From Phycisphaeraceae bacterium (GTDB taxonomy: Bacteria > Planctomycetota > Phycisphaerae > Phycisphaerales > UBA1924), in assembly GCA_007693965.1 (NCBI GenBank), contig RECQ01000054.1, forward strand, positions 1-64,000: 64,000 bases of DNA. Direction: 5' to 3'. Within the stretch, counting starts at the first letter, position 1, and every line of letters starts with the position of its first letter. Made by a program: the position numbers and the translations under genes. Positions 1-64,000 of the stretch are shown piece by piece. The notes below the pieces were generated by a model, which saw only the letters and a program-made list of their open reading frames with translations, was not told the origin of the DNA and did no database searches.

Positions 1-79
1 TCACCCGCTCACCCGCTCACCCGCTCACCCGCTCACCCGCTCACCCGCTCACCCGTTCACCCGCTCACCCGCTCACCCC
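1..79. repeat. Tandem octamer array TCACCCGC
   Basis: About nine head-to-tail copies of the octamer TCACCCGC, with one variant (TCACCCGT), run from the window edge up to the stop codon of the next gene. The array may continue to the left. On the minus strand it is the immediate 3' flank of the TPR-sulfotransferase gene, whose TGA lies within the last repeats. A short copy of the same octamer occurs at 54309-54330, also just beyond the 3' end of a minus-strand gene. Confidence 0.9.
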
Positions 80-1512
80 ACCCCCAGCGCCTCCTTCAGC
101 GGCCCAAGGTGCTTCTCGTAGTTCCGCCACCGCTCCACGCTTGACGTATAGATCGGCTTGTTCACCTGGTCATAGCTCAGCGTCATGACCGTGCGTTTCT
201 TCTCATAGAACTTCAGGCACGCGTCGTCCCACTCCAGCCCCAGAAACTCGATCAGCTCGCGCGAGATGCGCTCCTGGTCCGCCACCACCTCCTCGTAGCG
301 CACCTCGTAGATGGGCAGGTCCAGCGCGTTCTGCCAGTGGTCCATGATGCGCTCGTGCTGGCGGTAGTAGAGCCCCAGGTGCCGCTGGTCGAAGGCGAAG
401 GCCGCCTTCTCGGGGTTGAACGATTGCATGTAGATCGACAGGCAGTTGTCCATCGGGTCGCGCCGCGTCCGGATCACCCGCGCCTTCGGGAAGATCAGCG
501 ACAGCAGCCCCAGGTCCACCACGTTCGACAGGCTCTTGTTCACCACCCGCGCCGCCCCGCCGCCCAGATTCCTGTAATAGGCGATCGCCTCCCGCGCGTG
601 CCGGTCCAGCTCCTCCTGCCCGAGCTGGGCCAGCCACTGCGGATACTCGTGGAAGGCCCCGAACAGCTTGAAGTCGCCGAACTCGCCCGCCCCGTGCGCC
701 TTCGGGTGGGCGTCGATCACCTGCTCCACCAGCGTCGTCCCCGACCGCGGCATCCCCGCGATGATCACCGGCAGCTCCGACTCCACCCCCGGCCGCGGCG
801 CCTTCGCCAGGTTCTCCCGCGAAAACGTCTCCAGCAGCCGGTCCACATTGCGGACATATTCCTCCGGGTCGAACGCGGCCCCGGCCAGCTCGTTCGACTG
901 CCGGCACGCTGCGAAGGCGTCGTCATACGCCTTCTTCTTGTCCAACGCCTTCACCGACTTGTTCAGCAGCTCGATCCGGTCGCTCCGGTTCAACTCCCCG
1001 CTCTCCAACGCCTCGCCCACGATCCGCAGGGCCTCGTCGTAGTTCTTCGCGCTGGTCTCGATCCGCGCCAGGATGATCGCCAGCGATCCGTTCATCCCGC
1101 CCTTCTCCAGCCGCGGCGCCAGGACGGCGCGGGCCTTGTCCAGGTCCCCGTTCCGTTCGTGGGTGGAGGCCATCAGCGCCAGGGCGTTCTCGTGGTCGGG
1201 GTCGATCTGCAGGGCGGCCTTGCACCGGGCGATCGCCTCCTGCCCTTTGCCCTGGATCTCAGCCACCTGCGCCAGCCGGAACTGGAGCCGGGCGTCCCCC
1301 GGCCGGGCGGCCAGGCACTTCTTAAACAGCTGCTCCGCCTCGTCCTGCACCCCCAACTCGAACATGATCACCCCCAGCGTGTAGATCGCATCGAGGTTCT
1401 TCCGCTCTTTTTTGAGTATGCGGCGGCAGAGGTCGGCCGCCTCGATGAGGTGGCCGCCCCGCTGCAGCTCCTTGACCCGGGTGAGGGGGTGTGCGTTGCC
1501 GATTCCGGCCAT
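73..1512 (-). CDS. TPR-repeat sulfotransferase
   Basis: The protein (479 aa) joins an N-terminal helical TPR region (about residues 15-230) to a C-terminal sulfotransferase domain. The PAPS 5'-phosphosulfate loop GMPRSGTTLVEQ is at about residues 253-264, and a 3'-phosphate-type motif (RVIRTRRDPMDN) follows at about 345-356. Such TPR-sulfotransferases (Sulfotransfer_3 type) transfer sulfate from PAPS to protein or glycan acceptors; the acceptor cannot be read here. No signal peptide is seen. I chose the ATG at 1512 because GGGAG lies 9 nt upstream; an upstream TTG at 1536 is possible. The gene is transcribed leftward, away from the PEP-CTERM-like gene at 1907, and its stop sits in the octamer array. 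Confidence 0.88.
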   Translation of the reverse strand: MAGIGNAHPLTRVKELQRGGHLIEAADLCRRILKKERKNLDAIYTLGVIMFELGVQDEAEQLFKKCLAARPGDARLQFRLAQVAEIQGKGQEAIARCKAALQIDPDHENALALMASTHERNGDLDKARAVLAPRLEKGGMNGSLAIILARIETSAKNYDEALRIVGEALESGELNRSDRIELLNKSVKALDKKKAYDDAFAACRQSNELAGAAFDPEEYVRNVDRLLETFSRENLAKAPRPGVESELPVIIAGMPRSGTTLVEQVIDAHPKAHGAGEFGDFKLFGAFHEYPQWLAQLGQEELDRHAREAIAYYRNLGGGAARVVNKSLSNVVDLGLLSLIFPKARVIRTRRDPMDNCLSIYMQSFNPEKAAFAFDQRHLGLYYRQHERIMDHWQNALDLPIYEVRYEEVVADQERISRELIEFLGLEWDDACLKFYEKKRTVMTLSYDQVNKPIYTSSVERWRNYEKHLGPLKEALGVG

Positions 1513-1906
1513 TGAAAGGCTCCCGTCTGGTGTCAAGTCCGACCTCGGCCCGGAGTATGCCGGCCCACGGCGTGGCGATCATACGCAGGATCGACAGGCG
1601 ACCGAGATGCCGGGGCGCCGCTTCCCGCCCCCGACGAATGCCCCGCAACGACCGATAGGTGCGTTGATCGGGTTTTGAAAGGGGAAGCTGGCTGGCGGGG
1701 CTCGGTTCTTGATACAAGATTCACCTGAAAAATCAGGGTTTCCCCCTTCCATTTTCGGAGGAAGGAGCTATTCTGCAACTGGATCGCTACGCGTCACAGT
1801 CATCGGTAGAGACAGTGCGTCGGTCGCAACACCGGCGCAGCAAGCCTTTCATCATATTGATGAGGGCAATACCACCAGGAGTGGAAGAAAAAGGAGATCT
1901 CAAGTT
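1513..1906. other. Intergenic region between divergent genes (394 bp)
   Basis: I see no credible gene here. The spacer separates the leftward sulfotransferase from the rightward secreted-protein gene and must hold both promoters. A TATTCT at 1769-1774 could be a -10 element for the rightward gene, giving a leader of roughly 130 nt. A small CCTTCC/GGAAGG stem (1745-1765) lies just before it. No clear -35 is visible. Confidence 0.4.
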
Positions 1907-2767
1907 ATGAACCGTATTCTCATTGGCGCCGCCGGCCTTGCGCTCATCGCAGGCACCGCGAACGCCGCCCTCATTGGCATCGACATCCGTGAAGACAAGA
2001 ACCTCACCGATCCTGGCTTCGGCCCCCCCACGTTCCCCGGCGCCGACAACATTCGCGTTTTCAACATGTACGCGATGTTTGACGCCGCGGGCACGCCCAT
2101 CCAGCAGGACCCGAACGCGGTGCTGAACGTTGGTCACATGACCCCCGGCGCTCCCCCCCTCGACGAGGGCTTCGGCATCAACATCGGCGCCAACCCGAAC
2201 GCCACCTTCTATCGCAGCCCGCCCGCAGCGGGTGGCTCAACCACTGGCGCTTTTGATGGCGCCAATCCCGGCGACGGCCGCCGTGATTGGAACACCTTCG
2301 TCAGCATCGGCATCAAGCAATTCAACAGCTACGACGATCCCTCAACGCCTGACGTGGACAACACCAGCGGCGACCCCGACTTCGGTTTCCACACGCAGCG
2401 CGCCATGCCTCTCGAAGATCGTCCCCTGCTTCAGCGGAGTGACTGGATCTCCGGCGGCTGGTTCAACAGCAACGCGCCCAGCTTCCAGGGCAGCGCTCAG
2501 GATCTGGGCGACGGCACCTTCGGCACCTTCCTGGGCCAGTTCTCCGTCATGTTCCCCGACCCGGACGCCGAGCTCGGCAGCCTCGTCGGCCAGAATGAAG
2601 ACGGCGCCTACATCTGGGACGGCGATATCTTCATCGGCGGCCTGCTGATCTTCACGCAGGACCCCGCTGGCGGCGCCATCCAGCACGAGGTCATCTTCAT
2701 CCCCACGCCCGGCGCCCTGGCCGTCTTCGGCCTCGCAGGCCTCGCGGGCCTTCGCCGCCGCCGCTGA
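1907..2767 (+). CDS. Secreted protein with PEP-CTERM-like sorting tail
   Basis: The 286-aa product begins with a signal peptide (residues 1-20, ending TANA). It ends with a planctomycete-style sorting signal: PTPGA, a hydrophobic segment (VFGLAGLAGL) and RRRR at the extreme C terminus. In the PEP-CTERM/exosortase family such tails direct processing and surface anchoring. The body is rich in Gly, Asp and Asn and has no domain I recognise. The ATG at 1907 is chosen because AAGGAG lies 10 nt upstream and the signal peptide starts there; the open frame extends further upstream without a better start. The next gene (3119) is a paralogue: both share G[IV]D[IL]R near the mature N terminus, GH[MV]T, and WN[TS]F[VI][ST]IG. 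A strong terminator follows at 2882, so the two are probably transcribed separately. Confidence 0.85.
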   Translation: MNRILIGAAGLALIAGTANAALIGIDIREDKNLTDPGFGPPTFPGADNIRVFNMYAMFDAAGTPIQQDPNAVLNVGHMTPGAPPLDEGFGINIGANPNATFYRSPPAAGGSTTGAFDGANPGDGRRDWNTFVSIGIKQFNSYDDPSTPDVDNTSGDPDFGFHTQRAMPLEDRPLLQRSDWISGGWFNSNAPSFQGSAQDLGDGTFGTFLGQFSVMFPDPDAELGSLVGQNEDGAYIWDGDIFIGGLLIFTQDPAGGAIQHEVIFIPTPGALAVFGLAGLAGLRRRR

Positions 2768-3118
2768 TTCAGCAGGCAAGATCATCCCGCGTACGATGCG
2801 CCGCATCGCGCACGGTGACAACGCTCTGAACTGAAGAGCGAACGCCGGCGCACGCAGCGCCGACAGAAGGCGACAACTCTCACATCGGCGGACCCATGGT
2901 CCGCCGATGTTTTTTCTGCGCCCATGGGCGCCGTGTGCAAGCGCATGGCGCGTTCATGCGAGTGCGTTTTTTTTCACCCGTTCCGCATTTTTCATCTGGA
3001 CACGGCGGGACGAACTGCTAATGTATGGTCTGCATAGGGTATGTATGTCCCATGGAGTCAGCTTCACGCCCCGCACAGGTGATGAAGCACAAAATCACAG
3101 GGAAAAGGGAGAGATCAA
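2768..3118. other. Intergenic region between paralogous secreted-protein genes (351 bp)
   Basis: The spacer holds the terminator at 2882-2915 and then the promoter and leader of the next gene. A T-rich, less GC-rich stretch (about 2960-3060) is the likely promoter area, but no convincing -35/-10 pair can be assigned. I see no other gene in it. Confidence 0.4.
2882..2915 (+). terminator. Intrinsic terminator after the first PEP-CTERM-like gene
   Basis: A perfect 13-bp stem (2882-2894 with 2898-2910) closes a 3-nt loop and runs into six T residues (2910-2915). This is a textbook rho-independent terminator on the plus strand, 115 bp beyond the stop codon at 2767. Confidence 0.93.
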
Positions 3119-3874
3119 ATGTTTCGCGCTCTATCGGTTTGCAGCGCTCTCGCGCTCAGCAGCGCGGTCGCATCCGCGAATTTCCTTGGTGTGGATCTTC
3201 GCACCAACGCCTTCTGGAATGATTCCGCCACCACCGCCATCGACGATGGCAACGACTACAACGTCGTTCGCATGTTCGCCGTCTTCGAGACGTCGTCTAC
3301 TGTGAACGTCGTCGGCCACGTGACCGGCGCCGAGATCGGCGGCTTCGGCGTCGCCGACATGGGTGGCTCCTTCTTCCGCGCCCCTGGTACGGCGCCGACG
3401 GCCCCCAATGAGGGGCTCTTCGGTGTCGCCCCCGCGTTGGAGTGGAACTCGTTCATCACCATCGGTCTGCTGAGCGTCCCCTCTGACGGCACCATCGACC
3501 GAACCGCCACCACCGACAGCTTCCAGTTCGTCGACACCACGATGGACGGCGAGCGCGACTTCGTCGCCGGCGACTGGTTCAACTCCAGCCCCGGTTCGAA
3601 CCAGGGCGTGACCACGTTCAACGAGTCCACCGGCAACTACGAGCTGCTGCTGGGCCAGTTCACCATCCGCAACCTGCCCTACGGCTTCTCCACCACCGGC
3701 CCCGCCTCGGTGCTCGAGAACCTCGCCTTCAGCGGCGAGCTGACGATCTTCGAGCAGGAGGACGCCGGCAAAATCGCCGAGCATGGCATTCAGTTCATCG
3801 CCATCCCCGCGCCCGGCGCCATCGCGCTCTTCGGCCTCGCCGGCCTCGCCGGCGTCCGCCGCCGCCGCGCCTGA
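3119..3874 (+). CDS. Secreted protein with PEP-CTERM-like sorting tail (paralogue)
   Basis: The 251-aa product has a signal peptide (about residues 1-20, ending VASA) and the tail PAPGA, hydrophobic segment (IALFGLAGLAGV), RRRRA. It is a shorter paralogue of the protein at 1907: the mature region opens with FLGVDLRTN and carries NVVRMFAVF, GHVTGAE and WNSFITIG at matching places. The ATG at 3119 is preceded by AAGGGAG with suitable spacing. A hairpin with a weak T-run follows at 3909. The function is unknown; the sorting tail and the tandem duplication suggest a surface or extracellular structural protein. Confidence 0.85.
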   Translation: MFRALSVCSALALSSAVASANFLGVDLRTNAFWNDSATTAIDDGNDYNVVRMFAVFETSSTVNVVGHVTGAEIGGFGVADMGGSFFRAPGTAPTAPNEGLFGVAPALEWNSFITIGLLSVPSDGTIDRTATTDSFQFVDTTMDGERDFVAGDWFNSSPGSNQGVTTFNESTGNYELLLGQFTIRNLPYGFSTTGPASVLENLAFSGELTIFEQEDAGKIAEHGIQFIAIPAPGAIALFGLAGLAGVRRRRA

Positions 3875-3908
3875 TCCGGACGCGACGACATCAGAACGCA
3901 TGAGACGG

Positions 3909-3942
3909 ATCGGCGGGCCCCTCGGGGCTCGCCGATTCTGTT
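3909..3942 (+). terminator. Probable terminator after the second PEP-CTERM-like gene
   Basis: A 13-bp stem (3909-3921 with 3924-3936, one G-U pair) is followed by the poor T-run TTCTGTT. Its place 35 bp after the stop codon and its likeness to the hairpin at 2882 support the call, although the T-run is weak. Confidence 0.6.
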
Positions 3943-3991
3943 ATTGGGCAATGGGCAATGGGCAATGGGCAATGGGGAATGGGGAATGGGG
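3943..3991. repeat. Heptamer array CAATGGG
   Basis: About seven tandem copies of the heptamer CAATGGG, with GAATGGG variants at the right end. The same heptamer family recurs at 19433, 19571 and 22474-22561. It lies just downstream of the preceding terminator and 19 bp before the double-hairpin element at 4011. Confidence 0.92.
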
Positions 3992-4010
3992 AGGGGGACT
4001 GAGGATGGGC

Positions 4011-4086
4011 GCCGTGGCATAGCGTCTTCGCTTTGCCACGCCGAACTTCCACACGCGTGGCAAGGCCGCGGCGGCCATGCCACGGC
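4011..4086. repeat. Double-hairpin dispersed element, copy A
   Basis: This 76-bp element is bounded by GCCGTGG (4011-4017) and CCACGGC (4080-4086). It contains two hairpins: GTGGCA/TGCCAC with an inner AGCG/CGCT stem (4014-4039), and GTGGCA/TGCCAC with an inner GGCCG/CGGCC stem (4057-4083). The reverse complement of 34456-34534 aligns to it along its whole length, with differences that mostly keep the stems paired. It lies between two convergent genes. It resembles REP/MITE-type non-coding elements; no transposase is present. Confidence 0.85.
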
Positions 4087-4115
4087 ACCCGCACCCTCCC
4101 CACGGCGGAGTGGAT

Positions 4116-4637
4116 TCAGAAATCCACCTGCACGCCGCTGAGGCGCAGCAGTGTGCGGAAGCCCTCGCCGAAGACGAAGTTGTGCTCGGGGAAGGCCAGC
4201 CCGGCGCTGTTGCGGTCGATGTGGCTGAACATCAGGTCGATGCGCCCGATGGTCATGGGCTCGGTCCCCGGGGCGGGGCTGAGCAGCTCGACCTCGCCGG
4301 TGGTGGCGGCGCCGGCGTCGTCCAGGTGGGTGAGGTTGGCGGTGTAGCGGAGGGTGTCGCCGGGGGAGGCGTCCGCATCGAGCTCGACCCGCCCGATCTT
4401 GGCGAGGATGACCTTCTCATCGAAGCCCCCGGCGTGGCCAACCAGGATGCCGGAGGACTGGGCCATCCCCTCGATGATCAGCGGCGCCGGCATGACGGGC
4501 AGCGCGGCGAGGCCCGCCTCGTCGTCGGCCGCGAAGTGCTCGTGCATGTGATCCTCAGAAAGGCTCACATGCTTGACAGCCACCAGCCGCTCACGCGGGG
4601 TCAACTCGACGATGCGATCGATCCAGAGCCATCGCAC
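4116..4637 (-). CDS. FabZ-like hotdog dehydratase (divergent active-site loop)
   Basis: The 173-aa protein belongs to the FabA/FabZ hotdog group. The catalytic pair is recognisable as His34 (HEHF) and Glu56 (IIEGMAQ). However, the loop between them, normally HFPxxPVxPG, is expanded (HFAADDEAGLAALPVMPAP). Family members dehydrate 3-hydroxyacyl-ACP. It is the last gene of a leftward set of FabZ-like dehydratase (5726), acyl carrier protein (5084) and this gene, 54 bp after the ACP. The start is a GTG with GGAG upstream. No ketosynthase or reductase is adjacent, so the acyl pathway served is unknown. Confidence 0.78.
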   Translation of the reverse strand: MRWLWIDRIVELTPRERLVAVKHVSLSEDHMHEHFAADDEAGLAALPVMPAPLIIEGMAQSSGILVGHAGGFDEKVILAKIGRVELDADASPGDTLRYTANLTHLDDAGAATTGEVELLSPAPGTEPMTIGRIDLMFSHIDRNSAGLAFPEHNFVFGEGFRTLLRLSGVQVDF

Positions 4638-4691
4638 GGATGGGAGCTCCGAGTGGGTGCGGGATTCGAAAGTGGGGGGCGTCGCGGGCGA

Positions 4692-5084
4692 TCAGGTTGA
4701 GGCGCTTTCCAGTTTGCGCTCGACGAAGCGGACCAGCGTATCGACGGTGAAGATCTCGCCGATGCGGCCCAGCTCGGGGTCCTGCTCGAAGGAGGTGAAG
4801 TCCACGTGGGGCAGGCGCTCCTTGAGGGCGGCGATGCCGACAGGGGTGATCCGCCCGTCCTGCACGTAGGTGGGGTCCTGGGCGACGTTCTCGGGGAAGA
4901 GCTCGCCCTGGGCGATCTTGAAGCCGAAGGCCTGCTCGAGCTTGAAGACGATGTCGAGGAAGTCGATGGACTCGGCGCCGAGATCGGCGGTGAGACTCGC
5001 CTCGGGCGTGACCTCGTCGTCGTCGACGCCCAGCGCGTCCACCAGCACCTCCTGGACCTTCTCGAACACCTCATCGCGTGTCAT
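4692..5084 (-). CDS. Acyl carrier protein with an internal insertion
   Basis: Residues 1-50 are a typical ACP N-terminal half, with the phosphopantetheine site DLGAESIDF (Ser39) followed by helix II (LDIVFKLEQAFGF). The C-terminal helix (IFTVDTLVRFVERKL) is also recognisable. Between them about 45 extra residues are inserted, making 130 aa against the usual 75-85. The insertion contains GELFPENVAQDP and a segment ending in HVDF. From memory, similar long ACPs occur in other planctomycetes, but I cannot verify that here. The gene lies between two hotdog dehydratase genes on the same strand and presumably carries their substrate. Confidence 0.88.
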   Translation of the reverse strand: MTRDEVFEKVQEVLVDALGVDDDEVTPEASLTADLGAESIDFLDIVFKLEQAFGFKIAQGELFPENVAQDPTYVQDGRITPVGIAALKERLPHVDFTSFEQDPELGRIGEIFTVDTLVRFVERKLESAST

Positions 5085-5225
5085 GCGTGCTTCCTTCGCT
5101 TCGTGAGCTGATTGCGGTTCAGTTCGCCGCGGCTGCTGCGGCGGTGGCCTGCCCGTCCGGCGGCCTGCGGGCAGCGCCGAACTGGCCGGGGAGGGGGGAC
5201 GGAAAGTTTCCGATCGGGAAGAGTA

Positions 5226-5726
5226 TCACGGAAGGCGTCCGGCGTCGCCAGTCCGGGCTGTGTTCACCGGGGCGTCGGCGAGGCGGGCCTCGCGCCCGAA
5301 ACGGACCGGCCGCATGCTGAATCGTCCGAAGACGGCGGCCCGGGCGGAGGCGTCGGGCGCTGGGGCGGGGTCGACATCGGCTTCGAGCACGTGGCCGATG
5401 CCTCGGAGGGTGTAGGCGCCGGAATCATCCGCTTCGCCATCGCCGAGGAGCATGACCTCGATGCGGAGCGTGTGCCCCGGGCGGACCATGGCGCCGAACT
5501 TGACGGCGCGGACGCGTCCCAGGACGAGGCGGGCGTGGTCGGGATCGCGCCGGGTGAGCAGGCGCCGGGCCGACTCGGTCATGGCCTCGAGCATCATGAC
5601 GCCGGGGAGGACGGGGAACGTGGGGAAATGGTCGCGCAGGTATTCATCGGCATCGGTGATGCGCTTGACGGCGACGATGCGATCGTCGGCGATCTGGATG
5701 ACCGAGTCGATTGCGTTGAGGTTCAC
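5226..5726 (-). CDS. fabZ: 3-hydroxyacyl-ACP dehydratase (FabZ family)
   Basis: This 166-aa hotdog protein has the classic FabZ active-site segment DHFPTFPVLPGVMMLEAM, with His33 and Glu47. It would dehydrate 3-hydroxyacyl-ACP to enoyl-ACP. It heads a leftward set with the ACP (gap 141 bp) and a second, divergent dehydratase. The open frame runs far upstream, but the GTG at 5726 fits the family start; GAGAG lies just before it and TATCCT lies 9 nt upstream. It is divergent from purM, only 55 bp away. Whether it serves general fatty-acid synthesis or a special acyl pathway cannot be told. Confidence 0.85.
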   Translation of the reverse strand: MNLNAIDSVIQIADDRIVAVKRITDADEYLRDHFPTFPVLPGVMMLEAMTESARRLLTRRDPDHARLVLGRVRAVKFGAMVRPGHTLRIEVMLLGDGEADDSGAYTLRGIGHVLEADVDPAPAPDASARAAVFGRFSMRPVRFGREARLADAPVNTARTGDAGRLP

Positions 5727-5735
5727 AGGGCTCTC

Positions 5736-5741
5736 AGGATA
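5736..5741 (-). promoter_or_regulatory. Candidate -10 (TATCCT) for fabZ-like gene
   Basis: On the minus strand TATCCT lies 9 nt before the GTG start at 5726. It fits the TANNNT pattern seen before several genes in this window, and implies a leaderless or nearly leaderless transcript. Confidence 0.5.
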
Positions 5742-5768
5742 GCGTCGCCGCGGCGTGGCGCGGGCGGG

Positions 5769-5774
5769 TATGCT
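5769..5774 (+). promoter_or_regulatory. Candidate -10 (TATGCT) for purM
   Basis: TATGCT lies 7 nt before the ATG at 5782 and there is no Shine-Dalgarno sequence. This spacing suggests that transcription starts at or very near the start codon. It also favours 5782 over the upstream candidates. Confidence 0.5.
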
Positions 5775-5781
5775 CTCGGCG

Positions 5782-6909
5782 ATGCCGCCAGCACGCGAAG
5801 CGAAGGAGAAATCCGGCACGAAGAGCCGCCGTTCCGGAGATGGGCTCACGTATGCGTCCTCGGGGGTGTCGATCGAGCAGGGCGACCGGTTCGTCTCGAT
5901 GATCCAGTCGCTGATGCGTCGGACGCACGGGCAGCGGGTGATCAATATCCCCGGCGGCTTCGCGGGGATGTTCCGGCTGGATTACAACGAAAAGCTCTTC
6001 AAACGCAATTACCGCGACCCGGTGCTGGTGGCCTGCGCCGACGGCGTGGGGACCAAGGTCAAGCTCGCATCGGCGGCGGGGAAGTTCGACACCATCGGGA
6101 TCGACCTGGTGGCGATGAACGTGAATGACCTGATCGTGCAGGGCGCCGAGCCGCTGTTTTTTCTGGATTACATCGCGGTGCACAGCGTCGACCCCGAATG
6201 GCTCATGGAGATCATGAAGGGGATCGGCGAGGCGTGCTCGCAGTCGGACGCGGCCCTGCTCGGAGGCGAGACGGCGGAGATGCCCGATGTGTATGCCGAG
6301 GGCGAGTTCGACCTCGCGGGATTTTCCGTGGGTGTGGTGGAGCTGAGCCGGGCGATGGATTCGACGCGCGTCGAGGCGGGGGATGTGGTGCTGGGTCTGG
6401 CCTCGGACGGCCTGCACAGCAACGGGTTCTCACTGGTGCGGGCGGTGATCGACCACGCCGGGCTCGACCTGTCGCAGCGCTATGACGAGCTGGACCCGCA
6501 GCGCACGCTCGGCGAAGTGCTGCTGACGCCCACGCGGCTCTACGCCCGCCCTGTGGTGAAGGTGCAGCGGGGCTACAAGGTGAAGAAGGTCGTGGCGGGG
6601 ATGGCCCACATCACCGGGGGCGGGCTGGCGGGGAACCTCTCACGGGCGCTGCACGAGGGCGTGGACGCGGTGATCGACCAGAGCGCGTGGGAGGCGGCGC
6701 CGGTCTTCGGGTTCCTGCAGCGGCACGGGAAGATCGACGACGAGGAGATGGGCCGCGTCTTCAACATGGGGATCGGCTATTGCATGATCGTGCGCCCCAC
6801 GTTCGCATCGTCGATCCGTGAGAAGCTGGAGAAGTCGGGCGAGCGCGTGAGCGTGATCGGCGAGATCGTGAAGGGATCGGGGCGCGTGAAGATGAAACGC
6901 CGCGGCTGA
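5782..6909 (+). CDS. purM: Phosphoribosylformylglycinamidine cyclo-ligase
   Basis: PurM makes aminoimidazole ribonucleotide in purine synthesis, using ATP to close the ring of FGAM. The family signatures are present: LTYASSGVSIEQGDRF near the N terminus, ACADGVGTKVKLA, GGETAEMPD, and GMAHITGGGL near residue 275. At 375 aa it is about 30 residues longer than E. coli PurM, mostly as a basic N-terminal extension. Start choice is uncertain (5755 GTG, 5770 ATG, 5782 ATG). I chose 5782 because a TATGCT box lies 7 nt upstream. It is monocistronic, since the next gene is convergent after 9 bp. No other pur gene is nearby. Confidence 0.95.
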   Translation: MPPAREAKEKSGTKSRRSGDGLTYASSGVSIEQGDRFVSMIQSLMRRTHGQRVINIPGGFAGMFRLDYNEKLFKRNYRDPVLVACADGVGTKVKLASAAGKFDTIGIDLVAMNVNDLIVQGAEPLFFLDYIAVHSVDPEWLMEIMKGIGEACSQSDAALLGGETAEMPDVYAEGEFDLAGFSVGVVELSRAMDSTRVEAGDVVLGLASDGLHSNGFSLVRAVIDHAGLDLSQRYDELDPQRTLGEVLLTPTRLYARPVVKVQRGYKVKKVVAGMAHITGGGLAGNLSRALHEGVDAVIDQSAWEAAPVFGFLQRHGKIDDEEMGRVFNMGIGYCMIVRPTFASSIREKLEKSGERVSVIGEIVKGSGRVKMKRRG

Positions 6910-6918
6910 CGGACGCGT

Positions 6919-9522
6919 TCAGGGACGCGCGGGCGTGTCGGGGAGGTCTTCTTCTCTGATCTGCGGCGACGCGGGTCGGACGCCGCCGCCGATGCGCCTG
7001 CGAATCAGGTCGGACAGCTCGTGCATGAACGGGTCGTCGCCATCATCGATCAGGGTGAAGATTTCATCATCACGTGAGGCAATGCGGCTGAGCAGGAAGG
7101 CCGCCCTGACGATCCGCTCATCATCGCGTCGCGCCACATCGTCAATGACTTCGCATTGCTCGAAGATGAAGGCTGCCGGAAGGGCGAGCAGCGTGAAAGC
7201 GCGCTCCGCGGGCGACATCGTCTGGTACCGGGCGACGACGGCGTCGGCGATCGCAGCGCGATATTTTTCGACATCGCCGGGGGCGCGGGCGAGTGATTCG
7301 GCGGAAAAGAGCACATAACGGGCCCGCATGATCGCCTCAAGAAGAATGCGCCCCGACGCGACCTCGATCATCTGTATCACTTCTTCTGGCCGGTCATTGG
7401 CGTGATGAATCCGCGGGCGAAGCTGCCGGTCCGTCTCGGCGCTGAGGGAGAGTGGCCCTCTTTCATAGATGCGCGTCTCCGAATTGATGCGGAAGCTCTG
7501 CATGGCGCGCCAGCGCACATTGCTGGTGAATGCCACGATCTGGTCGAGCAGGGCGCCGGTCTGCCCCTGCCCGGCCCAGACGATGGTCTCCAGGGTTTCA
7601 CCAGGGCGCAGGCGCAGACGCCGGTTGATCGACGCGACCTCGGACTCGACCTGGTCGGTCATGCGGCGTCCTTCGATTAGCACACGGGGAATGAGCAGCA
7701 GCGAAGTGTTGAGGGCGCTCTGCGGCCCCAGCGGCAGCGGGATGTCTGAGATGTTTCGCAGGCGCACGCGCAACATCATCGGATCCAGCGGCGGCGCGCT
7801 CGGCTCCACCTGCTCGATGGCGAGGTGCATGAAGTTGTGCGGCGAGGAGGTGACGGCTTCGATGGCGCGCGGCAGGCGCGAGGCATACTCATCCAGTCGT
7901 TGCGCCGTTTCAGAGGCGCGAAGGGGCTCGTCCAGCAGAAACTGGATTCGCGTGCTGGCCCAGAGGCCGTAGGGGATTTCGGGCTGCGGAAGCGAGCCGG
8001 GTTGATCGAGCACGATGCGCGCGTAGTGGCGCACAGCCTCACGCGGCTCGCCACGAATCTCGGCGATCAAGCCGAGTCCGATGCGGGCCCTGACATCCTG
8101 GTCTGCGAGAACGCGCAACTCGGCCTCGGCCTCGTCGAGCTTGCCTTCTTCAATGTTGAAGAAGGCTTCGTAGATCGTGCGATCGAGATCAGGAATATGA
8201 TTCCGGATGTCTTCGAAGACCATCCTAGCACGCTGATTGTTGACCCCGGACCACAGATGCAGCCACACCAGTTCTGACTGCACGTTGCGCGAGGCGCGCA
8301 GCGCCTGCTGTGAAGCCGCCGGATTCGATTCGGCGTGCTCGACATACCGGCGGATCAGGTCTTCGCTGCTGCGAACGACGTAGGGCAGCGCTTCGGATGA
8401 AATTTCTCCCTCGCTGATCGAAATCGCGGCGATGAGCCGGATTCGCTGCTGCACTGGGTCGGGCGTGTATGGAGGGATTTCCTCAGGATCCAGTTCGGCC
8501 TTGATGTAGGCCATGCGCAGGCGATCAAGCTCGTGTTTCGTAGCGTCCGCCTCCTGCTGCAGATGATCGAGCAGTCGACGCGGACCTTCCAGCCCCCAGC
8601 GGATCACCAGCTCATCGGCGATGTGCTCGCGGCTCAGGTCGTCCTCATGGATCATCGCGAGCGAGGCGACCCGCCGGCTCATGCGCATGGCGCCCCAGTA
8701 CGCGCCGTGGCGCATGAACTCGTGCTTCAGCGCCGTGTAGGCGGAGCGGTCGTGCGGATCGGCCAGCACCAGGTTTGTCAGCACCTCAACGCGGCCGAGC
8801 GGATCCCGCTGGCGCGCCATGTAATAGGTCGCGGCCAGCGAGGCGGCTTCCTTGTTCGTCGAGTCGAGCTGCACGGCTTGCGTCAGCCGCCGCAGGAAGC
8901 GATCGTCGTCGCCCAACTCGCGGGAGAGCATGGCGTCGTCCAGGGCCAGCCGGCTGCGAATCGAAGGGTCGAGCCGCGAGCCGGCGCTGCCCAACAGTCG
9001 GTCGTAGACAGCCTGCCGTGAATCGGCGTCCTGATGACGCATGCGGATGTTCGCCGCGATCAGCCGGAGTTGGCTCACGGTGTCATCCGGATCGAGCGTG
9101 ACGAGTCGCTCGGTGGCGCGAAGCACCTCTGCGTCATCCCCTGCGGCGTGCCACGCCTCCACAGCGCGGCGGACGATCTCCGCATCATCCGGCGCCAGCT
9201 CGCTCGCCTCGTTCATCACCATGGCCACGATGCGGTAATCCGCCGGCATGGGGTCGCCGAGCTGGCGCAGGTAGAGCAGCGCCAGCCGGGCCAGGCGCAG
9301 CCCCGTCGCGCGGCGCACATGCGCGGCCTCCGCCTCGGGGTCCGCGATGATCGTGACTTCGGGCGAAAGGGGGGCCGTTTCGGCGGGATCGCCGACTTCG
9401 GTGTCGCCGTCGGTCTGGGCCCGTACGGTTCCGGCGGCGCCGGTGAGGAGCAGTCCTGCAAGGATGAACAGGACGCCAGATGACCAGAGGCCGCGTCGTG
9501 TGCGGCCAGGTTGTGCAATCAC
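6919..9522 (-). CDS. Large secreted helical-repeat protein of unknown function
   Basis: The 867-aa product has an N-terminal signal or anchor segment (about residues 12-35, ending VRAQ). A long, mostly helical body follows whose first 600 residues look like degenerate TPR units (for example LAPDDAEIVRRAVEAWHAAGDD). The last 250 residues are different and may form a separate domain. No catalytic motif is seen. The GTG at 9522 has GGGAG 8 nt upstream and overlaps the stop of the upstream small membrane protein by 4 nt (GTGA), so the two are translationally coupled. I cannot assign a function; an envelope scaffold or assembly role is only a guess. Confidence 0.75.
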   Translation of the reverse strand: MIAQPGRTRRGLWSSGVLFILAGLLLTGAAGTVRAQTDGDTEVGDPAETAPLSPEVTIIADPEAEAAHVRRATGLRLARLALLYLRQLGDPMPADYRIVAMVMNEASELAPDDAEIVRRAVEAWHAAGDDAEVLRATERLVTLDPDDTVSQLRLIAANIRMRHQDADSRQAVYDRLLGSAGSRLDPSIRSRLALDDAMLSRELGDDDRFLRRLTQAVQLDSTNKEAASLAATYYMARQRDPLGRVEVLTNLVLADPHDRSAYTALKHEFMRHGAYWGAMRMSRRVASLAMIHEDDLSREHIADELVIRWGLEGPRRLLDHLQQEADATKHELDRLRMAYIKAELDPEEIPPYTPDPVQQRIRLIAAISISEGEISSEALPYVVRSSEDLIRRYVEHAESNPAASQQALRASRNVQSELVWLHLWSGVNNQRARMVFEDIRNHIPDLDRTIYEAFFNIEEGKLDEAEAELRVLADQDVRARIGLGLIAEIRGEPREAVRHYARIVLDQPGSLPQPEIPYGLWASTRIQFLLDEPLRASETAQRLDEYASRLPRAIEAVTSSPHNFMHLAIEQVEPSAPPLDPMMLRVRLRNISDIPLPLGPQSALNTSLLLIPRVLIEGRRMTDQVESEVASINRRLRLRPGETLETIVWAGQGQTGALLDQIVAFTSNVRWRAMQSFRINSETRIYERGPLSLSAETDRQLRPRIHHANDRPEEVIQMIEVASGRILLEAIMRARYVLFSAESLARAPGDVEKYRAAIADAVVARYQTMSPAERAFTLLALPAAFIFEQCEVIDDVARRDDERIVRAAFLLSRIASRDDEIFTLIDDGDDPFMHELSDLIRRRIGGGVRPASPQIREEDLPDTPARP

Positions 9523-9830
9523 AATCCCGCTCCCGTGATGAGCATGATGAGGCTGAGAAGGACGCCGCCGGCCAGCGTCACGCCGAGTCCCAGTTCAACG
9601 CGTGTGGTGAGGACTCGGTTCGCCATGGGAAACAATCGATCGGCGACAACCACCGCGAAGACGAATTGTCCCGCGGTGATGAATGTGAGGCCCACCGCGA
9701 TCCCCGCATGCCCCATCGGGGCCATCGAGGGCGATGGTCTGGCCACCACCATCGCGCCCACGATGAGCAGCGTCCCGGCCCACAGGGATCCGAGGAGCAG
9801 CATGGCCAGAAAGTTGATTCGTCGCAGCAT
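9519..9830 (-). CDS. Small multipass membrane protein
   Basis: A protein of about 103 aa with three or four hydrophobic segments (FLAMLLLGSLWAGTLLIVGA, the segment around AVGLTFITAG, and LGLGVTLAGGVLLSLIML). It has the look of the small four-helix DUF4149-type membrane proteins, but the match is weak. It is followed by, and coupled to, the large secreted protein (4-nt overlap). The start is uncertain: the ATG at 9830 begins just before the first membrane helix, while an ATG at 9878 would add 16 residues. The partner relation rests on the overlap alone. Confidence 0.65.
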   Translation of the reverse strand: MLRRINFLAMLLLGSLWAGTLLIVGAMVVARPSPSMAPMGHAGIAVGLTFITAGQFVFAVVVADRLFPMANRVLTTRVELGLGVTLAGGVLLSLIMLITGAGL

Positions 9831-10060
9831 CGGCGGGCTCGCTTGCTCGCATTCGGGCCCGTACGCCCCTCTTCCCATGCAAGATAGCGTCGGAAATCGC
9901 TCCGGACCATGCTCCGGACGCCATCCGGGGAGGTTTGACGGGTTTTCGGGGGGGTGCTACCGTCCCCGCCTGTCCCCGATGGAACAGATGTGCTCCGACA
10001 CGCGAATGGTACGGAGCGCGGTTGACCATCTTCCTGCGCGCTCGCCGCCTGACGATATAC

Positions 10061-11161
10061 ATGAAGCGTCCGTCCTCTTATCTTGCCGGTCTGCTCGTCC
10101 TGACGCTCCTCTCATCGGCCACCGCCATGGCGCAGAGAGAGCTTCCCGGCGAAGTGGTCACTGCGCTGCGGCTGGACGCCGCCCAGGAGGATGTCGTCCG
10201 CACCTTCATCAATCGGCACGGTCCTGAACTCACCAATGAGGACCCCAGGGCTCGCCAGCAGGCGCGAAACGCGCTTCTCAGCCCGCTGACTGGCGCTTCC
10301 GGCGATCCGTCCGCTGCGTTCCGGCTCGTCTACAACCGTCATCTCTACGGCCCTTTGCGGGATCTTGAGCAGCATGAGGAACTGGGCGTCGCGCTCGGCG
10401 CCCTTCGCATCGCCGGCTGGCTCTGTGCGGAGAACGGGTTCCTCGCGCTCCGTCATGCAATTCGGGATGAACGGCCCGCAGTCCGATATGGCGCTGCTCG
10501 CGGCATGGGGCGTTCACTGCGACTCGTCGCCGAGGGACGCAGCGTCCTTCCCGGGCAGCGAATTGACGAGGCGCTGGAGCTGCTCCAGCGCCGGTTGGCG
10601 GAAGAATCGAACGTCCAGGTGCTGGACGGCGTGACACTGGCGCTCGCGAGCGTGCCGGAGGGCGACGCCTTGCGTGGGCGCGCCATGTCCGCCCTGGTGC
10701 GCGGCGCCGCGACCCAGATCGCCCGGCGTCACACCCCCGAGCATGTATCGGCGGACGCCGAGGCGATGGCGCTGCTGCGTGTGATGACGTACACCCGGGA
10801 TGAACTGACCAGGGCCGTGGCGGTCGACAGAGCCTTCACGCTCGACGCCATGACGCTCGCCGGCCACGCCCTGGCGTACTGCCTGATGACGCTGGAGCAG
10901 GATCCAGAGGACGACATGCTCCGTCAGCATGTGCAGTCGCTCGCAGTCACCGCCGAGGCCACGCTCATCCTCGGTCACGTCGTGCTCAGCAACGAGCAGT
11001 TGAACGAGCAGGTGCGCGTGGCGTTCGAGCGAGCCGCGAACCGGGGAGCGACACAGGCGGCCCGGAACGTGGTGATGGAGTGGATCGGCCCCGAGGGCAG
11101 GCTCGCCCGTCCGCCTTACAACATCGATCCCGACCGTTTCCGCACCGACGCCGCTCGATGA
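10061..11161 (+). CDS. Secreted HEAT-like repeat protein
   Basis: The 366-aa protein has a signal peptide (MKRPSSYLAGLLVLTLLSS..., ending AMAQ). An alpha-helical body follows with HEAT-like character, notably ALRHAIRDERPAVRYGAARGMGR around residues 130-150, where paired helices carry the P-V-R-x-G-A-A pattern. No enzymatic motif is visible. The ATG at 10061 is chosen because it begins the signal peptide; there is no clear Shine-Dalgarno sequence. It stands alone between the divergent membrane-protein pair and the ABC transporter genes. It is probably a periplasmic scaffold protein, with no specific partner visible. Confidence 0.72.
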   Translation: MKRPSSYLAGLLVLTLLSSATAMAQRELPGEVVTALRLDAAQEDVVRTFINRHGPELTNEDPRARQQARNALLSPLTGASGDPSAAFRLVYNRHLYGPLRDLEQHEELGVALGALRIAGWLCAENGFLALRHAIRDERPAVRYGAARGMGRSLRLVAEGRSVLPGQRIDEALELLQRRLAEESNVQVLDGVTLALASVPEGDALRGRAMSALVRGAATQIARRHTPEHVSADAEAMALLRVMTYTRDELTRAVAVDRAFTLDAMTLAGHALAYCLMTLEQDPEDDMLRQHVQSLAVTAEATLILGHVVLSNEQLNEQVRVAFERAANRGATQAARNVVMEWIGPEGRLARPPYNIDPDRFRTDAAR

Positions 11162-11214
11162 TCATTTGAGATCGGTTTCAGGAGCGCCCGTCGGCGCATC
11201 GCGTCCGGGTGGTC

Positions 11215-11220
11215 TATCCT
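11215..11220 (+). promoter_or_regulatory. Candidate -10 (TATCCT) for the ABC binding protein
   Basis: TATCCT ends 6 nt before the ATG at 11227. No ribosome binding site is visible, so a leaderless transcript is likely. No -35 is recognisable. Confidence 0.5.
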
Positions 11221-11226
11221 CTGCGC

Positions 11227-13008
11227 ATGCTCAAACTGCTGGCGCCGCTGTTGTTTCTCATCGGGGCCGTGGGTGTGGTTGTGATCAGCGACCGCCCGAT
11301 GCCTCCGGCGGACTACACCTTCGCCCAGATCAACGACTTCTTCACCCTCGATCCGCCCCGCATGAGCTATGAGCAGGATCTGCGGATGGCCTACGCCATC
11401 TACGAGGGGCTGGTGCGCTGGGACAACGAGACCTTCGAGATCGAGCCGGCCCTGGCGAAGCGGTGGGAGCTCTCCGAGGACCGCAGGACGTACACCTTCC
11501 ACCTGCGCGAGGAGGCGCGGTGGTCGAACGGCGACCCCGTCACGGCGCATGACATCCACTACTCGTGGCAGCGGGCCATCCTGCCCGACACCGCCGCGGA
11601 CTACGCCCAGCTCTTCTTCCTGATTGACGGCGCCGAGGACTATTTCAATTGGCGGGGCGAGCAGCTCAGCGCATATGCAGCGCTCCCCGAGCGCGAGCGC
11701 ACCGAGGAGGCGGCCCGCGCCCTGCGCGCCGAGGCCGACGAGCGCTACCGCGAGACGGTGGGCGTGCGCGTGATCGACGCCCACACGCTTGAGGTGCGGC
11801 TGCAACGCCCCACGCCGTACTTTCTCGATCTGTGCGCCTTTGGCGTTTTTTATCCGGTGCACCGGCCCACGGTGGAGCGCTGGGCGAGCGTGAGCGGGAG
11901 AAGCGGGCGCATTGAACAGCGACACGACTGGACCAAGCCCGGCAAGATCGTCACCAACGGCCCCTACGAGGTGACCTCGTGGCGCTTCAAACGCGATTTC
12001 CGCATCGAGCGCAATCCCTACTACTGGAACCCGGAGATGGTCCGCTCCGATTCGGTCGCCGTCGTCTTCATCAGCAACGGAAATACCGCGGTCCTCGCCT
12101 ACCAGACCGGTTCGGTCGACTGGGTGGAGAACGTCGTCGTCGACTACCTGCCGGAGATGATCGCCCAAAAAGAACGCGGCGAGCGCGACGATCTGCACAG
12201 GATCGTGCAGTACGGCACCTACTTCTGGAGCTTCAATTGCACGCCCACACTTCCTGACGGACGCGACAATCCCTTCCACGACCCCCGCGTCAGGCGCGCC
12301 TTCGCCATGTCGATGAACAAGAATGACATTGTCAACCGTGTGCGCCGCGTCGGTGAGCCGCCCGCGACTGTTTTCATCCCCTCCGGGAGCATCCCCGGAT
12401 TTGATGAATCGGGAAGCATCCGCGGCGTGGGCTACGACCCCGCCGGCGCCCGGCGCCTGCTCGCGGAGGCGGGCTGGACCATCGACGAGGGCTCCCGGCG
12501 TCTGCGCAACAGTCGGGGCGAATCATTCCCCGTCGTTGAGCTGCTCTGCTCCACCGGCTCCTACCACGAGAACGTCGCCCAGGCCTTCCAGATCATGTGG
12601 GAAGAGACCATCGGTGTTCAGAGCCGCATCGTTCCCAAGGAGACACGCGTCTTCCGCGATGATCTCAAGCGACAGAACTACATGATGGCCCGCGGCGGGT
12701 GGTTCGGCGATTACGGCGATCCCACCACGTTCCTGCTTCTGCACACCACCGGCGACGGAAACAACGACCGCGGCTTCTCCGATCCGCACTTCGATGAGCT
12801 GGTCCGCTCGGCGGAGGAGGCGCCGACGCCCGAAGACCGCATGCGCCTGCTCGAAGAGGCGGAGCGGTACTCCATGGAAGTGGCGCTGCCTGTCGTCCCC
12901 GTCTTCCACTACGTCCGCTACTACCTCTATGACCCCGACCGCTTCAGCGGCATCAGCTTCCATCCGCGCAGCGTGCAGTATCTCTGGAAGCTGGAGAACA
13001 AGCCATGA
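11227..13008 (+). CDS. Peptide-type ABC transporter substrate-binding protein (OppA family)
   Basis: A protein of about 593 aa of the SBP_bac_5 / OppA family. It has an N-terminal hydrophobic anchor without a lipobox Cys (MLKLLAPLLFLIGAVGVVV), then the family opening FTLDPPRMSYEQDLRMAYAIYEGLVRWD. Later come LSEDRRTYTFHLREEARWSNGDPVTAHDIHYSW-type segments and KIVTNGPYEVTSWRFKRD. Such proteins bind oligopeptides in the periplasm. It overlaps the next gene by 4 nt (ATGA), so the two are coupled. No second permease or ATPase follows; the components needed for import must be encoded elsewhere. Confidence 0.92.
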   Translation: MLKLLAPLLFLIGAVGVVVISDRPMPPADYTFAQINDFFTLDPPRMSYEQDLRMAYAIYEGLVRWDNETFEIEPALAKRWELSEDRRTYTFHLREEARWSNGDPVTAHDIHYSWQRAILPDTAADYAQLFFLIDGAEDYFNWRGEQLSAYAALPERERTEEAARALRAEADERYRETVGVRVIDAHTLEVRLQRPTPYFLDLCAFGVFYPVHRPTVERWASVSGRSGRIEQRHDWTKPGKIVTNGPYEVTSWRFKRDFRIERNPYYWNPEMVRSDSVAVVFISNGNTAVLAYQTGSVDWVENVVVDYLPEMIAQKERGERDDLHRIVQYGTYFWSFNCTPTLPDGRDNPFHDPRVRRAFAMSMNKNDIVNRVRRVGEPPATVFIPSGSIPGFDESGSIRGVGYDPAGARRLLAEAGWTIDEGSRRLRNSRGESFPVVELLCSTGSYHENVAQAFQIMWEETIGVQSRIVPKETRVFRDDLKRQNYMMARGGWFGDYGDPTTFLLLHTTGDGNNDRGFSDPHFDELVRSAEEAPTPEDRMRLLEEAERYSMEVALPVVPVFHYVRYYLYDPDRFSGISFHPRSVQYLWKLENKP

Positions 13009-13988
13009 GCGGCCTTCTGCTGCGCAGACTGCTTCAGACGCCGCTGATCGTGTTGGCGGTCTACACCATCACATTCCTGCTGGCGTGGGCCCTGCCCGGC
13101 TCGGCGGTCATCAGCGATGAAGGGCGCCAGCCTCCCGCGGCGGTGTTGGAGGCGATGGAGGCGCAGTACAACCTCGACAACCAGTGGGTCTTCTACTGGC
13201 AATACCTCTCAGACGCGACGGGCGCCAGTTGGCTGGGGACGAAGCTCTCGGGCGGAACCTGGCCCGCGGAGCGCCCCATGCTCGACTTCGGCCCCTCGCT
13301 GCGCCACGCCGACTGGAGGGTGAACGAGATCATCGTCGGCACGCTGCCGGTGTCGGTGGCGCTCGGCCTCTCGGCGATCACCATCGCGCTGGTGGTGGGT
13401 GTGGCGGTGGGTGTGATCGGGGCCCTCAAGCCCAATTCATGGATAGACATCACCACGCTCTCGATCGCGCTGGTGGGGATCAGCCTGCCCTCGTTTCTCA
13501 CCGGCACGGCGCTGTTGCTGCTCTTTCCCGTGCTGCTGGGCGTGGGGCGGGTGGCGGGATGGGGAACAGTGGGGGACATGGTTCTGCCGGCGCTCACGCT
13601 CAGCCTGCCGTTCGCCGCGTACATCGCCCGCCTGACGCGGATGGGCATGATCGACGTCCTCGGCGCCGATTACATCCGCACCGCGCGGGCCAAGGGCCTG
13701 CCCGAGCGCGTGGTCATCCTGCGACACGCCCTCAAGAACGCGTTCCTGCCCGTCCTCAGCTACCTCGGCCCCGCCACCGCCTTCGCCATGACCGGGTCCT
13801 TCGTCATCGAGATGGTCTTCAATGTCCCCGGGATCGGGCAGCACTTCGTCAGCGCCGTATTGACCAAGGACCTCTTCCTGATCATGGGCATCGTGCTGAT
13901 CTACTCGACCATGCTGGTCCTGCTGAACCTGATCGTGGACCTGCTCTACGGCTGGGTGGACCCGCGGATCGGCGCCGGCTCGGGCTGA
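13005..13988 (+). CDS. ABC transporter permease, OppB/DppB type
   Basis: The 327-aa membrane protein has six predicted helices and a large periplasmic loop after the first (about residues 30-105). The EAA loop that docks the ATPase is present (YIRTARAKGLPERVVILRH). Family members form the inner-membrane channel with an OppC-type partner, powered by OppD/OppF. Here only the binding protein and OppB-like permease are encoded together; the next gene is on the other strand. The gene itself looks intact. The partners may lie elsewhere, or this may be a remnant operon. Confidence 0.9.
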   Translation: MSGLLLRRLLQTPLIVLAVYTITFLLAWALPGSAVISDEGRQPPAAVLEAMEAQYNLDNQWVFYWQYLSDATGASWLGTKLSGGTWPAERPMLDFGPSLRHADWRVNEIIVGTLPVSVALGLSAITIALVVGVAVGVIGALKPNSWIDITTLSIALVGISLPSFLTGTALLLLFPVLLGVGRVAGWGTVGDMVLPALTLSLPFAAYIARLTRMGMIDVLGADYIRTARAKGLPERVVILRHALKNAFLPVLSYLGPATAFAMTGSFVIEMVFNVPGIGQHFVSAVLTKDLFLIMGIVLIYSTMLVLLNLIVDLLYGWVDPRIGAGSG

Positions 13989-14027
13989 GGACGAACTCGC
14001 GTCGAGCAGGCCCCGCGGTTCTTACCC

Positions 14028-14249
14028 TTATGGCCCGGGCTGGTCCGGCCCGGGCCCGGTGGGGCTTGTCCGGGCGTCGTGGATCGCCGTCTCGAGGATC
14101 CGGATCCGTCCCGACATCTGCTCCAGCTTGTGGTAGATGTCGGCCACCTGCTTGCTCAGGTCCTCCACCGATCGATCGCTGAAGGTCTGGGCCTCTTCGA
14201 TTCGAGTCAGGTGTTGCTTGAGCTCTGTGAGTTCGTTCATTGCGTTCAC
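14028..14249 (-). CDS. Short SlyX-like coiled-coil protein
   Basis: A 73-aa protein, mostly a predicted coiled coil (residues 4-58), with a Pro/Gly-rich tail. The pattern SDRSVEDLSKQVADIYHKLE followed by IRILETAI matches the small SlyX family, whose function is poorly defined. An ATG at 14240 (MNELTELK) is an equally plausible start; GGGAG lies upstream of 14249. It sits between the ABC permease (convergent) and the PagL-like gene (divergent). Confidence 0.65.
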   Translation of the reverse strand: MNAMNELTELKQHLTRIEEAQTFSDRSVEDLSKQVADIYHKLEQMSGRIRILETAIHDARTSPTGPGPDQPGP

Positions 14250-14370
14250 TCCCTTGCGCTCTGTAGTCTCTGGAGGTGTTCGCCGGACTCGCGGCGTCGC
14301 TGTCGAAGTGTAGACCCCGGCCGGCCCACGCTCGCGAAATGTCGATCGGGACGAGGCCCCGCCTCCGTGC

Positions 14371-14376
14371 TACGCT
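14371..14376 (+). promoter_or_regulatory. Candidate -10 (TACGCT) for the PagL-like gene
   Basis: TACGCT lies 7 nt before the ATG at 14384 with no Shine-Dalgarno sequence between, matching the leaderless pattern seen elsewhere in the window. Confidence 0.45.
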
Positions 14377-14383
14377 TCGCCCC

Positions 14384-15013
14384 ATGTGGCCACCATCGCG
14401 CTTCCTGATCTGTGCGCCCCTGCTGTGTCCATGCATCGCTCTCGCGGACGCTGGGGAGGCGCTGCGGCCATTCTCGTACGCCACGGCCGCTGAAGAAGAT
14501 CACGCGGCGCCGGAGCTGAACGACGCACCGATCCCCTTCGGGCAGGAGGGGCACAACTCGATCACCACGGGCTTCGGCCTCGGCGTCGGGGGCGTCAACG
14601 CGGACTTCGCCTACAACGGCTTCGTCTCGCTCGACACCTTCCTGGTGGATCGCTTCCAGGCCTCGCTCGAGTTCGGCGGCTTCTTCTTCGACCAGGACGC
14701 CGACGACGCCATCGCCGGCGCTGTGAACCTCATGTTCCGCTGGCACTTCATCCAGCAGGACTCGTGGTCCATGTTCGCCGACGCCGGCGCGGGCCTGATG
14801 CTCGGAACCGCCAAGGTGCCCCGGGGGGGCAGCGAGTTCAATTTCAGCGTGCGCGCCGGGCTCGGCTTCACCAGCCGCCTGGGCGACAGCCCCAACCGCC
14901 TGATCGGCGGCGTGCGCTGGCAGCACTACTCCAACGCCCGCACCGCCGGCGCCGACGACAATCCGGGAACCGACATGCCCGTCTTCTACCTGGGCGTCTC
15001 GTTCCCGCTGTAA
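14384..15013 (+). CDS. Acyloxyacyl hydrolase, PagL-like (lipid A 3-O-deacylase family)
   Basis: The 209-aa protein has a signal peptide (residues 1-20, ending ALAD) and a body of alternating beta strands ending in aromatic FPL, typical of an outer-membrane barrel. The PagL-type catalytic segment WQHYSNA (His and Ser, about residues 180-183) is followed by a Gly/Asp-rich stretch. PagL enzymes remove the 3-linked acyl chain from lipid A at the outer membrane. The presence of such an enzyme suggests an LPS-bearing outer membrane. I chose ATG 14384 because it begins the signal peptide and has a TANNNT box 7 nt upstream. Confidence 0.8.
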   Translation: MWPPSRFLICAPLLCPCIALADAGEALRPFSYATAAEEDHAAPELNDAPIPFGQEGHNSITTGFGLGVGGVNADFAYNGFVSLDTFLVDRFQASLEFGGFFFDQDADDAIAGAVNLMFRWHFIQQDSWSMFADAGAGLMLGTAKVPRGGSEFNFSVRAGLGFTSRLGDSPNRLIGGVRWQHYSNARTAGADDNPGTDMPVFYLGVSFPL

Positions 15014-15046
15014 GGCGCAGTGTCGTATTGGGCTCCGGGGCAATTG

Positions 15047-15203
15047 GGTGCCGGGGCAAGCTTGTTTTTGCTTGCCCCGAGCATGGAATGTCAGCGCCCA
15101 ATCGATAGAAAAGAAAATGCGATGCGCTTCCATTGTGTGGGCCTGGACAATACACACTGCAGTACGTACGCGGGGCAAGCAAAAGGAAGCTTGCCCCGGC
15201 ACC
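15047..15203. mobile_element. MITE-like element with 32-bp terminal inverted repeats
   Basis: The 157-bp element has ends that are inverted copies of each other (15047-15078 and 15172-15203, 30 of 32 positions identical, both beginning GGTGCC). Each end itself folds into a hairpin (GGGGCAAGC with GCTTGCCCC). The 90-bp core is relatively AT-rich and codes for nothing I can recognise. The structure fits a non-autonomous miniature inverted-repeat element. No transposase is present and no second copy is visible in the window. It lies between the PagL-like gene and galE, which converge on it. Confidence 0.72.
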
Positions 15204-15239
15204 CCGACGCCGCCGGGCCCCTTTCACCCCTTCACCTCA

Positions 15240-16277
15240 TCACACATACCCCTTCGGGTGCTCGCGCATCCAGCGCCACGCCGTCGCGATGATCTGCTCC
15301 AGGTCGGTGATCGAAGCGCTCCATCCCAGCTCGGCGAGGATCTTCGACGGATCGGCGAAGAGCCGCGGCGGGTCACCGGGGCGGCGCTCGCCCTCCTTTA
15401 CCGGGATTTTCTTCCCCGTCACCCTTGCCGAGGCGTCGATCACCTCGCGCACGCTGTACCCCTGTCCGATGCCGAGGTTGTAGATCCGCCGGTCGCACCC
15501 GGGGTGTTCCGGGTCCAGCGCGTGCATCACCGCGACGTGCGCATCGACAAGGTCCTCAACGTGTACGTAGTCGCGGATGCAGGTCCCGTCCGGCGTGGGG
15601 TAGTCAGTTCCAAAGATGGTGATGGCGTCGCGCACGCCCGCCGCCGCCTGCAAGACGAGCGGGATCAGGTGCGTCTCCGGCTCGTGGTGCTCGCCGATGA
15701 GCCCGTCGCGATCGCTCCCCGCGACGTTGAAGTATCGCAGGGCCGCGTAGGAGAATGGCCGCCCCGCCGCCGCGCATGCGTCGGCGGAGTCGGAGAGAAT
15801 CCGCTCGACGTGGAGCTTCGACCAGCCGTAAGGGTTGATCGGCTTCTGCGGCGTGGTCTCGCGGATGGGGATCATCTCCTCAGGCGGCTCGCCGTAGGTG
15901 GCGCACGTGGATGAGAAGATGAACCGCTCGACGCCCGCCGCGTCGCATGCCTCGATGAGCGAGAGGGCCGCGGCAGTGTTGTTGCGGTGGTAGCGCAGCG
16001 GCTGCGTGACCGACTCGCCGACATACGCCAGGGCAGCGAAGTGCATCACCGCCTCGACGGCGCCCTCGCGCAGAGCGTGGTCCACCAGCGCCCGGTCGCC
16101 GACGTCGCCTTCGTGGAAGACGAGCCGGTCGGGGGCAATCGTGCGCAGCCGCTCGATGGCGCCGGCGTGGCCCCGGACCAGATTGTCGATGACGGTGACG
16201 GCGTGGCCGTCGCGCAGCAGCCGCTTGACCGCGTGCGAGCCGATGTACCCGGCGCCGCCGGTGACGAGGATGTTCAT
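15240..16277 (-). CDS. galE: UDP-glucose 4-epimerase
   Basis: The 345-aa enzyme interconverts UDP-glucose and UDP-galactose for polysaccharide and LPS synthesis. The NAD-binding loop GGAGYIGSH is at residues 7-15, the catalytic YGWSK (YxxxK) at about residue 150, and the GalE-typical RYFNVAGSDRDGLIGE and RDYVHVEDLVDAH follow. Length and motif order are normal. ATG 16277 matches the family start and has GGAG nearby; the open frame extends well upstream, but that part is not GalE-like. It is divergent from the DUF368 gene (183 bp apart). Confidence 0.95.
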   Translation of the reverse strand: MNILVTGGAGYIGSHAVKRLLRDGHAVTVIDNLVRGHAGAIERLRTIAPDRLVFHEGDVGDRALVDHALREGAVEAVMHFAALAYVGESVTQPLRYHRNNTAAALSLIEACDAAGVERFIFSSTCATYGEPPEEMIPIRETTPQKPINPYGWSKLHVERILSDSADACAAAGRPFSYAALRYFNVAGSDRDGLIGEHHEPETHLIPLVLQAAAGVRDAITIFGTDYPTPDGTCIRDYVHVEDLVDAHVAVMHALDPEHPGCDRRIYNLGIGQGYSVREVIDASARVTGKKIPVKEGERRPGDPPRLFADPSKILAELGWSASITDLEQIIATAWRWMREHPKGYV

Positions 16278-16460
16278 GCTCCGGGCTCCATGCTCGTTCG
16301 GGGATTGGGCGGCACAGAGTATCGGCCAATCCGGCGTGCGAGGCCATGTCGGCAGGGCGTCCTGTGGGATTCGGACGCAGGAGCGACCGTCCGCGCGCCG
16401 ATATGCTCGCGGGCCGGATCTCCCCGAACCCCATTCCCCGCGCCTGACCTGGGAGCTGAA

Positions 16461-17795
16461 GTGAGCAACGAAATCGGCGGCGAGCAGACCTCGAAGAACA
16501 CGCCTCGGCGGATCTCGCTCGCCGACTCGCTCGGGCTGTTCCTGCGCGGTGTGGCCATGGGGGCCGCGGACATCGTGCCGGGGGTCAGCGGCGGGACGAT
16601 CGCCTTCATCACCGGCGTCTACGAGCGTTTCATCGCGGCGCTGCGGTCGCTGTCGCCGGCGTTCCTGGCGCCGCTGGCGCGGGGACGGGCGCGTGACGCC
16701 TTTGTTCGTGTGATGGAGATGCACTGGTCGGTGCTGATCCCGATGGGGCTCGGCATCGGTTTTGCGATCGTGACCATGAGCCGCGTGATCACCGGGCTCA
16801 TGGAGAACCATCCGGGCCCGACCTATGCCTTTTTCTTCGGGCTCATACTGGCGTCGGCGTGGATTCCGTTCGCGCGGATGCGCCGGCGCAGCGCCAGCCA
16901 CGGCGTCGCCGCGCTTCTGGCGGCGACGGTCGCGTTCATCTTCGTCGGGCTGCAGCCGACGGAGCTGCGGCTCGAGGTTGCGCGCGCCGACGATGGCGCC
17001 AGGGCCGCGATCTACACAGGAAAGATCCGCCACAGTTCGGATCTTGAATCGATCCGCGCGTTCGTGGCCGAGCTGGAGGGCGGCGCTGCGATGGAGGTCG
17101 TCGTCTTCGATCCCAAGGGGATCATCGGCGTCGACGCCGACGCCGAGGCAGAAGGCGGGGGCGGGGCGACTGTGATCCGCGATGAGGAATCACTGGAGGC
17201 GTGGCTTGTTTCGGCGCCGCCGCTGGCGGCGCTGCGCGAGGCGCGGGCCTCGCACGCCTGGCTCTTTCTCTGCGGCGTGATCGCGATCAGCGCCATGATC
17301 CTGCCGGGCCTCAGCGGCGCCTTCCTGCTGCTCTTTCTCGGGCAATACCACGCGGTGCTGAGCGCGATCCACGGCTTCATCGACCACGGCGGCGCGCTGC
17401 TCGGTCGCGAGCAGGATGCGCTGACGGCGCTGGGAGCGCACACGTTCATCGAGGATTTTCTGTTCCTCGGTGTCTTCGGCGTGGGCGTCGTGATCGGTGT
17501 GGCGTTCTTCAGCCGCGTGGTCGGCTGGCTGCTGGACCATCGCCACGACGTCACCATGGCCGCGCTGACCGGGCTGATGATCGGCGCTCTGCGTCAGCCA
17601 GGGCGTGTCGCGCTGGAGAGCGCGGAGGCAGCGCCGCAGGTCGGCGCCTATTGGGGAGTCGCGATCGGCGCCGCATTCGCGGGCGCGGTGATCGTGTCTG
17701 TGCTGGCGCTGGTCGATGTTCGCACGCGTTCGCGGAATTCGGATGATGTGGCCAATCGAACGCCGAGCGAAGACTCCGGCCCATCGGGTGGCTGA
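16461..17795 (+). CDS. DUF368 family membrane protein (polyprenyl-phosphate transporter type)
   Basis: This 444-aa polytopic protein carries both DUF368 signatures: GAADIVPGVSGGTIAF near residues 33-48 and ILPGLSGAFLLLFLGQY near 278. DUF368 proteins (PopT) have been implicated in recycling undecaprenyl phosphate across the membrane. The usual length is about 300 aa; here about 100 residues of soluble sequence (165-262), including an acidic, Gly-rich stretch, are inserted between the two halves. The GTG at 16461 is chosen because GGAG lies about 5 nt upstream and the family N terminus follows. Its last 148 bp overlap the convergent zinc-ribbon gene. Confidence 0.88.
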   Translation: MSNEIGGEQTSKNTPRRISLADSLGLFLRGVAMGAADIVPGVSGGTIAFITGVYERFIAALRSLSPAFLAPLARGRARDAFVRVMEMHWSVLIPMGLGIGFAIVTMSRVITGLMENHPGPTYAFFFGLILASAWIPFARMRRRSASHGVAALLAATVAFIFVGLQPTELRLEVARADDGARAAIYTGKIRHSSDLESIRAFVAELEGGAAMEVVVFDPKGIIGVDADAEAEGGGGATVIRDEESLEAWLVSAPPLAALREARASHAWLFLCGVIAISAMILPGLSGAFLLLFLGQYHAVLSAIHGFIDHGGALLGREQDALTALGAHTFIEDFLFLGVFGVGVVIGVAFFSRVVGWLLDHRHDVTMAALTGLMIGALRQPGRVALESAEAAPQVGAYWGVAIGAAFAGAVIVSVLALVDVRTRSRNSDDVANRTPSEDSGPSGG

Positions 17796-18229
17796 GCCGC
17801 CTGTGGGCCGTGCCGCAGGCGAACGAAGCGGCGCTGATCGTCGAGGGGCAGGCCGCACTCCGGGCACAGGCCGCTGGTGTTGCCGTGCAGGTCGTAGTCG
17901 CAGGCGCGGCACGCGTGCTCGGGGCCGCGCCGGGGCTGGATCGCGATGAAGAGCCCGAGCGAGAGCAGCAGAGCGGCGTAGGCGCCGGCGAGTCCGTAAA
18001 TGACCAGCTCTTCCCCATCCAGCCGGACGGAGAGATGGTTGACGCTGGCGTACGTCAGCATCCCGACTGGTTGCAGCGACGCGAAGACCGCGACGAACGC
18101 AGGCCAACGTCTCCTGTACCGGAACGCGATGTACCAGACTGCAAAGGCGTAGGCGAGAAGAAAGACCACGGATAACGAACCTCTTCTGGAGCTTGGGCTT
18201 TCAGCGCAATGCCTTTGTCCGTGACGCAT
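17648..18229 (-). CDS. Membrane protein with planctomycete-type zinc ribbon
   Basis: The 193-aa protein has two or three hydrophobic segments (VVFLLAYAFAVWYIAF, AFVAVFASLQPVGML, GLAGAYAALLLSLGLFIA). A zinc ribbon, CRACDYDLHGNTSGLCPECG, follows at about residues 107-126. This short ribbon is very common in planctomycete membrane proteins; its role is unknown. The C-terminal 65 residues are Ser/Thr/Ala-rich and lie in the stretch that overlaps the DUF368 gene on the other strand (148 bp). That overlap makes the true end of the protein slightly uncertain, but the ribbon is convincing. Confidence 0.68.
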   Translation of the reverse strand: MRHGQRHCAESPSSRRGSLSVVFLLAYAFAVWYIAFRYRRRWPAFVAVFASLQPVGMLTYASVNHLSVRLDGEELVIYGLAGAYAALLLSLGLFIAIQPRRGPEHACRACDYDLHGNTSGLCPECGLPLDDQRRFVRLRHGPQAAQPPDGPESSLGVRLATSSEFRERVRTSTSASTDTITAPANAAPIATPQ

Positions 18230-18292
18230 CCTAGGCGGGGCGTGGGCGTGATGAATCAGGATGTATATATCCCCAATGGCAGGATCGCGCCG

Positions 18293-19423
18293 TCACAGTC
18301 CCGGCGTGAAGAAGGCCCGCAGCGAATCCATGATGTCGTCCCGTCCGTTCACGCGGCTGGTGAGCAGGATGGGTCCGTCGTCGTGGGCGGCGCCGCCGGT
18401 GGGGCGACCATCGGGGAACGCCTCGTGCAACACGTTGATGAAGTTGCCGCTGCCGTAGGCGCTGGCGACCTGGCAGTAGCCGAACATGTTGCACACCGGC
18501 ATCAGGTGTTCGTTGAGCAGCTTCACGCAGGTGCGGTTGTCGGCCTCGCTCGAATTGTCGCCGTCGGAGAAGTGGAACAGGTAGATGTTCCACGCGTTCG
18601 GATCGTACTGCTCTTCGATGAGATCCTGGCAGACGCGGAAGGCGCTGCTGATGCGCGTGCCGCCGTCCTCGCGGATCGAGAAGAAGGTTTCCTTGTCGAC
18701 CTCCTTGGCCGCGACATCGTGCACGATGTATCGACTCTCGATCCCCTCGTAGTTCCGCCGCAGCCATGTGTCGATCCAGAAGGCCTCCAGGCGCACCAGC
18801 TCCTTCTGCTCGCCGCCCATCGAGCCGGAGACGTCCATCATGTAGACGATCACCGCGTTGGACTGCGGCGATTTGACTTCCTTCCAGCTCCGGTAGCGCA
18901 GGTCGGAGCGCACCGGGATGATGACGGGGTCTTCGGGGTCGTACTGGCCGAGCATGAGCTGGCGTTTGAGCGCCTCGCGGTAGCTGCGCTTGAAGTGGCG
19001 CAGCGACTCCGGCCCCGTCTGGCGGATGCCGGAATATTTGTCGCGGATGGTGGTGATGCGGTGCGCGCCCTTGGGTTTGATGCGCGGCAGTTGCAGCTCT
19101 TCGGCGAGAATGTCGGCGAGCTCATCCAGCGTGACATCGACTTCAAAGAGGTGCTTGCCCTCGCCCTCGCCGCCGGCGTTGTCGCCGGACTGGCCCTGCC
19201 CGACCGACTCGCCCTCTTCGCCTTCGCCCATCCCCACGCCGCCGGAGTTGTCACCGTAGCGGAAGTTGGGGATGTCGATGTCATGGACGGGGATGGAGAC
19301 GATCTTGCGGCCTTCGCGCCCGATCAGTTCGCCGCGGCTGAGGAAGCGGCGCAGATCGCGCCGGATGCGTCCCTTGACGATCTGGCGGAAGCGCTGGTGG
19401 TCCTGTTCAATCTTGTTGGCCAT
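18293..19423 (-). CDS. DUF444 protein with von Willebrand A domain (YeaH/YhbH-like)
   Basis: The 376-aa protein matches the YeaH/YhbH (DUF444) family: the N terminus ([18 protein letters not shown]), [14 protein letters not shown], a Gly/Glu-rich stretch, and a C-terminal vWA domain with the metal-site motif DVSGSMG near residue 195. In many bacteria DUF444 is encoded with the PrkA kinase and SpoVR and acts in stationary-phase or stress responses. Here neither partner is adjacent. The ATG has no Shine-Dalgarno; instead a CCCATTG heptamer array ends 9 nt before it. The gene is divergent from the ATP synthase run. Confidence 0.92.
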
Positions 19424-19432
19424 GAGGGATCA

Positions 19433-19454
19433 GGCAATGGGCAATGGGCAATGG
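19433..19454. repeat. Heptamer array CAATGGG, left arm of an inverted pair
   Basis: Three copies of GCAATGG(G). On the minus strand this reads as CCCATTG repeats and ends 9 nt before the DUF444 start codon (19423). It pairs with the opposite array at 19571-19596. Confidence 0.9.
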
Positions 19455-19570
19455 AAACGCGGATGTTTCTCTCCATTGATACGATCGGCGACCCGCGAAG
19501 GTCGCGTGAAGTGATTTTTGGGGAGGGCGACGGGCGCCCGAAACGGCCCCGCGCCTGCCTGCTCCACCGC

Positions 19571-19596
19571 ATTGCCCATTCCCCATTCCCCATTGC
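19571..19596. repeat. Heptamer array CCCATTG, right arm of an inverted pair
   Basis: About four CCCATTG/CCCATTC heptamers in the opposite orientation to 19433-19454. It ends 12 nt before the first ATG of the ATP synthase run (19609), so it lies in the leader of that transcript unless the transcript is leaderless. Confidence 0.9.
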
Positions 19597-19608
19597 CTCT
19601 CCTCCCCC

Positions 19609-19902
19609 ATGCCCACCTCGCAATCAGACCGGGACCGGGACGAGGCCTATCGGCGCCAATTGTGGCGCCTGAGCGGCATCGGACTGGAGCTGGTGGGGTC
19701 GGTCGGGGTCATGATGCTGCTGGGGTGGCTGGTGGATCGCTGGCTGGGGACTGCGCCCTGGCTGCTGGTGAGCGGGGCGGTGGTGGGGGTGCTGCTCGGG
19801 CTGTACAACGTGATCCGCGAGGTTCAGAAGATCGCACACACCGAAACGGAGGGCCGCAGGCGTGAACAGCCCGGCGGACGCGGCACACGACAAGATCACT
19901 GA
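19609..19902 (+). CDS. AtpI/AtpQ-like small membrane protein
   Basis: The 97-aa product has two membrane helices (LELVGSVGVMMLLGWLVD and LVSGAVVGVLLGLYNVIRE), typical of the small F0F1-ATPase-associated AtpI/AtpQ family (PF09527 type). Such proteins help assemble the c-ring or the sector I complex. It is the first gene of the ATP synthase run and overlaps the next by 41 bp. The leader just before the ATG is a pyrimidine-rich stretch and a heptamer array, with no Shine-Dalgarno sequence. Confidence 0.8.
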   Translation: MPTSQSDRDRDEAYRRQLWRLSGIGLELVGSVGVMMLLGWLVDRWLGTAPWLLVSGAVVGVLLGLYNVIREVQKIAHTETEGRRREQPGGRGTRQDH

Positions 19903-20383
19903 GGCCCCGGAGCAGTCCACCGCCCCGGCGCCCCGGCGCGATCCGGCTCTGGGACCCGATATCTCCCTGGCGCTCGGTCCCATGCTGGCCGCATCGATCC
20001 TGACGCCTCTGGGGGTCGGCCTGGTCGCCTGGCCATTGCTCGGGTTGATCAACCCGGATTCGATTGGCGTGATTCCACGGGCCATGATCAGCGTGGCGGC
20101 GGTCTTCGCGGGGACGACGTTGATGATCCAGCCGTGGAAGACCAGGCCGGTGACGCAGTGGCTCCATTGGTGGCTGGGGGTGCTGGGGGCGTGCTTTTTC
20201 GGTACGGTTGCAATCGCTCTCGTGTTGCTATACTCCGCACCCCCTGAGGAGCGGGCGGCGCTCGGCGTGCTCATTGCGGTCGGGCATTTCGCCACATTGA
20301 TGGCCGCCTCCTTCGTCGTCGCCTCGCTTGTCAGGAAAGGTTACGACACCGCTGTCGCCGGCCCCGCGCAGGGCGCCGGGTGA
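19862..20383 (+). CDS. Membrane protein of the ATP synthase run (AtpI subunit I-like)
   Basis: A 173-aa protein with a soluble Pro-rich N terminus (about 30 residues) and four membrane helices (about residues 40-62, 75-90, 100-122 and 135-155). This topology and place, right before atpB, fit the ATP synthase subunit I family, though sequence identity is not obvious. It begins at a GTG inside the previous gene and ends 24 bp before atpB. Its role in assembly is inferred from position. Confidence 0.7.
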   Translation: MNSPADAAHDKITEAPEQSTAPAPRRDPALGPDISLALGPMLAASILTPLGVGLVAWPLLGLINPDSIGVIPRAMISVAAVFAGTTLMIQPWKTRPVTQWLHWWLGVLGACFFGTVAIALVLLYSAPPEERAALGVLIAVGHFATLMAASFVVASLVRKGYDTAVAGPAQGAG

Positions 20384-20407
20384 TCACCCGCGAAGGCTTT
20401 CTCGCTG

Positions 20408-21346
20408 ATGCTTGACTTGTCTCTCACACTCGCCGCCGACGGGCCCAATCCCCTGGGGCATGTTCTGGATGTTCCCAACGTCCTCGGTCCCTTCTCCATG
20501 CACGTGGTCACACTCGTGCTCGCAGCGGTTTTGACCATCCTCACGATGATGAAGGTGGCCAAGGCGATGGAGGAGGGGAGCGAGGCGGACGGCGCCGGGC
20601 GCTACATCCCCAAGGGCAAGCTGGCTCAGATCATCGAGTTTCTGTGCAGCACGCTTCGCGACAAAGTCGTCAAGCCTCAGCTCGGGGACTCGACGGACAA
20701 GTTCATGCCCTTCCTGTGGACGCTGTTTTTCTTCATTCTGTTCAACAACATGCTGGGGCTGATTCCGCTGCTGGATCTGCAGCATGTGATCGGCGGCGTT
20801 GGATGGGGCGACAAGCACTGGGCGATCGTCGGAGGCACTGCGACCGGGAACCTCGCCGTGACCGCGGGGCTGGCCACCATCGCCTTCTTCGTGATCCAGA
20901 TCAACGGCATCCGCTCCAGCGGTTTCGGCGGCTGGGCCAATCACTTCCTGGGCGGGGCGCCGGTGTGGCTGGCGCCGGTCATCGTGCCGGTCGAGATTCT
21001 CGGCATGATCATCAAGCCCAGCGCGCTTGCCATTCGTCTTTGTGCGAACATGGTCGGCGGGCACACGCTGCTTGCGACCGTTCTGATGTTCACAGGCATG
21101 TCGATCGGCGCGATCGGCTGGCTGGCGGGCGCCCCGGTCGCGATTCTGTCGATGCTGGGTGGAATCGCGATCTATTTCCTTGAGATCTTCGTCGGCGCCC
21201 TGCAGGCGTTCATCTTCATGTTCCTGACGACCATCTTCATCGCCCAGTTGATGCATCACCACCACGATGACCATGAGGGCGCCCATGACTACGGTCACGA
21301 CCAGGTCCCGGAGTCGCAGGATCTCGCCGTGCCGGTGACGCAATGA
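20408..21346 (+). CDS. atpB: ATP synthase F0 subunit a
   Basis: Subunit a forms the proton half-channels next to the c-ring. The 312-aa protein has the expected helices and the essential arginine in PSALAIRLCANMVGGH (Arg210). The last helix contains ALQAFIFMFLTTIF. The C terminus is His/Asp-rich (HHHHDDHEGAHD), an unusual exposed tail. The start ATG follows a short gap after the subunit I-like gene. Confidence 0.95.
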   Translation: MLDLSLTLAADGPNPLGHVLDVPNVLGPFSMHVVTLVLAAVLTILTMMKVAKAMEEGSEADGAGRYIPKGKLAQIIEFLCSTLRDKVVKPQLGDSTDKFMPFLWTLFFFILFNNMLGLIPLLDLQHVIGGVGWGDKHWAIVGGTATGNLAVTAGLATIAFFVIQINGIRSSGFGGWANHFLGGAPVWLAPVIVPVEILGMIIKPSALAIRLCANMVGGHTLLATVLMFTGMSIGAIGWLAGAPVAILSMLGGIAIYFLEIFVGALQAFIFMFLTTIFIAQLMHHHHDDHEGAHDYGHDQVPESQDLAVPVTQ

Positions 21347-21468
21347 CAGAAGAGAAATTGGACCCGGCGGACCGCGGCCTGATCGCCCCGGTCCGGCGTT
21401 CGACACAAGCGATCACACGCAACAGAGCCGCAACGCTGCGGCGCAACAACATTCGGAGCTTTCCAGCT

Positions 21469-21798
21469 ATGAAGATCAAGAGCCTGTTCACGTTCGGCGC
21501 CGCAGCCACCGCTTTCTGCTTCTTCGCCCAGCCCGCGCTGGCGCAGGAGGTGGTTTCGACAGGTGATGGCCTCGTCGCGATCGGCAAGGGTCTCGGCGCC
21601 GGCCTGGCGGCCGGCCTCGCCGTGATCGGCGGCGGCGCCGGCATCGGCCGCATCGGCGGCACGGCCGTCGAATCGATCGCTCGCCAGCCCGAGGCCGCCG
21701 GCACCATCGGCACGAACATGATCATCACCGCCGCGCTGGTCGAGGGCGCCACGCTCTTCGCCGTCGTCGTCGGCGCCCTGGCGATCTTCCTCATCTGA
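21469..21798 (+). CDS. atpE: ATP synthase F0 subunit c
   Basis: The 109-aa c subunit starts with a signal-like leader (MKIKSLFTFGAAATAFCFFA, ending PALAQ), then the two c-ring helices joined by the polar loop SIARQPEAAG. The ion-binding carboxylate is Glu92 in ALVEGATLF. The positions equivalent to the sodium-coordinating Gln, Ser and Thr of Na+ c-rings are Ile, Gly and Ala, so a proton-driven ring is expected. I chose ATG 21469, where the leader begins; the open frame extends upstream without a better signal. It lies 122 bp after atpB. Confidence 0.94.
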   Translation: MKIKSLFTFGAAATAFCFFAQPALAQEVVSTGDGLVAIGKGLGAGLAAGLAVIGGGAGIGRIGGTAVESIARQPEAAGTIGTNMIITAALVEGATLFAVVVGALAIFLI

Positions 21799-21870
21799 CC
21801 CTGTGTTTCTCGAGCCAACGCCGCCGTTCGGTGCAACGAGCCCCGAGGCGGCGACCGTCAGGAGGCGGCA

Positions 21871-22467
21871 ATGAGCAATCCCGGAGCCCATATCCGACGC
21901 GCTGTCGCCGGTCTCGGCGCCCTGCTGCTGTGCGGACAGGCCCTCGGCGCCGATCCCGCGGCGAACCAGAACCCCCTCGCCGTCGAGCTGGTGCCGTATG
22001 TCTCGACGCTGATCGTCTTCAGCGTCGTCTTCTTCGTGCTCGCCAGGTTCGTCTGGCCCGTCGTCAGCAAGGCGCTGGCGACGCGCGAGCAGAAGATCCG
22101 CGGCGACATCGAGCAGGCGGAGCGCTCGCGGAAGCAGGCCGAGGCCGCCCTGGCCCAGTACCAGGAGGCGTTGTCCGAGGCGCGGGCCGAGGCCGGACGC
22201 ATCCTCGAGCAGGCCAAGACCGAGCACCAGCAGATGGCCGCCCAACTCCGCTCGAAGACCGAGGCTGAGCTGAACACGCTCCGCGAGAACGCCGCCCGCG
22301 ACATCGAGGGCGCCAAGCGGGCCGCGGTCAGCGAGATCTACGGACAGATGGCCATGGTCTCCAGCGCCATCGCCTCGAAGATTTTGCAGCGTGAGATCAA
22401 CCCGGGCGATCAGCAACAGCTCGTCGATGAGTCACTGCGCGAAGTTGAGGCGATTCACTCGAACTGA
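21871..22467 (+). CDS. atpF: ATP synthase F0 subunit b
   Basis: The 198-aa protein has a signal-like N terminus (residues 1-26), a membrane helix (STLIVFSVVFFVLARFVWPV, about 45-64) and a long charged helix that forms the peripheral stalk (about 65-180). The ATG is preceded by AGGAGG. It is followed by an inverted pair of heptamer arrays before atpH. Confidence 0.94.
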   Translation: MSNPGAHIRRAVAGLGALLLCGQALGADPAANQNPLAVELVPYVSTLIVFSVVFFVLARFVWPVVSKALATREQKIRGDIEQAERSRKQAEAALAQYQEALSEARAEAGRILEQAKTEHQQMAAQLRSKTEAELNTLRENAARDIEGAKRAAVSEIYGQMAMVSSAIASKILQREINPGDQQQLVDESLREVEAIHSN

Positions 22468-22473
22468 GGAGCA

Positions 22474-22561
22474 GGCAACGGGGAATGGGAAATGGGCAAT
22501 GGGGTTGTGTGTTCGGCCCGTTGCTTGACTCCGACGATTTCTTCCAATTGCCCATTGCCCA
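22474..22561. repeat. Inverted pair of CAATGGG heptamer arrays inside the ATP synthase operon
   Basis: The left arm (22474-22504) reads as GGAATGGGAAATGGGCAATGG-type heptamers; the right arm (22545-22561) is CAATTGCCCATTGCCC in the opposite sense. The arms can pair through GGGCAATGGG and its complement around a 40-nt loop in the atpF-atpH mRNA. The right arm ends 17 nt before the atpH start. Confidence 0.88.
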
Positions 22562-22578
22562 CTGACTTCGGAGATCCC

Positions 22579-23217
22579 ATGGCCGCCGCAGCAGCAATCG
22601 CACTCAAGCAGCTCGATGACCAGCCCGATGCGCTGGCCAAGGTCTACGCCAACAGCCTCTTCTCGCTCGCCGAGAGCCAGGGCGGGCAGGAGAAGATCGA
22701 GGAGGTCAACTCCGAGCTCGAGCAGATCATGGAGATGACGCGCTCGGACGCAGGCTTTGTCGAGTTTCTGCGCTCCGCCATTCTCCCGATGGAGCAGCGC
22801 CGCGATTCACTGCGGAAGATCTTCGAAGGTCGCATCACCGATCTGCTGCTTCGCTTCCTGCTGGTGCTGAACCACAAGGAGCGGCTGGCTCACATCGGCG
22901 CCATCGCCGCGGCGTACGACGAGATCGTGCAGGACCGCTTCGGGCGCATCGAGGTGGATGTCTTCACCGCCACGCCCATCACGCAGGACCAGCTCACCTC
23001 CATCGGCGACCGCCTGCGCGGCGCCATCGGCCGCGAGCCCGTTCTCCACGCCTACACCCAGCCCGAGATGATCGGCGGCCTCAAGCTCCTCATCGGCGAT
23101 CAGATGGTCGACGCCAGCGTCGCCACCCGCCTCCGCAAGCTCCGCGAGCGGTTCGAGACCCACGGCACCGCCGAAGTCCGCTCCATCGCGGAACGCATGA
23201 TCGACGAAGGCGTCTGA
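22579..23217 (+). CDS. atpH: ATP synthase F1 subunit delta
   Basis: The 212-aa OSCP/delta protein links F1 to the peripheral stalk. The N-terminal domain (AKVYANSLFSLAESQG) and the C-terminal signature MIGGLKLLIGDQMVDASV are clear. It is about 30 residues longer than E. coli delta because of an Ala-rich start. ATG 22579 is chosen for the CGGAG just upstream; the frame is open back into the heptamer repeats. The usual next gene, atpA, is displaced by a SIMPL-domain gene. Confidence 0.94.
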   Translation: MAAAAAIALKQLDDQPDALAKVYANSLFSLAESQGGQEKIEEVNSELEQIMEMTRSDAGFVEFLRSAILPMEQRRDSLRKIFEGRITDLLLRFLLVLNHKERLAHIGAIAAAYDEIVQDRFGRIEVDVFTATPITQDQLTSIGDRLRGAIGREPVLHAYTQPEMIGGLKLLIGDQMVDASVATRLRKLRERFETHGTAEVRSIAERMIDEGV

Positions 23218-23224
23218 GCTCCTA

Positions 23225-23337
23225 GAGTACCGAGTACCGAGCCCCCCAACCGGGTCTGGCGCTCGGTTTCGTGTCGTCCTGCGCACAAAACGCACCGCCA
23301 GGATTCTCTTCACTCGGAACTCGGTACTCAGAACTCG
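23225..23337. repeat. Inverted pair of GAGTACC / GGTACTC heptamer arrays
   Basis: The left arm (23225-23241) has two and a half copies of GAGTACC; the right arm (23312-23337) has three to four copies of the complement with GAACTCG variants. About 70 bp of unremarkable sequence lies between. The right arm ends 25 nt before the SIMPL gene start. This is the third inverted heptamer pair in the ATP synthase region, of a different family from the other two. Confidence 0.88.
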
Positions 23338-23362
23338 AAAACGCCTTTCCGGAGCGAACCCC

Positions 23363-24124
23363 ATGACACACCTGATGACACTCATCGCGGGCGCCCTCGC
23401 CGCGGCGACGCTCTTCTCCTGCGCCGCCGTCCCCAACAAGGCCCACGCCATGAAAAACAACCCCGAGGCGGAGCGCCCGCAGATGCGCGTCACCGGGGCA
23501 GGCGAACTGAAAGTTCCCGCCGACCAGCTCCGACTCGCTTTGAGCGTGGTGACGGAAGGGGCTCAGGATCAGCCCGTGAGCGCGGTGATGGAGGAAAACT
23601 CGCGCCTCGCCTCGCGCGTCCGCGAGGCGCTGCGCCGTGTCGGCCTCGAGGACGACGAGGTCGAGACGTCGAGCTTCATGGTGGCGCCGATCTACTCCAC
23701 GCCGCAGCGCGGCGAGGCCCGGCGCATCACCGGCTACCGCGTGCAGAACGAGGTGCGTGTGACGACGAAGAAGATGGAGCTTGCGGGCCGGATCATCCAG
23801 CAGGGGGTGGAGGCGGGCGCCAACCAGGTCTCCTCGCTCACCTTCGGCCTCGCCGAAGAGCGCGCCCACCGCGCCGACGCCATTGCGCAGGCGACGCGGA
23901 ACGCCCGTTCGGACGCAACTGCGCTGGCACGCGCTGCGGGCGTGAACATCGTGCGCACGCTGCGCCTCGATCTCGACCAGCCCCAGTTCCAGCCGCCCCA
24001 GCCCTTCATGGCCAGCCGCATGAACATGGAGGCGGACGCCGGCGCCCAGCCGCCCATCGAGGCCGGCGAAGTCACGGTGCGAGCCACGGTCACCATCATC
24101 TTCGAGATCGGCGAGGGACGGTGA
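23363..24124 (+). CDS. SIMPL-domain (DUF541) lipoprotein
   Basis: The 253-aa protein starts with a lipoprotein-type signal (lipobox LFSC, about residues 17-20). A SIMPL/DUF541 domain of the BP26/OMP28 type follows: VTGAGELKVPADQLRLAL, VGLEDDEVETSSFMVAPIY, ITGYRVQNEVRVTTKKM and the final VTVRATVTIIFEI. Family members are periplasmic or outer-membrane proteins of unclear biochemical role, sometimes linked to stress. It is placed between atpH and atpA on the same strand, in a position normally without a gene. Confidence 0.9.
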   Translation: MTHLMTLIAGALAAATLFSCAAVPNKAHAMKNNPEAERPQMRVTGAGELKVPADQLRLALSVVTEGAQDQPVSAVMEENSRLASRVREALRRVGLEDDEVETSSFMVAPIYSTPQRGEARRITGYRVQNEVRVTTKKMELAGRIIQQGVEAGANQVSSLTFGLAEERAHRADAIAQATRNARSDATALARAAGVNIVRTLRLDLDQPQFQPPQPFMASRMNMEADAGAQPPIEAGEVTVRATVTIIFEIGEGR

Positions 24125-24445
24125 TCCGCGCTGACGTGGTGATGTGAGAACCCGATCGTGGTGGGCGGCTCCTCGCCCCAGCAATGCCGTCCGGGCCTCT
24201 CTCACCCTGCGCCCCGGCCCATCCGCGGCGCAGGCCCCGCCGTGGCGATCTGCTGGCCACTTCCGGCGCTCTCACCTGCCATCCGCCCCGCGACACCCGC
24301 CCCGGAATTCGCTATTCTGTCCCGCCCGCGGCTGGGCGATCGCGCCCCGCGCCGCCCATCGTCCAACCGCCCGATTCGGCCCGGTCCCGCGGCCTTCGGC
24401 CCGCAGCCGTCGCCGCCCTTCCAGAGCCCCGAGAGCCAGACACCC
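24125..24445. other. Spacer between SIMPL gene and atpA (321 bp)
   Basis: The frame of atpA is open through this spacer, but the translated sequence is Pro/Arg/Ala-rich and not AtpA-like, so I treat it as non-coding. A TATTCT within a short AT patch (24313-24318) is a possible -10, so atpA may have its own promoter with a leader of about 120 nt. I see no other signal. Confidence 0.45.
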
Positions 24446-26056
<1,611 letters not shown>

Positions 26057-26105
26057 TTCCGGCGTCCCGCGGCGGCGCCCCCGCCGTCGCCAGGATCCTC
26101 GAGCC

Positions 26106-27125
26106 ATGACGGGTGGACGCCACACCGTTGACGACGCGGAACGCGCCTACGAAGGTCGGCGCGTCTGCATCACCGGCGGCGCCGGGTTCATCGGCGCCAG
26201 GCTTGTCGAGACCCTGCTCGATCTGGGCGCCCATCCCACCATCATCGACGATCTCTCCAATTCCTCCACCGAGCGGATCGGCGACATTGTCGACCGCGAC
26301 CCCGAGCGGGTGCAGTTCATCCACGGGTCGATTCTCGACCCCGATGCGCTGGCGGAGGCGGTGCAGGGCACAGAGCTGGTCTTTCATCTCGCCGCGGTCA
26401 GCGCGGTGGGCAGCGCCGCCGAAGACCCGCGCCGCGCCTTCGATGTGAACGTGGCCGGCGCGGTGCGCGTGGCGGAGACCGCGCGCCTCGCGGGTGTCGA
26501 GCGACTGGTGTATTCGGGATCGAGCAGCGCCTACGGCGCCGCGGCCCCGCCCCACACAGAGCAGCTCGCGCCGCGTCCACTCTCGGTGTACGCCGCCTCG
26601 AAGCTCGCGGCGGAGCATGTGGTGACGGCGTGGGCCGAATCGCGCGGGCTGCCGTGCGTCACGCTGCGCCTCTTCAACGTCTACGGCGCCGGCCAGCCCG
26701 AGGACAGCGCCGAGTCAGCGGTGATTCCCGCCTTCATCAGCCGCCTCCGCGCTGGAGAGGCGCCAGTCATCTTCGGCAATGGCCTGCAGACGCGCGACTT
26801 CGTTCACGTCGACGACGCGGTGCGGGCGTTTCTGCTCGCCGGGGCCTCGGAGCGGGCGATGGATGGCGGCGCCGTGAACATCGGGACCGGGCGCCCCACG
26901 ACGCTGCTGGATCTTGTCGAGGCATTAAAGAAACTGCTGAACTCGGAGGCGCCGCTTCCCGTGCATGAGGAGCCAAGGTCCGGCGATGTGCCGCACTCGC
27001 ACGCCGACATCAGTCGCGCCCGTGATCTGCTCGGGTTCGAGCCGGCAATCTCACTCGAAGATGGCCTGGCGCGCACGCTGGGGCTCACCGGCGACGCCTC
27101 CTCCACCGGCGCCCGCCGCAGCTGA
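26106..27125 (+). CDS. NAD-dependent epimerase/dehydratase
   Basis: An extended SDR of 339 aa: NAD loop GGAGFIGARL (about residues 24-33), SGSSSAYG, catalytic YAASK (about residue 162), and TLRLFNVYG. These features fit nucleotide-sugar epimerases of the GalE/WbpP type; the substrate cannot be fixed. It starts 49 bp after atpA and ends 24 bp before the Bat-like gene on the same strand, so it may belong to the same long run. It is not a duplicate of the galE at 15240, which has different flanking motifs. Confidence 0.88.
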   Translation: MTGGRHTVDDAERAYEGRRVCITGGAGFIGARLVETLLDLGAHPTIIDDLSNSSTERIGDIVDRDPERVQFIHGSILDPDALAEAVQGTELVFHLAAVSAVGSAAEDPRRAFDVNVAGAVRVAETARLAGVERLVYSGSSSAYGAAAPPHTEQLAPRPLSVYAASKLAAEHVVTAWAESRGLPCVTLRLFNVYGAGQPEDSAESAVIPAFISRLRAGEAPVIFGNGLQTRDFVHVDDAVRAFLLAGASERAMDGGAVNIGTGRPTTLLDLVEALKKLLNSEAPLPVHEEPRSGDVPHSHADISRARDLLGFEPAISLEDGLARTLGLTGDASSTGARRS

Positions 27126-27149
27126 CGCCATCGGCGCCCGGCGGCGGAT

Positions 27150-29282
27150 GTGAGCGTCGGGGCGCTACTGTTGATCGTGACGACATTCGCCGTCATCACT
27201 GGAATCTCATCGGCGTGGCTCATCGCGGGCGGCGCAGCGCTGACGCTGCCGGTTGCGGCCCACCTGCTTTCGCGTCGTCCTGCCCGGGTCATTCAGTTTC
27301 CCGCAGTGCGATTCGTGAAAAGCGCCTCCAGCGCCGGGGCCGGGCGCCGGAGCGTGCGCGATGGCGTCCTGCTGATGCTGCGATGCCTGCTGGTGGCGGC
27401 CCTCGCCCTGGCGTTTGCTCGCCCCTCGTGGACCGGCGCCGGCGCCGCCATCGCGACAGACGGCGCTGTCGACCTGGTGATCGTGGTCGACAGCTCCGCC
27501 TCGATGACTCGCGCCGATCGCGGGCGAACCCTCTTCGACACGGCCCGGGCCGAGGCGATGGCGCTGCTCGACGGCCTTGACCCTGCGCGCGACAGGGCCG
27601 CGGTCGTGTTCGCCCGACTGAGGCCGACGGCCGCGCTGCCGGAGCTGACCACGAACTTCGAGGCCCTCGCGACCAGACTCGCCGGAGCTTCGCCGACGCT
27701 CGAACATGCGGACATCATTGAGGCGATCGCCCATGCGAGGTCGCTTGGCGCCGCCGCTGATGACGAGAGGCGCGTGCGGCGCATCGTCGTGATCAGCGAC
27801 ATGCAGCGGGGGAGCTGGGAGCGTTTCGGCAGCGCGGATGATCAGGATGTGGTGGTTCGCCCCGTCGGGCCGGGTAAGGCGACTTCGAACATCGCGATTC
27901 GTGATGTTCGCATCACGCCTGCCAGACCGGTGATCGGCGAGCGCGTGCAGGTGTACGCATCTGCGCTGCGCTTCGGCGATGCGCCGGACAGCGCGATGGC
28001 GACACTCCGCGTCGGAGACAGGACGCTCGAATCCCGACGTGTGGACTTCGATGGTGAGGGAGTCGGCCCGATCGCCTTCGAGACTGTCCTTCAGGATGTC
28101 GGGCCGGTTGCGCTCAGCGTCAGCATCGACGACGATTCATTTGAACATGACGATCGGGTGGGAATTGCGGTTGAGGTCTCGCCCAAGCGGCGCGTGGGCG
28201 TGGTGAGCGGGGGGGAGGATGGCGTCACTGACCACGCCGCCCGCGCGCTCGCCGCGGCGCTAGCGCCCGATGCGCCGGCCCCAGTCGAGGTGGTGCGTCT
28301 GTCCGCGGATCGGTTCGACGAACAAGCCTCAGTGGGGTTGGATGCGCTCTTCATCATCGGCGCCGGGCGGCTGCCAGAGCAGGCGGTGCAAGCCATCGGC
28401 GCCCATCTCGAACGCGGCGCCGGTGTGGTCTGGTTTGCCGATTCTCCCGAATCCATCGAATCACTGATGCGCGTTGAGTCGCAGGCGATGGGAGCAGCGC
28501 CGCCGATCGAATTCACCAGTGGGTTCCAGCGCGACATGCAGGGAGTGGGTCTCAACGCCTTCACCGAGCCGGCGCCGGCGTTGCCCGGGTTGGCCGGGAT
28601 CGGCGCCCGGGCCCTGCAGGAGCCGAGTTTCATGGCTTACACGCCGGGACGCGTCCGCCCTGGCGCTGTGCCGCTGCTGAACTATGACTCCGGCGTCCCC
28701 TTCGCCGCCGGCGCCGTCTCGCTCATCGTCGTCAATGCGGACATCGCGCCGGACGCATCAACCCTCACCCGTTCGCTGGTCTTTCCGGTCCTCGTTCACG
28801 AATGGCTGGCGTATCTCTCACAATCGGCGTCCGACCGCGACGGTGTCTTCGTCGGCGAATCGATTCACATCGAGAGCCCGATCGGCGACGATGCCGACAT
28901 TGTGGCGCCGCTGCGGGATGAGAGCGGCCGCATCGTGGAAGCGACTGCGACCGGCGGCGTCCTGCGCCTCCAGGCGCTGCCGACATCGGCGCCTGGATTT
29001 GTCCGCATCACGGACAGCGCCGGCGACCTGGTCGCGATGCAGTTCGTTGCGCTCGATCCTCGCCAGAGCGACATGCGTATCTTCAATCCCGGCGCTGGGA
29101 CCGGAGATGATGTCCAGACGGCCGGCGACGCCGAGGTTGATGCAGCCCGCTCCCTGTCCAGTCGCGCCGATTCAATCGAGCTCTGGCCATTTCTCCTGAC
29201 TCTGGCCATCGGTTTCGCATTGCTGGAGTCGTTGCTGGCCGGCGCTCCGCGCGGGCGACGCAGGACGGAGCCGGTGTCGTGA
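27150..29282 (+). CDS. BatA-type membrane protein with vWA domain
   Basis: The 710-aa protein has the BatA N-terminal region: two membrane helices around LLSRRPARVIQFPAVRFVK, then LRCLLVAALALAFARP. A vWA domain with the metal-site motif VDSSASM (about residues 113-119) follows, then a long beta-rich periplasmic part, and a final helix (LTLAIGFALLESLLAGA). Bat proteins accompany MoxR ATPases and DUF58 proteins in other bacteria and are implicated in envelope stress or metal-dependent assembly. The GTG start is 24 bp after the epimerase. It overlaps the next gene by 4 nt (GTGA). Confidence 0.85.
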   Translation: MSVGALLLIVTTFAVITGISSAWLIAGGAALTLPVAAHLLSRRPARVIQFPAVRFVKSASSAGAGRRSVRDGVLLMLRCLLVAALALAFARPSWTGAGAAIATDGAVDLVIVVDSSASMTRADRGRTLFDTARAEAMALLDGLDPARDRAAVVFARLRPTAALPELTTNFEALATRLAGASPTLEHADIIEAIAHARSLGAAADDERRVRRIVVISDMQRGSWERFGSADDQDVVVRPVGPGKATSNIAIRDVRITPARPVIGERVQVYASALRFGDAPDSAMATLRVGDRTLESRRVDFDGEGVGPIAFETVLQDVGPVALSVSIDDDSFEHDDRVGIAVEVSPKRRVGVVSGGEDGVTDHAARALAAALAPDAPAPVEVVRLSADRFDEQASVGLDALFIIGAGRLPEQAVQAIGAHLERGAGVVWFADSPESIESLMRVESQAMGAAPPIEFTSGFQRDMQGVGLNAFTEPAPALPGLAGIGARALQEPSFMAYTPGRVRPGAVPLLNYDSGVPFAAGAVSLIVVNADIAPDASTLTRSLVFPVLVHEWLAYLSQSASDRDGVFVGESIHIESPIGDDADIVAPLRDESGRIVEATATGGVLRLQALPTSAPGFVRITDSAGDLVAMQFVALDPRQSDMRIFNPGAGTGDDVQTAGDAEVDAARSLSSRADSIELWPFLLTLAIGFALLESLLAGAPRGRRRTEPVS

Positions 29283-31549
29283 TCGAGGGCCTGCGATTCA
29301 TGCCCGGCCTGGCGCCGCTGCTGGTCGCCATCCTTGCGGCGGCGTGCGTCGTCGCCTCGGTGTGGGGTGCGCGGCGTATTGGCGCCGCCGCTGGTGTGGC
29401 GGCGATCCGGATCTGCGTGCTGCTGGGCATCGGCGTCCTGCTGCTCGGCCCTTCACTTCCTGCGCCGGCGCAGGACTCCGAGTCGCGTCCGGCGCTGGCG
29501 ATCCTGGTGGATCGCTCACGCTCCATGTGCATCACCGATGAAATCGTGGATGGGCGCACGGCCAGCCGCTTCGACGCCCTCCGAGCCTCGTGGCTCGATC
29601 CGCACACCATCGAACGCCTCGGGCGCAGCGCCGAGATTCGTCTCTTCGGCGTTGCGGAAGAACTCGCCCGGGCCCAATTGCACGACCTGACGGCTGAAGA
29701 CCCCGCCGGACTCCAATCGCGCCTCGGGGACTCGGTCAATCGCGTGATCCGCGCCGGCGGCGTCAGCGATGTACTGCTCCTGACCGATGGCGCCGACACC
29801 GACCATACATCAGACGATTGGATCCGCAGCGCGGCGGAGCGCGCCATCAGCGCCGGCGTCAGGATTCACACCGTCGTCGCCGGCGCTGTGGGACGCCCTG
29901 ATGATGTCGCCCTCTCCGCTTCAATCGACGACCCCGTCGTTTCGGAAGGCGCCTCCACGACGCTGCGCCTCCGCATCTCGCAGAGCGGCTTTGATGGAGC
30001 GCTTGCGCGCGTGACCGTCACCAATGCAAGCGACCCCGGCGCCGCGCCGGTCTTCGATGAGCGCATCACCCTTACGGAAAGCCGTGAGCTCCTGATTCCC
30101 ATCACCCCGCGATCGGATCATGCCGATCCCGACGACGCCCTGCCCCTCATCGAATATACCGCCCGCATCGAGCCGCTGCCCGGTGAGGTGGATGAACGCA
30201 ACAACCAGGCGAGCGTCTTCGTGCGCATCGCTCGCGGAGGCATCCGCGTGCTCGTACTGGAGAATGAGCCCTACTGGGACACAACGCATTTCATCGGCGC
30301 CATGCGCGCCGATCCGCAGGTCGATCTCACCACCGTCATCGGCCTCGGCGCCGCTCGCGAGCGAATCGCCCGCTACGCGCCGGAGCATCTCCGAGGCGCT
30401 GTAGAGACCCCGACCTCGGCGCCGCTGGATGAACGCGAGCTCTTCGACTTCGACATCATTGCGCTGGGACGCGGCGTCGAGCGATGGCTGCACGGCGAAC
30501 ACGCCGAACTGCTGCGCCGATTCGTCATCGAACGAGGCGGGAGCGTCATCTTCCTCCGCGGCGCCCCGACGCGGGCCCAGAGCGATGAGGCCGCATCCCT
30601 CCGGCGCGTCCTCGCGGATATCTCGCCTGTCGAATGGGGCGATGGCGTCCTCGATGACGTGCGGCTCGGCGCATCGCCCGGTGAGGCGCCCCCCGGACTG
30701 CTTGATTTTGATGCCCTCGGCCCCATCGAAACACTCCTCGAAGACCTGCCCGGCATGATCGCCGGCTCGCGCATCGAGCGCGAACGATCCATGGCGGCCG
30801 TCTGGCTGCGCCAGCGACCTGAGGGCGCGAACGACGCTGAGGATCCTGCCCCCGCTGCGGTCGCGCACATGCAGGCCGGTCGCGGACGCACGCTCGCGGT
30901 TCTCACCGATGGGCTGTGGCGATGGTCCTTCCTGCCCACTCATCTGCGCGACTATTCCAGCGTCTACCGGCTCTTCTGGGGGCGATCCGTGCGCTGGCTC
31001 GTCTCCGGCGCTGAGTTCCAGCCCGGACAGTCGGTGGCGATCGATGTGGACCCGCCCGGCGCCCACCCCGGCCAGCGAATCGCCATCTCCGTGCGCACGC
31101 GGTATCACACCGATGACAATTTCATCGAACGCCTCGTGGTGCGCGAACCCTCCGGGCGCGAGCGCAGCCTCGCCCCCGCCCGGGCGGACGCCGGCGCCCA
31201 GGTTTTCAATGCATCCTTCATTCCCGAAGAGAGCGGCGTGCACGAAATCATCGCCGCCACACCGACGGAAGTGCGCACGACGCGCTTCAACGTGCGTGAA
31301 GATCGCCGCGAGCTGCTTGACACGGCGGCCCGCCCGGAGGCGCTCGAAGAATTGGCGACCCGCACCGGCGGCATGTTCCTTCCGCTCGATGGCGCCGCCG
31401 CCCTGATGCAGCGCCTCGACGCCGCGACCAAATCCATGTCAGATCGCCGCGAACCGGTTCCGGCCTGGGATCGCTGGTGGGTCTTCGCCCTGCTCATCGG
31501 CGGCCTCGGCGCGGAGTGGATGTGGCGGCGCTGGAGGGGCTGGCCATGA
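29279..31549 (+). CDS. Bat-like large membrane protein (glutamine amidotransferase-like region)
   Basis: The 756-aa protein has two N-terminal membrane helices, then a degenerate vWA region (ILVDRSRSMCITDE at about residue 78; LLLTDGADTD). A segment around GIRVLVLENEPYWDTTHFIGA (about 320-340) resembles the amidotransferase-like fold common in planctomycete Bat operons. The C terminus ends in a membrane helix. It begins at a GTG overlapping the previous stop by 4 nt and ends overlapping the next start (ATGA). Function is inferred only from the operon. Confidence 0.8.
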   Translation: MIEGLRFMPGLAPLLVAILAAACVVASVWGARRIGAAAGVAAIRICVLLGIGVLLLGPSLPAPAQDSESRPALAILVDRSRSMCITDEIVDGRTASRFDALRASWLDPHTIERLGRSAEIRLFGVAEELARAQLHDLTAEDPAGLQSRLGDSVNRVIRAGGVSDVLLLTDGADTDHTSDDWIRSAAERAISAGVRIHTVVAGAVGRPDDVALSASIDDPVVSEGASTTLRLRISQSGFDGALARVTVTNASDPGAAPVFDERITLTESRELLIPITPRSDHADPDDALPLIEYTARIEPLPGEVDERNNQASVFVRIARGGIRVLVLENEPYWDTTHFIGAMRADPQVDLTTVIGLGAARERIARYAPEHLRGAVETPTSAPLDERELFDFDIIALGRGVERWLHGEHAELLRRFVIERGGSVIFLRGAPTRAQSDEAASLRRVLADISPVEWGDGVLDDVRLGASPGEAPPGLLDFDALGPIETLLEDLPGMIAGSRIERERSMAAVWLRQRPEGANDAEDPAPAAVAHMQAGRGRTLAVLTDGLWRWSFLPTHLRDYSSVYRLFWGRSVRWLVSGAEFQPGQSVAIDVDPPGAHPGQRIAISVRTRYHTDDNFIERLVVREPSGRERSLAPARADAGAQVFNASFIPEESGVHEIIAATPTEVRTTRFNVREDRRELLDTAARPEALEELATRTGGMFLPLDGAAALMQRLDAATKSMSDRREPVPAWDRWWVFALLIGGLGAEWMWRRWRGWP

Positions 31550-33615
31550 ATGATGTGCGCCAAAGCGCCGGCGCCGATCCGCTGGCTCGCAGGCTGAAGT
31601 CCCTCGTGCGCGCCCTGCGTCGAACTTCCCGACTCGAGCGCGCCGGCGCGGCGTTCTGGCCGCTGCCGATCATCGCAATTGCGCTGATCGGCGCCGATGC
31701 GCTGTGGCCTGCCCATGAATCTGTGCGCATCGTATGCGCCATCGCATTCGCGCTCCTGTTGTTGCGCGTTGTGTGGGCGTTGATTGTCCCCGAACGAGCA
31801 GCGCGGCGCGCCGGCCCTGCCCGCGCCGCCCGCATCGCCGAGGAGCGTCTCGCCCTGCAGGGAAACCCCCTGGTGAATGCGCTCCAGCTCCGAACCCTTG
31901 CGATGTCGAGCGGCGATGCGGCGTCAGCGCTGGCCCGCGAAGCGGTCCGGCGCGGCGAGGAGACATCGAGTGCAATCGAAGCCCGCCGCGTGATCGATAC
32001 GAGCCGCGCCGGAAAAGTGTGGCGTTTGTCATTGCTCACCACCATCACGCTGCTCACTGTCGCGCTCCTCTCGCCACGGCTGGTGGCGATGGGGGCGATG
32101 CGCTACCTCGATCCGATGGGCGACCACCCGCCCTATTCGCGCACCACATTCGATATTCAGCTCCAGCCTGATCCGGCGCTTGTCGGCGATGATGTCGAGA
32201 TCACCGTGCGAACAGCAGGGCCGGCGCCGGACTCCGTGCGTCTGGAGATCGAGCGCCTCGGGCGTGAGCCGGGCGAGGAGACGGTGTCTGTCGGAATGTC
32301 TGCCCGCACCGACGGCTTCAACGCAACCTTGCGCGATGTCCGTGAGCCTGTTCGCATACGCGCTGTCGGAAGCACCGGCCTCAGCGCCTGGCTGAGCATC
32401 GAACCGGTCCATCGTCCGCGCATTCGTGAAGCAACGCTCATGCTCACGCCGCCGGAGTACACAGGCATCCCGCCGTTCACGATTGATCCCCGTGAATCAA
32501 TCGATGGCCAGGCGCCCGAGCTGGTGGTTGGTTCAGCGGTCGAACTTCGAGTCACCTTGTCGCTCCCGGTGATGCAGGCAGACGCCGGCGCAGATGGCGC
32601 AGAGGTCGAGTGGTGGGGGCGCACCGCGATCGCGCGCGTTCAAATCGAGCGCCCCGGGGAAACACCGATCGCACTCAGCGCCGCCGCGGAGTCCGGGCTG
32701 TGGCTCGATGCTCCGGTCCGGGCCCGCGTGCTGGCGATTCCCGATTCTCCGCCGAGTATCGAGGTCAGGTCGCCGGCGCCGCCGGGTGAAGCGGTCCTCG
32801 CCGCCCCCGGGTCGAGCGTCGCCATCCGCGCCAGCGCCCACGATGACCACGCACTCGGCGCCTTCGATCTTCACTGGACTGTCGAGCGCTCGTCAGGCGG
32901 CGCCGATCACGGCGCCATGTCACTGTTGCCGGATGGTTTCGTCGGCGCCTCGCATCACGCACGGGCCAGCTTCGATCTTGACGCCGTCGCCGCCGGGCCG
33001 GGTGATGTGATCCATCTTTCGCTCTCCGCCGCCGACACACGCCCGGATGCATATGGAGGCGCCCAGCGCACGATTGCCGACCCGATCGCGATCAATGTTG
33101 TCGCCAGAACCGACAGCGCCTTTGATGCGCAAGAAGGCGATGCAGCCGCCGACGCCGAGGCCCTCACCGGCGCCGATCAGCCGGAAGCGGACGCCGCCGA
33201 CGCTCCATCGGCGATCCCAGGTCCGGAGGAAGCCGACGCCGAGAGCGACAGCCCGGGGCGCGAAGAGGCGCCGGCCGCCAGCCCCGAAGACGAAACAGAA
33301 ACCCCGGCAGACGCGGCCGCAACCGACGCCGACATCGACGCCGGCGCCGCCCGGCTCGACGACGGCGTGCTCATCGGCGATCCGGATGAAGCGGAGCCCC
33401 AGCCCTTCGATCGCCCATCTCCGATCACCCTCGACGATGTCGAGACCATCCGTCGCGAAGTCGATCGTCCCGTGGCGGAGGCGCTGAAGCTCAATTCCGT
33501 CGGTCTGGCCGGCCTCGCCGACCTGCCGCCGGCCTATCGTGACCTGGTGAGCCGATACTTCCTGCGGATCGCGCGTGATGATGCGCGTGACCAGAGGCCG
33601 GAGACGGACGAATGA
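31546..33615 (+). CDS. Bat-operon membrane protein, DUF4175-like
   Basis: The 689-aa protein has two N-terminal membrane helices (about residues 40-58 and 63-80), a third around 165-185, then a large extracytoplasmic region. The features include PPYSRTTFDI and TPPEYTGIPPF, typical of planctomycete DUF4175-like proteins. Residues about 520-640 are an acidic Asp/Ala/Glu-rich linker of low complexity. The ATG at 31546 overlaps the previous stop by 4 nt, and its own stop overlaps the next start (ATGA), so translation is coupled on both sides. No enzymatic residues are recognised. Confidence 0.78.
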   Translation: MNDVRQSAGADPLARRLKSLVRALRRTSRLERAGAAFWPLPIIAIALIGADALWPAHESVRIVCAIAFALLLLRVVWALIVPERAARRAGPARAARIAEERLALQGNPLVNALQLRTLAMSSGDAASALAREAVRRGEETSSAIEARRVIDTSRAGKVWRLSLLTTITLLTVALLSPRLVAMGAMRYLDPMGDHPPYSRTTFDIQLQPDPALVGDDVEITVRTAGPAPDSVRLEIERLGREPGEETVSVGMSARTDGFNATLRDVREPVRIRAVGSTGLSAWLSIEPVHRPRIREATLMLTPPEYTGIPPFTIDPRESIDGQAPELVVGSAVELRVTLSLPVMQADAGADGAEVEWWGRTAIARVQIERPGETPIALSAAAESGLWLDAPVRARVLAIPDSPPSIEVRSPAPPGEAVLAAPGSSVAIRASAHDDHALGAFDLHWTVERSSGGADHGAMSLLPDGFVGASHHARASFDLDAVAAGPGDVIHLSLSAADTRPDAYGGAQRTIADPIAINVVARTDSAFDAQEGDAAADAEALTGADQPEADAADAPSAIPGPEEADAESDSPGREEAPAASPEDETETPADAAATDADIDAGAARLDDGVLIGDPDEAEPQPFDRPSPITLDDVETIRREVDRPVAEALKLNSVGLAGLADLPPAYRDLVSRYFLRIARDDARDQRPETDE

Positions 33616-34361
33616 CCCCGCAGCAGACCATGCACATCGCGCACGGCCGAAACACAGCGCTTCATAATCGCCTGTTCAGCTTGCTCACGCTGGCGGGATT
33701 GATCCTGCTCCTCGCGCCCGCGGCGATTCGAGTCAGCGCGCAGCCACCGACGCCGGGCGCCTCCGCAGGCTCCGCCGACGGCCTCGTCCGCGTGGCCCTC
33801 ATCCGAACCGGGCTGGACGGGTCCGATCGCTGTTTCTCCGGCGCCTTTCTCCGCCTCGTCGGCTTCGAGACGCAGATCAACATCGATCCTGCGCTGGCCC
33901 GCATCACCATCGAGTCGGACCAGCTCTTTGAACATCCCTTTGTCATCCTCACCGGCGAGGGGTCATTCGAGCTCACAGAGGCAGAAGTTCTGCGGCTGCG
34001 TGACTACCTCCGCCGCGGCGGCATGCTGCTCGCCTCGGCCGGATGCTCCAACGCCGAGTGGAACACATCCATGCGGCGCACGATTGAGCGCATCTTCCCC
34101 GAGCAGGATCTGGCCCGCTTCGGCCCCGAGCACGAGGTCTTCAATCTTCTTTTCCCGGTCAGCGGCCTGCTGACGCGCCAGCAGACCGAGGCCGTCCTGT
34201 GGGGCGTCGAGCTCGACGGACGGCTGTCGCTCGTCTACTCGCCCGAAGGCCTCAACGACTCGGAGAGTGCCGGTGGCGACTGTTGCTGCTGCGGCGGGAA
34301 CGAAATCCGCGACGCCCGCTTCATCAACGCGAACCTATTGCTGTATGCGCTGATGGGGTGA
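33612..34361 (+). CDS. DUF4159 domain protein
   Basis: The 249-aa protein has an N-terminal signal or anchor (LFSLLTLAGLILLLAPAAI, ending VSAQ) and a DUF4159 domain: VRVALIRTG, PFVILTGEGSFELTEAEV, LRDYLRRGGMLLASAGC, and the C-terminal RDARFINANLLLYALMG. Before that lies a run of four cysteines (GDCCCCGGNEI), which could bind metal. DUF4159 proteins close Bat-like operons in planctomycetes. It overlaps the previous gene by 4 nt and is the last gene of the run that starts at 19609; a double-hairpin element follows 95 bp later. Confidence 0.87.
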   Translation: MTPQQTMHIAHGRNTALHNRLFSLLTLAGLILLLAPAAIRVSAQPPTPGASAGSADGLVRVALIRTGLDGSDRCFSGAFLRLVGFETQINIDPALARITIESDQLFEHPFVILTGEGSFELTEAEVLRLRDYLRRGGMLLASAGCSNAEWNTSMRRTIERIFPEQDLARFGPEHEVFNLLFPVSGLLTRQQTEAVLWGVELDGRLSLVYSPEGLNDSESAGGDCCCCGGNEIRDARFINANLLLYALMG

Positions 34362-34455
34362 AGAAAGAGTCTCTGGCGATGCGGCGCCTGCTCGGGCTCC
34401 GGGCCGGTGCGCCGATCGTCTAAAGCTGTCCCCGGGCGCCATGATGACTGGGGGT

Positions 34456-34534
34456 GCCGTGGTAGAGCCGTCCGCGGCTCTGCCACGCGCCTGGATATTC
34501 CGCGTGGCAAAGGCGAAGACGCCTTTACCACGGC
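34456..34534. repeat. Double-hairpin dispersed element, copy B (inverted)
   Basis: This 79-bp element is bounded by GCCGTGG (34456-34462) and CCACGGC (34528-34534). Hairpin one is GTGGTAGAGCC with GGCTCTGCCAC (one wobble pair); hairpin two is GTGGCAAAGGCG with CGCCTTTACCAC around an AAGA loop. Read on the minus strand it matches copy A at 4011-4086 throughout, including the inner CGTCTTCGC loop. It lies after the DUF4159 stop and before the next gene's promoter. Confidence 0.85.
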
Positions 34535-34580
34535 GCCCATCGAAAACGCCCGACTTTCAAAAAGGATCCGTATGATTCTG

Positions 34581-34586
34581 TATCCT
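34581..34586 (+). promoter_or_regulatory. Candidate -10 (TATCCT) for membrane protein gene
   Basis: TATCCT lies 8 nt before the ATG at 34595, without a Shine-Dalgarno sequence between. It fits the leaderless TANNNT pattern of this window. Confidence 0.5.
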
Positions 34587-34594
34587 GAACACCC

Positions 34595-35509
34595 ATGTTC
34601 AGGCTCATCGAATCGACCCGCGCCTACATCCTTCTCTTCAGCATCCCCTTCACGCTGCTCTGGAGCCGTGGGCTTGAGCCGCTCGGCGTGGTGACGGGGC
34701 CGCTGCTGGTGGTGCTGCACGCGTGCGTCGCGGTTTTCTGGATGATCTGCATGGCCCGCGCGGATCAGGCCCGCGGCCTGGCGCCCCGGCTGGGTTTGCG
34801 AAGGGACAGGCTGGCCGTCGACCACGACGGGCTCGGCCTGTGGTTCCTGATCCTCGGCGCCTTCGTCGTCGTGTTGACGGTGGTGATGCTCTTCGCCGAG
34901 TTCTGGATCGGCGTGGGGGCGCTGCTGGCGACGCTGCTGTCGCTCTGGCTCAGCCGCCAGGGCGGGCGATATCGGATGGGGCTGATCGAGGCGATCATTC
35001 CCGCGGTGCTGCTGGTCGGCCCGGCGATGCTCTTCCGCGCCCACAACTGGCCGACGCCGCGGGCGCTGCGCATCTTTTCGCGTGATCCGACCGACGTTCC
35101 GGCGGAGCTGGCGCGCACGCTCGCCGCCGAGCCGGTGACGCCTGAGTTCGTGACCGCGCCCGTGCTGGCGGCGACGTGGCTCGGCGGCGCGGCGCTGCTG
35201 ACGGTGATCCTGCTCATGCTGGTGCGCGACCGCATCGCGGACCTGGACGCGGGCATCGAGACGACCGCGACGAAGCTGGGCCGCGGCGGCGCCTCGGCGC
35301 TGGTGTGGGCGTGGCTGCTCGGCGTCGCGGCCCTGGCGGCAATGGGCGCGGGATGGGGATGGTGGCACTGGAGCGTGGCGATGCTCGCGGCGTGGACGGC
35401 GGCGGCGGGATTGTCGCTCCACACCGCCCGCATCGACGGCTACGCAGTCGGCGCGACGCTCTCCGGCTACGGCGCCATGGCCGTCGCGCTCGGGATCACA
35501 ACAATCTGA
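34595..35509 (+). CDS. Multipass membrane protein of unknown function
   Basis: The 304-aa protein has about eight hydrophobic segments (for example AYILLFSIPFTLLW, LVVLHACVAVFWMICM, LILGAFVVVLTVVMLFAEFW). It has a loose UbiA-prenyltransferase-like appearance in helix number and length, but the Asp-rich motifs that define UbiA (NDxxD) are missing, so I do not assign that function. It is monocistronic, with ftsK converging 27 bp away. Confidence 0.65.
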   Translation: MFRLIESTRAYILLFSIPFTLLWSRGLEPLGVVTGPLLVVLHACVAVFWMICMARADQARGLAPRLGLRRDRLAVDHDGLGLWFLILGAFVVVLTVVMLFAEFWIGVGALLATLLSLWLSRQGGRYRMGLIEAIIPAVLLVGPAMLFRAHNWPTPRALRIFSRDPTDVPAELARTLAAEPVTPEFVTAPVLAATWLGGAALLTVILLMLVRDRIADLDAGIETTATKLGRGGASALVWAWLLGVAALAAMGAGWGWWHWSVAMLAAWTAAAGLSLHTARIDGYAVGATLSGYGAMAVALGITTI

Positions 35510-35536
35510 GTTTCGGACAGGGAGCGCCGGCGCCGA

Positions 35537-38500
35537 TCATCCTCGCGGCGCCCTGTCGGTGCGGAGCGGCTGGGTGGTGATGTCGGGCTCCTCGGATTCG
35601 TCGACGGGCTCTTCCTCGTCGTCTTCCTCCTCGTCGTCCTCTTCATCGCCTTCGTACTCGTCGATCTCGTTGCCGTCCTCGTCGACGTACACCCATTCCT
35701 CGTCGTCGGCGCCCTCGACGTCGGCTTCCTCATCGTCTTCGGATTCGTCGCCGTCGGCGTCCTCAACTTCGATGTATTCCCACTCTTCGTCTTCCTCTTC
35801 GTCGCCTTCTTCTTCGCCTTCATCCTCGGCGATGGCCTCGGCGTCTTCGTCTTCCTCTTCGTATTCGTCTTCGTCGGAGGCTTCGGGCTCGTCGTATTCC
35901 TCCTCGATGTCTTCGTCCTCATCTTCGGCGGCGTCGAGGATCGCCGCGGCGCCGTTGATCTTCGGGAGTTCGGCCGCGGCGGTGGTCGGTTCGTCTTCCT
36001 CGAAGAGCGAGCCCTGCTGCGCCGGGGCGGCGCCGGACTCCTTCGCATCTGCCTCCGCCTGTGCCTTCATCGCCTGCCATTCCTCGGGCGTGATCGCGAC
36101 CTCGCGGGCCACGGTGCCCTTGTGATCGCCGATGATGCCGGCCATGCCCATCAGGTCGATGAGGCGCGAGGCGCGGGTGTAGCCGATGGCGAGGCGGCGC
36201 TGCAGCAGCGAGACCGAGCCGCGCTTCGTCTCCAGCACGATCTCGACGGCCTTGTCGAAGAGGGGGTCTGACTGCGCGTTCTCGAGGCTGCGCTCCGTGG
36301 CGTCTTCGCCATCGCCACCGGAGCGGATCTGCATGAGCTGGCGCTCGAAGGAGGGCGCCGCGACGTCCTTCAAGAAGCGCACCACCTTGCGCGTCTCGCG
36401 GTCCTCGACGAGCGTGCCCTGGGCGCGCATGAGCTTGTGCGAGCGCGGCGAGAGGACGAGCATGTCGCCCTGGCCCAGCAGCAGCTCGCCGCCCTTCTGA
36501 TCGAGCACGATGCGGCTGTCCATGCCGCTGGCGACCTTGAAGCTGATGCGCGCCGGCATGTTCGACTTGATGAGACCCGTCACCACGTTCGCCTGCGGCC
36601 GCTGCGTGGCGAGCACCAGGTGGATGCCCACCGCCCGCGCCTTCTGCGCGATGCGCACGATCGAGCCCTCGACTTCCTTCTGCGTCATGATCAGGTCGGC
36701 CAGCTCGTCGATGATGAAGACCAGGTAGGGGAGCTTGCGCGGAATGCGGGCCTCCTCGGCCTCGTTCTGCGGCATGAAGCGATCCTTCAGCTCCTCCCAG
36801 CTCAGCGCGTTGTACGTCGCGATGTCGCGGCAGCCCGCCTCGGCCAGCAGCTCGTAGCGCTCATCCATCTTGGAGACGGCCCATTCGAGGATGGCGCACG
36901 CCTTGCTCATCTCCGTGACCACCGGGCACATCAGGTGCGGGATGTCGCGGAACTGGCTCATTTCGACCATCTTGGGATCGATCAGCACCAGCTTCAGCTC
37001 ATTGGGCTTCTTCGTGTAGAGGAAGCTCATGATGATCGAGTTCATGCACACCGACTTGCCCGAGCCGGTGGTGCCGGCGATGAGCATGTGGGGCATGGAG
37101 GCGAGGTCTTCGATGAGCGGCTCGCCGCTGGCGTCCTTGCCGAGGAACATGGGCAGCTTCATCTTGCCCACGCCGCCCTCGGAGTGGCTCATCAGCTCCT
37201 TGAGGCGCACCTTTTCCTTCTCCAGGTTCGGCGCCTCGATGCCCACCGTGTCGCGCCCCTGCGTGTTGGGCACGATGCGGATGTTCACCGCCTTGAGCGC
37301 CCGCGCCAGGTCCGAACTGATGGCGTTGAGCTGGGCCACCTTCGTTCCCGGCGCCAGCTTCACCTCGTAGAGCGTGATGACGGGGCCCGAGTCGATGCCG
37401 ACGACCTCTCCGTCGATCCGGTAGACGCGCAGCGCCTCCTCGAGCGCCCGCGCCTGGGCGCGTACATGCTTCTCGATCTTCTCCGAGTAGTTGTCCTCGG
37501 GGTCCTCGAGCAGGTCGAGGCCGGGGAACTGATACCCCTCCAGCTCGATATGCGACTGGAAGTCCTGCATGTCCTGCTCGGTCGCCACCCGCTTGTTGGC
37601 GCCCGCAAAGCGCACCGGCAGCTTCGCGATTTTCTGACGCAGCGCGTCAGGATCGAAGACCTGCGGCGCCCCGGGAAGCTCGTCGTCGTGCTCGTACTCC
37701 TCATCTTCCTCATCCGAGGCGACGGGTTCGGCCTCCTCTTCATCCTCGTACTCGTCTTCTTCGTCTTCGTACTCGTCCTCGTACTCCCACTCTTCGTCGT
37801 CTTCCTCGTCGTCTGCCGTCGCGGCGCGGGCGGCGACGGCCTGCCGCGCCTTTTCCTGCTTCGAGCGCTTGAGGGGGACGCTCTCGTCGTCGTCAACATC
37901 GTTCAAGCGGATGCGCTCCGCCCGGGCGGCGACGCGATTCTCGACCGCCTGCTTCGCCAGCCCCGCCCCCGCCGCCGCCACCGGCAGGCTCTTGCGCCAC
38001 ACCATCGCCGGCACGATCACCAGCCAGCGGTCAAAGGCGAGCGTGGCGCCGACCAGGGCCGCGAGAAGGATCCAGAGGAACGAGCCGAACGTGCTGAAGC
38101 GGGCCGTCAGCTCCGCGACGCCCGCGATGGCGACCAGCCCGCCCGCGCCCTCTGGCATCGAGCCGTGGCCGGGCCAGAAGAGGGCCGCGAGGGATGAGAT
38201 GGCCAGAGCCAGGGCCAGCAGCCCGAAGCCGCGCATCACCGGCTGGGTGATGGCCCGTCCCGTCGCCGTGATTCCGAGGGCGAGCGCGACGCCGAGCAGC
38301 AGAACCCACACCCCGGGACCCAGCAGCGCCGCGCTGTGGTGCGCAATGGACGCCCCCACCGGGCCGCACCAGTTGGCGACCGGATCGTTGAGCGGCGTGG
38401 AGGCGTGGCCGGGCGGATCGGCGGGATGGTGGCTGATGAGGGCGGAGGTGGTGAAGATCCACACGCCGAGAAGGGCCCACCAGCCCAGGCGCTTCCAGAG

Positions 38501-38581
38501 CGCGGGGGCCTGCGCGGGCGACCGCCCACTACCGGCGTTCCCTGCGCGCTTCGACGTCGTGGTGCGTTGTGTGCGTGCCAT
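35537..38581 (-). CDS. ftsK: FtsK/SpoIIIE DNA translocase with an acidic tail
   Basis: The 1014-aa translocase moves chromosomal DNA during division. Four N-terminal membrane helices (about 35-190) are followed by an acidic linker (257-301), the alpha and beta motor domains (Walker A GTTGSGKS near 503, Walker B VFIIDELAD near 621), and the gamma DNA-reading domain (GSVSLLQRRLAIGYTRASRLI, about 788-808). Beyond it comes a 160-residue tail of mostly Glu and Asp (885-998 densest) that ordinary FtsK proteins lack. Three EEW[EV]Y motifs occur, one in the linker (Trp265) and two in the tail (Trp934 and Trp963). ATG 38581 fits the family start. The gene is divergent from nothing and precedes dut on the same strand in reverse order (dut upstream). 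Confidence 0.93.
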   Translation of the reverse strand: MARTQRTTTSKRAGNAGSGRSPAQAPALWKRLGWWALLGVWIFTTSALISHHPADPPGHASTPLNDPVANWCGPVGASIAHHSAALLGPGVWVLLLGVALALGITATGRAITQPVMRGFGLLALALAISSLAALFWPGHGSMPEGAGGLVAIAGVAELTARFSTFGSFLWILLAALVGATLAFDRWLVIVPAMVWRKSLPVAAAGAGLAKQAVENRVAARAERIRLNDVDDDESVPLKRSKQEKARQAVAARAATADDEEDDEEWEYEDEYEDEEDEYEDEEEAEPVASDEEDEEYEHDDELPGAPQVFDPDALRQKIAKLPVRFAGANKRVATEQDMQDFQSHIELEGYQFPGLDLLEDPEDNYSEKIEKHVRAQARALEEALRVYRIDGEVVGIDSGPVITLYEVKLAPGTKVAQLNAISSDLARALKAVNIRIVPNTQGRDTVGIEAPNLEKEKVRLKELMSHSEGGVGKMKLPMFLGKDASGEPLIEDLASMPHMLIAGTTGSGKSVCMNSIIMSFLYTKKPNELKLVLIDPKMVEMSQFRDIPHLMCPVVTEMSKACAILEWAVSKMDERYELLAEAGCRDIATYNALSWEELKDRFMPQNEAEEARIPRKLPYLVFIIDELADLIMTQKEVEGSIVRIAQKARAVGIHLVLATQRPQANVVTGLIKSNMPARISFKVASGMDSRIVLDQKGGELLLGQGDMLVLSPRSHKLMRAQGTLVEDRETRKVVRFLKDVAAPSFERQLMQIRSGGDGEDATERSLENAQSDPLFDKAVEIVLETKRGSVSLLQRRLAIGYTRASRLIDLMGMAGIIGDHKGTVAREVAITPEEWQAMKAQAEADAKESGAAPAQQGSLFEEDEPTTAAAELPKINGAAAILDAAEDEDEDIEEEYDEPEASDEDEYEEEDEDAEAIAEDEGEEEGDEEEDEEWEYIEVEDADGDESEDDEEADVEGADDEEWVYVDEDGNEIDEYEGDEEDDEEEDDEEEPVDESEEPDITTQPLRTDRAPRG

Positions 38582-38650
38582 GGTGCGTGGTGGATTATCG
38601 GCGCGCCGGACCTTCACAGGGCAGGAATTGCGCCCGCGATTCCAGTCGGC

Positions 38651-39169
38651 TCAGCGATCGCCTGTGGACCCGAAGCCCCCGTCCCCACGGGTCGTCTCCT
38701 CCAGCGCATCGACCTCCTCCACGCGGGCCCGCGCCACCGGGGCGATGACCATCTGCGCGATCCGCAACCCGTGCTCGATGACGTAGAGATGCTTGCTCAG
38801 GTTGATGAGCGGCACCTTCACCTCGCCGCGGTAGTCGGAGTCAATGGTGCCGGGGGCGTTTGGGAGCGTGATTCCATGCTTCGAGGCGATGCCCGACCGC
38901 GGCCGGACCTGGGCTTCATAGCCCGGCGTCAGCGCCATCGCGAAGCCGCAGTGGATCATCACGATGTCGCCCGCCCCGAGGGTGATGGGCTGATCCTCCG
39001 GCAGGCATGCGTACAGATCCATGCCTGCGGCTTCATCGGAGTGGTAGGTGGGGAGCGTCGCGCGAGGGTCAAGTCGGAGCAGGCGCACGACAGGCTGGTG
39101 GATGGGGTGGTCCGACTCACCGGGGGCGGAGCTCGGATTCATGTCAGGCGACGGGCCGGGAGTCGTCAT
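38651..39169 (-). CDS. dut: Deoxyuridine 5'-triphosphate nucleotidohydrolase
   Basis: dUTPase hydrolyses dUTP to dUMP, keeping uracil out of DNA and feeding dTMP synthesis. All five trimeric dUTPase motifs are present: AAGMDLYA, RPRSGIA, NAPGTIDSDYRGEV, RIAQMVIAP, and the C-terminal RGDGGFGSTG. The 172-aa length includes an N-terminal extension of about 25 residues; a later ATG (MNPSSAP) is possible. Its start overlaps the end of the upstream small coiled-coil gene by 26 bp, and it is 69 bp upstream of ftsK in the same direction. Confidence 0.96.
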   Translation of the reverse strand: MTTPGPSPDMNPSSAPGESDHPIHQPVVRLLRLDPRATLPTYHSDEAAGMDLYACLPEDQPITLGAGDIVMIHCGFAMALTPGYEAQVRPRSGIASKHGITLPNAPGTIDSDYRGEVKVPLINLSKHLYVIEHGLRIAQMVIAPVARARVEEVDALEETTRGDGGFGSTGDR

Positions 39170-39503
39170 GGACGCCAGCGTGCGTCAGGACGATCTCGGC
39201 GTCAAGCTCATCCAGCAGGGCGATGTCCTCGTCGTCGAGGTCGCGCCGCGCCTGGGCCAGCGAGCGGTTGAGCGTCTCGATCATCCGCTTGATGGAGCTG
39301 ATGCCATCGTCGATCGAGGTCTTCCCGGTCACCAGCCGCATGGGGTCGGACCGGTTGAGACGCGCCATCTCGCGCTCCGTCACGCTCTTGGCGTCGACGA
39401 GGCCCTTGAGCAGCGCCTCCGCTTTGTCGCGGAGGGCGTTGGTCTCCAGCATGATGCGCTGTCGTTCGGTCATGGTGGTGGACATGGGGTGCTTATCGGA
39501 CAT
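39144..39503 (-). CDS. Small helical protein upstream of dut
   Basis: A 119-aa protein, almost entirely helical and charged (MTERQRIMLETNALRDKAEAL; IKRMIETLNRSLAQARRDLDDED), probably a coiled coil. I know no family for it. It overlaps dut by 26 bp and would be co-transcribed with it. The start is uncertain among three nearby ATGs (39503, 39485, 39473). No membrane segment or catalytic motif is seen. Confidence 0.65.
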   Translation of the reverse strand: MSDKHPMSTTMTERQRIMLETNALRDKAEALLKGLVDAKSVTEREMARLNRSDPMRLVTGKTSIDDGISSIKRMIETLNRSLAQARRDLDDEDIALLDELDAEIVLTHAGVHDDSRPVA

Positions 39504-39602
39504 CTCACAGAATCCTCAGGATTCTCGAACACCATCGGCGCTCGCGGGCGCTGGGGTGAGCCCGCTTACGAGACAGGATTGTCCGCCGGTTGGCCGGGAG
39601 AA

Positions 39603-41180
39603 TCAAGCGGCCCCGGTGAACGCCGGGGTAGTGGTCTTCCGAGCCGGTCTGCCGCTGAACCCGGGGACCCAGCGTCCGATGGCGTCGATCACGGCCCGGT
39701 CGTCGGACGTCGCCCGGACTGCGGACAGGTCTGCGATCATCTCCGTCAGGGCGCCGGGCTCAGGCTCCGGGCCGCGCCAGGCCATGATTCCCGGCGCGGG
39801 TGTTGGCCGCAGCTCATCCGCCTGGTGCGCCAGCTCTTCGTGCAGCTTCTCGCCCGGCCTGGCGCCGGTGAAGACAATGTCGAAGGGGGTTCCGTGGTCG
39901 GAGTTCTGCGTTCTGACAACGGCGTCTTCTTCGCCCGGCGCGAGATGACGCGGGTCCTGAATGCGGGGATCGAATCCGTGGGCGCGGATGAAGCGCCGGG
40001 CCAGATCGAGGATGTTCACCGGCTCGCCCATATCGAGGACGAAGACATCGGCGCCGCGGATCCGTTCGGGATCCAGCGATGCGGCCTGGATCACCAACGA
40101 CGCCGCTTCGGGAATGGTCATGAAATAGCGCGTCATGCGCGGGTCGGTCACGGTCACCGGGCCGCCCTCACCGATCTGCCGCTCCCAGATGGGGATCACG
40201 CTGCAGGCGCTCGCCAGCACGTTGCCGAATCGCACGAGACACAGCCGCGTGGCGCTGCGCCCGTTCAGAGCCCGCACATACTGCTCCGCCAGCGCCTTGG
40301 TCGCGCCCATGACAGACGTCGGGTTGACCGCCTTGTCCGTCGAGACCATCACGAAGCGCTCGACGCCCACCGCCACCGATGCATCGGCGACCGACTTGGT
40401 TCCGAAGAGGTTGTTGTTCACCGCATGGGCGGGATGGTCCTCCATCATGGGCACGTGCTTGTGGGCCGCGGCGTGGATGACCATGTGGGGCCGGATCGCC
40501 ACGAAACGGCGTAATGTCGGATCGGCGTCGACGACGTCATGCAGGATCGCCCGCCGCTCCAGCCCCGGATGCCGGGCGCCGATCTGTCGGTCGATCTCGA
40601 AGAGGGCGTTGTCGGAGCGGTCCATCAGGAAGAGGGCGGCGGGATCGAAGGAGGCCACGCGACGGGCCAGTTCGGCGCCGATGCTTCCGCCGGCGCCCGT
40701 GATGAGCACCCGGCGTCCCTGGACGGCGTCGCGCACCACAGCCTCATCGATGGGTTGCGGGCTGCGTCCGATGAGGGCCGGCATGTCCAGCGCCGATGCG
40801 GCGCCGGCCGCCGGCGATGGGGCGATGCCCGCCAGAACGTCCGTCACCGGCGCCATGAAGCGTTCCGCGACGCCCAGCGCCAACAGCGCGGTGCGCACCC
40901 GGGCAATCGCCTCCGGCATTGCCGCCGGTAGCGAGACGAGGGCGGCCTCGAAACCGAAGCGGGTGTGCAGCCGGGGCAGGTCGTCCACCACACCGAGGAT
41001 GGGCAGATCGCTTATGGCCGGCTCGTCCGGGTCCTGCGGCTGGAGCAGCACCAGCCCAAGGGCCTCCGGGGGCGGCGTCAAGGCGCCCAGGGCGCCGCTG
41101 GCGGCTCGGAGGGTCTCTGGCGTCCCGATCAGGACGATGCTGGGCTGGGATTCATCTGGGATGGTGTGCGGGCGATGCAT
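39603..41180 (-). CDS. Soluble CapD/PglF-type nucleotide-sugar 4,6-dehydratase
   Basis: The 525-aa protein has the polysaccharide-biosynthesis CapD/PglF layout. An N-terminal Rossmann-like region (about 10-120) precedes the SDR domain: NAD loop TGAGGSIGAEL (about 150-160), HAAAHKHVPMMEDHP, and STDKAVNPTSVMGATK. The last is the family form of the active site, where the usual Tyr is Met. Such enzymes make UDP-4-keto-6-deoxy sugars for bacillosamine- or pseudaminic-type glycans. The membrane helices of WbpM/PglF are absent. ATG 41180 is chosen for GGGAGG upstream. It stands alone. Confidence 0.88.
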   Translation of the reverse strand: MHRPHTIPDESQPSIVLIGTPETLRAASGALGALTPPPEALGLVLLQPQDPDEPAISDLPILGVVDDLPRLHTRFGFEAALVSLPAAMPEAIARVRTALLALGVAERFMAPVTDVLAGIAPSPAAGAASALDMPALIGRSPQPIDEAVVRDAVQGRRVLITGAGGSIGAELARRVASFDPAALFLMDRSDNALFEIDRQIGARHPGLERRAILHDVVDADPTLRRFVAIRPHMVIHAAAHKHVPMMEDHPAHAVNNNLFGTKSVADASVAVGVERFVMVSTDKAVNPTSVMGATKALAEQYVRALNGRSATRLCLVRFGNVLASACSVIPIWERQIGEGGPVTVTDPRMTRYFMTIPEAASLVIQAASLDPERIRGADVFVLDMGEPVNILDLARRFIRAHGFDPRIQDPRHLAPGEEDAVVRTQNSDHGTPFDIVFTGARPGEKLHEELAHQADELRPTPAPGIMAWRGPEPEPGALTEMIADLSAVRATSDDRAVIDAIGRWVPGFSGRPARKTTTPAFTGAA

Positions 41181-41281
41181 GGCCGTTGGCCTCCCTCTCT
41201 GGCGCCTTGGCTGCGCCATGGGGAGATATCGGCCTCTGATGAGGTGGGGGGCCAGTCGTGGGGCTGTGTTCAGCCGCGCGA

Positions 41282-41668
41282 TCAGTCGGAGGGCGCCGCG
41301 CCGGGATCAGTTCCGGGTTGTTCGCCGGGGCCATCTTCGGGCTTCGGGCTCTGCGGGTCGATGCTCCGCAGGTACTCCCAAGTGTAGATGCCGGTGTCGT
41401 GCCCATCGGAGAATCGGATTCGGAGGGCATAGTTGCCCACCAGCTCGGCGCCCTCTGCCGTCAGCGCGCCACCCGCGTTTGAAGCGGATGCGGGCAGCAC
41501 GGTCAGGGGGTTCTTCTTCAATTCCTCGCGAAGCTGGCGGGCCTCGGCGGAGGGTGAGAGTCGGCGCAGGAGCGCGATCGAGTAATAGGACGTGGCGCCG
41601 TCGGCCCACTCGATGGTGAGGCCTCGATCTTTTTTCAGATCCAGCTTGCGGGGCGGCGTGGTGGACAT
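41282..41668 (-). CDS. DUF971 (GBBH-like N-terminal) domain protein
   Basis: The 128-aa protein matches DUF971: KDRGLTIEWADGATSYYSIALLRR near the start and the signature NYALRIRFSDGHDTGIYTWEYLRSI. DUF971 is found alone in bacteria, often near iron-sulfur carrier ATPases, and as the N-terminal part of gamma-butyrobetaine hydroxylases. A Pro/Gly-rich tail follows. The ATG has a TACCAT box 7 nt upstream and no Shine-Dalgarno, suggesting a leaderless message. Confidence 0.85.
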   Translation of the reverse strand: MSTTPPRKLDLKKDRGLTIEWADGATSYYSIALLRRLSPSAEARQLREELKKNPLTVLPASASNAGGALTAEGAELVGNYALRIRFSDGHDTGIYTWEYLRSIDPQSPKPEDGPGEQPGTDPGAAPSD

Positions 41669-41675
41669 GCCGGCG

Positions 41676-41681
41676 ATGGTA
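41676..41681 (-). promoter_or_regulatory. Candidate -10 (TACCAT) for the DUF971 gene
   Basis: On the minus strand TACCAT lies 7 nt before the ATG at 41668, with no ribosome binding site. It fits the leaderless TANNNT pattern. Confidence 0.5.
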
Positions 41682-41871
41682 GGAAAGACCGTCTGTCAGG
41701 ACATGTCGATTGCGCAGGCGATTTACTGGAAAGATGCCCTGTTGACGTGTCTCAATCTTGCGGCGTCGCCATGTTCGCGGTACATTACGAATGCACAAGG
41801 GAGGCCGATCGCACGTCGGCCGCTTCGGAGTCAACAGGACCATACGGTCCGTACGCAAGGATGGTCATGTG

Positions 41872-42615
41872 ATGGTTTTGAGAGAGAATCGGACGATGTG
41901 CGCGCACAGTGCGCGCCAGTTGCGTTCGCTTGGCTTCGCCTGCGCCGCATTCGCAGTCAGCGTCGGGATCGCCGCCGCTTCACCCGCATCGTCCCGGGGT
42001 GAGTCCGGAGCGATTGATCTCATTTTCCTCAACGCCAGCGGCGAGCTGCAGGGGGAGGTCCTTGACCAGTTCGGCCCCGGTTCGGTCGAAGATTTCCAGT
42101 TCTGGAACGTCGATGGCGCCGACACGATCGCGAGCAACCTGTCGATGGGTGTTTCATCCCTGAGTTCGACAGCGCAGATCCAGGTGGATTTCACCTCCGG
42201 GCCGATCAGTTCGCAGTTCCTGATGACGTTCTCGCTCGGGCTGGATGGCTCGATCGACGACTACGACCCGGGCCAGGCCGAACGTGATGCGCAGGTGATG
42301 GGCTTCATCGGATTGTCCACCATCTTCGCCGAGTTTATGCTCGCCTCGCCGCACCTGCTCACGGTGATCATCGACCCCGGCGACGGTGAACCGCTCGCCC
42401 AGGGAGATCCCTTCATGGTTGGCGCCGGCAAGTTCGCGTTCAGCGAAGTGCTGCCGTACTCGATCTCCCTCGATCTGCTCGGGCCGGACATGAGCGGGCA
42501 GGAGCAGCGCACCGTTTCGGTGATGCTTGATTTCGTCATTCCGAACCCAGGCGCTGGAGCTCTGGCGTTCATCGTGATGGCGGGAATGGCCGGCCGCAGG
42601 CGGCGTGTCGCCTGA
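41872..42615 (+). CDS. Secreted protein with PEP-CTERM-like tail (third copy of the tail)
   Basis: The 247-aa product has a signal peptide (hydrophobic core FACAAFAVSVGIAAA, about residues 21-35) and ends PNPGAGALAFIVMAGMAGRRRRVA-type: PNPGA, hydrophobic helix, RRRR. The body is not similar to the two paralogues at 1907 and 3119; only the sorting tail is shared. It is Ser/Gly/Asp-rich with beta character. ATG 41872 has AAGGA about 10 nt upstream; an ATG at 41896 is an alternative that starts nearer the signal core. Its role is unknown, probably at the cell surface. Confidence 0.8.
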   Translation: MVLRENRTMCAHSARQLRSLGFACAAFAVSVGIAAASPASSRGESGAIDLIFLNASGELQGEVLDQFGPGSVEDFQFWNVDGADTIASNLSMGVSSLSSTAQIQVDFTSGPISSQFLMTFSLGLDGSIDDYDPGQAERDAQVMGFIGLSTIFAEFMLASPHLLTVIIDPGDGEPLAQGDPFMVGAGKFAFSEVLPYSISLDLLGPDMSGQEQRTVSVMLDFVIPNPGAGALAFIVMAGMAGRRRRVA

Positions 42616-42648
42616 ACCGGCGCACCGGGGATCACCATCGCGATCGCC

Positions 42649-42654
42649 TAGGAT
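42649..42654 (+). promoter_or_regulatory. Candidate -10 (TAGGAT) for the aminotransferase
   Basis: TAGGAT lies 7 nt before the ATG at 42662. It fits the TANNNT leaderless pattern; it also contains an alternative ATG (42653). Confidence 0.4.
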
Positions 42655-42661
42655 GTCGGGC

Positions 42662-43831
42662 ATGATTCTCCTGACTCCAGGCCCCACACCCGTGCCGCAG
42701 CGCGTCCGCGATGCGATGGCGGGCCCGATCATCCACCACCGCACCCCCGAATACGAGGCCTTGCAGGCCGAGTGCGATTCGGGTCTGCAAGCTGTTTTTC
42801 GCACCCGCTCGCCGGTGCTGACCCTTGTCGGCTCCGGCAGCGCCGCCTTCGAGGCGGCCCAGCTCTCGCTGGCGCAGCCCGGCGACGCGGTCGTCGCGTG
42901 CGTCAACGGCAAGTTCGGGGCGCGATGGCAGAGCGTCTTCGATCGGGCGGCGCCCCGGGCCGGGCTGCAATGCGCATCCGTTGAAGCGCCGTGGGGCGAG
43001 CCGGTGGACCCAGATCGCCTCGCCGTGGCGCTGCGCCGCACGCCGAATGTCTCGATCGTCACCGCTGTTCACTGCGAGACAAGCACGACGACGCTCAACG
43101 ATGTGCGCGCTCTGGCCGAAGTGACTCGGGCCGAGGCGCCGGAGGCGCTCTTTATCGTCGATGGCGTCAGCGCCGTCGGCGCCGTTCCGGCCGAGATGGA
43201 CGCATGGGGTTTCGATGTGATGGTCTCCGCAAGCCAGAAGGCGCTGATGCTGCCACCGGGCCTCGGCTTCGCAGCCGTGGGTGAGCGGGCGCGCCAGCGG
43301 CTTGCGGCGATCGGGGATGACTCCATGCTCGCGCCCATGTATCTCGATCTGCGCGCTTATCTCGGTGGACACGCCGAGCAGAGCCCGCCCTTCACGCCCG
43401 CGGTGAGCCTGATGGTCGGTTTGCGCGAATCTTTTGCGATGATCATTGAACGCGGCGGGGTGGAGGCGGTCTGGCGCGATGTCGCCCGCCGCGCCGGCGC
43501 CACCCGCGCAGCGTTGCAGGCCATGGGCCTCCGACTCGTCACCAATGCGACGAGCGACGCGGTGACCGGCGTCTTCGCGCCCGATGATGCTGGAAATGCG
43601 ATCCGGGACATCTGCCGGCGCGAACACGGTGTGCATCTCGCCGGCGGTCAGAACGAGTGGGCGGGACGCGTGCTTCGCATCTCGCATATGGGCGCTGTGA
43701 CGGATGAGGACGCTCTGGCGGGTGTTCGAGCCATTGCCGCGGCGCTCCAGGTTCTCGGTCCTTCCGGTTCTGTCGATCCTATTGCGGGAGTTCGGGAAAT
43801 GGAGGCCCGGCTTTTTGATGCAACCGTGTAG
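42662..43831 (+). CDS. Class V aminotransferase (serine/alanine-glyoxylate type)
   Basis: A PLP enzyme of 389 aa. It opens with the family start MILLTPGPTPVPQRV and has the Asp of the PLP-ring site in LFIVDGVSAVGAVP. The Schiff-base lysine lies in VSASQKALMLPPGLGF. Relatives transfer amino groups between alanine or serine and glyoxylate or pyruvate; which pair is used cannot be read. I chose ATG 42662 by family alignment; ATG 42653 would add three residues. The glycerate kinase at 49393 could handle a product of the serine pathway, but it is 6 kb away on the other strand. Confidence 0.9.
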   Translation: MILLTPGPTPVPQRVRDAMAGPIIHHRTPEYEALQAECDSGLQAVFRTRSPVLTLVGSGSAAFEAAQLSLAQPGDAVVACVNGKFGARWQSVFDRAAPRAGLQCASVEAPWGEPVDPDRLAVALRRTPNVSIVTAVHCETSTTTLNDVRALAEVTRAEAPEALFIVDGVSAVGAVPAEMDAWGFDVMVSASQKALMLPPGLGFAAVGERARQRLAAIGDDSMLAPMYLDLRAYLGGHAEQSPPFTPAVSLMVGLRESFAMIIERGGVEAVWRDVARRAGATRAALQAMGLRLVTNATSDAVTGVFAPDDAGNAIRDICRREHGVHLAGGQNEWAGRVLRISHMGAVTDEDALAGVRAIAAALQVLGPSGSVDPIAGVREMEARLFDATV

Positions 43832-43914
43832 AATCAGGGCTGTAGCGCCGATGGCGACGGCATGTGTGTGCTGCGTCGCAACCTCGGTGCGGCCCCCTGA
43901 TCGGAGATATTGAA

Positions 43915-44964
43915 GTGAACTCGTCTTTTTCTCAGACTGTTTCTTTGTCCGCTCCCCGACTCTCCATGAGCGATGCGCTTCGATCGCCTGCCGCGACGCT
44001 GCGAACGCTCGGAATGGCTCTCGCGGCGGCTCTGGCCCTCACAGCGCATGCAGCGGCCGGGCCGCTCGGCGACCTCGCCCATGTCGAGACACGCGGGGAT
44101 GGCGAGCGCCACATGATCCTCATTCCCGGACTCGGCCAGGACTGGACCGTCTGGGAAGGCTTCATGAGCCGCAACGGTGAGCGATACACCATGCACGCGG
44201 TCACCCTTCCCGGGTTCGGAGGCAGCGAAGCGCCCAAACTTCCGGAAGACGCCTCGCGCTACGCCTGGATGGACAACGCCGTGGAGGCGGTCACCGCCCT
44301 GATCGAGAACGCCGGCCTTCAAGACACCGTCGTGATGGGCCACGGTTCGCTGGGCGGTTTCGTTGCGATGCGCGTCGGCATGGAGCGCGCCGATCTGGTC
44401 GAGCACATCATCGCCGTGGATGCGATGGCGCCCGGTCTGCCGCTTCCCGGCAGCGCGACGGGAGTTATTCCGTACCAAGAGCGCCTGCAGCTTGTCGAAA
44501 TGCTTGGTCCGATGTTTCTGCAGTTCGATGAAGACGAGTGGCACAACGCCGTGCAGAACCTGGACAGCCATGCGATCGATGCCGATTTCGGCGCGAAGAT
44601 GCAGGAAATCTCCCGCAAGACGCCCCGCTCCACCGGCGCGAGGTACATGGTCGAACTGATGGCGACCGATCTGTCGCCCCTGATGCGCGAAGCGATGATC
44701 GAAGGCGACGCCAAGGTTTTCATGATCTATGCGATTGGCGAAAGTGAGGGTCCGGCCTCGATGCCGCGTCAGTCGCGCCGGGCCAAGGACATCAGCGCGC
44801 AGATTCTGGAGCAATCCTTCGGCGCCACCGTCGCGATCTTCAATCGCTCCCGCCCCTTCATCATGCACGATCACCCCGGGGCGTTTGACGGGATGATCGC
44901 CGATTATCTCGAAGGTGAAGACGTCTATGATTACTTCCCGCCCTCCCCGCGGCGGGACGAATAA
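43915..44964 (+). CDS. Secreted alpha/beta-hydrolase-like protein, probably inactive
   Basis: The 349-aa protein is a paralogue of the next gene. Both have a signal segment and the opening [MN]I[LV]LIPG[LF]G followed by DxTVW. In this copy the nucleophile elbow reads GHGSLGG (about residues 142-148), one Gly longer than GHSLGG. The site aligned with the catalytic His of the neighbour (TSHFVM) reads SRPFIM, with Pro in place of His. I infer a loss of hydrolase activity. The GTG at 43915 has CGGAGA 8 nt upstream; the hydrophobic signal begins about 30 residues later. It probably forms one transcription unit with the paralogue 74 bp downstream. Confidence 0.82.
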   Translation: MNSSFSQTVSLSAPRLSMSDALRSPAATLRTLGMALAAALALTAHAAAGPLGDLAHVETRGDGERHMILIPGLGQDWTVWEGFMSRNGERYTMHAVTLPGFGGSEAPKLPEDASRYAWMDNAVEAVTALIENAGLQDTVVMGHGSLGGFVAMRVGMERADLVEHIIAVDAMAPGLPLPGSATGVIPYQERLQLVEMLGPMFLQFDEDEWHNAVQNLDSHAIDADFGAKMQEISRKTPRSTGARYMVELMATDLSPLMREAMIEGDAKVFMIYAIGESEGPASMPRQSRRAKDISAQILEQSFGATVAIFNRSRPFIMHDHPGAFDGMIADYLEGEDVYDYFPPSPRRDE

Positions 44965-45038
44965 CACTCGGCGCTGCGCTGCACAGGCGCAGCGAATTTT
45001 CTGCGGGGAACCGTTTCTCTTCTGAAAGGATCCAATTC

Positions 45039-45959
45039 ATGTCGATTCGTCGACTCTCGTTCGCAACATGCGCCGGCATCGCCGCCATCTCCATGTCGGC
45101 TGCACAGGCCGACGTCACGCCCATCCAGGACTCCAAGGTTGAAGGCGATGGCGCGATCAACATCGTGCTCATCCCCGGTTTCGGCTGCGACCTGACGGTG
45201 TGGGATGACTTCCTGGAGCGCAACAGCGATCGCTACACGATGCACGCCGTGACGCTCCCCGGCATCGCGGGAACGCCCGCGCCGGACGCATCCGACACCG
45301 AGGGCACGCCCATGCTCGACAACGCCATCGGGGCGCTGGTCGGGTACATCGATGGCGCCGGCCTCGACTCGCCGATCATCATCGGCCACTCCCTCGGCGG
45401 CACACTCGCCATGCGCCTCGCCATCGAGCACCCCGACAAGGTTGGCAAGGTGATCGCGGTAGACGGCATGCCCGCCATGCCCCTCGGCCAGGAGATGGAT
45501 GTCGAGACGCGCCGCATGGCCGTCAACCAGGAGATCGCGCCGCAGCTTCGCAACCTGAACGATGAGCAGTGGAGCATGCAGCTTGCGCAGATGTTCTCGC
45601 CGATGTTCCACGACCAGGAGCGGGCCGGCGAGGTGGTCGAGATGGCCCAGAAGACCGATCGCAAAGTCGCAGTCGAGTATCTGCTGGATCTGCTCAAGAC
45701 CGACATCCGCCCGCAGCTCAACCAGCATCGGGCTCCATTGCTCGCGATCGCCGCGGTCGACAGTGATCAGCCCGGCGCCGCTCCCGAGATGTTCCGCCAG
45801 ATGTGGAGCGATATGCTCCAGGGAACGCCCAGCAGCACGATCGTGCTCTTTGATCGCACGTCCCACTTCGTGATGGACCAGCGCCCCGAGGAGCTGGACA
45901 AGGCCGTGGCCGCTTTCGCGGACGGTCAGCCCGTGCGCGACTTTACGCCGGGCGAGTGA
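45039..45959 (+). CDS. Secreted alpha/beta hydrolase
   Basis: A 306-aa hydrolase with a signal peptide (MSIRRLSFATCAGIAAISM..., ending AQAD). The nucleophile elbow is IIGHSLGGTLAM with Ser118, and the probable catalytic His is His276 in TSHFVMDQRPEEL. The oxyanion-hole region is LIPGFGCD. The substrate is unknown; close relatives cleave esters or C-C bonds. The ATG has AAAGGA upstream. It follows the inactive-looking paralogue, suggesting a duplication in which one copy kept its catalytic residues. Confidence 0.87.
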   Translation: MSIRRLSFATCAGIAAISMSAAQADVTPIQDSKVEGDGAINIVLIPGFGCDLTVWDDFLERNSDRYTMHAVTLPGIAGTPAPDASDTEGTPMLDNAIGALVGYIDGAGLDSPIIIGHSLGGTLAMRLAIEHPDKVGKVIAVDGMPAMPLGQEMDVETRRMAVNQEIAPQLRNLNDEQWSMQLAQMFSPMFHDQERAGEVVEMAQKTDRKVAVEYLLDLLKTDIRPQLNQHRAPLLAIAAVDSDQPGAAPEMFRQMWSDMLQGTPSSTIVLFDRTSHFVMDQRPEELDKAVAAFADGQPVRDFTPGE

Positions 45960-45965
45960 GGCAGG

Positions 45966-45971
45966 TACCGT
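45966..45971 (+). promoter_or_regulatory. Candidate -10 (TACCGT) for pyrF
   Basis: TACCGT lies 6 nt before the GTG at 45978, just after the stop of the hydrolase gene. It fits the leaderless pattern, though read-through from the hydrolase is also possible. Confidence 0.4.
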
Positions 45972-45977
45972 GACGCC

Positions 45978-46928
45978 GTGAGCCCCGACACTCCTGCGTC
46001 CACCAGCCCGCACTTCGCCGACCGCCTGCTCCGCGCCGCCGAGCGGGCCGGGTCCCCCGCCTGCGTGGGCCTCGACCCCGTCCTCGACTGGCTGCCGGAT
46101 GACCAGCGAACCCACGCCTCGACGCCCGCCCGGGCGATCGAGGCGTTTTCTTTGCGCGTGCTCGATGCTGTCGCCGGCGCCATCGGCGTCGTCAAACCGC
46201 AGTCCGCCTGCTTTGAGCGCTACGGCGCCGAGGGCGTGGCGGCTCTCGGGCGGGTGATCCAGGCGGCGCGTGAGCGGGAATTGGTCGTCATCCTCGACGC
46301 CAAGCGGGGCGACATCGGCCTCACCGCCGAGCACTACGCCGCTGCAACCTTTCAAACCGAACCCGGACTCGACGCCGACGCCGTCACCGTCAACGCCTTT
46401 CTGGGCATGGACACACTGGCGCCCTACCTCGACGCCGACTGGGCCGTCTCGGTCGCCCCTGATGAACCGGGCGGGGCCCGCGGCCGGGGGATCTTCGTCC
46501 TCGTGCGCACCAGCAACCCAGGAAGCGACGCCATCCAGTCGCAGCGCCTCGATGACGGGCGCACCGTCGCGGAGATGCTGGCCGATGAGACCGCCAAGCT
46601 CGGCGAGAGTCGTCGCGGCGAGCGGGGGTACAGCAGTGTGGGCGCGGTGGTGGCGGCGACCAAGCCGCAGGACGCCGCGGCCATGCGAGGACGCATGCCC
46701 CACCAGATCTTCCTCGTCCCCGGCTACGGGGCCCAGGGGGGCACGGCGGAGACGGTGCGCGAACTGTTTCACCCGCCGCAGAAGGGCGAGGCCATGCCCA
46801 CCGGCGCCGTGGTGACGGCGAGCCGGTCGATCATTTTTCCGCTGGTTCCCGAGGGGATGGACTGGGCCGGAGCTGTGCGCGATGCGGCGAGCCGCTTCGC
46901 GGAGGAAGTCCGCGGGGCGATGGGATAG
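45978..46928 (+). CDS. pyrF: Orotidine 5'-phosphate decarboxylase (long type)
   Basis: PyrF converts OMP to UMP, the last step of UMP synthesis. The 316-aa protein is of the longer (type 2) form. It has CVGLDPVLDWLP near the start, VKPQSACFERYG, and the catalytic Lys/Asp cluster LDAKRGDIGLTAEHYA at about residue 105-120. GAVVTASRSIIF lies near the end. The GTG start is 18 bp after the hydrolase stop. No other pyr gene is adjacent, and nuoI converges from the right. Confidence 0.94.
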   Translation: MSPDTPASTSPHFADRLLRAAERAGSPACVGLDPVLDWLPDDQRTHASTPARAIEAFSLRVLDAVAGAIGVVKPQSACFERYGAEGVAALGRVIQAARERELVVILDAKRGDIGLTAEHYAAATFQTEPGLDADAVTVNAFLGMDTLAPYLDADWAVSVAPDEPGGARGRGIFVLVRTSNPGSDAIQSQRLDDGRTVAEMLADETAKLGESRRGERGYSSVGAVVAATKPQDAAAMRGRMPHQIFLVPGYGAQGGTAETVRELFHPPQKGEAMPTGAVVTASRSIIFPLVPEGMDWAGAVRDAASRFAEEVRGAMG

Positions 46929-46932
46929 GACC

Positions 46933-46999
46933 AATGGGACTCATGAGACCCATGGGACAGAGAAGTCCGATGGGCTGCATGTGTTTTCTTTGTCCCATG
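46933..46999. repeat. Short inverted repeats of TGGGAC / GTCCCA type
   Basis: AATGGGACTCATGAGACCC and CATGGGACAGAG (46933-46962) are followed by GTCCCATGA (about 46992-47000). The units resemble the heptamer arrays elsewhere, but are less regular. They lie between the convergent 3' ends of pyrF and nuoI and could form a hairpin at the end of either transcript. Confidence 0.6.
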
Positions 47000-47025
47000 A
47001 CGGCGCCGCCCGCTGAGCCAACTGC

Positions 47026-47571
47026 TCACATCGGCTTCTTATCAATCGTCACGTCGTAGATGCTCAGGAGCTTCTCCTTGTCGAAGACCATCTCCTGGCG
47101 CGTGAGGCCGATGACGTCGTACTCGGTGGTGAGCTCGATGGCGTCCACCGGGCAGGCCTCCTCGCACATGCCGCAGAAAATGCAGCGCAGCTCGTCGATC
47201 TCGAACTTGGCGGGGTATTTCTCGCGGTCGTCCCACGGGCTCTCGGCGGCGACGATGTGGATGCAGTTGGCGGGGCAGATGGTGGGGCACATCATGCAGG
47301 CGACGCACTTGACGCGCCCTTCTTCATCCCGGTTCAGGCGGTGCACGCCGCGGAAGTTCTGCGCGAGCTGCCCGCCGTCCTCGACGGATTTCTGCTCGCG
47401 CCGCTCTTCGGGGTACTGGATGGTGCGGCTGGTGCGGCCCTGGCCGAAGCTGGTGAAGAAGTGACGCATCGTCACCACCATGCCCTTGGCGAGCTCGGGG
47501 ATGTAGACGCGCTCCCCCCGCTTCATCGGGGGGGCGTCGATGCGGATGATCTCGTCGTCGCGGATGGCCAT
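47026..47571 (-). CDS. nuoI: NADH-quinone oxidoreductase subunit I
   Basis: NuoI carries the two 4Fe-4S clusters (N6a and N6b) that pass electrons toward quinone in complex I. Both Cys clusters are complete: CVACMMCPTICP (Cys89, 92, 95, 99) and CIFCGMCEEACP (Cys130, 133, 136, 140). The N terminus (IPELAKGMVVTMRHFF) is typical. At 181 aa it is full length. ATG 47571 has a TATCCT box 9 nt upstream. It stands alone: pyrF converges on its 3' side and a sigma factor gene diverges on its 5' side. Confidence 0.95.
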   Translation of the reverse strand: MAIRDDEIIRIDAPPMKRGERVYIPELAKGMVVTMRHFFTSFGQGRTSRTIQYPEERREQKSVEDGGQLAQNFRGVHRLNRDEEGRVKCVACMMCPTICPANCIHIVAAESPWDDREKYPAKFEIDELRCIFCGMCEEACPVDAIELTTEYDVIGLTRQEMVFDKEKLLSIYDVTIDKKPM

Positions 47572-47580
47572 AGGTGGGTC

Positions 47581-47586
47581 AGGATA
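47581..47586 (-). promoter_or_regulatory. Candidate -10 (TATCCT) for nuoI
   Basis: On the minus strand TATCCT lies 9 nt before the ATG at 47571, inside GCTATCCTGACC. The same GCTATCCTGA context precedes the fabZ-like gene at 5726. Confidence 0.5.
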
Positions 47587-47696
47587 GCGGCCCGGGCGGG
47601 AGTGGGTCGAGGGCGGGGCGGCGACGGGGGCGGCCGGCTTGGAATTCGCGCGAACCGCTGGGCTCGCGGGCGTGTCCAATCCACAGGACTGCCCAC

Positions 47697-48284
47697 ATGA
47701 CGCCAAACTCATCCAGCGCAGAGAGGCCGGTGCGGAGCGATGCGGAGCTGCTCCGCGCCTTCGTCGAGGGCGAGCGGTCGGCGCTGGGCGATCTCGCGGA
47801 GCGGCACGAGCGGGCCATGCTCGGGCTCGCCCGCGGCCTGCTCTGGGGCAGGGACGATCTCGCCCTCGACGCGGTGCAGGAATGCTGGACGCGCGTCATC
47901 CGGTACGCGCACAGATTCAGAGGCCGCAGCGCTGTGAAGACGTGGCTCTACCGGATCGTCGTCCACTGCTGCGCCGATGAGCGAGCGAAGATCGGGCGGC
48001 GCAGCGCGGTGGAGTCCGGCGAGGATCGCAGTGATGAAGCGGCGTTCCACACCGGCGCCGATGGCATGGAGCTTGACGAGCGGCAGGCGGCGCTGCGCGA
48101 GGCGATCTCGGAACTCAGCGACGACAGGCGCATCGCCGTGCTGCTGTGCCACCACGCGGGGTTGACCCATCGAGAGGCCGCCCGCGTGGTCGGCGTTCCG
48201 ATGGGGACGATGAAATCGCGCCTGCACGCGGCGATGACCGAGTTGCGACGCACGCTGCGAGCGCGGGAGGAGCAGTTCTCATGA
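47697..48284 (+). CDS. ECF-type RNA polymerase sigma factor
   Basis: The 195-aa protein has sigma region 2 (about 18-85: LAERHERAMLGLARGL, DAVQECWTRVIRYAHRFRGRSAVKTWLYRI) and region 4 (LTHREAARVVGVPMGTMKSRLH, about 157-178). Such ECF sigmas direct RNA polymerase to special promoters and are usually held by a membrane anti-sigma. The next gene starts inside its stop (ATGA) and encodes a membrane protein, a good candidate for that role. The ATG at 47697 fits the domain start. Confidence 0.93.
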   Translation: MTPNSSSAERPVRSDAELLRAFVEGERSALGDLAERHERAMLGLARGLLWGRDDLALDAVQECWTRVIRYAHRFRGRSAVKTWLYRIVVHCCADERAKIGRRSAVESGEDRSDEAAFHTGADGMELDERQAALREAISELSDDRRIAVLLCHHAGLTHREAARVVGVPMGTMKSRLHAAMTELRRTLRAREEQFS

Positions 48285-49375
48285 GCGGATACACGGAGCA
48301 GGAGCTGCGGGAGGCGCTGGAGCGCGAGACGCGCTGGGAAGGCGATGCGCCGGGGCTGTGGCGAAGGGCGCTGGAGCACGCCGGTACGGAGACGGATCGT
48401 TCCGGCGGCTCGCAGCGCGGCGCGGATCGGACAGAGCGGCGCTGGAGACTGAAGCCGATTGCATCTCTTGCGGCGTTGCTGACGCTCACGGCGCTGGGCG
48501 CGGTGGTGTATTACGGCGCGGCGCCGCGGGGATCCGGTTCGGCGGCGCAAAGCGAAGTTCAGAGCCACTCGTTCAGGGACGGCTCCGCCGTCTCCACACC
48601 ATCTCGTGAATTCGCCCAACCCGCCACCTCTGTGCCGGGTTTCCCTCGGCCTCCAGCTCCGCCACGGGAGGTGTCGGGCGCCGCAACAGATCGTGTCGTC
48701 GTCCGGAGCGCGACCATCGATCTGATCGTCGATGATGTCAGTACTGCGCATCACCATGTCGTCGGCATGTTGAGCGAGGCGGGAGGGGAGTATGTGCAGG
48801 AGTCGGCGCTCACCGGGAATGATCGACAGGCCCGTGCGAGGATCACGCTTCGCATCACCAGCGAGCGGCTGGAGCACTTTCTCGCTGATCTTCGCGGCGT
48901 GGGGGATGTTCAGTCGGAGCGCATCTCCGGTGAGGATGTGACGGGGCGAGTGGTCGATGTCGAGGCTCGACTGCGCAATGAGCAGCGTATCGAGCGTGAG
49001 CTCCTGGAATTGCTCGACACACGGACCGATGCGCCGCTGAGCGACATCATGGAAGTGCGGCAGCAGCTCCGCACCGTGCGGCTGGAGATCGAACGGCTGC
49101 GAACGGAGCAGGAGCGGCTGCACGGGCTGGCGGCGCTGGCGCGTGTGCAGGTCGTGCTGTCGCCGCGTGTCGAAGAGGAACCGGACGAGGCCGACGAGGG
49201 GCTCGTCGCCATGCTCGGCGATGCGATCGGCGGCGCCTGGAGCGACGGAGTCGAGTTTCTTGTGACACTCGCGGCGTTGTTCGTACGGGTCGTGGTTGGC
49301 GGGCTGCCGCTGTGGCTTGCGTCCGTTGCGATCTGGGTGTGGTGGACGCATCGCTGGCGCATCGCGCCGGTGTGA
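48281..49375 (+). CDS. DUF4349 membrane protein, probable anti-sigma partner
   Basis: The 364-aa protein has a cytoplasmic N terminus (about 1-58), a membrane helix (SLAALLTLTALGAVVYY, about 62-78), and a periplasmic DUF4349-type domain with a coiled coil (SGEDVTGRVVDVEARLRNEQ; EVRQQLRTVRLEIERLRTEQ). Two hydrophobic segments at the C terminus follow (LVTLAALFVRVVVGGLPLWL). The N terminus shows no clear zinc anti-sigma HxxxCxxC motif, so the anti-sigma role rests on the 4-nt overlap with the sigma gene and on topology. Confidence 0.8.
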   Translation: MSGYTEQELREALERETRWEGDAPGLWRRALEHAGTETDRSGGSQRGADRTERRWRLKPIASLAALLTLTALGAVVYYGAAPRGSGSAAQSEVQSHSFRDGSAVSTPSREFAQPATSVPGFPRPPAPPREVSGAATDRVVVRSATIDLIVDDVSTAHHHVVGMLSEAGGEYVQESALTGNDRQARARITLRITSERLEHFLADLRGVGDVQSERISGEDVTGRVVDVEARLRNEQRIERELLELLDTRTDAPLSDIMEVRQQLRTVRLEIERLRTEQERLHGLAALARVQVVLSPRVEEEPDEADEGLVAMLGDAIGGAWSDGVEFLVTLAALFVRVVVGGLPLWLASVAIWVWWTHRWRIAPV

Positions 49376-49392
49376 AGCGGGTGCACTGGCGA

Positions 49393-50589
49393 TCAGCCGG
49401 TGACGAGCCGGGCGGCGACGGCTTCAGACGCCGCCTGCTCCAGCAGGGCGCCGGCCTCGCGGAGGGCGCGCTGTGGATCCATATTCTCCGGCGTGATGGT
49501 GCGGACGTCGCTCAGCGGGCCTCCTTCGCTTCGCAGTGAGCTGCGCCAGCCGTCTCCGACGGCGCCGACCAGCGCGATCGTCGGAATCCCCGCTTCCAGC
49601 GCCAAATTGGCCGCCGCGATCGGCGCCTTGCCGGACATCGACTGGCTGTCCAGCCGCCCTTCGCCTGTCAGGACCAGGTCCGCCTTCGCTGCGTGATCGC
49701 CGAAGCGGACCAGTTCGAGCGTCAGTTCGGCGCCGGGGCGGAGTTCGGCGCCGAGGATAGCGCGCAGGCCGAAGCCGAGCCCGCCCGCGGCGCCGGCGCC
49801 GGGCGCTTCGGGGTCGGCGTCGAGGCTCGCTTCGGCGCAGCGGGCGACGAGGTTGGCCAGACCGCGCTCCAGACGCTGCACCTGTTCGGGCGAGGCGCCC
49901 TTCTGCGGTCCGAAGACGCGGGCGGCGCCTCGCTCGCCGAGGAGTGGGTTGTTCACATCGCAGGCCGCGATGATGCGGATGACTGCGTTCGTGCGTACGC
50001 GCAGGCCGCCGGCGTCTATGCGCGCGATGCGGGCCAGGTCGGCGCCAGTCGGGCGTTCGATGGGCGCATCTGAAGAATCGAAGAATTGCACGCCGAGGGC
50101 CGCGGCCATGCCGACGCCGCCATCAACGGTGGCGCTGTCGCCGAGTCCGACGATGATCACGCCGCAGCCCGCCCCCGCGGCGGCGGCGATGAGGTCACCG
50201 AGTCCGGCGGTGGAAGCGCGCTCGGGATCGCGCTGCGCCGGCGCGGTCTGGGAGAGTCCGGCGACGGAGGCGCACTCGAGGACGCCGATGGTCGCGCCGT
50301 CTGCATCGATGGTCGGCGGCGCGGCGTCGGCGGGGAGCATCGCCCACACCGCCTCGACATCGGCGCCTGTCGGGCCGTGGCAGGGCGCGGTGAGTCTTCG
50401 TGATGCGTCTGAAGCGCTCAGCGCGGCGTCAACGGTTCCGGCGCCGCCGTCGGCGATGGGGAGCAGGTCGGTTTGAATGTCGATGCCGAGTGAGCGGGCC
50501 GCCCGGGTGACACCGGCGTCCATCGCCTGCGCCGCTTCAGCGCTGGAAAGACTGCCCTTGAACGAGGCGGGGGCGATGAGGATGTTCAT
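49393..50589 (-). CDS. Glycerate kinase (GarK/GlxK family)
   Basis: The 398-aa protein begins MNILIAPASFKGSLSSAEAA and has PIADGGAGTVDA, the family's GLGDSATVDGGVGMA, PLLGERGAARVFGPQKGA and TGEGRLDSQS. These are the hallmarks of class II glycerate kinases, which phosphorylate glycerate (in E. coli GarK to 2-phosphoglycerate). The start is ATG 50589; a CATCAGG heptamer array ends 7 nt before it in place of a Shine-Dalgarno. It could process glycerate from glyoxylate or serine metabolism. Confidence 0.95.
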   Translation of the reverse strand: MNILIAPASFKGSLSSAEAAQAMDAGVTRAARSLGIDIQTDLLPIADGGAGTVDAALSASDASRRLTAPCHGPTGADVEAVWAMLPADAAPPTIDADGATIGVLECASVAGLSQTAPAQRDPERASTAGLGDLIAAAAGAGCGVIIVGLGDSATVDGGVGMAAALGVQFFDSSDAPIERPTGADLARIARIDAGGLRVRTNAVIRIIAACDVNNPLLGERGAARVFGPQKGASPEQVQRLERGLANLVARCAEASLDADPEAPGAGAAGGLGFGLRAILGAELRPGAELTLELVRFGDHAAKADLVLTGEGRLDSQSMSGKAPIAAANLALEAGIPTIALVGAVGDGWRSSLRSEGGPLSDVRTITPENMDPQRALREAGALLEQAASEAVAARLVTG

Positions 50590-50596
50590 GGGTGTT

Positions 50597-50628
50597 GAGG
50601 CATCAGGCATCAGGCATCGGGCATCAGG
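50597..50628. repeat. Heptamer array CATCAGG
   Basis: Four copies of GCATCAGG/GCATCGGG heptamers. On the minus strand (CCTGATG) the array ends 7 nt before the glycerate kinase ATG. The opposite orientation of the same family occurs at 57609-57647. Confidence 0.92.
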
Positions 50629-50652
50629 ATGATGGGCGTCAGGGCGCGGGCG

Positions 50653-51111
50653 TCAGGGGGATTGCTCGTATTCCTTGAGAAAGCCGATGAACTCGCGCCT
50701 GTGCTCCTGCTCGTCTGCGAGGAGTGTGATGGCCATGTCCTGGGTGGCGTAGTCGGTTCCCTCGCAGAGCTTGATGACCTCTTCGTACCCGGCGATCGCG
50801 GCCTCTTCGGCGGCGATGACCCCCTTGATCACGCTGACGGTGTCGGTGGTGTCCTTCGGGGGCTGCATCATTTTCTGGGTCCATTCGAGGCCGTGGGAGC
50901 CTGGCACGACGCCGCCGATGGTTTTGATGCGCTTGGCCAGCGTCTGGGCGTGTGTGAGCTCTTCCTGCACATCGTCCGCGAGCGCGGTCTTGATGTGCTT
51001 GGCGCGCACACCGTCGAGGTTGACCGAGTTGGCGAGGTAGTTCATCACCGTCTCGATCTCGGCGTTGTAGCAGCGGATGAGGGCGTCGATGATGCGCTGG
51101 TCGGTCTGCAT
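50653..51111 (-). CDS. Ferritin-like diiron protein
   Basis: A 152-aa four-helix bundle with the diiron ligand pattern of ferritins: Glu in NAEIETVMNYLANS, ExxH in VQEELTHAQTLAKR, Glu in AAEEAAIAGYEEV, and ExxH in LADEQEHRREFIGFL. It is closest in shape to bacterioferritin/ferritin-like oxidoreductases; no haem-binding Met can be assigned with confidence. It probably stores or oxidises iron. ATG 51111 has a strong GGAGG upstream. It is followed by the glycerate kinase on the same strand after 63 bp with repeats. Confidence 0.88.
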   Translation of the reverse strand: MQTDQRIIDALIRCYNAEIETVMNYLANSVNLDGVRAKHIKTALADDVQEELTHAQTLAKRIKTIGGVVPGSHGLEWTQKMMQPPKDTTDTVSVIKGVIAAEEAAIAGYEEVIKLCEGTDYATQDMAITLLADEQEHRREFIGFLKEYEQSP

Positions 51112-51137
51112 GGTTGGTTCCTCCGGAGGATGGGATT

Positions 51138-51264
51138 GAACGCTGAGGCCGCAGAGAGGCACTGAGCGGGAAGGAGATTGACAATGGATCGTAGGCGCAG
51201 GCGCTGCGCCTTTTTCCAGTCGCTCCTGCTTCCTCTCTGTGCGCCCTCGGCGACCTCTGCGTTC
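51138..51264. repeat. Degenerate long inverted repeat with an internal hairpin and T-run
   Basis: The left arm (51138-51176, starting GAACGCTGAGGCCGC) and the right arm (51223-51264, ending CGACCTCTGCGTTC) are imperfect inverted copies. Between them is a perfect 8-bp stem (AGGCGCAG/CTGCGCCT, 51193-51211) followed by TTTTT, a terminator-like structure pointing rightward, where no plus-strand gene ends. The whole lies between the ferritin-like gene and the 3' end of the peptidase gene (both minus strand). Confidence 0.7.
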
Positions 51265-51276
51265 AAAGTCTCCAGC

Positions 51277-53256
51277 TCACCGGCCGATGTGTTCATCCAG
51301 GAAGCGGGCGACGCGCTCGGCGAAGAGAAGGCGGTTTTCGAGTTTGGCGAAGCCGTGGCCCTCATCGTGGAAGTAGAGCTGCTCGGGGGTGTGGCCGCGC
51401 TGCTTGAGGCCGACGGCGAGCTGCATCGCTTCGCCGACGGGCACGCGCGGATCGTTCAGGCCGTGGGCGATGAACATGGGCACATCGATCTTGTCGATGA
51501 AGTTGATGGGCGAGATGGAGGCGAGGAACTCGGGATCGCTGAGCGGGCCGTACTCCGCCTCGCGCAGTTTGCGCCGGTAGGAGCGGGTCTGCTCGAGGAA
51601 GGTCTGGAAGTTGACGATGCCGACGATGTTGACGCTGGCGCCGTAGAGGCCGGTGCCCGACGCCTCGATGATGGTGGCGCAGGCCATGAAGCCGCCGTAG
51701 CTGCCTCCGTACGCCGCGATGCGCCCCGGCTCTGAGTATCCGTTGTCGACCAGCCACTGCGCGGCGCCGACGCCGTCGCGCACCGAGTCCCAGCGGCCCT
51801 TGTAGTTGTCGAGCTGGTGGAACTCGCGCCCGTAGCCGGTCGAGCCGCGCACGTTGGGGACCATCACGCCGAAGCCGCGGCTGAGGAAGTACTGCATCTG
51901 GGCGTTAAAGGTGGGGCGGGCCTGCGACTCGGGGCCGCCGTGGTAGATGACGATGAAGGGGATCGCCCGGCCGGCCCGGTGGCCCGGCGGCGTGTAGATG
52001 AAGGCGGGGATCTCGAGGCCATCGAAGGACTCGAAGCGGATCAGCTCGGGCAGGGGGAACTGATCGAGGTCGATTCCCTGCGTGTCGGCCTGCGTGATCT
52101 GGCGGGGCATGGCCCGCGAGTCGATGCGCCAGGAATAGGCGATCCCGGGGGAACGGGCGTTGTTGAGGACCCACGTCATGTTGCGATCGCGGATGCGCAC
52201 GCTGCCCACCACGCCCTCTTCGATCGGCGGCGTGGTCGCCGCGGCGAAGTTGGGCAGGCGGTGCAGCGTCACCTTGCCGTATCCCTCGATGTTGGCGGTG
52301 ACTGCGATGAAATCGCGCTCGTGGCTGATGGTGGCGCCGTCGAGCTCGTAGCGGTCGAGATCGGGCAGAGGCTTGCGGACTTCGTCCGATCGCAGATCGC
52401 GCACGAAGAGGCGGCGTGAGCCTTCCTCGGCGTCGGAGAGAATCGCGACGGCGCGCTCGCCGGGCAGATAGCCCACCGCGCGGTTGAAGGTCGGTCCCTC
52501 GTCGATGCTGATGTCGCGCAGCTCGCCGGTCGAGGCCTGCAGCTCGTAGGCGCGGGCGTCGGCGATGGAGAAGTAGCGGCCGACGAGCAGGCGCGTGCCA
52601 TCGTCGGTGATGTCGGAGACGCTCCACGAGCCTCGTTCGCCCAGCAGTTTCTGACTGTCGCCGGAGGCGAGGTCGAAGCGGTAGATGTGAAAATCGCTGC
52701 GGCTGTCGTCGTTGGCGGTGTAGATGAAGCCGGAGCCGTCGCGCATCCAGGTCTGGAAGCTGTAGACGACATCGGGGTCGGAGTAGAGCGTGGTGATCTC
52801 GCCGCTGGAGGCGTCGAGGAGGTGCAGGTCGTTCTGCTCGCTGCCGCCGATCGCCGCGGAGAGGATGATGAGCCCGCCGTCCGGCGAGAGGGCGTAGGAG
52901 CCGAGGCCGTCCTCGAAGTCGGTGAGGCGCTCCATGGGCGCATCGATCGCGGCGCCGGGGGCGCGCCGGTAGAGCTGGTTCACGCCGTCCGGCCAGTCGC
53001 GGACGTAGAGCGAGCCGTCGGGCGCGAGCGCCGGGCTGTTCGGCGCCCGGATCTTCATGAACTGCTCGATGGTGGGCGTCTGGGACCCTCGCTGGCGCAT
53101 CGGGCTCGTGGCGTCGGCGCGGGCCTGGGACGCGGCCGGTCGATCGCCGGCGCGGCCGGAGCGATCATGGGCACAGGCGCTGAGCAACAGGGCGGCGGCG
53201 CCGACAGCGGCGATCGCGAACAGGGGAGTTCTGATGGTGCGCATGGGACGAGTCAT
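51277..53256 (-). CDS. S9 family serine peptidase (prolyl oligopeptidase type), lipoprotein
   Basis: The 659-aa enzyme has a lipoprotein signal (lipobox LLSAC, about residues 24-28), an N-terminal beta-propeller (about 70-400) and a C-terminal alpha/beta-hydrolase domain. The catalytic triad is clear: Ser519 in AAYGGSYGGFM, Asp602 in HGLNDPRVP, and His634 in HDEGHGFAK. It resembles dipeptidyl aminopeptidase/acylaminoacyl peptidases that cut short peptides in the periplasm. ATG 53256 is chosen because AAGGAG lies just upstream. No peptide transporter is adjacent. Confidence 0.93.
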   Translation of the reverse strand: MTRPMRTIRTPLFAIAAVGAAALLLSACAHDRSGRAGDRPAASQARADATSPMRQRGSQTPTIEQFMKIRAPNSPALAPDGSLYVRDWPDGVNQLYRRAPGAAIDAPMERLTDFEDGLGSYALSPDGGLIILSAAIGGSEQNDLHLLDASSGEITTLYSDPDVVYSFQTWMRDGSGFIYTANDDSRSDFHIYRFDLASGDSQKLLGERGSWSVSDITDDGTRLLVGRYFSIADARAYELQASTGELRDISIDEGPTFNRAVGYLPGERAVAILSDAEEGSRRLFVRDLRSDEVRKPLPDLDRYELDGATISHERDFIAVTANIEGYGKVTLHRLPNFAAATTPPIEEGVVGSVRIRDRNMTWVLNNARSPGIAYSWRIDSRAMPRQITQADTQGIDLDQFPLPELIRFESFDGLEIPAFIYTPPGHRAGRAIPFIVIYHGGPESQARPTFNAQMQYFLSRGFGVMVPNVRGSTGYGREFHQLDNYKGRWDSVRDGVGAAQWLVDNGYSEPGRIAAYGGSYGGFMACATIIEASGTGLYGASVNIVGIVNFQTFLEQTRSYRRKLREAEYGPLSDPEFLASISPINFIDKIDVPMFIAHGLNDPRVPVGEAMQLAVGLKQRGHTPEQLYFHDEGHGFAKLENRLLFAERVARFLDEHIGR

Positions 53257-53383
53257 GTGATTCTCCTTCACGGACGGTTCGTGGCGGACATTCTAGTGGG
53301 TGCGCGGCCAGGAGGCGGTGCGGGGTGAGGAGAGGCAGCCCAGACTGTGAACCACCGACCCCGAACCCAGAACTCGGCGCCCA

Positions 53384-53410
53384 GCACTCGGTACTCGGTA
53401 CTCGGTACTC
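53384..53410. repeat. Heptamer array ACTCGGT
   Basis: Three and a half tandem copies of ACTCGGT, preceded by looser copies (GAACTCGG). It ends 3 bp before the stop of the SDR gene and lies 128 bp upstream of the peptidase start. Same family as 23225-23337. Confidence 0.92.
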
Positions 53411-53413
53411 CCC

Positions 53414-54142
53414 TCACCGCGAGAGCCAGATGGTGTCGCCGTTGTCCGAGTCGCGCTCGCCCAGAATGCACGCCACGATCACCGCCGCCACATCCTCCGG
53501 CGCCAGGCAGGCGTCCGTCGGGAGCGTCTTCTCATCAAAGAGCGCTCGCAGCATCTTCGTCTCGACAGCGCCCGGCGCCACGCTGAAGGCGCGGATGTTG
53601 TGCTTCTTCCCTTCGGTCGCGCAGCTCTTTGCGTAGAGATTCACCGCGGCCTTCGACGCGGCGTATGCGAAGAAGCCGGGGAAGGGATCCTGCGTGCCTC
53701 TCGTCGAGACGTTGACGATGCAGCCGCCCTTCTGGCGAACGAAGATCGGCCACGCGTGGTGGATCGCCAGGCCGGGGCCGATGGCGTTGACGTCGAAGGC
53801 CTGGCGCAGCACATCCTCGGTCGACTCTTCGATCGGCAGCAGCAGCGCGACGCCGGCGTTGTTGACAAGGGCGTCGAGACGCCCGAAATGCTCGATCGTC
53901 TCGTCGATCATGCGCCTTGCGTCCCTGGGCTCGCCGACATCGGCGACGATGACGTGCGGCTCGGCGACGCCGGGCGCCTTGAGCGCGCACAGATCCGCCG
54001 TCTCCCGCAGCGTTTTTTCAGTGCGCCCGGCGAGCGCGAGCGCGTGGCCGCGCTCAGCGAGCATCACGGCGGTCGCCCGCCCGATGCCGGCGCCGGCGCC
54101 GGTGATGAGGGTGACGGGATGGTCCGGTGAGATATGTGTCAT
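53414..54142 (-). CDS. Short-chain dehydrogenase/reductase
   Basis: A classical SDR of 242 aa: the cofactor loop TGAGAGIGRA (about 14-23), NNAGVALLL (NNAG motif), catalytic Ser in NVSTRGTQD, and YAASK (about 162-166). The Arg in ALAGRT after the second strand suggests a preference for NADP(H). The substrate is not predictable. The ATG has a TACAGT box 6 nt upstream and no Shine-Dalgarno sequence. Confidence 0.92.
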   Translation of the reverse strand: MTHISPDHPVTLITGAGAGIGRATAVMLAERGHALALAGRTEKTLRETADLCALKAPGVAEPHVIVADVGEPRDARRMIDETIEHFGRLDALVNNAGVALLLPIEESTEDVLRQAFDVNAIGPGLAIHHAWPIFVRQKGGCIVNVSTRGTQDPFPGFFAYAASKAAVNLYAKSCATEGKKHNIRAFSVAPGAVETKMLRALFDEKTLPTDACLAPEDVAAVIVACILGERDSDNGDTIWLSR

Positions 54143-54148
54143 ACCGGC

Positions 54149-54154
54149 ACTGTA
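54149..54154 (-). promoter_or_regulatory. Candidate -10 (TACAGT) for the SDR gene
   Basis: On the minus strand TACAGT lies 6 nt before the ATG at 54142. It fits the leaderless TANNNT pattern. Confidence 0.5.
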
Positions 54155-54196
54155 GGGAATGGGCTGCGCTTCCGACGACAGTGGGGACGGAGAAAG

Positions 54197-54305
54197 CTCC
54201 GAGTTCTGAGCTCCGAGTTCCGAGTTCCGAGTTCCGAGTTCGGAGTTCCGAGTTCCGAATTCTGATTCATCTGAAATCTCAAATTTGAAATTTCAGATTT
54301 CAGAT
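54197..54305. repeat. GAGTTCC heptamer array with an AT-rich palindrome
   Basis: About eight copies of GAGTTCC and variants (54197-54260) are followed by an AT-rich stretch in this GC-rich DNA. The latter forms an inverted repeat with 11-bp arms (ATCTGAAATCT at 54269-54279, AGATTTCAGAT at 54295-54305), and its inner part repeats TTTCAGA. It lies upstream of the SDR gene and downstream of the CNNM gene at 54380. Confidence 0.9.
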
Positions 54306-54308
54306 CCT

Positions 54309-54330
54309 TCACCCGCTCACCCGCTCACCC
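54309..54330. repeat. Octamer array TCACCCGC (short copy)
   Basis: Two and a half copies of TCACCCGC, the same unit as at 1-79. It directly follows the AT-rich palindrome. Confidence 0.85.
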
Positions 54331-54379
54331 ACTGATCCGCGTCGTCGGGGCGGGGACGCCCCGGCTCGCTGTGTTGTTT

Positions 54380-55378
54380 TCACCACGCCACCAGCGGCCC
54401 CGTCAGCGGCTCCACCAGGTCCTTGATCGACACGATTCCCACCGGGCGTCCGTTCTCTTCCACGATCGCCGTTCTCGTGCGGGCTTCGCGCATCTTCAGC
54501 AGCGCGGTGCGCACCGAATCGGTGGGTTTGAGTCTGGTGGGGGGCTTGATGAGCGAGCGGGGTTTGGCGTTCGGCGCTGTCCACAGCCGCAGAGATTCGA
54601 GGACGCCGACGATCTTTCCATGGCCATCCACCACCGGCCAGCGTGAGAACGGGCGGGATCGCAGGGCGTTCTCGATGCGCTCCCGCGGCCAGTCGGCGCC
54701 GATCCACGCCACCTGGCGCCACGGGGTCATTCGATCACGGACGCGCAGGTCGCGCAGCGTGAAGGCCCGGTCGAGCAGGGCGGTCTGCGATTCGGTGAGC
54801 ACGCCGTGGCGCACGCCTTCCTTGAGAAGGGCGCCGATCTTCTCGCGCGCGGTGCGCAGGGCGGCCTCGCCCTCGCCGCCGAGCAGGCGGGTGACGATCG
54901 CCGCGAAGCCGCGCACAAGTGGGAGCATGAGCGTGATCGTCGCCAGCCAGCGCACCGCCACCAGCGCCGGCGCCAGCCGCGGCGACAGGCGGTCGGCTTC
55001 GGCGCGGAAGAGGTCTTTCGGGAGCGTTTCACCGAAGATGAAGAGCAGCGGCGTGAGGATGGCGGCGTTGATGGCGACGATGGCCCAGTCCCCGTGCCCG
55101 GCGCCGCTGAGGAGGGCGGTGATGCCGAGCGAGCCGAGGTAGTTGGCGCCGTTGTTGCCGATGAGGAGCGTGGCGAGGATGCGGTCGGGGCGGTCCAGCT
55201 CGCGGCGCAGCAGGTTGGCGCTCCAGTCGGGCGCGTGGCCCCCGGCGCCCGCGGCCCGCACGATCAGACGCACGCGGTTCACGCAGTAGACGCCGGTCTC
55301 CATGCCGCTGAAGAGGGCGGAGAGGAAGAGCCCCAGCAGCGTGACGCCCAGCCAGAAGATGGTCTGTTCAAGCGTCAC
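54380..55378 (-). CDS. CNNM/DUF21 and CBS domain membrane protein
   Basis: A 332-aa protein with the CNNM/DUF21 transmembrane domain (about 1-160: LFSGMETGVYCVNRVRL, ILATLLIGNNGANYLGS, FGETLPKDLF) and a CBS pair (about 195-325; WPVVDGHGKIVGVLES, IVEENGRPVGIVSIKDLVE). CNNM/CorC proteins are linked to magnesium or other cation efflux and are regulated by adenine nucleotides through CBS. No CorC_HlyC domain follows the CBS pair. It starts at a GTG overlapping the upstream paralogue's stop by 4 nt. Confidence 0.9.
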   Translation of the reverse strand: MTLEQTIFWLGVTLLGLFLSALFSGMETGVYCVNRVRLIVRAAGAGGHAPDWSANLLRRELDRPDRILATLLIGNNGANYLGSLGITALLSGAGHGDWAIVAINAAILTPLLFIFGETLPKDLFRAEADRLSPRLAPALVAVRWLATITLMLPLVRGFAAIVTRLLGGEGEAALRTAREKIGALLKEGVRHGVLTESQTALLDRAFTLRDLRVRDRMTPWRQVAWIGADWPRERIENALRSRPFSRWPVVDGHGKIVGVLESLRLWTAPNAKPRSLIKPPTRLKPTDSVRTALLKMREARTRTAIVEENGRPVGIVSIKDLVEPLTGPLVAW

Positions 55379-56724
55379 TCCGGCTCACCTCCGCCGCCTC
55401 GATGCTCGACGCCGCGGGTGTGCGGCTCGTCGAGTGAGACGATGAGCGACGCGATGGCGGCGCCCTGCGTGGATTCGACCTCGATCAGCACGTTCCCGAG
55501 CCGCACGATGTCGCCCGGTCGGGCGAGCCGGCCGAGCTTGCGCAGTACGAGGCCTGCGACGGTGTCCGACTCGGTGTCGACTTCCTGACCGAAGGCCTCG
55601 GCCCAGTCGTGGGCGCTGAGGCGCCCGGAGACGCGTGCGCGCCCGTCCTCCAGGCGTTCGACGAGGGGGCGGCCGTGGCCATCCTCGGAGGCGCCGACAG
55701 CGCCTGCCCACACACCGTGCTCTTCGCCGGTGAGTCCGGCGATCATGCGATCGACGACGTCTTCGATGGCGACGGCGCCGGTGACAGCGCCATATTCGTC
55801 GAGGGCGATGGCGAAGGCGCGGTGTTTCTCGCGCATGGTTTCGAGGAGTTTGTCGAGGGTGGCCTGCTCGGGGACGAAGAGGGGCGACTCTCCCTGGCTG
55901 CTGAGTGTCGTGAGCGGGCGGCTCTGGCTTCGGTCTGGTTTCGGCGCCGAGAGGAGCTTCTGCGCATCGAGGACCGAGAGCACGCCCTCGTCGATGGAGC
56001 GGCGGCAGAGCAGGACGCGTCTTGAGCCGGTCTCCGCCGCGAGTGCGCGGACATCTTCAAGGCTCGCGTCGGCGGGGAGCCAGCGCAGATCGACGCGCGG
56101 CGTCATGACGGAGCGCACGCGGATCTGGCTCAGTTCAGTGACTGCGTCGAGCAGGTCGGCCTCGTCGGGGGCGAGGGCGCCCTGGCGCTCGCTGAGTTCG
56201 AGCAGCGCGGTCAGCTCTTCCTGGGTGAAGACACCCGAGGGCTGTGAGGGGCGGATGAGGCGCGAAAGCGGCTCGACGACGACGAGATTGAGCCCGATGC
56301 GCAATGGGGCGATGGCGCGGTGGATCGCCAGCAGCGGAGGGGAGATGATGCGGCAGAAGAGGGGGCGCTGGGCGCTGGCGGTCATCTTGGGCAGCACCTC
56401 GCCCAGCAGGATCAGTCCGGCGAGCGGGCCCACGGTGAGGGCAATCCTCGCCGCGGCGCCCTCGGCTTGGAGGACGAGTACCGAGGAGATGACGAAGTAG
56501 AGGACGTTCACCACCATGTTGCCGAGCAGCACGGTGATGAGGAGCATGCGCGGGTCGCGCAGGAGCGCGGCGGCGGCGGCGGCGCCGATGCCCCCTTTGC
56601 GCCGGAGTTGCATCTGCTCGTGCGAGCTGAGGCCGAAAAGGGCCGTCTCCGAGCCTGAGAAGAACGCCGAGGCGATGAGGAGGACCGGCAGCGTCAGAAT
56701 CAGGGAAAGCTCCGCCGCAGGCAT
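55375..56724 (-). CDS. CNNM/DUF21, CBS and CorC_HlyC domain protein
   Basis: The 449-aa paralogue has the DUF21 domain (about 1-175: SAFFSGSETALFGLSSHEQMQ, LGEVLPKMTA) and a CBS pair (about 195-330; VMTPRVDLRWLP, IALDEYGAVTGAVAIEDVVD). A CorC_HlyC domain (about 370-440; DTVAGLVLRKLGRLARPGD) follows. It is the complete form of the family, whereas the next gene lacks the last domain. The pair is translationally coupled and may form heteromeric cation transporters. ATG 56724 has a TATCAT box 8 nt upstream, which supports this start over the longer frame. Confidence 0.9.
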   Translation of the reverse strand: MPAAELSLILTLPVLLIASAFFSGSETALFGLSSHEQMQLRRKGGIGAAAAAALLRDPRMLLITVLLGNMVVNVLYFVISSVLVLQAEGAAARIALTVGPLAGLILLGEVLPKMTASAQRPLFCRIISPPLLAIHRAIAPLRIGLNLVVVEPLSRLIRPSQPSGVFTQEELTALLELSERQGALAPDEADLLDAVTELSQIRVRSVMTPRVDLRWLPADASLEDVRALAAETGSRRVLLCRRSIDEGVLSVLDAQKLLSAPKPDRSQSRPLTTLSSQGESPLFVPEQATLDKLLETMREKHRAFAIALDEYGAVTGAVAIEDVVDRMIAGLTGEEHGVWAGAVGASEDGHGRPLVERLEDGRARVSGRLSAHDWAEAFGQEVDTESDTVAGLVLRKLGRLARPGDIVRLGNVLIEVESTQGAAIASLIVSLDEPHTRGVEHRGGGGEPE

Positions 56725-56732
56725 TGGGGCAG

Positions 56733-56738
56733 ATGATA
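56733..56738 (-). promoter_or_regulatory. Candidate -10 (TATCAT) for the CNNM operon
   Basis: On the minus strand TATCAT lies 8 nt before the ATG at 56724, without a Shine-Dalgarno sequence. It fits the leaderless TANNNT pattern. Confidence 0.5.
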
Positions 56739-56885
56739 CGGATTGCGGTGTCGGAGCGGGGGGGAGGGGCGGAATCGGGCTGTTCAGGCCATTTCCGTGT
56801 GGCGCGTTGACGGGGAGACGGGAAGCGCCGAGCATACGGGGTCGATTTCGCCGGCCGCATCGGTCACGAGAGCAAAGGACACTTC

Positions 56886-57578
56886 TTGGCAAAGCACATC
56901 GGCATCGTCGCGGTCAGCCCCGAGGGTTCGGCGCTGTGCTATCGGATGATCGCGAAGCGGGCTTCGCAGATCTCCGATCCGTACAAGCGTCCGCTGGTGA
57001 CGCTGCACAACCTGCCCTTCGCCAACTACCTCGAGGCGATGTATCGCGATGACTGGCAGCAGGTGGGGACGATGCTGCGCTGGTCCGCCGAGACGCTGGC
57101 CGCGGCGGGCGCGGACTTCTGCATCCTGCCGGACAATGTCGCCCACCAGGCGCTGCACTTCGCCGAAGAGGGCTGCTCGCTGCCGTGGATCAGCATGATC
57201 GACCTGGTGGCGCAGGCGGTGTGCAACGACCGGCGCCGGACGGTCGGCATCATCGGCACGAAGATGGTGATGAACGGCTCGGTCTACCAGACGATCCTTG
57301 GTCTCAACGGCGTCACACTGCTGGCGCCGGACGCCGAGGAGGCGGATGACCTCGACCGGATCATCTTCAAGGAGCTGGTGGAGGGACAGGTGGAGGAATC
57401 TTCGCGGAAGCGGGCGCTGGGCACACTGGAGCGGATGGCGGGGCGGGGCTGCGAGGGTGTGATCCTGGGCTCGACGGAGACGCCGCTGCTCTTCCAGGCC
57501 GCGCGTCTGCCGCTGCCCACCTACGACCCCGTCAGCCTGCTTGTCGAAGGCGCCATCGAACGCGCGATGGAAGCGTGA
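56886..57578 (+). CDS. Aspartate/glutamate racemase family protein lacking both catalytic cysteines
   Basis: The 230-aa protein aligns with the Asp/Glu racemase family along its length: HIGIVAVSPEG at the start, ILPDNVAHQ at about 80-88 and GVILGSTETPLLF at about 191-203. In active racemases these two places carry Cys (CNTxH and GCTE); here they are Asp83 and Ser196. Some RacX-like proteins have PDNT at the first site, but the second Cys is usually kept, as far as I recall. It may have another function or be inactive. The start is a TTG, with AAAGGA upstream; an ATG in frame lies about 20 codons in. Confidence 0.82.
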   Translation: MAKHIGIVAVSPEGSALCYRMIAKRASQISDPYKRPLVTLHNLPFANYLEAMYRDDWQQVGTMLRWSAETLAAAGADFCILPDNVAHQALHFAEEGCSLPWISMIDLVAQAVCNDRRRTVGIIGTKMVMNGSVYQTILGLNGVTLLAPDAEEADDLDRIIFKELVEGQVEESSRKRALGTLERMAGRGCEGVILGSTETPLLFQAARLPLPTYDPVSLLVEGAIERAMEA

Positions 57579-57608
57579 GCAGCCGGTGGCGACACACGCC
57601 ATCCCCTT

Positions 57609-57647
57609 CCCAGTGCCCAGTGCCTGATGCCCGATGCCCGATGCCTG
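57609..57647. repeat. Heptamer array TGATGCC / CGATGCC
   Basis: Two copies of CCCAGTG and about four of (T/C)GATGCC. This is the inverse of the CATCAGG family at 50597. It lies between the convergent ends of the racemase-like and redoxin genes, directly before the terminator. Confidence 0.9.
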
Positions 57648-57677
57648 TAAAAAAAGCCCGGCCTTGCGGCCGGGCTT
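57648..57677 (-). terminator. Intrinsic terminator of the redoxin gene
   Basis: A perfect 10-bp stem (57654-57663 with 57668-57677, loop TTGC) has seven A residues on its left, which are a T-run on the minus strand. It ends the redoxin transcript 43 bp after the stop codon. Confidence 0.92.
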
Positions 57678-57719
57678 GAGTTCACTTCAATCTGGATGAG
57701 TCGCTCAGGCGACTCAGTT

Positions 57720-58367
57720 TCAGTACTTGACCGTGCAGCCGTAGGCGCGGGTCTCGGCGGTGGTGACCGTCTCGCCGTTGACGACCTGGCGGAGGGCCTG
57801 GCGGACGTAGTTCGTCTCGCCGAGGCGGGTGGGGTGGCGGTCGCTGTCGATGGCGCCGTTGTAGCGGATGACGCCTTCGGTGCAGATGATGTACATGTGC
57901 GGCGTGACGAGGGCGCCGTATTTGCGGCCGACCTCGCTGGTCTCCTCGAGAAGCAGCGGGAACTGCATGTCATATTCCTCGAAGGCGCGCATGTTGCGCT
58001 CATGGCCGTGGCCCTGCTTGCCGGGGGCGCCGGAGTTGATCGCGAGCCACACGACGCCTTCGTCCTTGAACTCGGCGTAGGTTTCGGCCATCGTCCTGTG
58101 CACCGAGTGATGCTTGACGACGAAGGGGCAGTCGGGATTGAACCACTCGAGGACAACAATCTTGCCCTCCTCGGTGTACTTGCTGAGCGTGTGCTCCTTG
58201 CCGTGAATGTCGGTCAGCGTGAAATCGGGCGCGGGCGTCCCAACCTGGCCGGGACGCGCGTCGCCGCGCTGGTTGGCGTCGACGGCGGCGCCGAGCGCCA
58301 GGATCGAAACACCGGCCACGAAGGCGCCGAGGGTGTGAGCGAACCACGATTTGCGAGACTTGATCAT
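57720..58367 (-). CDS. Secreted thioredoxin-fold redoxin
   Basis: The 215-aa protein has a signal peptide (about 1-30) and an AhpC/TSA-like redoxin domain: GTPAPDFTLTDIHGKEH, EWFNPDCPFVVKHH with a single active-site Cys, and TPHMYIICTEGVIRYNGAIDSD. It ends with YGCTVKY, whose Cys may pair with the first. It probably reduces peroxides or thiols in the periplasm. ATG 58367 has GGAGA 8 nt upstream. The DsbD-alpha-like gene lies 86 bp upstream on the same strand, suggesting a thiol-redox pair. Confidence 0.9.
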   Translation of the reverse strand: MIKSRKSWFAHTLGAFVAGVSILALGAAVDANQRGDARPGQVGTPAPDFTLTDIHGKEHTLSKYTEEGKIVVLEWFNPDCPFVVKHHSVHRTMAETYAEFKDEGVVWLAINSGAPGKQGHGHERNMRAFEEYDMQFPLLLEETSEVGRKYGALVTPHMYIICTEGVIRYNGAIDSDRHPTRLGETNYVRQALRQVVNGETVTTAETRAYGCTVKY

Positions 58368-58453
58368 CGATGCATTCTCCTGGTGACTGCGGGAATCTGC
58401 GCCTCTCCTGAATACTCCGGATGCGCGCCCGCATGGTGATTGATGCGCTTCTG

Positions 58454-59344
58454 TCACCGTCCCCCGGAACTCCCGGCGGCGCCGGGGGCGGGTGTTTCGA
58501 CGGTGAAGAAGCTGGACGCGCCGTCGCGTCGAACCTCGAGTACGCCGGCCACACGGTCGGCGTCATGAATGTCGGCCCGGTAGCGGATATCGATGCTGTC
58601 GGATCGGACCTGGCCTTCGGCGATCATGTTCAGGGGAAGGCGTCGCGCTGCGTCCGGCTCGTCGGAGGCGAGCGGGAAGAACCGCAGTTCCTCGCCGCCG
58701 CGGGCGCTGATCGTGAGCGTGGTGTCGCCGGACCAGCGGACGCTGATGTGATCGTCCGGGCCGGGGCGTTGTGGATGGCGGGCCCGGGCACGTTCCAGGC
58801 GCTCGGAATCTTCGCCGGTGGCGTGAGCGGGTTCCGTATCCCGCACGGGCAGCGTGAGTGAGAGGTCGTCGCCGCCGGGGAGGCAGATGTCCTTGCAGAC
58901 CAGCCAGTCGAGGCGGGCGGAAATCTGCGCATCGGCGCCGGTTCTGGCGTTCGCGGGGGCGGTGATCGGCACGATGAGCGTCAACTCATCTTCGTGGATG
59001 TAGTCAAGAAGACCAGAATTGACATATCGCTCGGGCGCCGGCCACTGGATTTTGCCCGCGGTGAATCCCTCAGGCAGATCGAACTTGATCATCACCTGCA
59101 TGCCGGTGTCGCCGGGGTTGGCCCAGTAGAGGTGCCATCCGGGGTGGATGTCAAAGGTGAAGGCGATCTCGGTGGTCTTGCCTGGACGGAAGCCATCCTG
59201 GGCGGCGAATATTCTGGCGTGCACCAGATCATCCGCGGCGGGGGGGGCGGCGTCGCCGCCGGGAGAGAAAGGGCCAGCCGCAGCGCCGGCGCTCATCAGG
59301 GTCGCCGCCACTGCCAAGGTTGTCATGCGACCGGATCGGGTCAT
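58454..59344 (-). CDS. Secreted DsbD alpha-domain-like protein
   Basis: The 296-aa protein has a signal peptide (about 1-23) and a domain like the N-terminal alpha domain of DsbD: IAFTFDIHPGWHLYWANPGDTG, KIQWPAPERY, and DWLVCKDICLPGG, whose two Cys are the likely redox pair. The membrane and thioredoxin domains of full DsbD are missing, so it may be a separate periplasmic thiol protein. ATG 59344 has GGAGC upstream. The redoxin gene follows. Confidence 0.85.
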   Translation of the reverse strand: MTRSGRMTTLAVAATLMSAGAAAGPFSPGGDAAPPAADDLVHARIFAAQDGFRPGKTTEIAFTFDIHPGWHLYWANPGDTGMQVMIKFDLPEGFTAGKIQWPAPERYVNSGLLDYIHEDELTLIVPITAPANARTGADAQISARLDWLVCKDICLPGGDDLSLTLPVRDTEPAHATGEDSERLERARARHPQRPGPDDHISVRWSGDTTLTISARGGEELRFFPLASDEPDAARRLPLNMIAEGQVRSDSIDIRYRADIHDADRVAGVLEVRRDGASSFFTVETPAPGAAGSSGGR

Positions 59345-59493
59345 GTTGCTCCGCTCCTGTTGCGCTGTGCCTTCTACAATCATACCGCCGAAGTGCGGCC
59401 CGGATTCCCGGTGTGGGTTCGCAGCCCGCTGAGGGCCCGGAATCCTCGATATCCGCTGTGTCACACCGATGAGAATCCCGGAGCGACTTGGTT

Positions 59494-59499
59494 TATTCT
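59494..59499 (+). promoter_or_regulatory. Candidate -10 (TATTCT) for the rhodanese-like gene
   Basis: TATTCT lies 5 nt before the ATG at 59505 and no Shine-Dalgarno sequence is present, suggesting a leaderless message and supporting this start. Confidence 0.45.
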
Positions 59500-59504
59500 T
59501 GTGT

Positions 59505-59999
59505 ATGCGCTCAACACCCGTACAGACACCGTCAACCCTTTGGCTCTGCATCGCCCTGCTCATCTCGCTGGCGGCGACGTCGGGCTGCACCAAACAAATT
59601 ACAGATGATGATGTCCGTCGGATGGCGGTGGACGATGTGACGCGGCTCTTGCAGTCGGAGCGTGAACGCAATGCACTGCTCATCGACGCCCGCCCCATCG
59701 CGCAGCACGAGCGCGGCACGCTGCCCGGCGCTGTCAGCGTCCGCCTGGCCGACCTGACCGAATCCGGACGCCTGCCGGCGCTGGAGCGGTATCGCACGCT
59801 GGTGGTCTTCGGGCAGGATGGGGGAGCGGCCTCCGCGATGGCGGTGGCCAAGCGGCTCATCACCCAGGGCTATTCCGACGTGCGCCTGTTTCAGGGAGGC
59901 GTCGACGCGTGGACGGCGCGGGGGTTCCCGCTGGATCGCCGACTCGATTCGCACCTGGCGCCCGCGGGAGAGGATGAGTCCGGAGCAGCGCCGGATTGA
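59505..59999 (+). CDS. Rhodanese-like lipoprotein without the active-site cysteine
   Basis: The 164-aa protein has a lipoprotein signal (lipobox ATSGC, about residues 24-28) and a rhodanese fold: NALLIDARPIAQHERGTLPGAV, then TLVVFGQDGGAASAMAVAKRL, and DVRLFQGGVDAWTARGFPL. In active rhodaneses the loop after the fourth strand is CxxGxRS with a sulfur-carrying Cys; here it is GQDGGAA, so sulfur transfer is unlikely. ATG 59505 is chosen over 59469 because it gives a normal lipoprotein signal and has a -10-like box. Confidence 0.82.
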   Translation: MRSTPVQTPSTLWLCIALLISLAATSGCTKQITDDDVRRMAVDDVTRLLQSERERNALLIDARPIAQHERGTLPGAVSVRLADLTESGRLPALERYRTLVVFGQDGGAASAMAVAKRLITQGYSDVRLFQGGVDAWTARGFPLDRRLDSHLAPAGEDESGAAPD

Positions 60000-60008
60000 T
60001 ACGGCCAT

Positions 60009-60046
60009 GAAAAAACGCCCGGGCCGCTGAGACGGCGGACCGGGCG
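60009..60046 (-). terminator. Intrinsic terminator of the fibro-slime gene
   Basis: A stem CGCCCGG (60016-60022) with CCGGGCG (60040-60046), with an inner CCGC/GCGG pair, has six A residues on its left (60010-60015), a T-run on the minus strand. It lies 104 bp after the stop of the gene at 60150. Confidence 0.85.
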
Positions 60047-60149
60047 CTGGCGTGGTTGGAGGCGTTGGAACCGATGAGTCGGTCGGTTGATCGCTTGCGG
60101 GTCAGTGCGCCTCATGCGCTGCGCCCGCCGCGGGAATTGTTGTAATCGG

Positions 60150-61076
60150 TCAATCGAACATCGACATCGTGTTGGGCAGCTCGGCGTTGCGCAGATTCAG
60201 CGTGGTTTCCATGCGGAAGTTGGCCTCGGTGCGGTGACGCTCAGCGAAGAAGAAGTGGAGGGAGTAGGTTCCGCCGTCCTCGAGCCAGTCGAGGCGATCG
60301 AGCTGGACCGTCTGGCGGATGCGCGAGTGCACGCCGCCGATGTCGATCACCAGCTGGCCGTCGATGAAGACCCACACGTCGTCGTCGCCGTCGAAGGTGA
60401 AGCTCTGCCCGGCGCCGGCTTCGTAGACGAACTCGGTGGCGAGTTCATAGGTGAAGTGGTAGTTCTTGTTGCCGCCGGCGGAGTTGCCGAAGAGCTGGCC
60501 GTTGATGGGGAAGAAGCCCCCGAGGTTGCTGTAGAGAGGATCGTGGCGGTCATCGAAGACATAGAGGTTGCTGTTGGGCTGACGCACCAGCGTGATGGAC
60601 AGGGGCGCCGACACATTCACACCCGGCGTGTCGCGATACCAGCTCTTGAAGGAATCAGCAGACACGATTCCGCCCTGGTCATACGGACCCCATGAGCCTG
60701 CCTGGTCGTTCTTGGAAGGATCGTAGAACCTCGGATGGATGTTGTTGCCCTGGGCGTCGCGCCACTGGCTGTTGACCTTGCGGCCTTCACCGGTGAAAAC
60801 GGGCTTGCCGTCGGCGCCGAGCTCTTCGGCGATGTTGCCGATGTAGAGACCGAAGCCCGCGTCGGGGCGACGCTCCATATCCGGGTGCCCATTGGGTTCA
60901 GAGCGCTCTCGGAAGTCACGGATGGTGCCCTGGAGCGTGATGGTCTCCGGGAGGTTTTCGAACGCATCGCCGGAGCGGGCGTCCGCGTTCGAGGGAAAGG
61001 CCAGGATGACGAGCCCGGCCGCGGCGGTCAGGCCGAGGGCCGTCATCGCCGTGTTCAGCTTGGACTTGCTGCTCAT
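60150..61076 (-). CDS. Secreted fibro-slime domain protein
   Basis: The 308-aa protein has a signal peptide (about 1-33, ending ADAR) and a fibro-slime / PA14-like domain: ITLQGTIRDFRERSEP at the start, and the signature FDGDDDVWVFIDGQLVIDIGGVH near residues 240-262, followed by YSLHFFFAERHRTEANFRMETTL. Such calcium-binding beta domains occur in surface and adhesion proteins. No sorting tail is present. ATG 61076 has AGGAGG upstream. It is divergent from murA and monocistronic. Confidence 0.9.
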   Translation of the reverse strand: MSSKSKLNTAMTALGLTAAAGLVILAFPSNADARSGDAFENLPETITLQGTIRDFRERSEPNGHPDMERRPDAGFGLYIGNIAEELGADGKPVFTGEGRKVNSQWRDAQGNNIHPRFYDPSKNDQAGSWGPYDQGGIVSADSFKSWYRDTPGVNVSAPLSITLVRQPNSNLYVFDDRHDPLYSNLGGFFPINGQLFGNSAGGNKNYHFTYELATEFVYEAGAGQSFTFDGDDDVWVFIDGQLVIDIGGVHSRIRQTVQLDRLDWLEDGGTYSLHFFFAERHRTEANFRMETTLNLRNAELPNTMSMFD

Positions 61077-61350
61077 GATTGAAGCCTCCTCACTGCGGCC
61101 TTCGCCCAGCCGAAAACGCTCGCGGCGGCGGGGGCCTGAACTGTGCAATGAAGAGAATACGATTCAGCCGCGGGCAGCCAAGCTGGCAATGCGGAAAAGC
61201 CCGGGGGACATGTGAAACTGTGACGGATGGCGGGAAATCGTCCGCGATTGGGCGTGGATGCGTCCGCGCGTCGATGTATGATCGGACCAATTCCTCGCCG
61301 CTCCCCGCCCGGGGCGCGGACTTCATGGACGAAACAGCAGGAGGCCGGGT

Positions 61351-62808
61351 ATGGACGCCTTTGTCATCCAGGGGAAAGCCCACCTTTCGGGCAGTGTGCT
61401 CGTCAACGGATCCAAAAACGCCGCTTTGCCCCAGATGGCCGCGGCCCTGCTCACAGCTGAGCCTGTCACCATCACCGACGCCCCTCGCCTCTCGGACCTG
61501 GCCAGCATGGGCCAGCTTCTGGAAGAGCTGGGCTGCGACGTCGAGGAGGCCGGCAGGGCGTCGCCGAACACCGGGGGGGTGAAGAACGGGTATGCGGGTA
61601 CGGCGGAGCCGGCGTCACATCGCTCGGTCGGGCGCCGACTGCGCATCCAGACGGTCGACGAAACCGCCACACACGCCCGGTACGAGATTGTCAGGACCAT
61701 GCGGGCCAGCATCTCGGTTCTCGGACCGCTGCTGGCTCGCCGCGGCGTCGCCCGTGTGTCCATGCCCGGCGGCTGCGCGATCGGCGACCGACCCGTGGAC
61801 CTGCACCTGCGCGGACTGGTGGCGATGGGCGCCGATATCAATCTCTGCTCGGGCGACATCACCGCCACGGCCCCGGTCGGCGCCGGCGGGCGCAGGCGAC
61901 TCAAGGGCGCCCGGATCTTCCTGGGCGGCCCCTTCGGCTCGACGGTGCTGGGAACGGCGAACATCATGTCCGCCGCCACGCTTGCGGAGGGCACAACGGT
62001 CATAGAGAACGCGGCCTGCGAGCCGGAAGTGCAGGACCTGGGTCGGATGCTGACGGCGATGGGGGCGCGCATCGAGGGGGCCGGCACGCCCCGGATCGTG
62101 ATCGAGGGCGTGGAGGAGCTGGGCGGGGTCGACCATCGCGTGATGCCGGACCGCATCGAGGCCGGCACCTTCATGATGATCGGCGCCATCACCAACAGTC
62201 AGATCACGATCGAGAACTGCCCGCTGGATGCGCTGATGGCGGTGACGGACCGGCTGGAGCGCATCGGCGTGAAAATCACGGTGCGCGAGCCCGGCTGGGT
62301 CGATCCCATGCGCGTGCGCTGCGATGTGACGTGCGACCGCACGCTGAATCCGGTCGAGATGACGACGCAGCCCTATCCCGGTTTCCCCACCGATCTGCAG
62401 GCGCAGCTCCTGGCCCTGCTCACGATTGCGGAGGGCAACAGCGTGGTGACGGAGAAGATTTTCCCGGAGCGCTTCCTGCACGTCGCCGAGCTGACGCGCA
62501 TGGGCGCCAGCGCCTTCCGGCAGGGGCCGACGGTTGTCGTCAGCGGCGTGCGCCGCCTGGTGGGGGCGCCGGTGATGGCCAGCGACCTGCGGGCATCCGC
62601 ATGCCTGGTCATGGCGGGGCTGGCGGCGGAGGGCGAGACGATCGTCCGGCGCGTCTACCACCTCGATCGTGGGTATGAGCGGATGGATCTGGCCCTGCGC
62701 GACATGGGAGCTGAGATCGAACGCATCGATGATCGTGATCTGGAGCGGCGCGAGGAGGAGGCCGTCGCGGCGTCAACCGCGCGAATTCACAGCGCACTGG
62801 CCGGATGA
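61351..62808 (+). CDS. murA: UDP-N-acetylglucosamine 1-carboxyvinyltransferase
   Basis: MurA starts peptidoglycan synthesis by adding enolpyruvate to UDP-GlcNAc. Diagnostic residues are present: the Lys of GSKNAALPQ (about 21), the catalytic and fosfomycin-binding Cys142 in MPGGCAIGDRPVDLHL, and the family end. At 485 aa it is longer than usual (about 419). About 27 residues are inserted around position 68-95 (SPNTGGVKNGYAGTAEP...), and there is a C-terminal Glu/Ala extension. The start ATG has AGGAGG upstream. Its presence shows that this planctomycete makes peptidoglycan. Confidence 0.96.
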   Translation: MDAFVIQGKAHLSGSVLVNGSKNAALPQMAAALLTAEPVTITDAPRLSDLASMGQLLEELGCDVEEAGRASPNTGGVKNGYAGTAEPASHRSVGRRLRIQTVDETATHARYEIVRTMRASISVLGPLLARRGVARVSMPGGCAIGDRPVDLHLRGLVAMGADINLCSGDITATAPVGAGGRRRLKGARIFLGGPFGSTVLGTANIMSAATLAEGTTVIENAACEPEVQDLGRMLTAMGARIEGAGTPRIVIEGVEELGGVDHRVMPDRIEAGTFMMIGAITNSQITIENCPLDALMAVTDRLERIGVKITVREPGWVDPMRVRCDVTCDRTLNPVEMTTQPYPGFPTDLQAQLLALLTIAEGNSVVTEKIFPERFLHVAELTRMGASAFRQGPTVVVSGVRRLVGAPVMASDLRASACLVMAGLAAEGETIVRRVYHLDRGYERMDLALRDMGAEIERIDDRDLERREEEAVAASTARIHSALAG

Positions 62809-62845
62809 ACCGCGAGGTAGGATGCGCCGCGGGCGGGCGTTTTGA

Positions 62846-63121
62846 TCAGTCCTCGCCGAACTTGTTCTCGACCAGTTCGGTGAGCTTCGCGATGGCGCTG
62901 TCGGCGTCCTTGCCTTCAGCGACGACCTCGAGCTCTGTGCCCTGTGTGGCGGCGAGCATGAGCATCTGCATGATCGACTTGCCGTCGACGGTCTGGTCGC
63001 CACGGGTGACGGTGATGCGCGACTGGAACTCACTGGCGAGATCGACGAACGTCATCGCCGGCCGGGCGTGGAGTCCCAGCCGGTTCCGGATTGTCACCTT
63101 GGCTGACGCGCGCTGCGACAC
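62846..63121 (-). CDS. ptsH: Phosphocarrier protein HPr
   Basis: The 91-aa HPr has the phospho-accepting His18 in IRNRLGLHARPAM, and Ser49 in VDGKSIMQMLML, the site of regulatory phosphorylation by HPr kinase in other bacteria. The start is a GTG (63121), placed by alignment with the family; no strong Shine-Dalgarno is seen. It follows ptsN (100 bp) and hpf on the minus strand. With IIA-Ntr-type PtsN it suggests a regulatory phosphorelay rather than a sugar-transport PTS, since no EIIBC is nearby. Confidence 0.94.
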   Translation of the reverse strand: MSQRASAKVTIRNRLGLHARPAMTFVDLASEFQSRITVTRGDQTVDGKSIMQMLMLAATQGTELEVVAEGKDADSAIAKLTELVENKFGED

Positions 63122-63221
63122 CGCTGAGTGCTTTCGTTGAGAAGGTGGAGACAAGAAATACAACTGCGGCGGACCCGCAAAGGCCGACGCCGCCTGAATC
63201 GGGGACCTTGGTTGACCAGAA

Positions 63222-63698
63222 TCAGCCGGCGAGTTGCTGGTTGTCGGCTTCATCAAGCAGGGAGACGACTTCGTCAACGGTGCTCGCTTGGCGGAGGAAC
63301 CGACGGAAGGTGTCCTGGCTGAGGTGCTTGAAGATGATCTCCATGGCCTGCAGGTGCTCCTCGGGGCTCTCTGCGGGGCTGACGAGAAGGAAGACGGAGT
63401 AGACGGGCTGCTTGTCGAGCGCGCTGAAATCCACGCCGCCGGGGCTGAGTCCGATGCCCGCTGAGATTCCGGACGCCTTCGGATGCTTGACGTGCGGGAC
63501 GGCGACGCCCCGACCGAAGCCGGTGGAGCCGCGCTTCTCGCGTTCGAGCACCATGCGCACAAGCTCATCGCGCATGCCGGCCTCCGCGGCGCCGGCGCCG
63601 ACAAGAGCATCTATCATCTCCGCGACGACGTCGTCGCGCTGGGTGGATTGAAGCTGAGGCACGATGGCCGGCTTCACCACGATGTCTCGCAATCTCAT
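63222..63698 (-). CDS. ptsN: PTS IIA domain protein, PtsN type
   Basis: A 158-aa fructose/Ntr-type IIA domain. The phosphorylated His69 lies in GVAVPHVKHP, preceded by EREKRGSTGFGRG. It opens with MRLRDIVVKPAIVPQLQ. PtsN proteins regulate potassium and nitrogen metabolism in proteobacteria. ATG 63698 has GGAGA upstream. It lies 33 bp after hpf and before ptsH, a gene order known from rpoN-hpf-ptsN regions. Confidence 0.93.
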   Translation of the reverse strand: MRLRDIVVKPAIVPQLQSTQRDDVVAEMIDALVGAGAAEAGMRDELVRMVLEREKRGSTGFGRGVAVPHVKHPKASGISAGIGLSPGGVDFSALDKQPVYSVFLLVSPAESPEEHLQAMEIIFKHLSQDTFRRFLRQASTVDEVVSLLDEADNQQLAG

Positions 63699-63731
63699 GG
63701 AACGATTCTCCGGGTGCGTCGAACGCTTCAT

Positions 63732-64000
63732 TCAGCGCTTGACGTTCCTCAACTTCTCCTTGAAATCAGTCAGCTGCCGCGACATCTTGTCGACGCACTG
63801 GTCGATGCATCCATAGATGTTCGGCCCGCGCGCATGACACACGAATGGATCGTGCTTCACCGCGTCGACGACCAGCTCCGCGCTGAATTCGCCATGTTCC
63901 GCCGTGTCCAGCACGACATCGATCTCCATCACCCCGTCGAAGAATTTCAACAGCTTCTGGCACTTCGTCTCCGCGTGCTCCCGGATGGGGGCGGTGACGT
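63732..64000 (-). CDS. hpf: Ribosome hibernation promoting factor (5' end outside the window)
   Basis: The open frame continues to the window edge; the visible 88 residues are the C-terminal part of a short HPF/RaiA-type protein: REHAETKCQKLLKFFDGV, then EIDVVLDTAEHGEFSAEL, ending in CIDQCVDKMSRQLTDFKEKL. HPF binds the small subunit and helps form inactive 100S ribosomes in slow growth. The true start lies beyond 64000. It is followed by ptsN (33 bp). Confidence 0.88.
   Translation of the reverse strand, partial: VTAPIREHAETKCQKLLKFFDGVMEIDVVLDTAEHGEFSAELVVDAVKHDPFVCHARGPNIYGCIDQCVDKMSRQLTDFKEKLRNVKR

Follow-up and report, generated by a model that had tools for sequence, protein, structure and literature searches.

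REPIN-type hairpin pairs behind a GGGYGC tag in a Phycisphaeraceae genome, probably mobilised by a RAYT

What are the two double hairpins that recur, in opposite orientation, in the non-coding DNA of a Phycisphaeraceae bacterium? They lie in a 64,000-nucleotide stretch (contig RECQ01000054.1, positions 1 to 64,000), here called the window, where a preliminary description had placed them at 4011-4086 (copy A) and 34456-34534 (copy B). The match is real: in the right orientation A and B align as one family together with four more copies from the genome and a truncated one, they are the only matches in the window to TGCCACG-N(1-30)-CGTGGCA (0.02 expected in window shuffles), and both fold as DNA more strongly than shuffled sequence (z = -5.7 for A, -8.4 for B). 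The description had the place right but the extents slightly too short, as a conserved GGGY precedes GCCGTGG; A spans 4007-4090 and B 34452-34538. Each is an inverted pair of 35-37 nt hairpins, laid out as GGGYGCC-GTGG-hairpin-CCACGC, a 13-nt spacer, and then the inverse. The count of two holds for A and B but overlooked a third element, of a sister type, at 15046-15204. The features are given below with scores from R1, a covariance model of the single hairpin trained on 12 arms, all remaining matches being independent of it.

4007..4041, plus strand: left REP hairpin of copy A (R1 48.1 bits, E 2.9e-10 in the window; in the training set)
4042..4054: spacer of copy A, 13 nt, akin to CCGAACTTCCAGACG, which other copies in the genome have as spacer (alignment A1)
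4055..4090, minus strand: right REP hairpin of copy A, inverted (R1 53.5 bits, E 1.1e-11; in the training set)
15046..15080, plus strand: left REP hairpin of the third element, GGGTGCCGGGGCAAGCTTGTTTTTGCTTGCCCCG (R1 17.7 bits, E 0.023, filters off; outside the training set; alignment A8)
15081..15169: spacer of the third element, about 89 nt, starting GCATGGAA (by alignment)
15170..15204, minus strand: right REP hairpin of the third element, inverted (R1 23.1 bits, E 0.0009)
34425..34590: probable full extent of copy B with outer arms, limits approximate (alignments A5 and A6)
34452..34488, plus strand: REP hairpin of copy B, AGAGCCG type (R1 61.5 bits; in the training set)
34489..34501: spacer of copy B, 13 nt (by alignment)
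34502..34538, minus strand: REP hairpin of copy B, AAAGGCG type, inverted (R1 63.5 bits; in the training set)

The left hairpin of copy A begins with GGGCGCC, the tag plus first stem base, followed by GTGG...CCACGC. Loops and spacers had been described as different between the copies, and their letters are indeed not identical, but the spacers are related: in matching orientation A has CCGAACTTCCACACG, B has CGGAATATCCAGGCG, and most other genome copies have CCGAACTTCCAGACG. Copy B also carries outer arms (left ...CGGGCGCCATGATGACTGG; right, read on the minus strand, ATACGGATCC..TTGAAA..CGGGCG) in common with other copies that have 13-nt spacers (A5, A6). The outer arms of this class (34425-34450 and 34539-34590 in the window; also L006 and L028) are themselves inverted, and given their conservation a complete unit could measure about 165-200 nt; a pattern search for the arms with up to 3 mismatches returned just two sites, both REPIN-linked. 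In the third element, the palindrome of the left hairpin is identical to that of hairpins beside the RAYT gene discussed below (AAGCTTG type), with a compensatory GGGG/CCCC outer stem; a PagL-like gene lies about 33 nt before the element and a GalE-like epimerase gene on its other side. A short tandem GGGCAAT repeat (3945-3993) lies between a terminator-like hairpin and copy A, immediately next to the latter. Rfam RNA families gave no match at gathering score in the window.

Two GC-rich hairpins might resemble each other by chance, short GC-rich inverted repeats being common in GC-rich DNA, and the preliminary description would have settled for this had the genome held no further copies and its relatives no trace of conservation. 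However, the genome-wide covariance search that it proposed, run on the 3,484,422-base (3.48-Mb) draft of 74 contigs, returned 58 hairpins at E<0.01, making up about 40 elements, most of them beyond the window, against no genome match for a reversed control pattern and the 0.02 matches expected in window shuffles. With copies in the genome, and the tag recurring in relatives, we reject chance resemblance, to which we assign a negligible probability. The matches include stem types on which the model was not trained (AAGCTTG, GGCCGG), in the same frame. Close pairs are convergent (plus, then minus) in 17 of 17 cases, to which the element at 15046-15204 adds another, and their spacers fall into classes of 13, 30-31, 47, 84-85, 94 and 104 nt. 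As the preliminary description had proposed, changes in the stems preserve pairing: 96.4% of stem cells are paired, 8 of 13 stem pairs show two-sided changes, and two-sided cells number 62 compared with 22.0 in shuffles (as high in 0 of 500), a strength of covariation that is only approximate because the alignment had been made by fitting sequences of common descent to the model. A smaller, unfitted alignment agrees on stem covariation.

The elements lie mostly between genes. By a simple codon-based gene caller 30 of the 40 are intergenic, in DNA that is about 85% coding; the other 10 fall at the ends of ORFs that seem to have been called from too early a start, and no gene is clearly interrupted. 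Both A (between convergent genes) and B (between tandem genes) follow gene ends, as first described. Divergent gaps hold 1 of the 27 elements with clear context, the one being the RAYT's own, compared with 10 of the 52 adjacent gene pairs in the window. Placement between genes with near-avoidance of divergent (promoter) gaps would also suit host regulatory or structural sites, acting in transcription termination, mRNA 3'-end protection or DNA topology and kept by selection without being mobile; RNA folding is likewise strong, and REPs elsewhere play such roles (PMC8266576, PMC8049555). We consider this reading unlikely, as the elements lack a U-tract, a terminator scan found no intrinsic terminator at any of the three window elements, and a separate terminator-like hairpin (3907-3938) already precedes copy A. 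It also leaves unexplained the paired convergent design, the shared spacers, and the flanks of the RAYT gene.

This gene, for a RAYT or REP-associated HuH/Y1 transposase such as the preliminary description had suggested looking for, is one of five Y1-type matches in the genome. It lies on contig C65, scores 92.4 bits against NF047646 (cut-off 80), and has no second match of its type in the genome; all 29 homologues match NF047646 at E<=0.001. The residues of the HuH and Y---N motifs (H65, H67, Y141 and N145) are invariant in the 29 homologues. The structure predicted for L140, a homologue with 59% identity across the aligned region (pLDDT 94.5), has its best structural match in 4er8, the E. 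coli TnpAREP bound to a REP (Z 16.8, Foldseek E 1.7e-9), followed by IS608 (13.5). Among the residues that contact the guide in E. coli (W94, Q95, E100, H101 and R104), the W and D/R equivalents are conserved as FWxxGGGYDRN; in the C65 protein the Q is replaced by L, and the equivalent of R104 is not conserved. On either side of the gene stand hairpin pairs that carry the GGGTGCC tag, have 84-nt spacers and share the frame of the window hairpins; window-type remnants flank it as well. In relatives, RAYT flanks bear the same tag on different stems.

The hairpins could instead be the non-autonomous ends (MITEs) of some other mobile element, whether of the IS200/IS605 group or a DDE transposon bounded by terminal inverted repeats. 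The extra inverted outer arms of the 13-nt-spacer class fit such an origin, as does the presence of other Y1 genes, among them an IS200 gene (NF033573 76.9, cut-off 55). Yet the palindromes beside all four of the other Y1-type genes differ in sequence from those of the window, whereas the RAYT, whose adjoining hairpins share the window frame, does not qualify as an IS200/IS605 transposase (NF033573 23.6 bits, below the cut-off of 55). We regard MITE ends as very improbable.

One other Y1-type gene, L003 (G000:C25:3770-4078), is flanked by a palindrome, TCGGGGCGGGACGCCCCGG, which occurs at about 37 distinct sites in the genome, none of them in the window, and with which it probably forms a second, separate REP-like system. 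The Y1-type genes L005 (G000:C3:23801-24067) and L002 (G000:C19:9588-9923), the latter with an internal stop, have flanking palindromes of their own (GACGCCGAGGCTGAGTCCTCGAAGCCTCGG and CCAGAGGCTTCAGCCTCTGG, respectively). The genome of a relative, G030, contains several GGGYGCCGTGG-tagged single hairpins (L048, L054, L057, L061, L063) and no RAYT that we could find; these are possibly remnants left after loss of the enzyme, or an assembly gap may hide the gene.

Which part of the hairpin is constant? The preliminary description took GTGG/CCAC as the anchor motif, and in this it was mistaken: neither GCCGTGG nor GTGG can be the tag, because GTGG is paired with CCAC and covaries with it through compensatory change. 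What stays constant is the tag GGGYGC, 5' of a stem that opens with C and is otherwise free to differ. The first seven bases of 59 units read GGGTGCC in 36, GGGCGCC in 19, and otherwise in four, which places GTGC or GCGC before the stem. A tail, [AT]TG[GC]A, follows 21 of the 59 units in this genome and is not general.

We then asked what stands beside RAYT genes elsewhere, gathering homologues by protein similarity and inspecting the adjoining DNA afterwards, at 56 + 80 = 136 loci; one locus (L058) had entered through a hairpin match, yet the protein search recovered it too. Two censuses, which overlap in some genomes, compared the 4-mer that immediately precedes, on the 5' side, hairpins up to 500 nt from the gene with that in farther flanks. 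Among the 56 loci of the first, GTGC was the top 4-mer (29 loci near versus 8 far) and GTGG the second (12 versus 4), with GTAG at 1 versus 1. The second, of 80 named loci from a GTDB-based collection, gave 34 versus 12 for GTGC, 18 versus 4 for GTGG and 0 versus 4 for GTAG. Among the loci tagged with GTGC or GTGG are some from Planctomycetota, Armatimonadota, Acidobacteriota, Zixiibacteriota, Electryoneota and Fibrobacterota; 47 of 133 RAYT loci, roughly a third, have no called tag. The most enriched 7-mers beside RAYTs are GTGCCAC and GGGTGCC, the latter occurring at least twice near 26 loci and in none of the far flanks. Across 262 hairpins selected on the tag alone, which come from 93 locus-tag combinations, conservation starts sharply at GGG, the first stem pair is C-G in all, and the remaining stem is genome-specific. 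These 262 revealed no conserved 3' cleavage motif, the lone strong difference at the first 3' base stemming from the stem extension procedure. Tagged copies of one such stem pattern are scattered through seven other planctomycete genomes, with 4 to 55 matches each and none for the reversed pattern.

We suggest that the sites are elements of the REPIN type, in which a spacer separates two inverted REP-like hairpins, and that they are non-autonomous and mobilised in trans, likely by the C65 RAYT; we put the probability of this at about 85%. On the other side, no transposition, target duplication or empty site came to light, the relatives compared all belonging to other genera. The elements show what marks REPs and REPINs elsewhere, namely a short palindrome in many copies, almost only intergenic, inverted doublets, and a RAYT flanked by repeats of the same frame and sister stems; before the palindrome, where the strict definition places a 5' GT(A/G)G, they carry GTGC or GCGC. 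The preliminary description had offered selection on structure or REP/REPIN-like transposition, and the two checks that it named, the genome-wide search and the look for a RAYT gene, both came out in its favour, transposition itself being a step that we infer. The roughly 40 elements were likely copied by this single 'domesticated' RAYT elsewhere in the genome. Because the intact hairpins beside the gene carry the AAGCTTG stem, we infer its action on the window stem type rather than read it from its flanks; one hybrid pair (C25:15873-16038), which joins an arm of the RAYT type (AAGCTTG) to one of the window type, is consistent with a single enzyme serving both.

By analogy with TnpAREP of E. 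coli, Stenotrophomonas and Marinomonas (PMC8266576), the RAYT would bind the hairpin as single-stranded DNA, the 5' tetranucleotide (GTGC or GCGC here) would act as a guide that chooses the cleavage dinucleotide, and the tyrosine would cut there, after which the hairpin pair would be moved or copied at low frequency. The guide rule measured in those systems (GTAG to CT/CA, GTGG to CC/CA, GTAC to GT/GA; PMC8266576) predicts G|C or G|A for GTGC.

The tag follows the RAYT tree. On this tree, of 133 RAYTs, tag labels cluster, changing 18 times where shuffled labels average 26.7 (0 of 200 shuffles as low), and the tag switches repeatedly between GTGC and GTGG; the fourth guide base appears to alternate between C and G across the wider lineage in Planctomycetota and neighbouring phyla. 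The column that best tracks these switches is Arg28 (R28), which is R in 55 of 56 GTGC-only proteins and in 11 of 30 with any GTGG. Across 13 pairs that contrast in tag, some 7.9 were concordant and 0.06 discordant, for a column picked from all columns; a hold-out set gave an odds ratio of 6.4 (p 0.022), uncorrected for kinship. Arg28 is at the end of the first strand (beta1) and aligns with Arg23 of 4er8, and guide contacts of TnpAREP lie in beta1, around beta4 and at the C-terminus (PMC8266576). As a tag-specificity residue it is a lead only, because it was chosen among all columns and well-supported branches underlie just 4 of the 13 contrasts. A broader proposal is possible but rather doubtful: that a GTGC-tagged REP class, next to the known GTAG and CGTC ones, exists in Planctomycetota and neighbouring phyla, that its guide ending in C shifts the cut from C|T to either G|C or G|A, and that on several occasions the fourth base has changed between C and G in step with Arg28. 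If true, nature would here have recorded how a hairpin nuclease comes to be retargeted. It is still an open question how RAYTs pick the site they cleave, attempts to change it via the GTAG guide having failed in E. coli and Stenotrophomonas (PMC8266576); a large collection of natural loci, in which two tags alternate repeatedly and one residue is a candidate, would allow guide choice to be tested directly. A GTGC class would also escape tools that seek GTAG or GTGG, in phyla where REPs are hardly described.

The published definition of a REP demands a GT(A/G)G tag (PMC3686654). A 2013 survey recognises GTAG and CGTC superfamilies and TIR-flanked RAYTs (PMC3733652), and a 2018 survey searched for GTAG/GTGG and ascribes tags or structures of another kind to classes 2.6 and 3 (PMC6006769); the main texts of the papers examined contain no description of a GTGC tag. 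TIRtrons/TIRYT and TnpAREP subclasses 2.6 and 3 (PMC3733652, PMC6006769) likewise pair RAYT-like genes with non-GTAG repeats or palindromes, some in Acidobacteria and Planctomycetes, but the motifs given for these are GGGGWSAS and CnGA, not GGGTG(C/G); some of their listed repeats may overlap with GTGC elements. The Stenotrophomonas SM1/SM2 REPs (GGTGGGTGCCGACC...GGTCGGCAC; PMC3686654) have the string GGGTGCC beside a RAYT, but there it reads as a GTGG tag with GTGCC within the paired stem, whereas here GTGC is outside the stem. The ends of IS200/IS605 elements (IS608, ISDra2) also present a hairpin with a 5' guide tetranucleotide to a Y1 transposase; here, in contrast, the gene is single-copy with an IS200 score below cut-off, and hairpin pairs are dispersed without it. 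Also close are the REPs/REPINs and RAYTs of the GTAG superfamily in E. coli, Pseudomonas and Stenotrophomonas (PMC3733652, PMC3116915, PMC8266576), which share the short palindrome behind a 5' tag, the intergenic inverted doublets, the single-copy RAYT flanked by repeats of the same kind, and an HuH/Y enzyme of the same fold. They differ from the elements described here in the tag, which in place of GT(A/G)G reads GTGC or GCGC in this genome and GTGC or GTGG across the lineage at large, in the longer conserved GGG lead, and in the C-G first stem pair of all 262 tagged hairpins. RAYT-mobilised REPINs are well known, and we file the GTGC-tagged elements as a variant, not as members of the GTAG family, because they lack the strict GT(A/G)G tag; by analogy, they would work as other REPIN/RAYT systems do.
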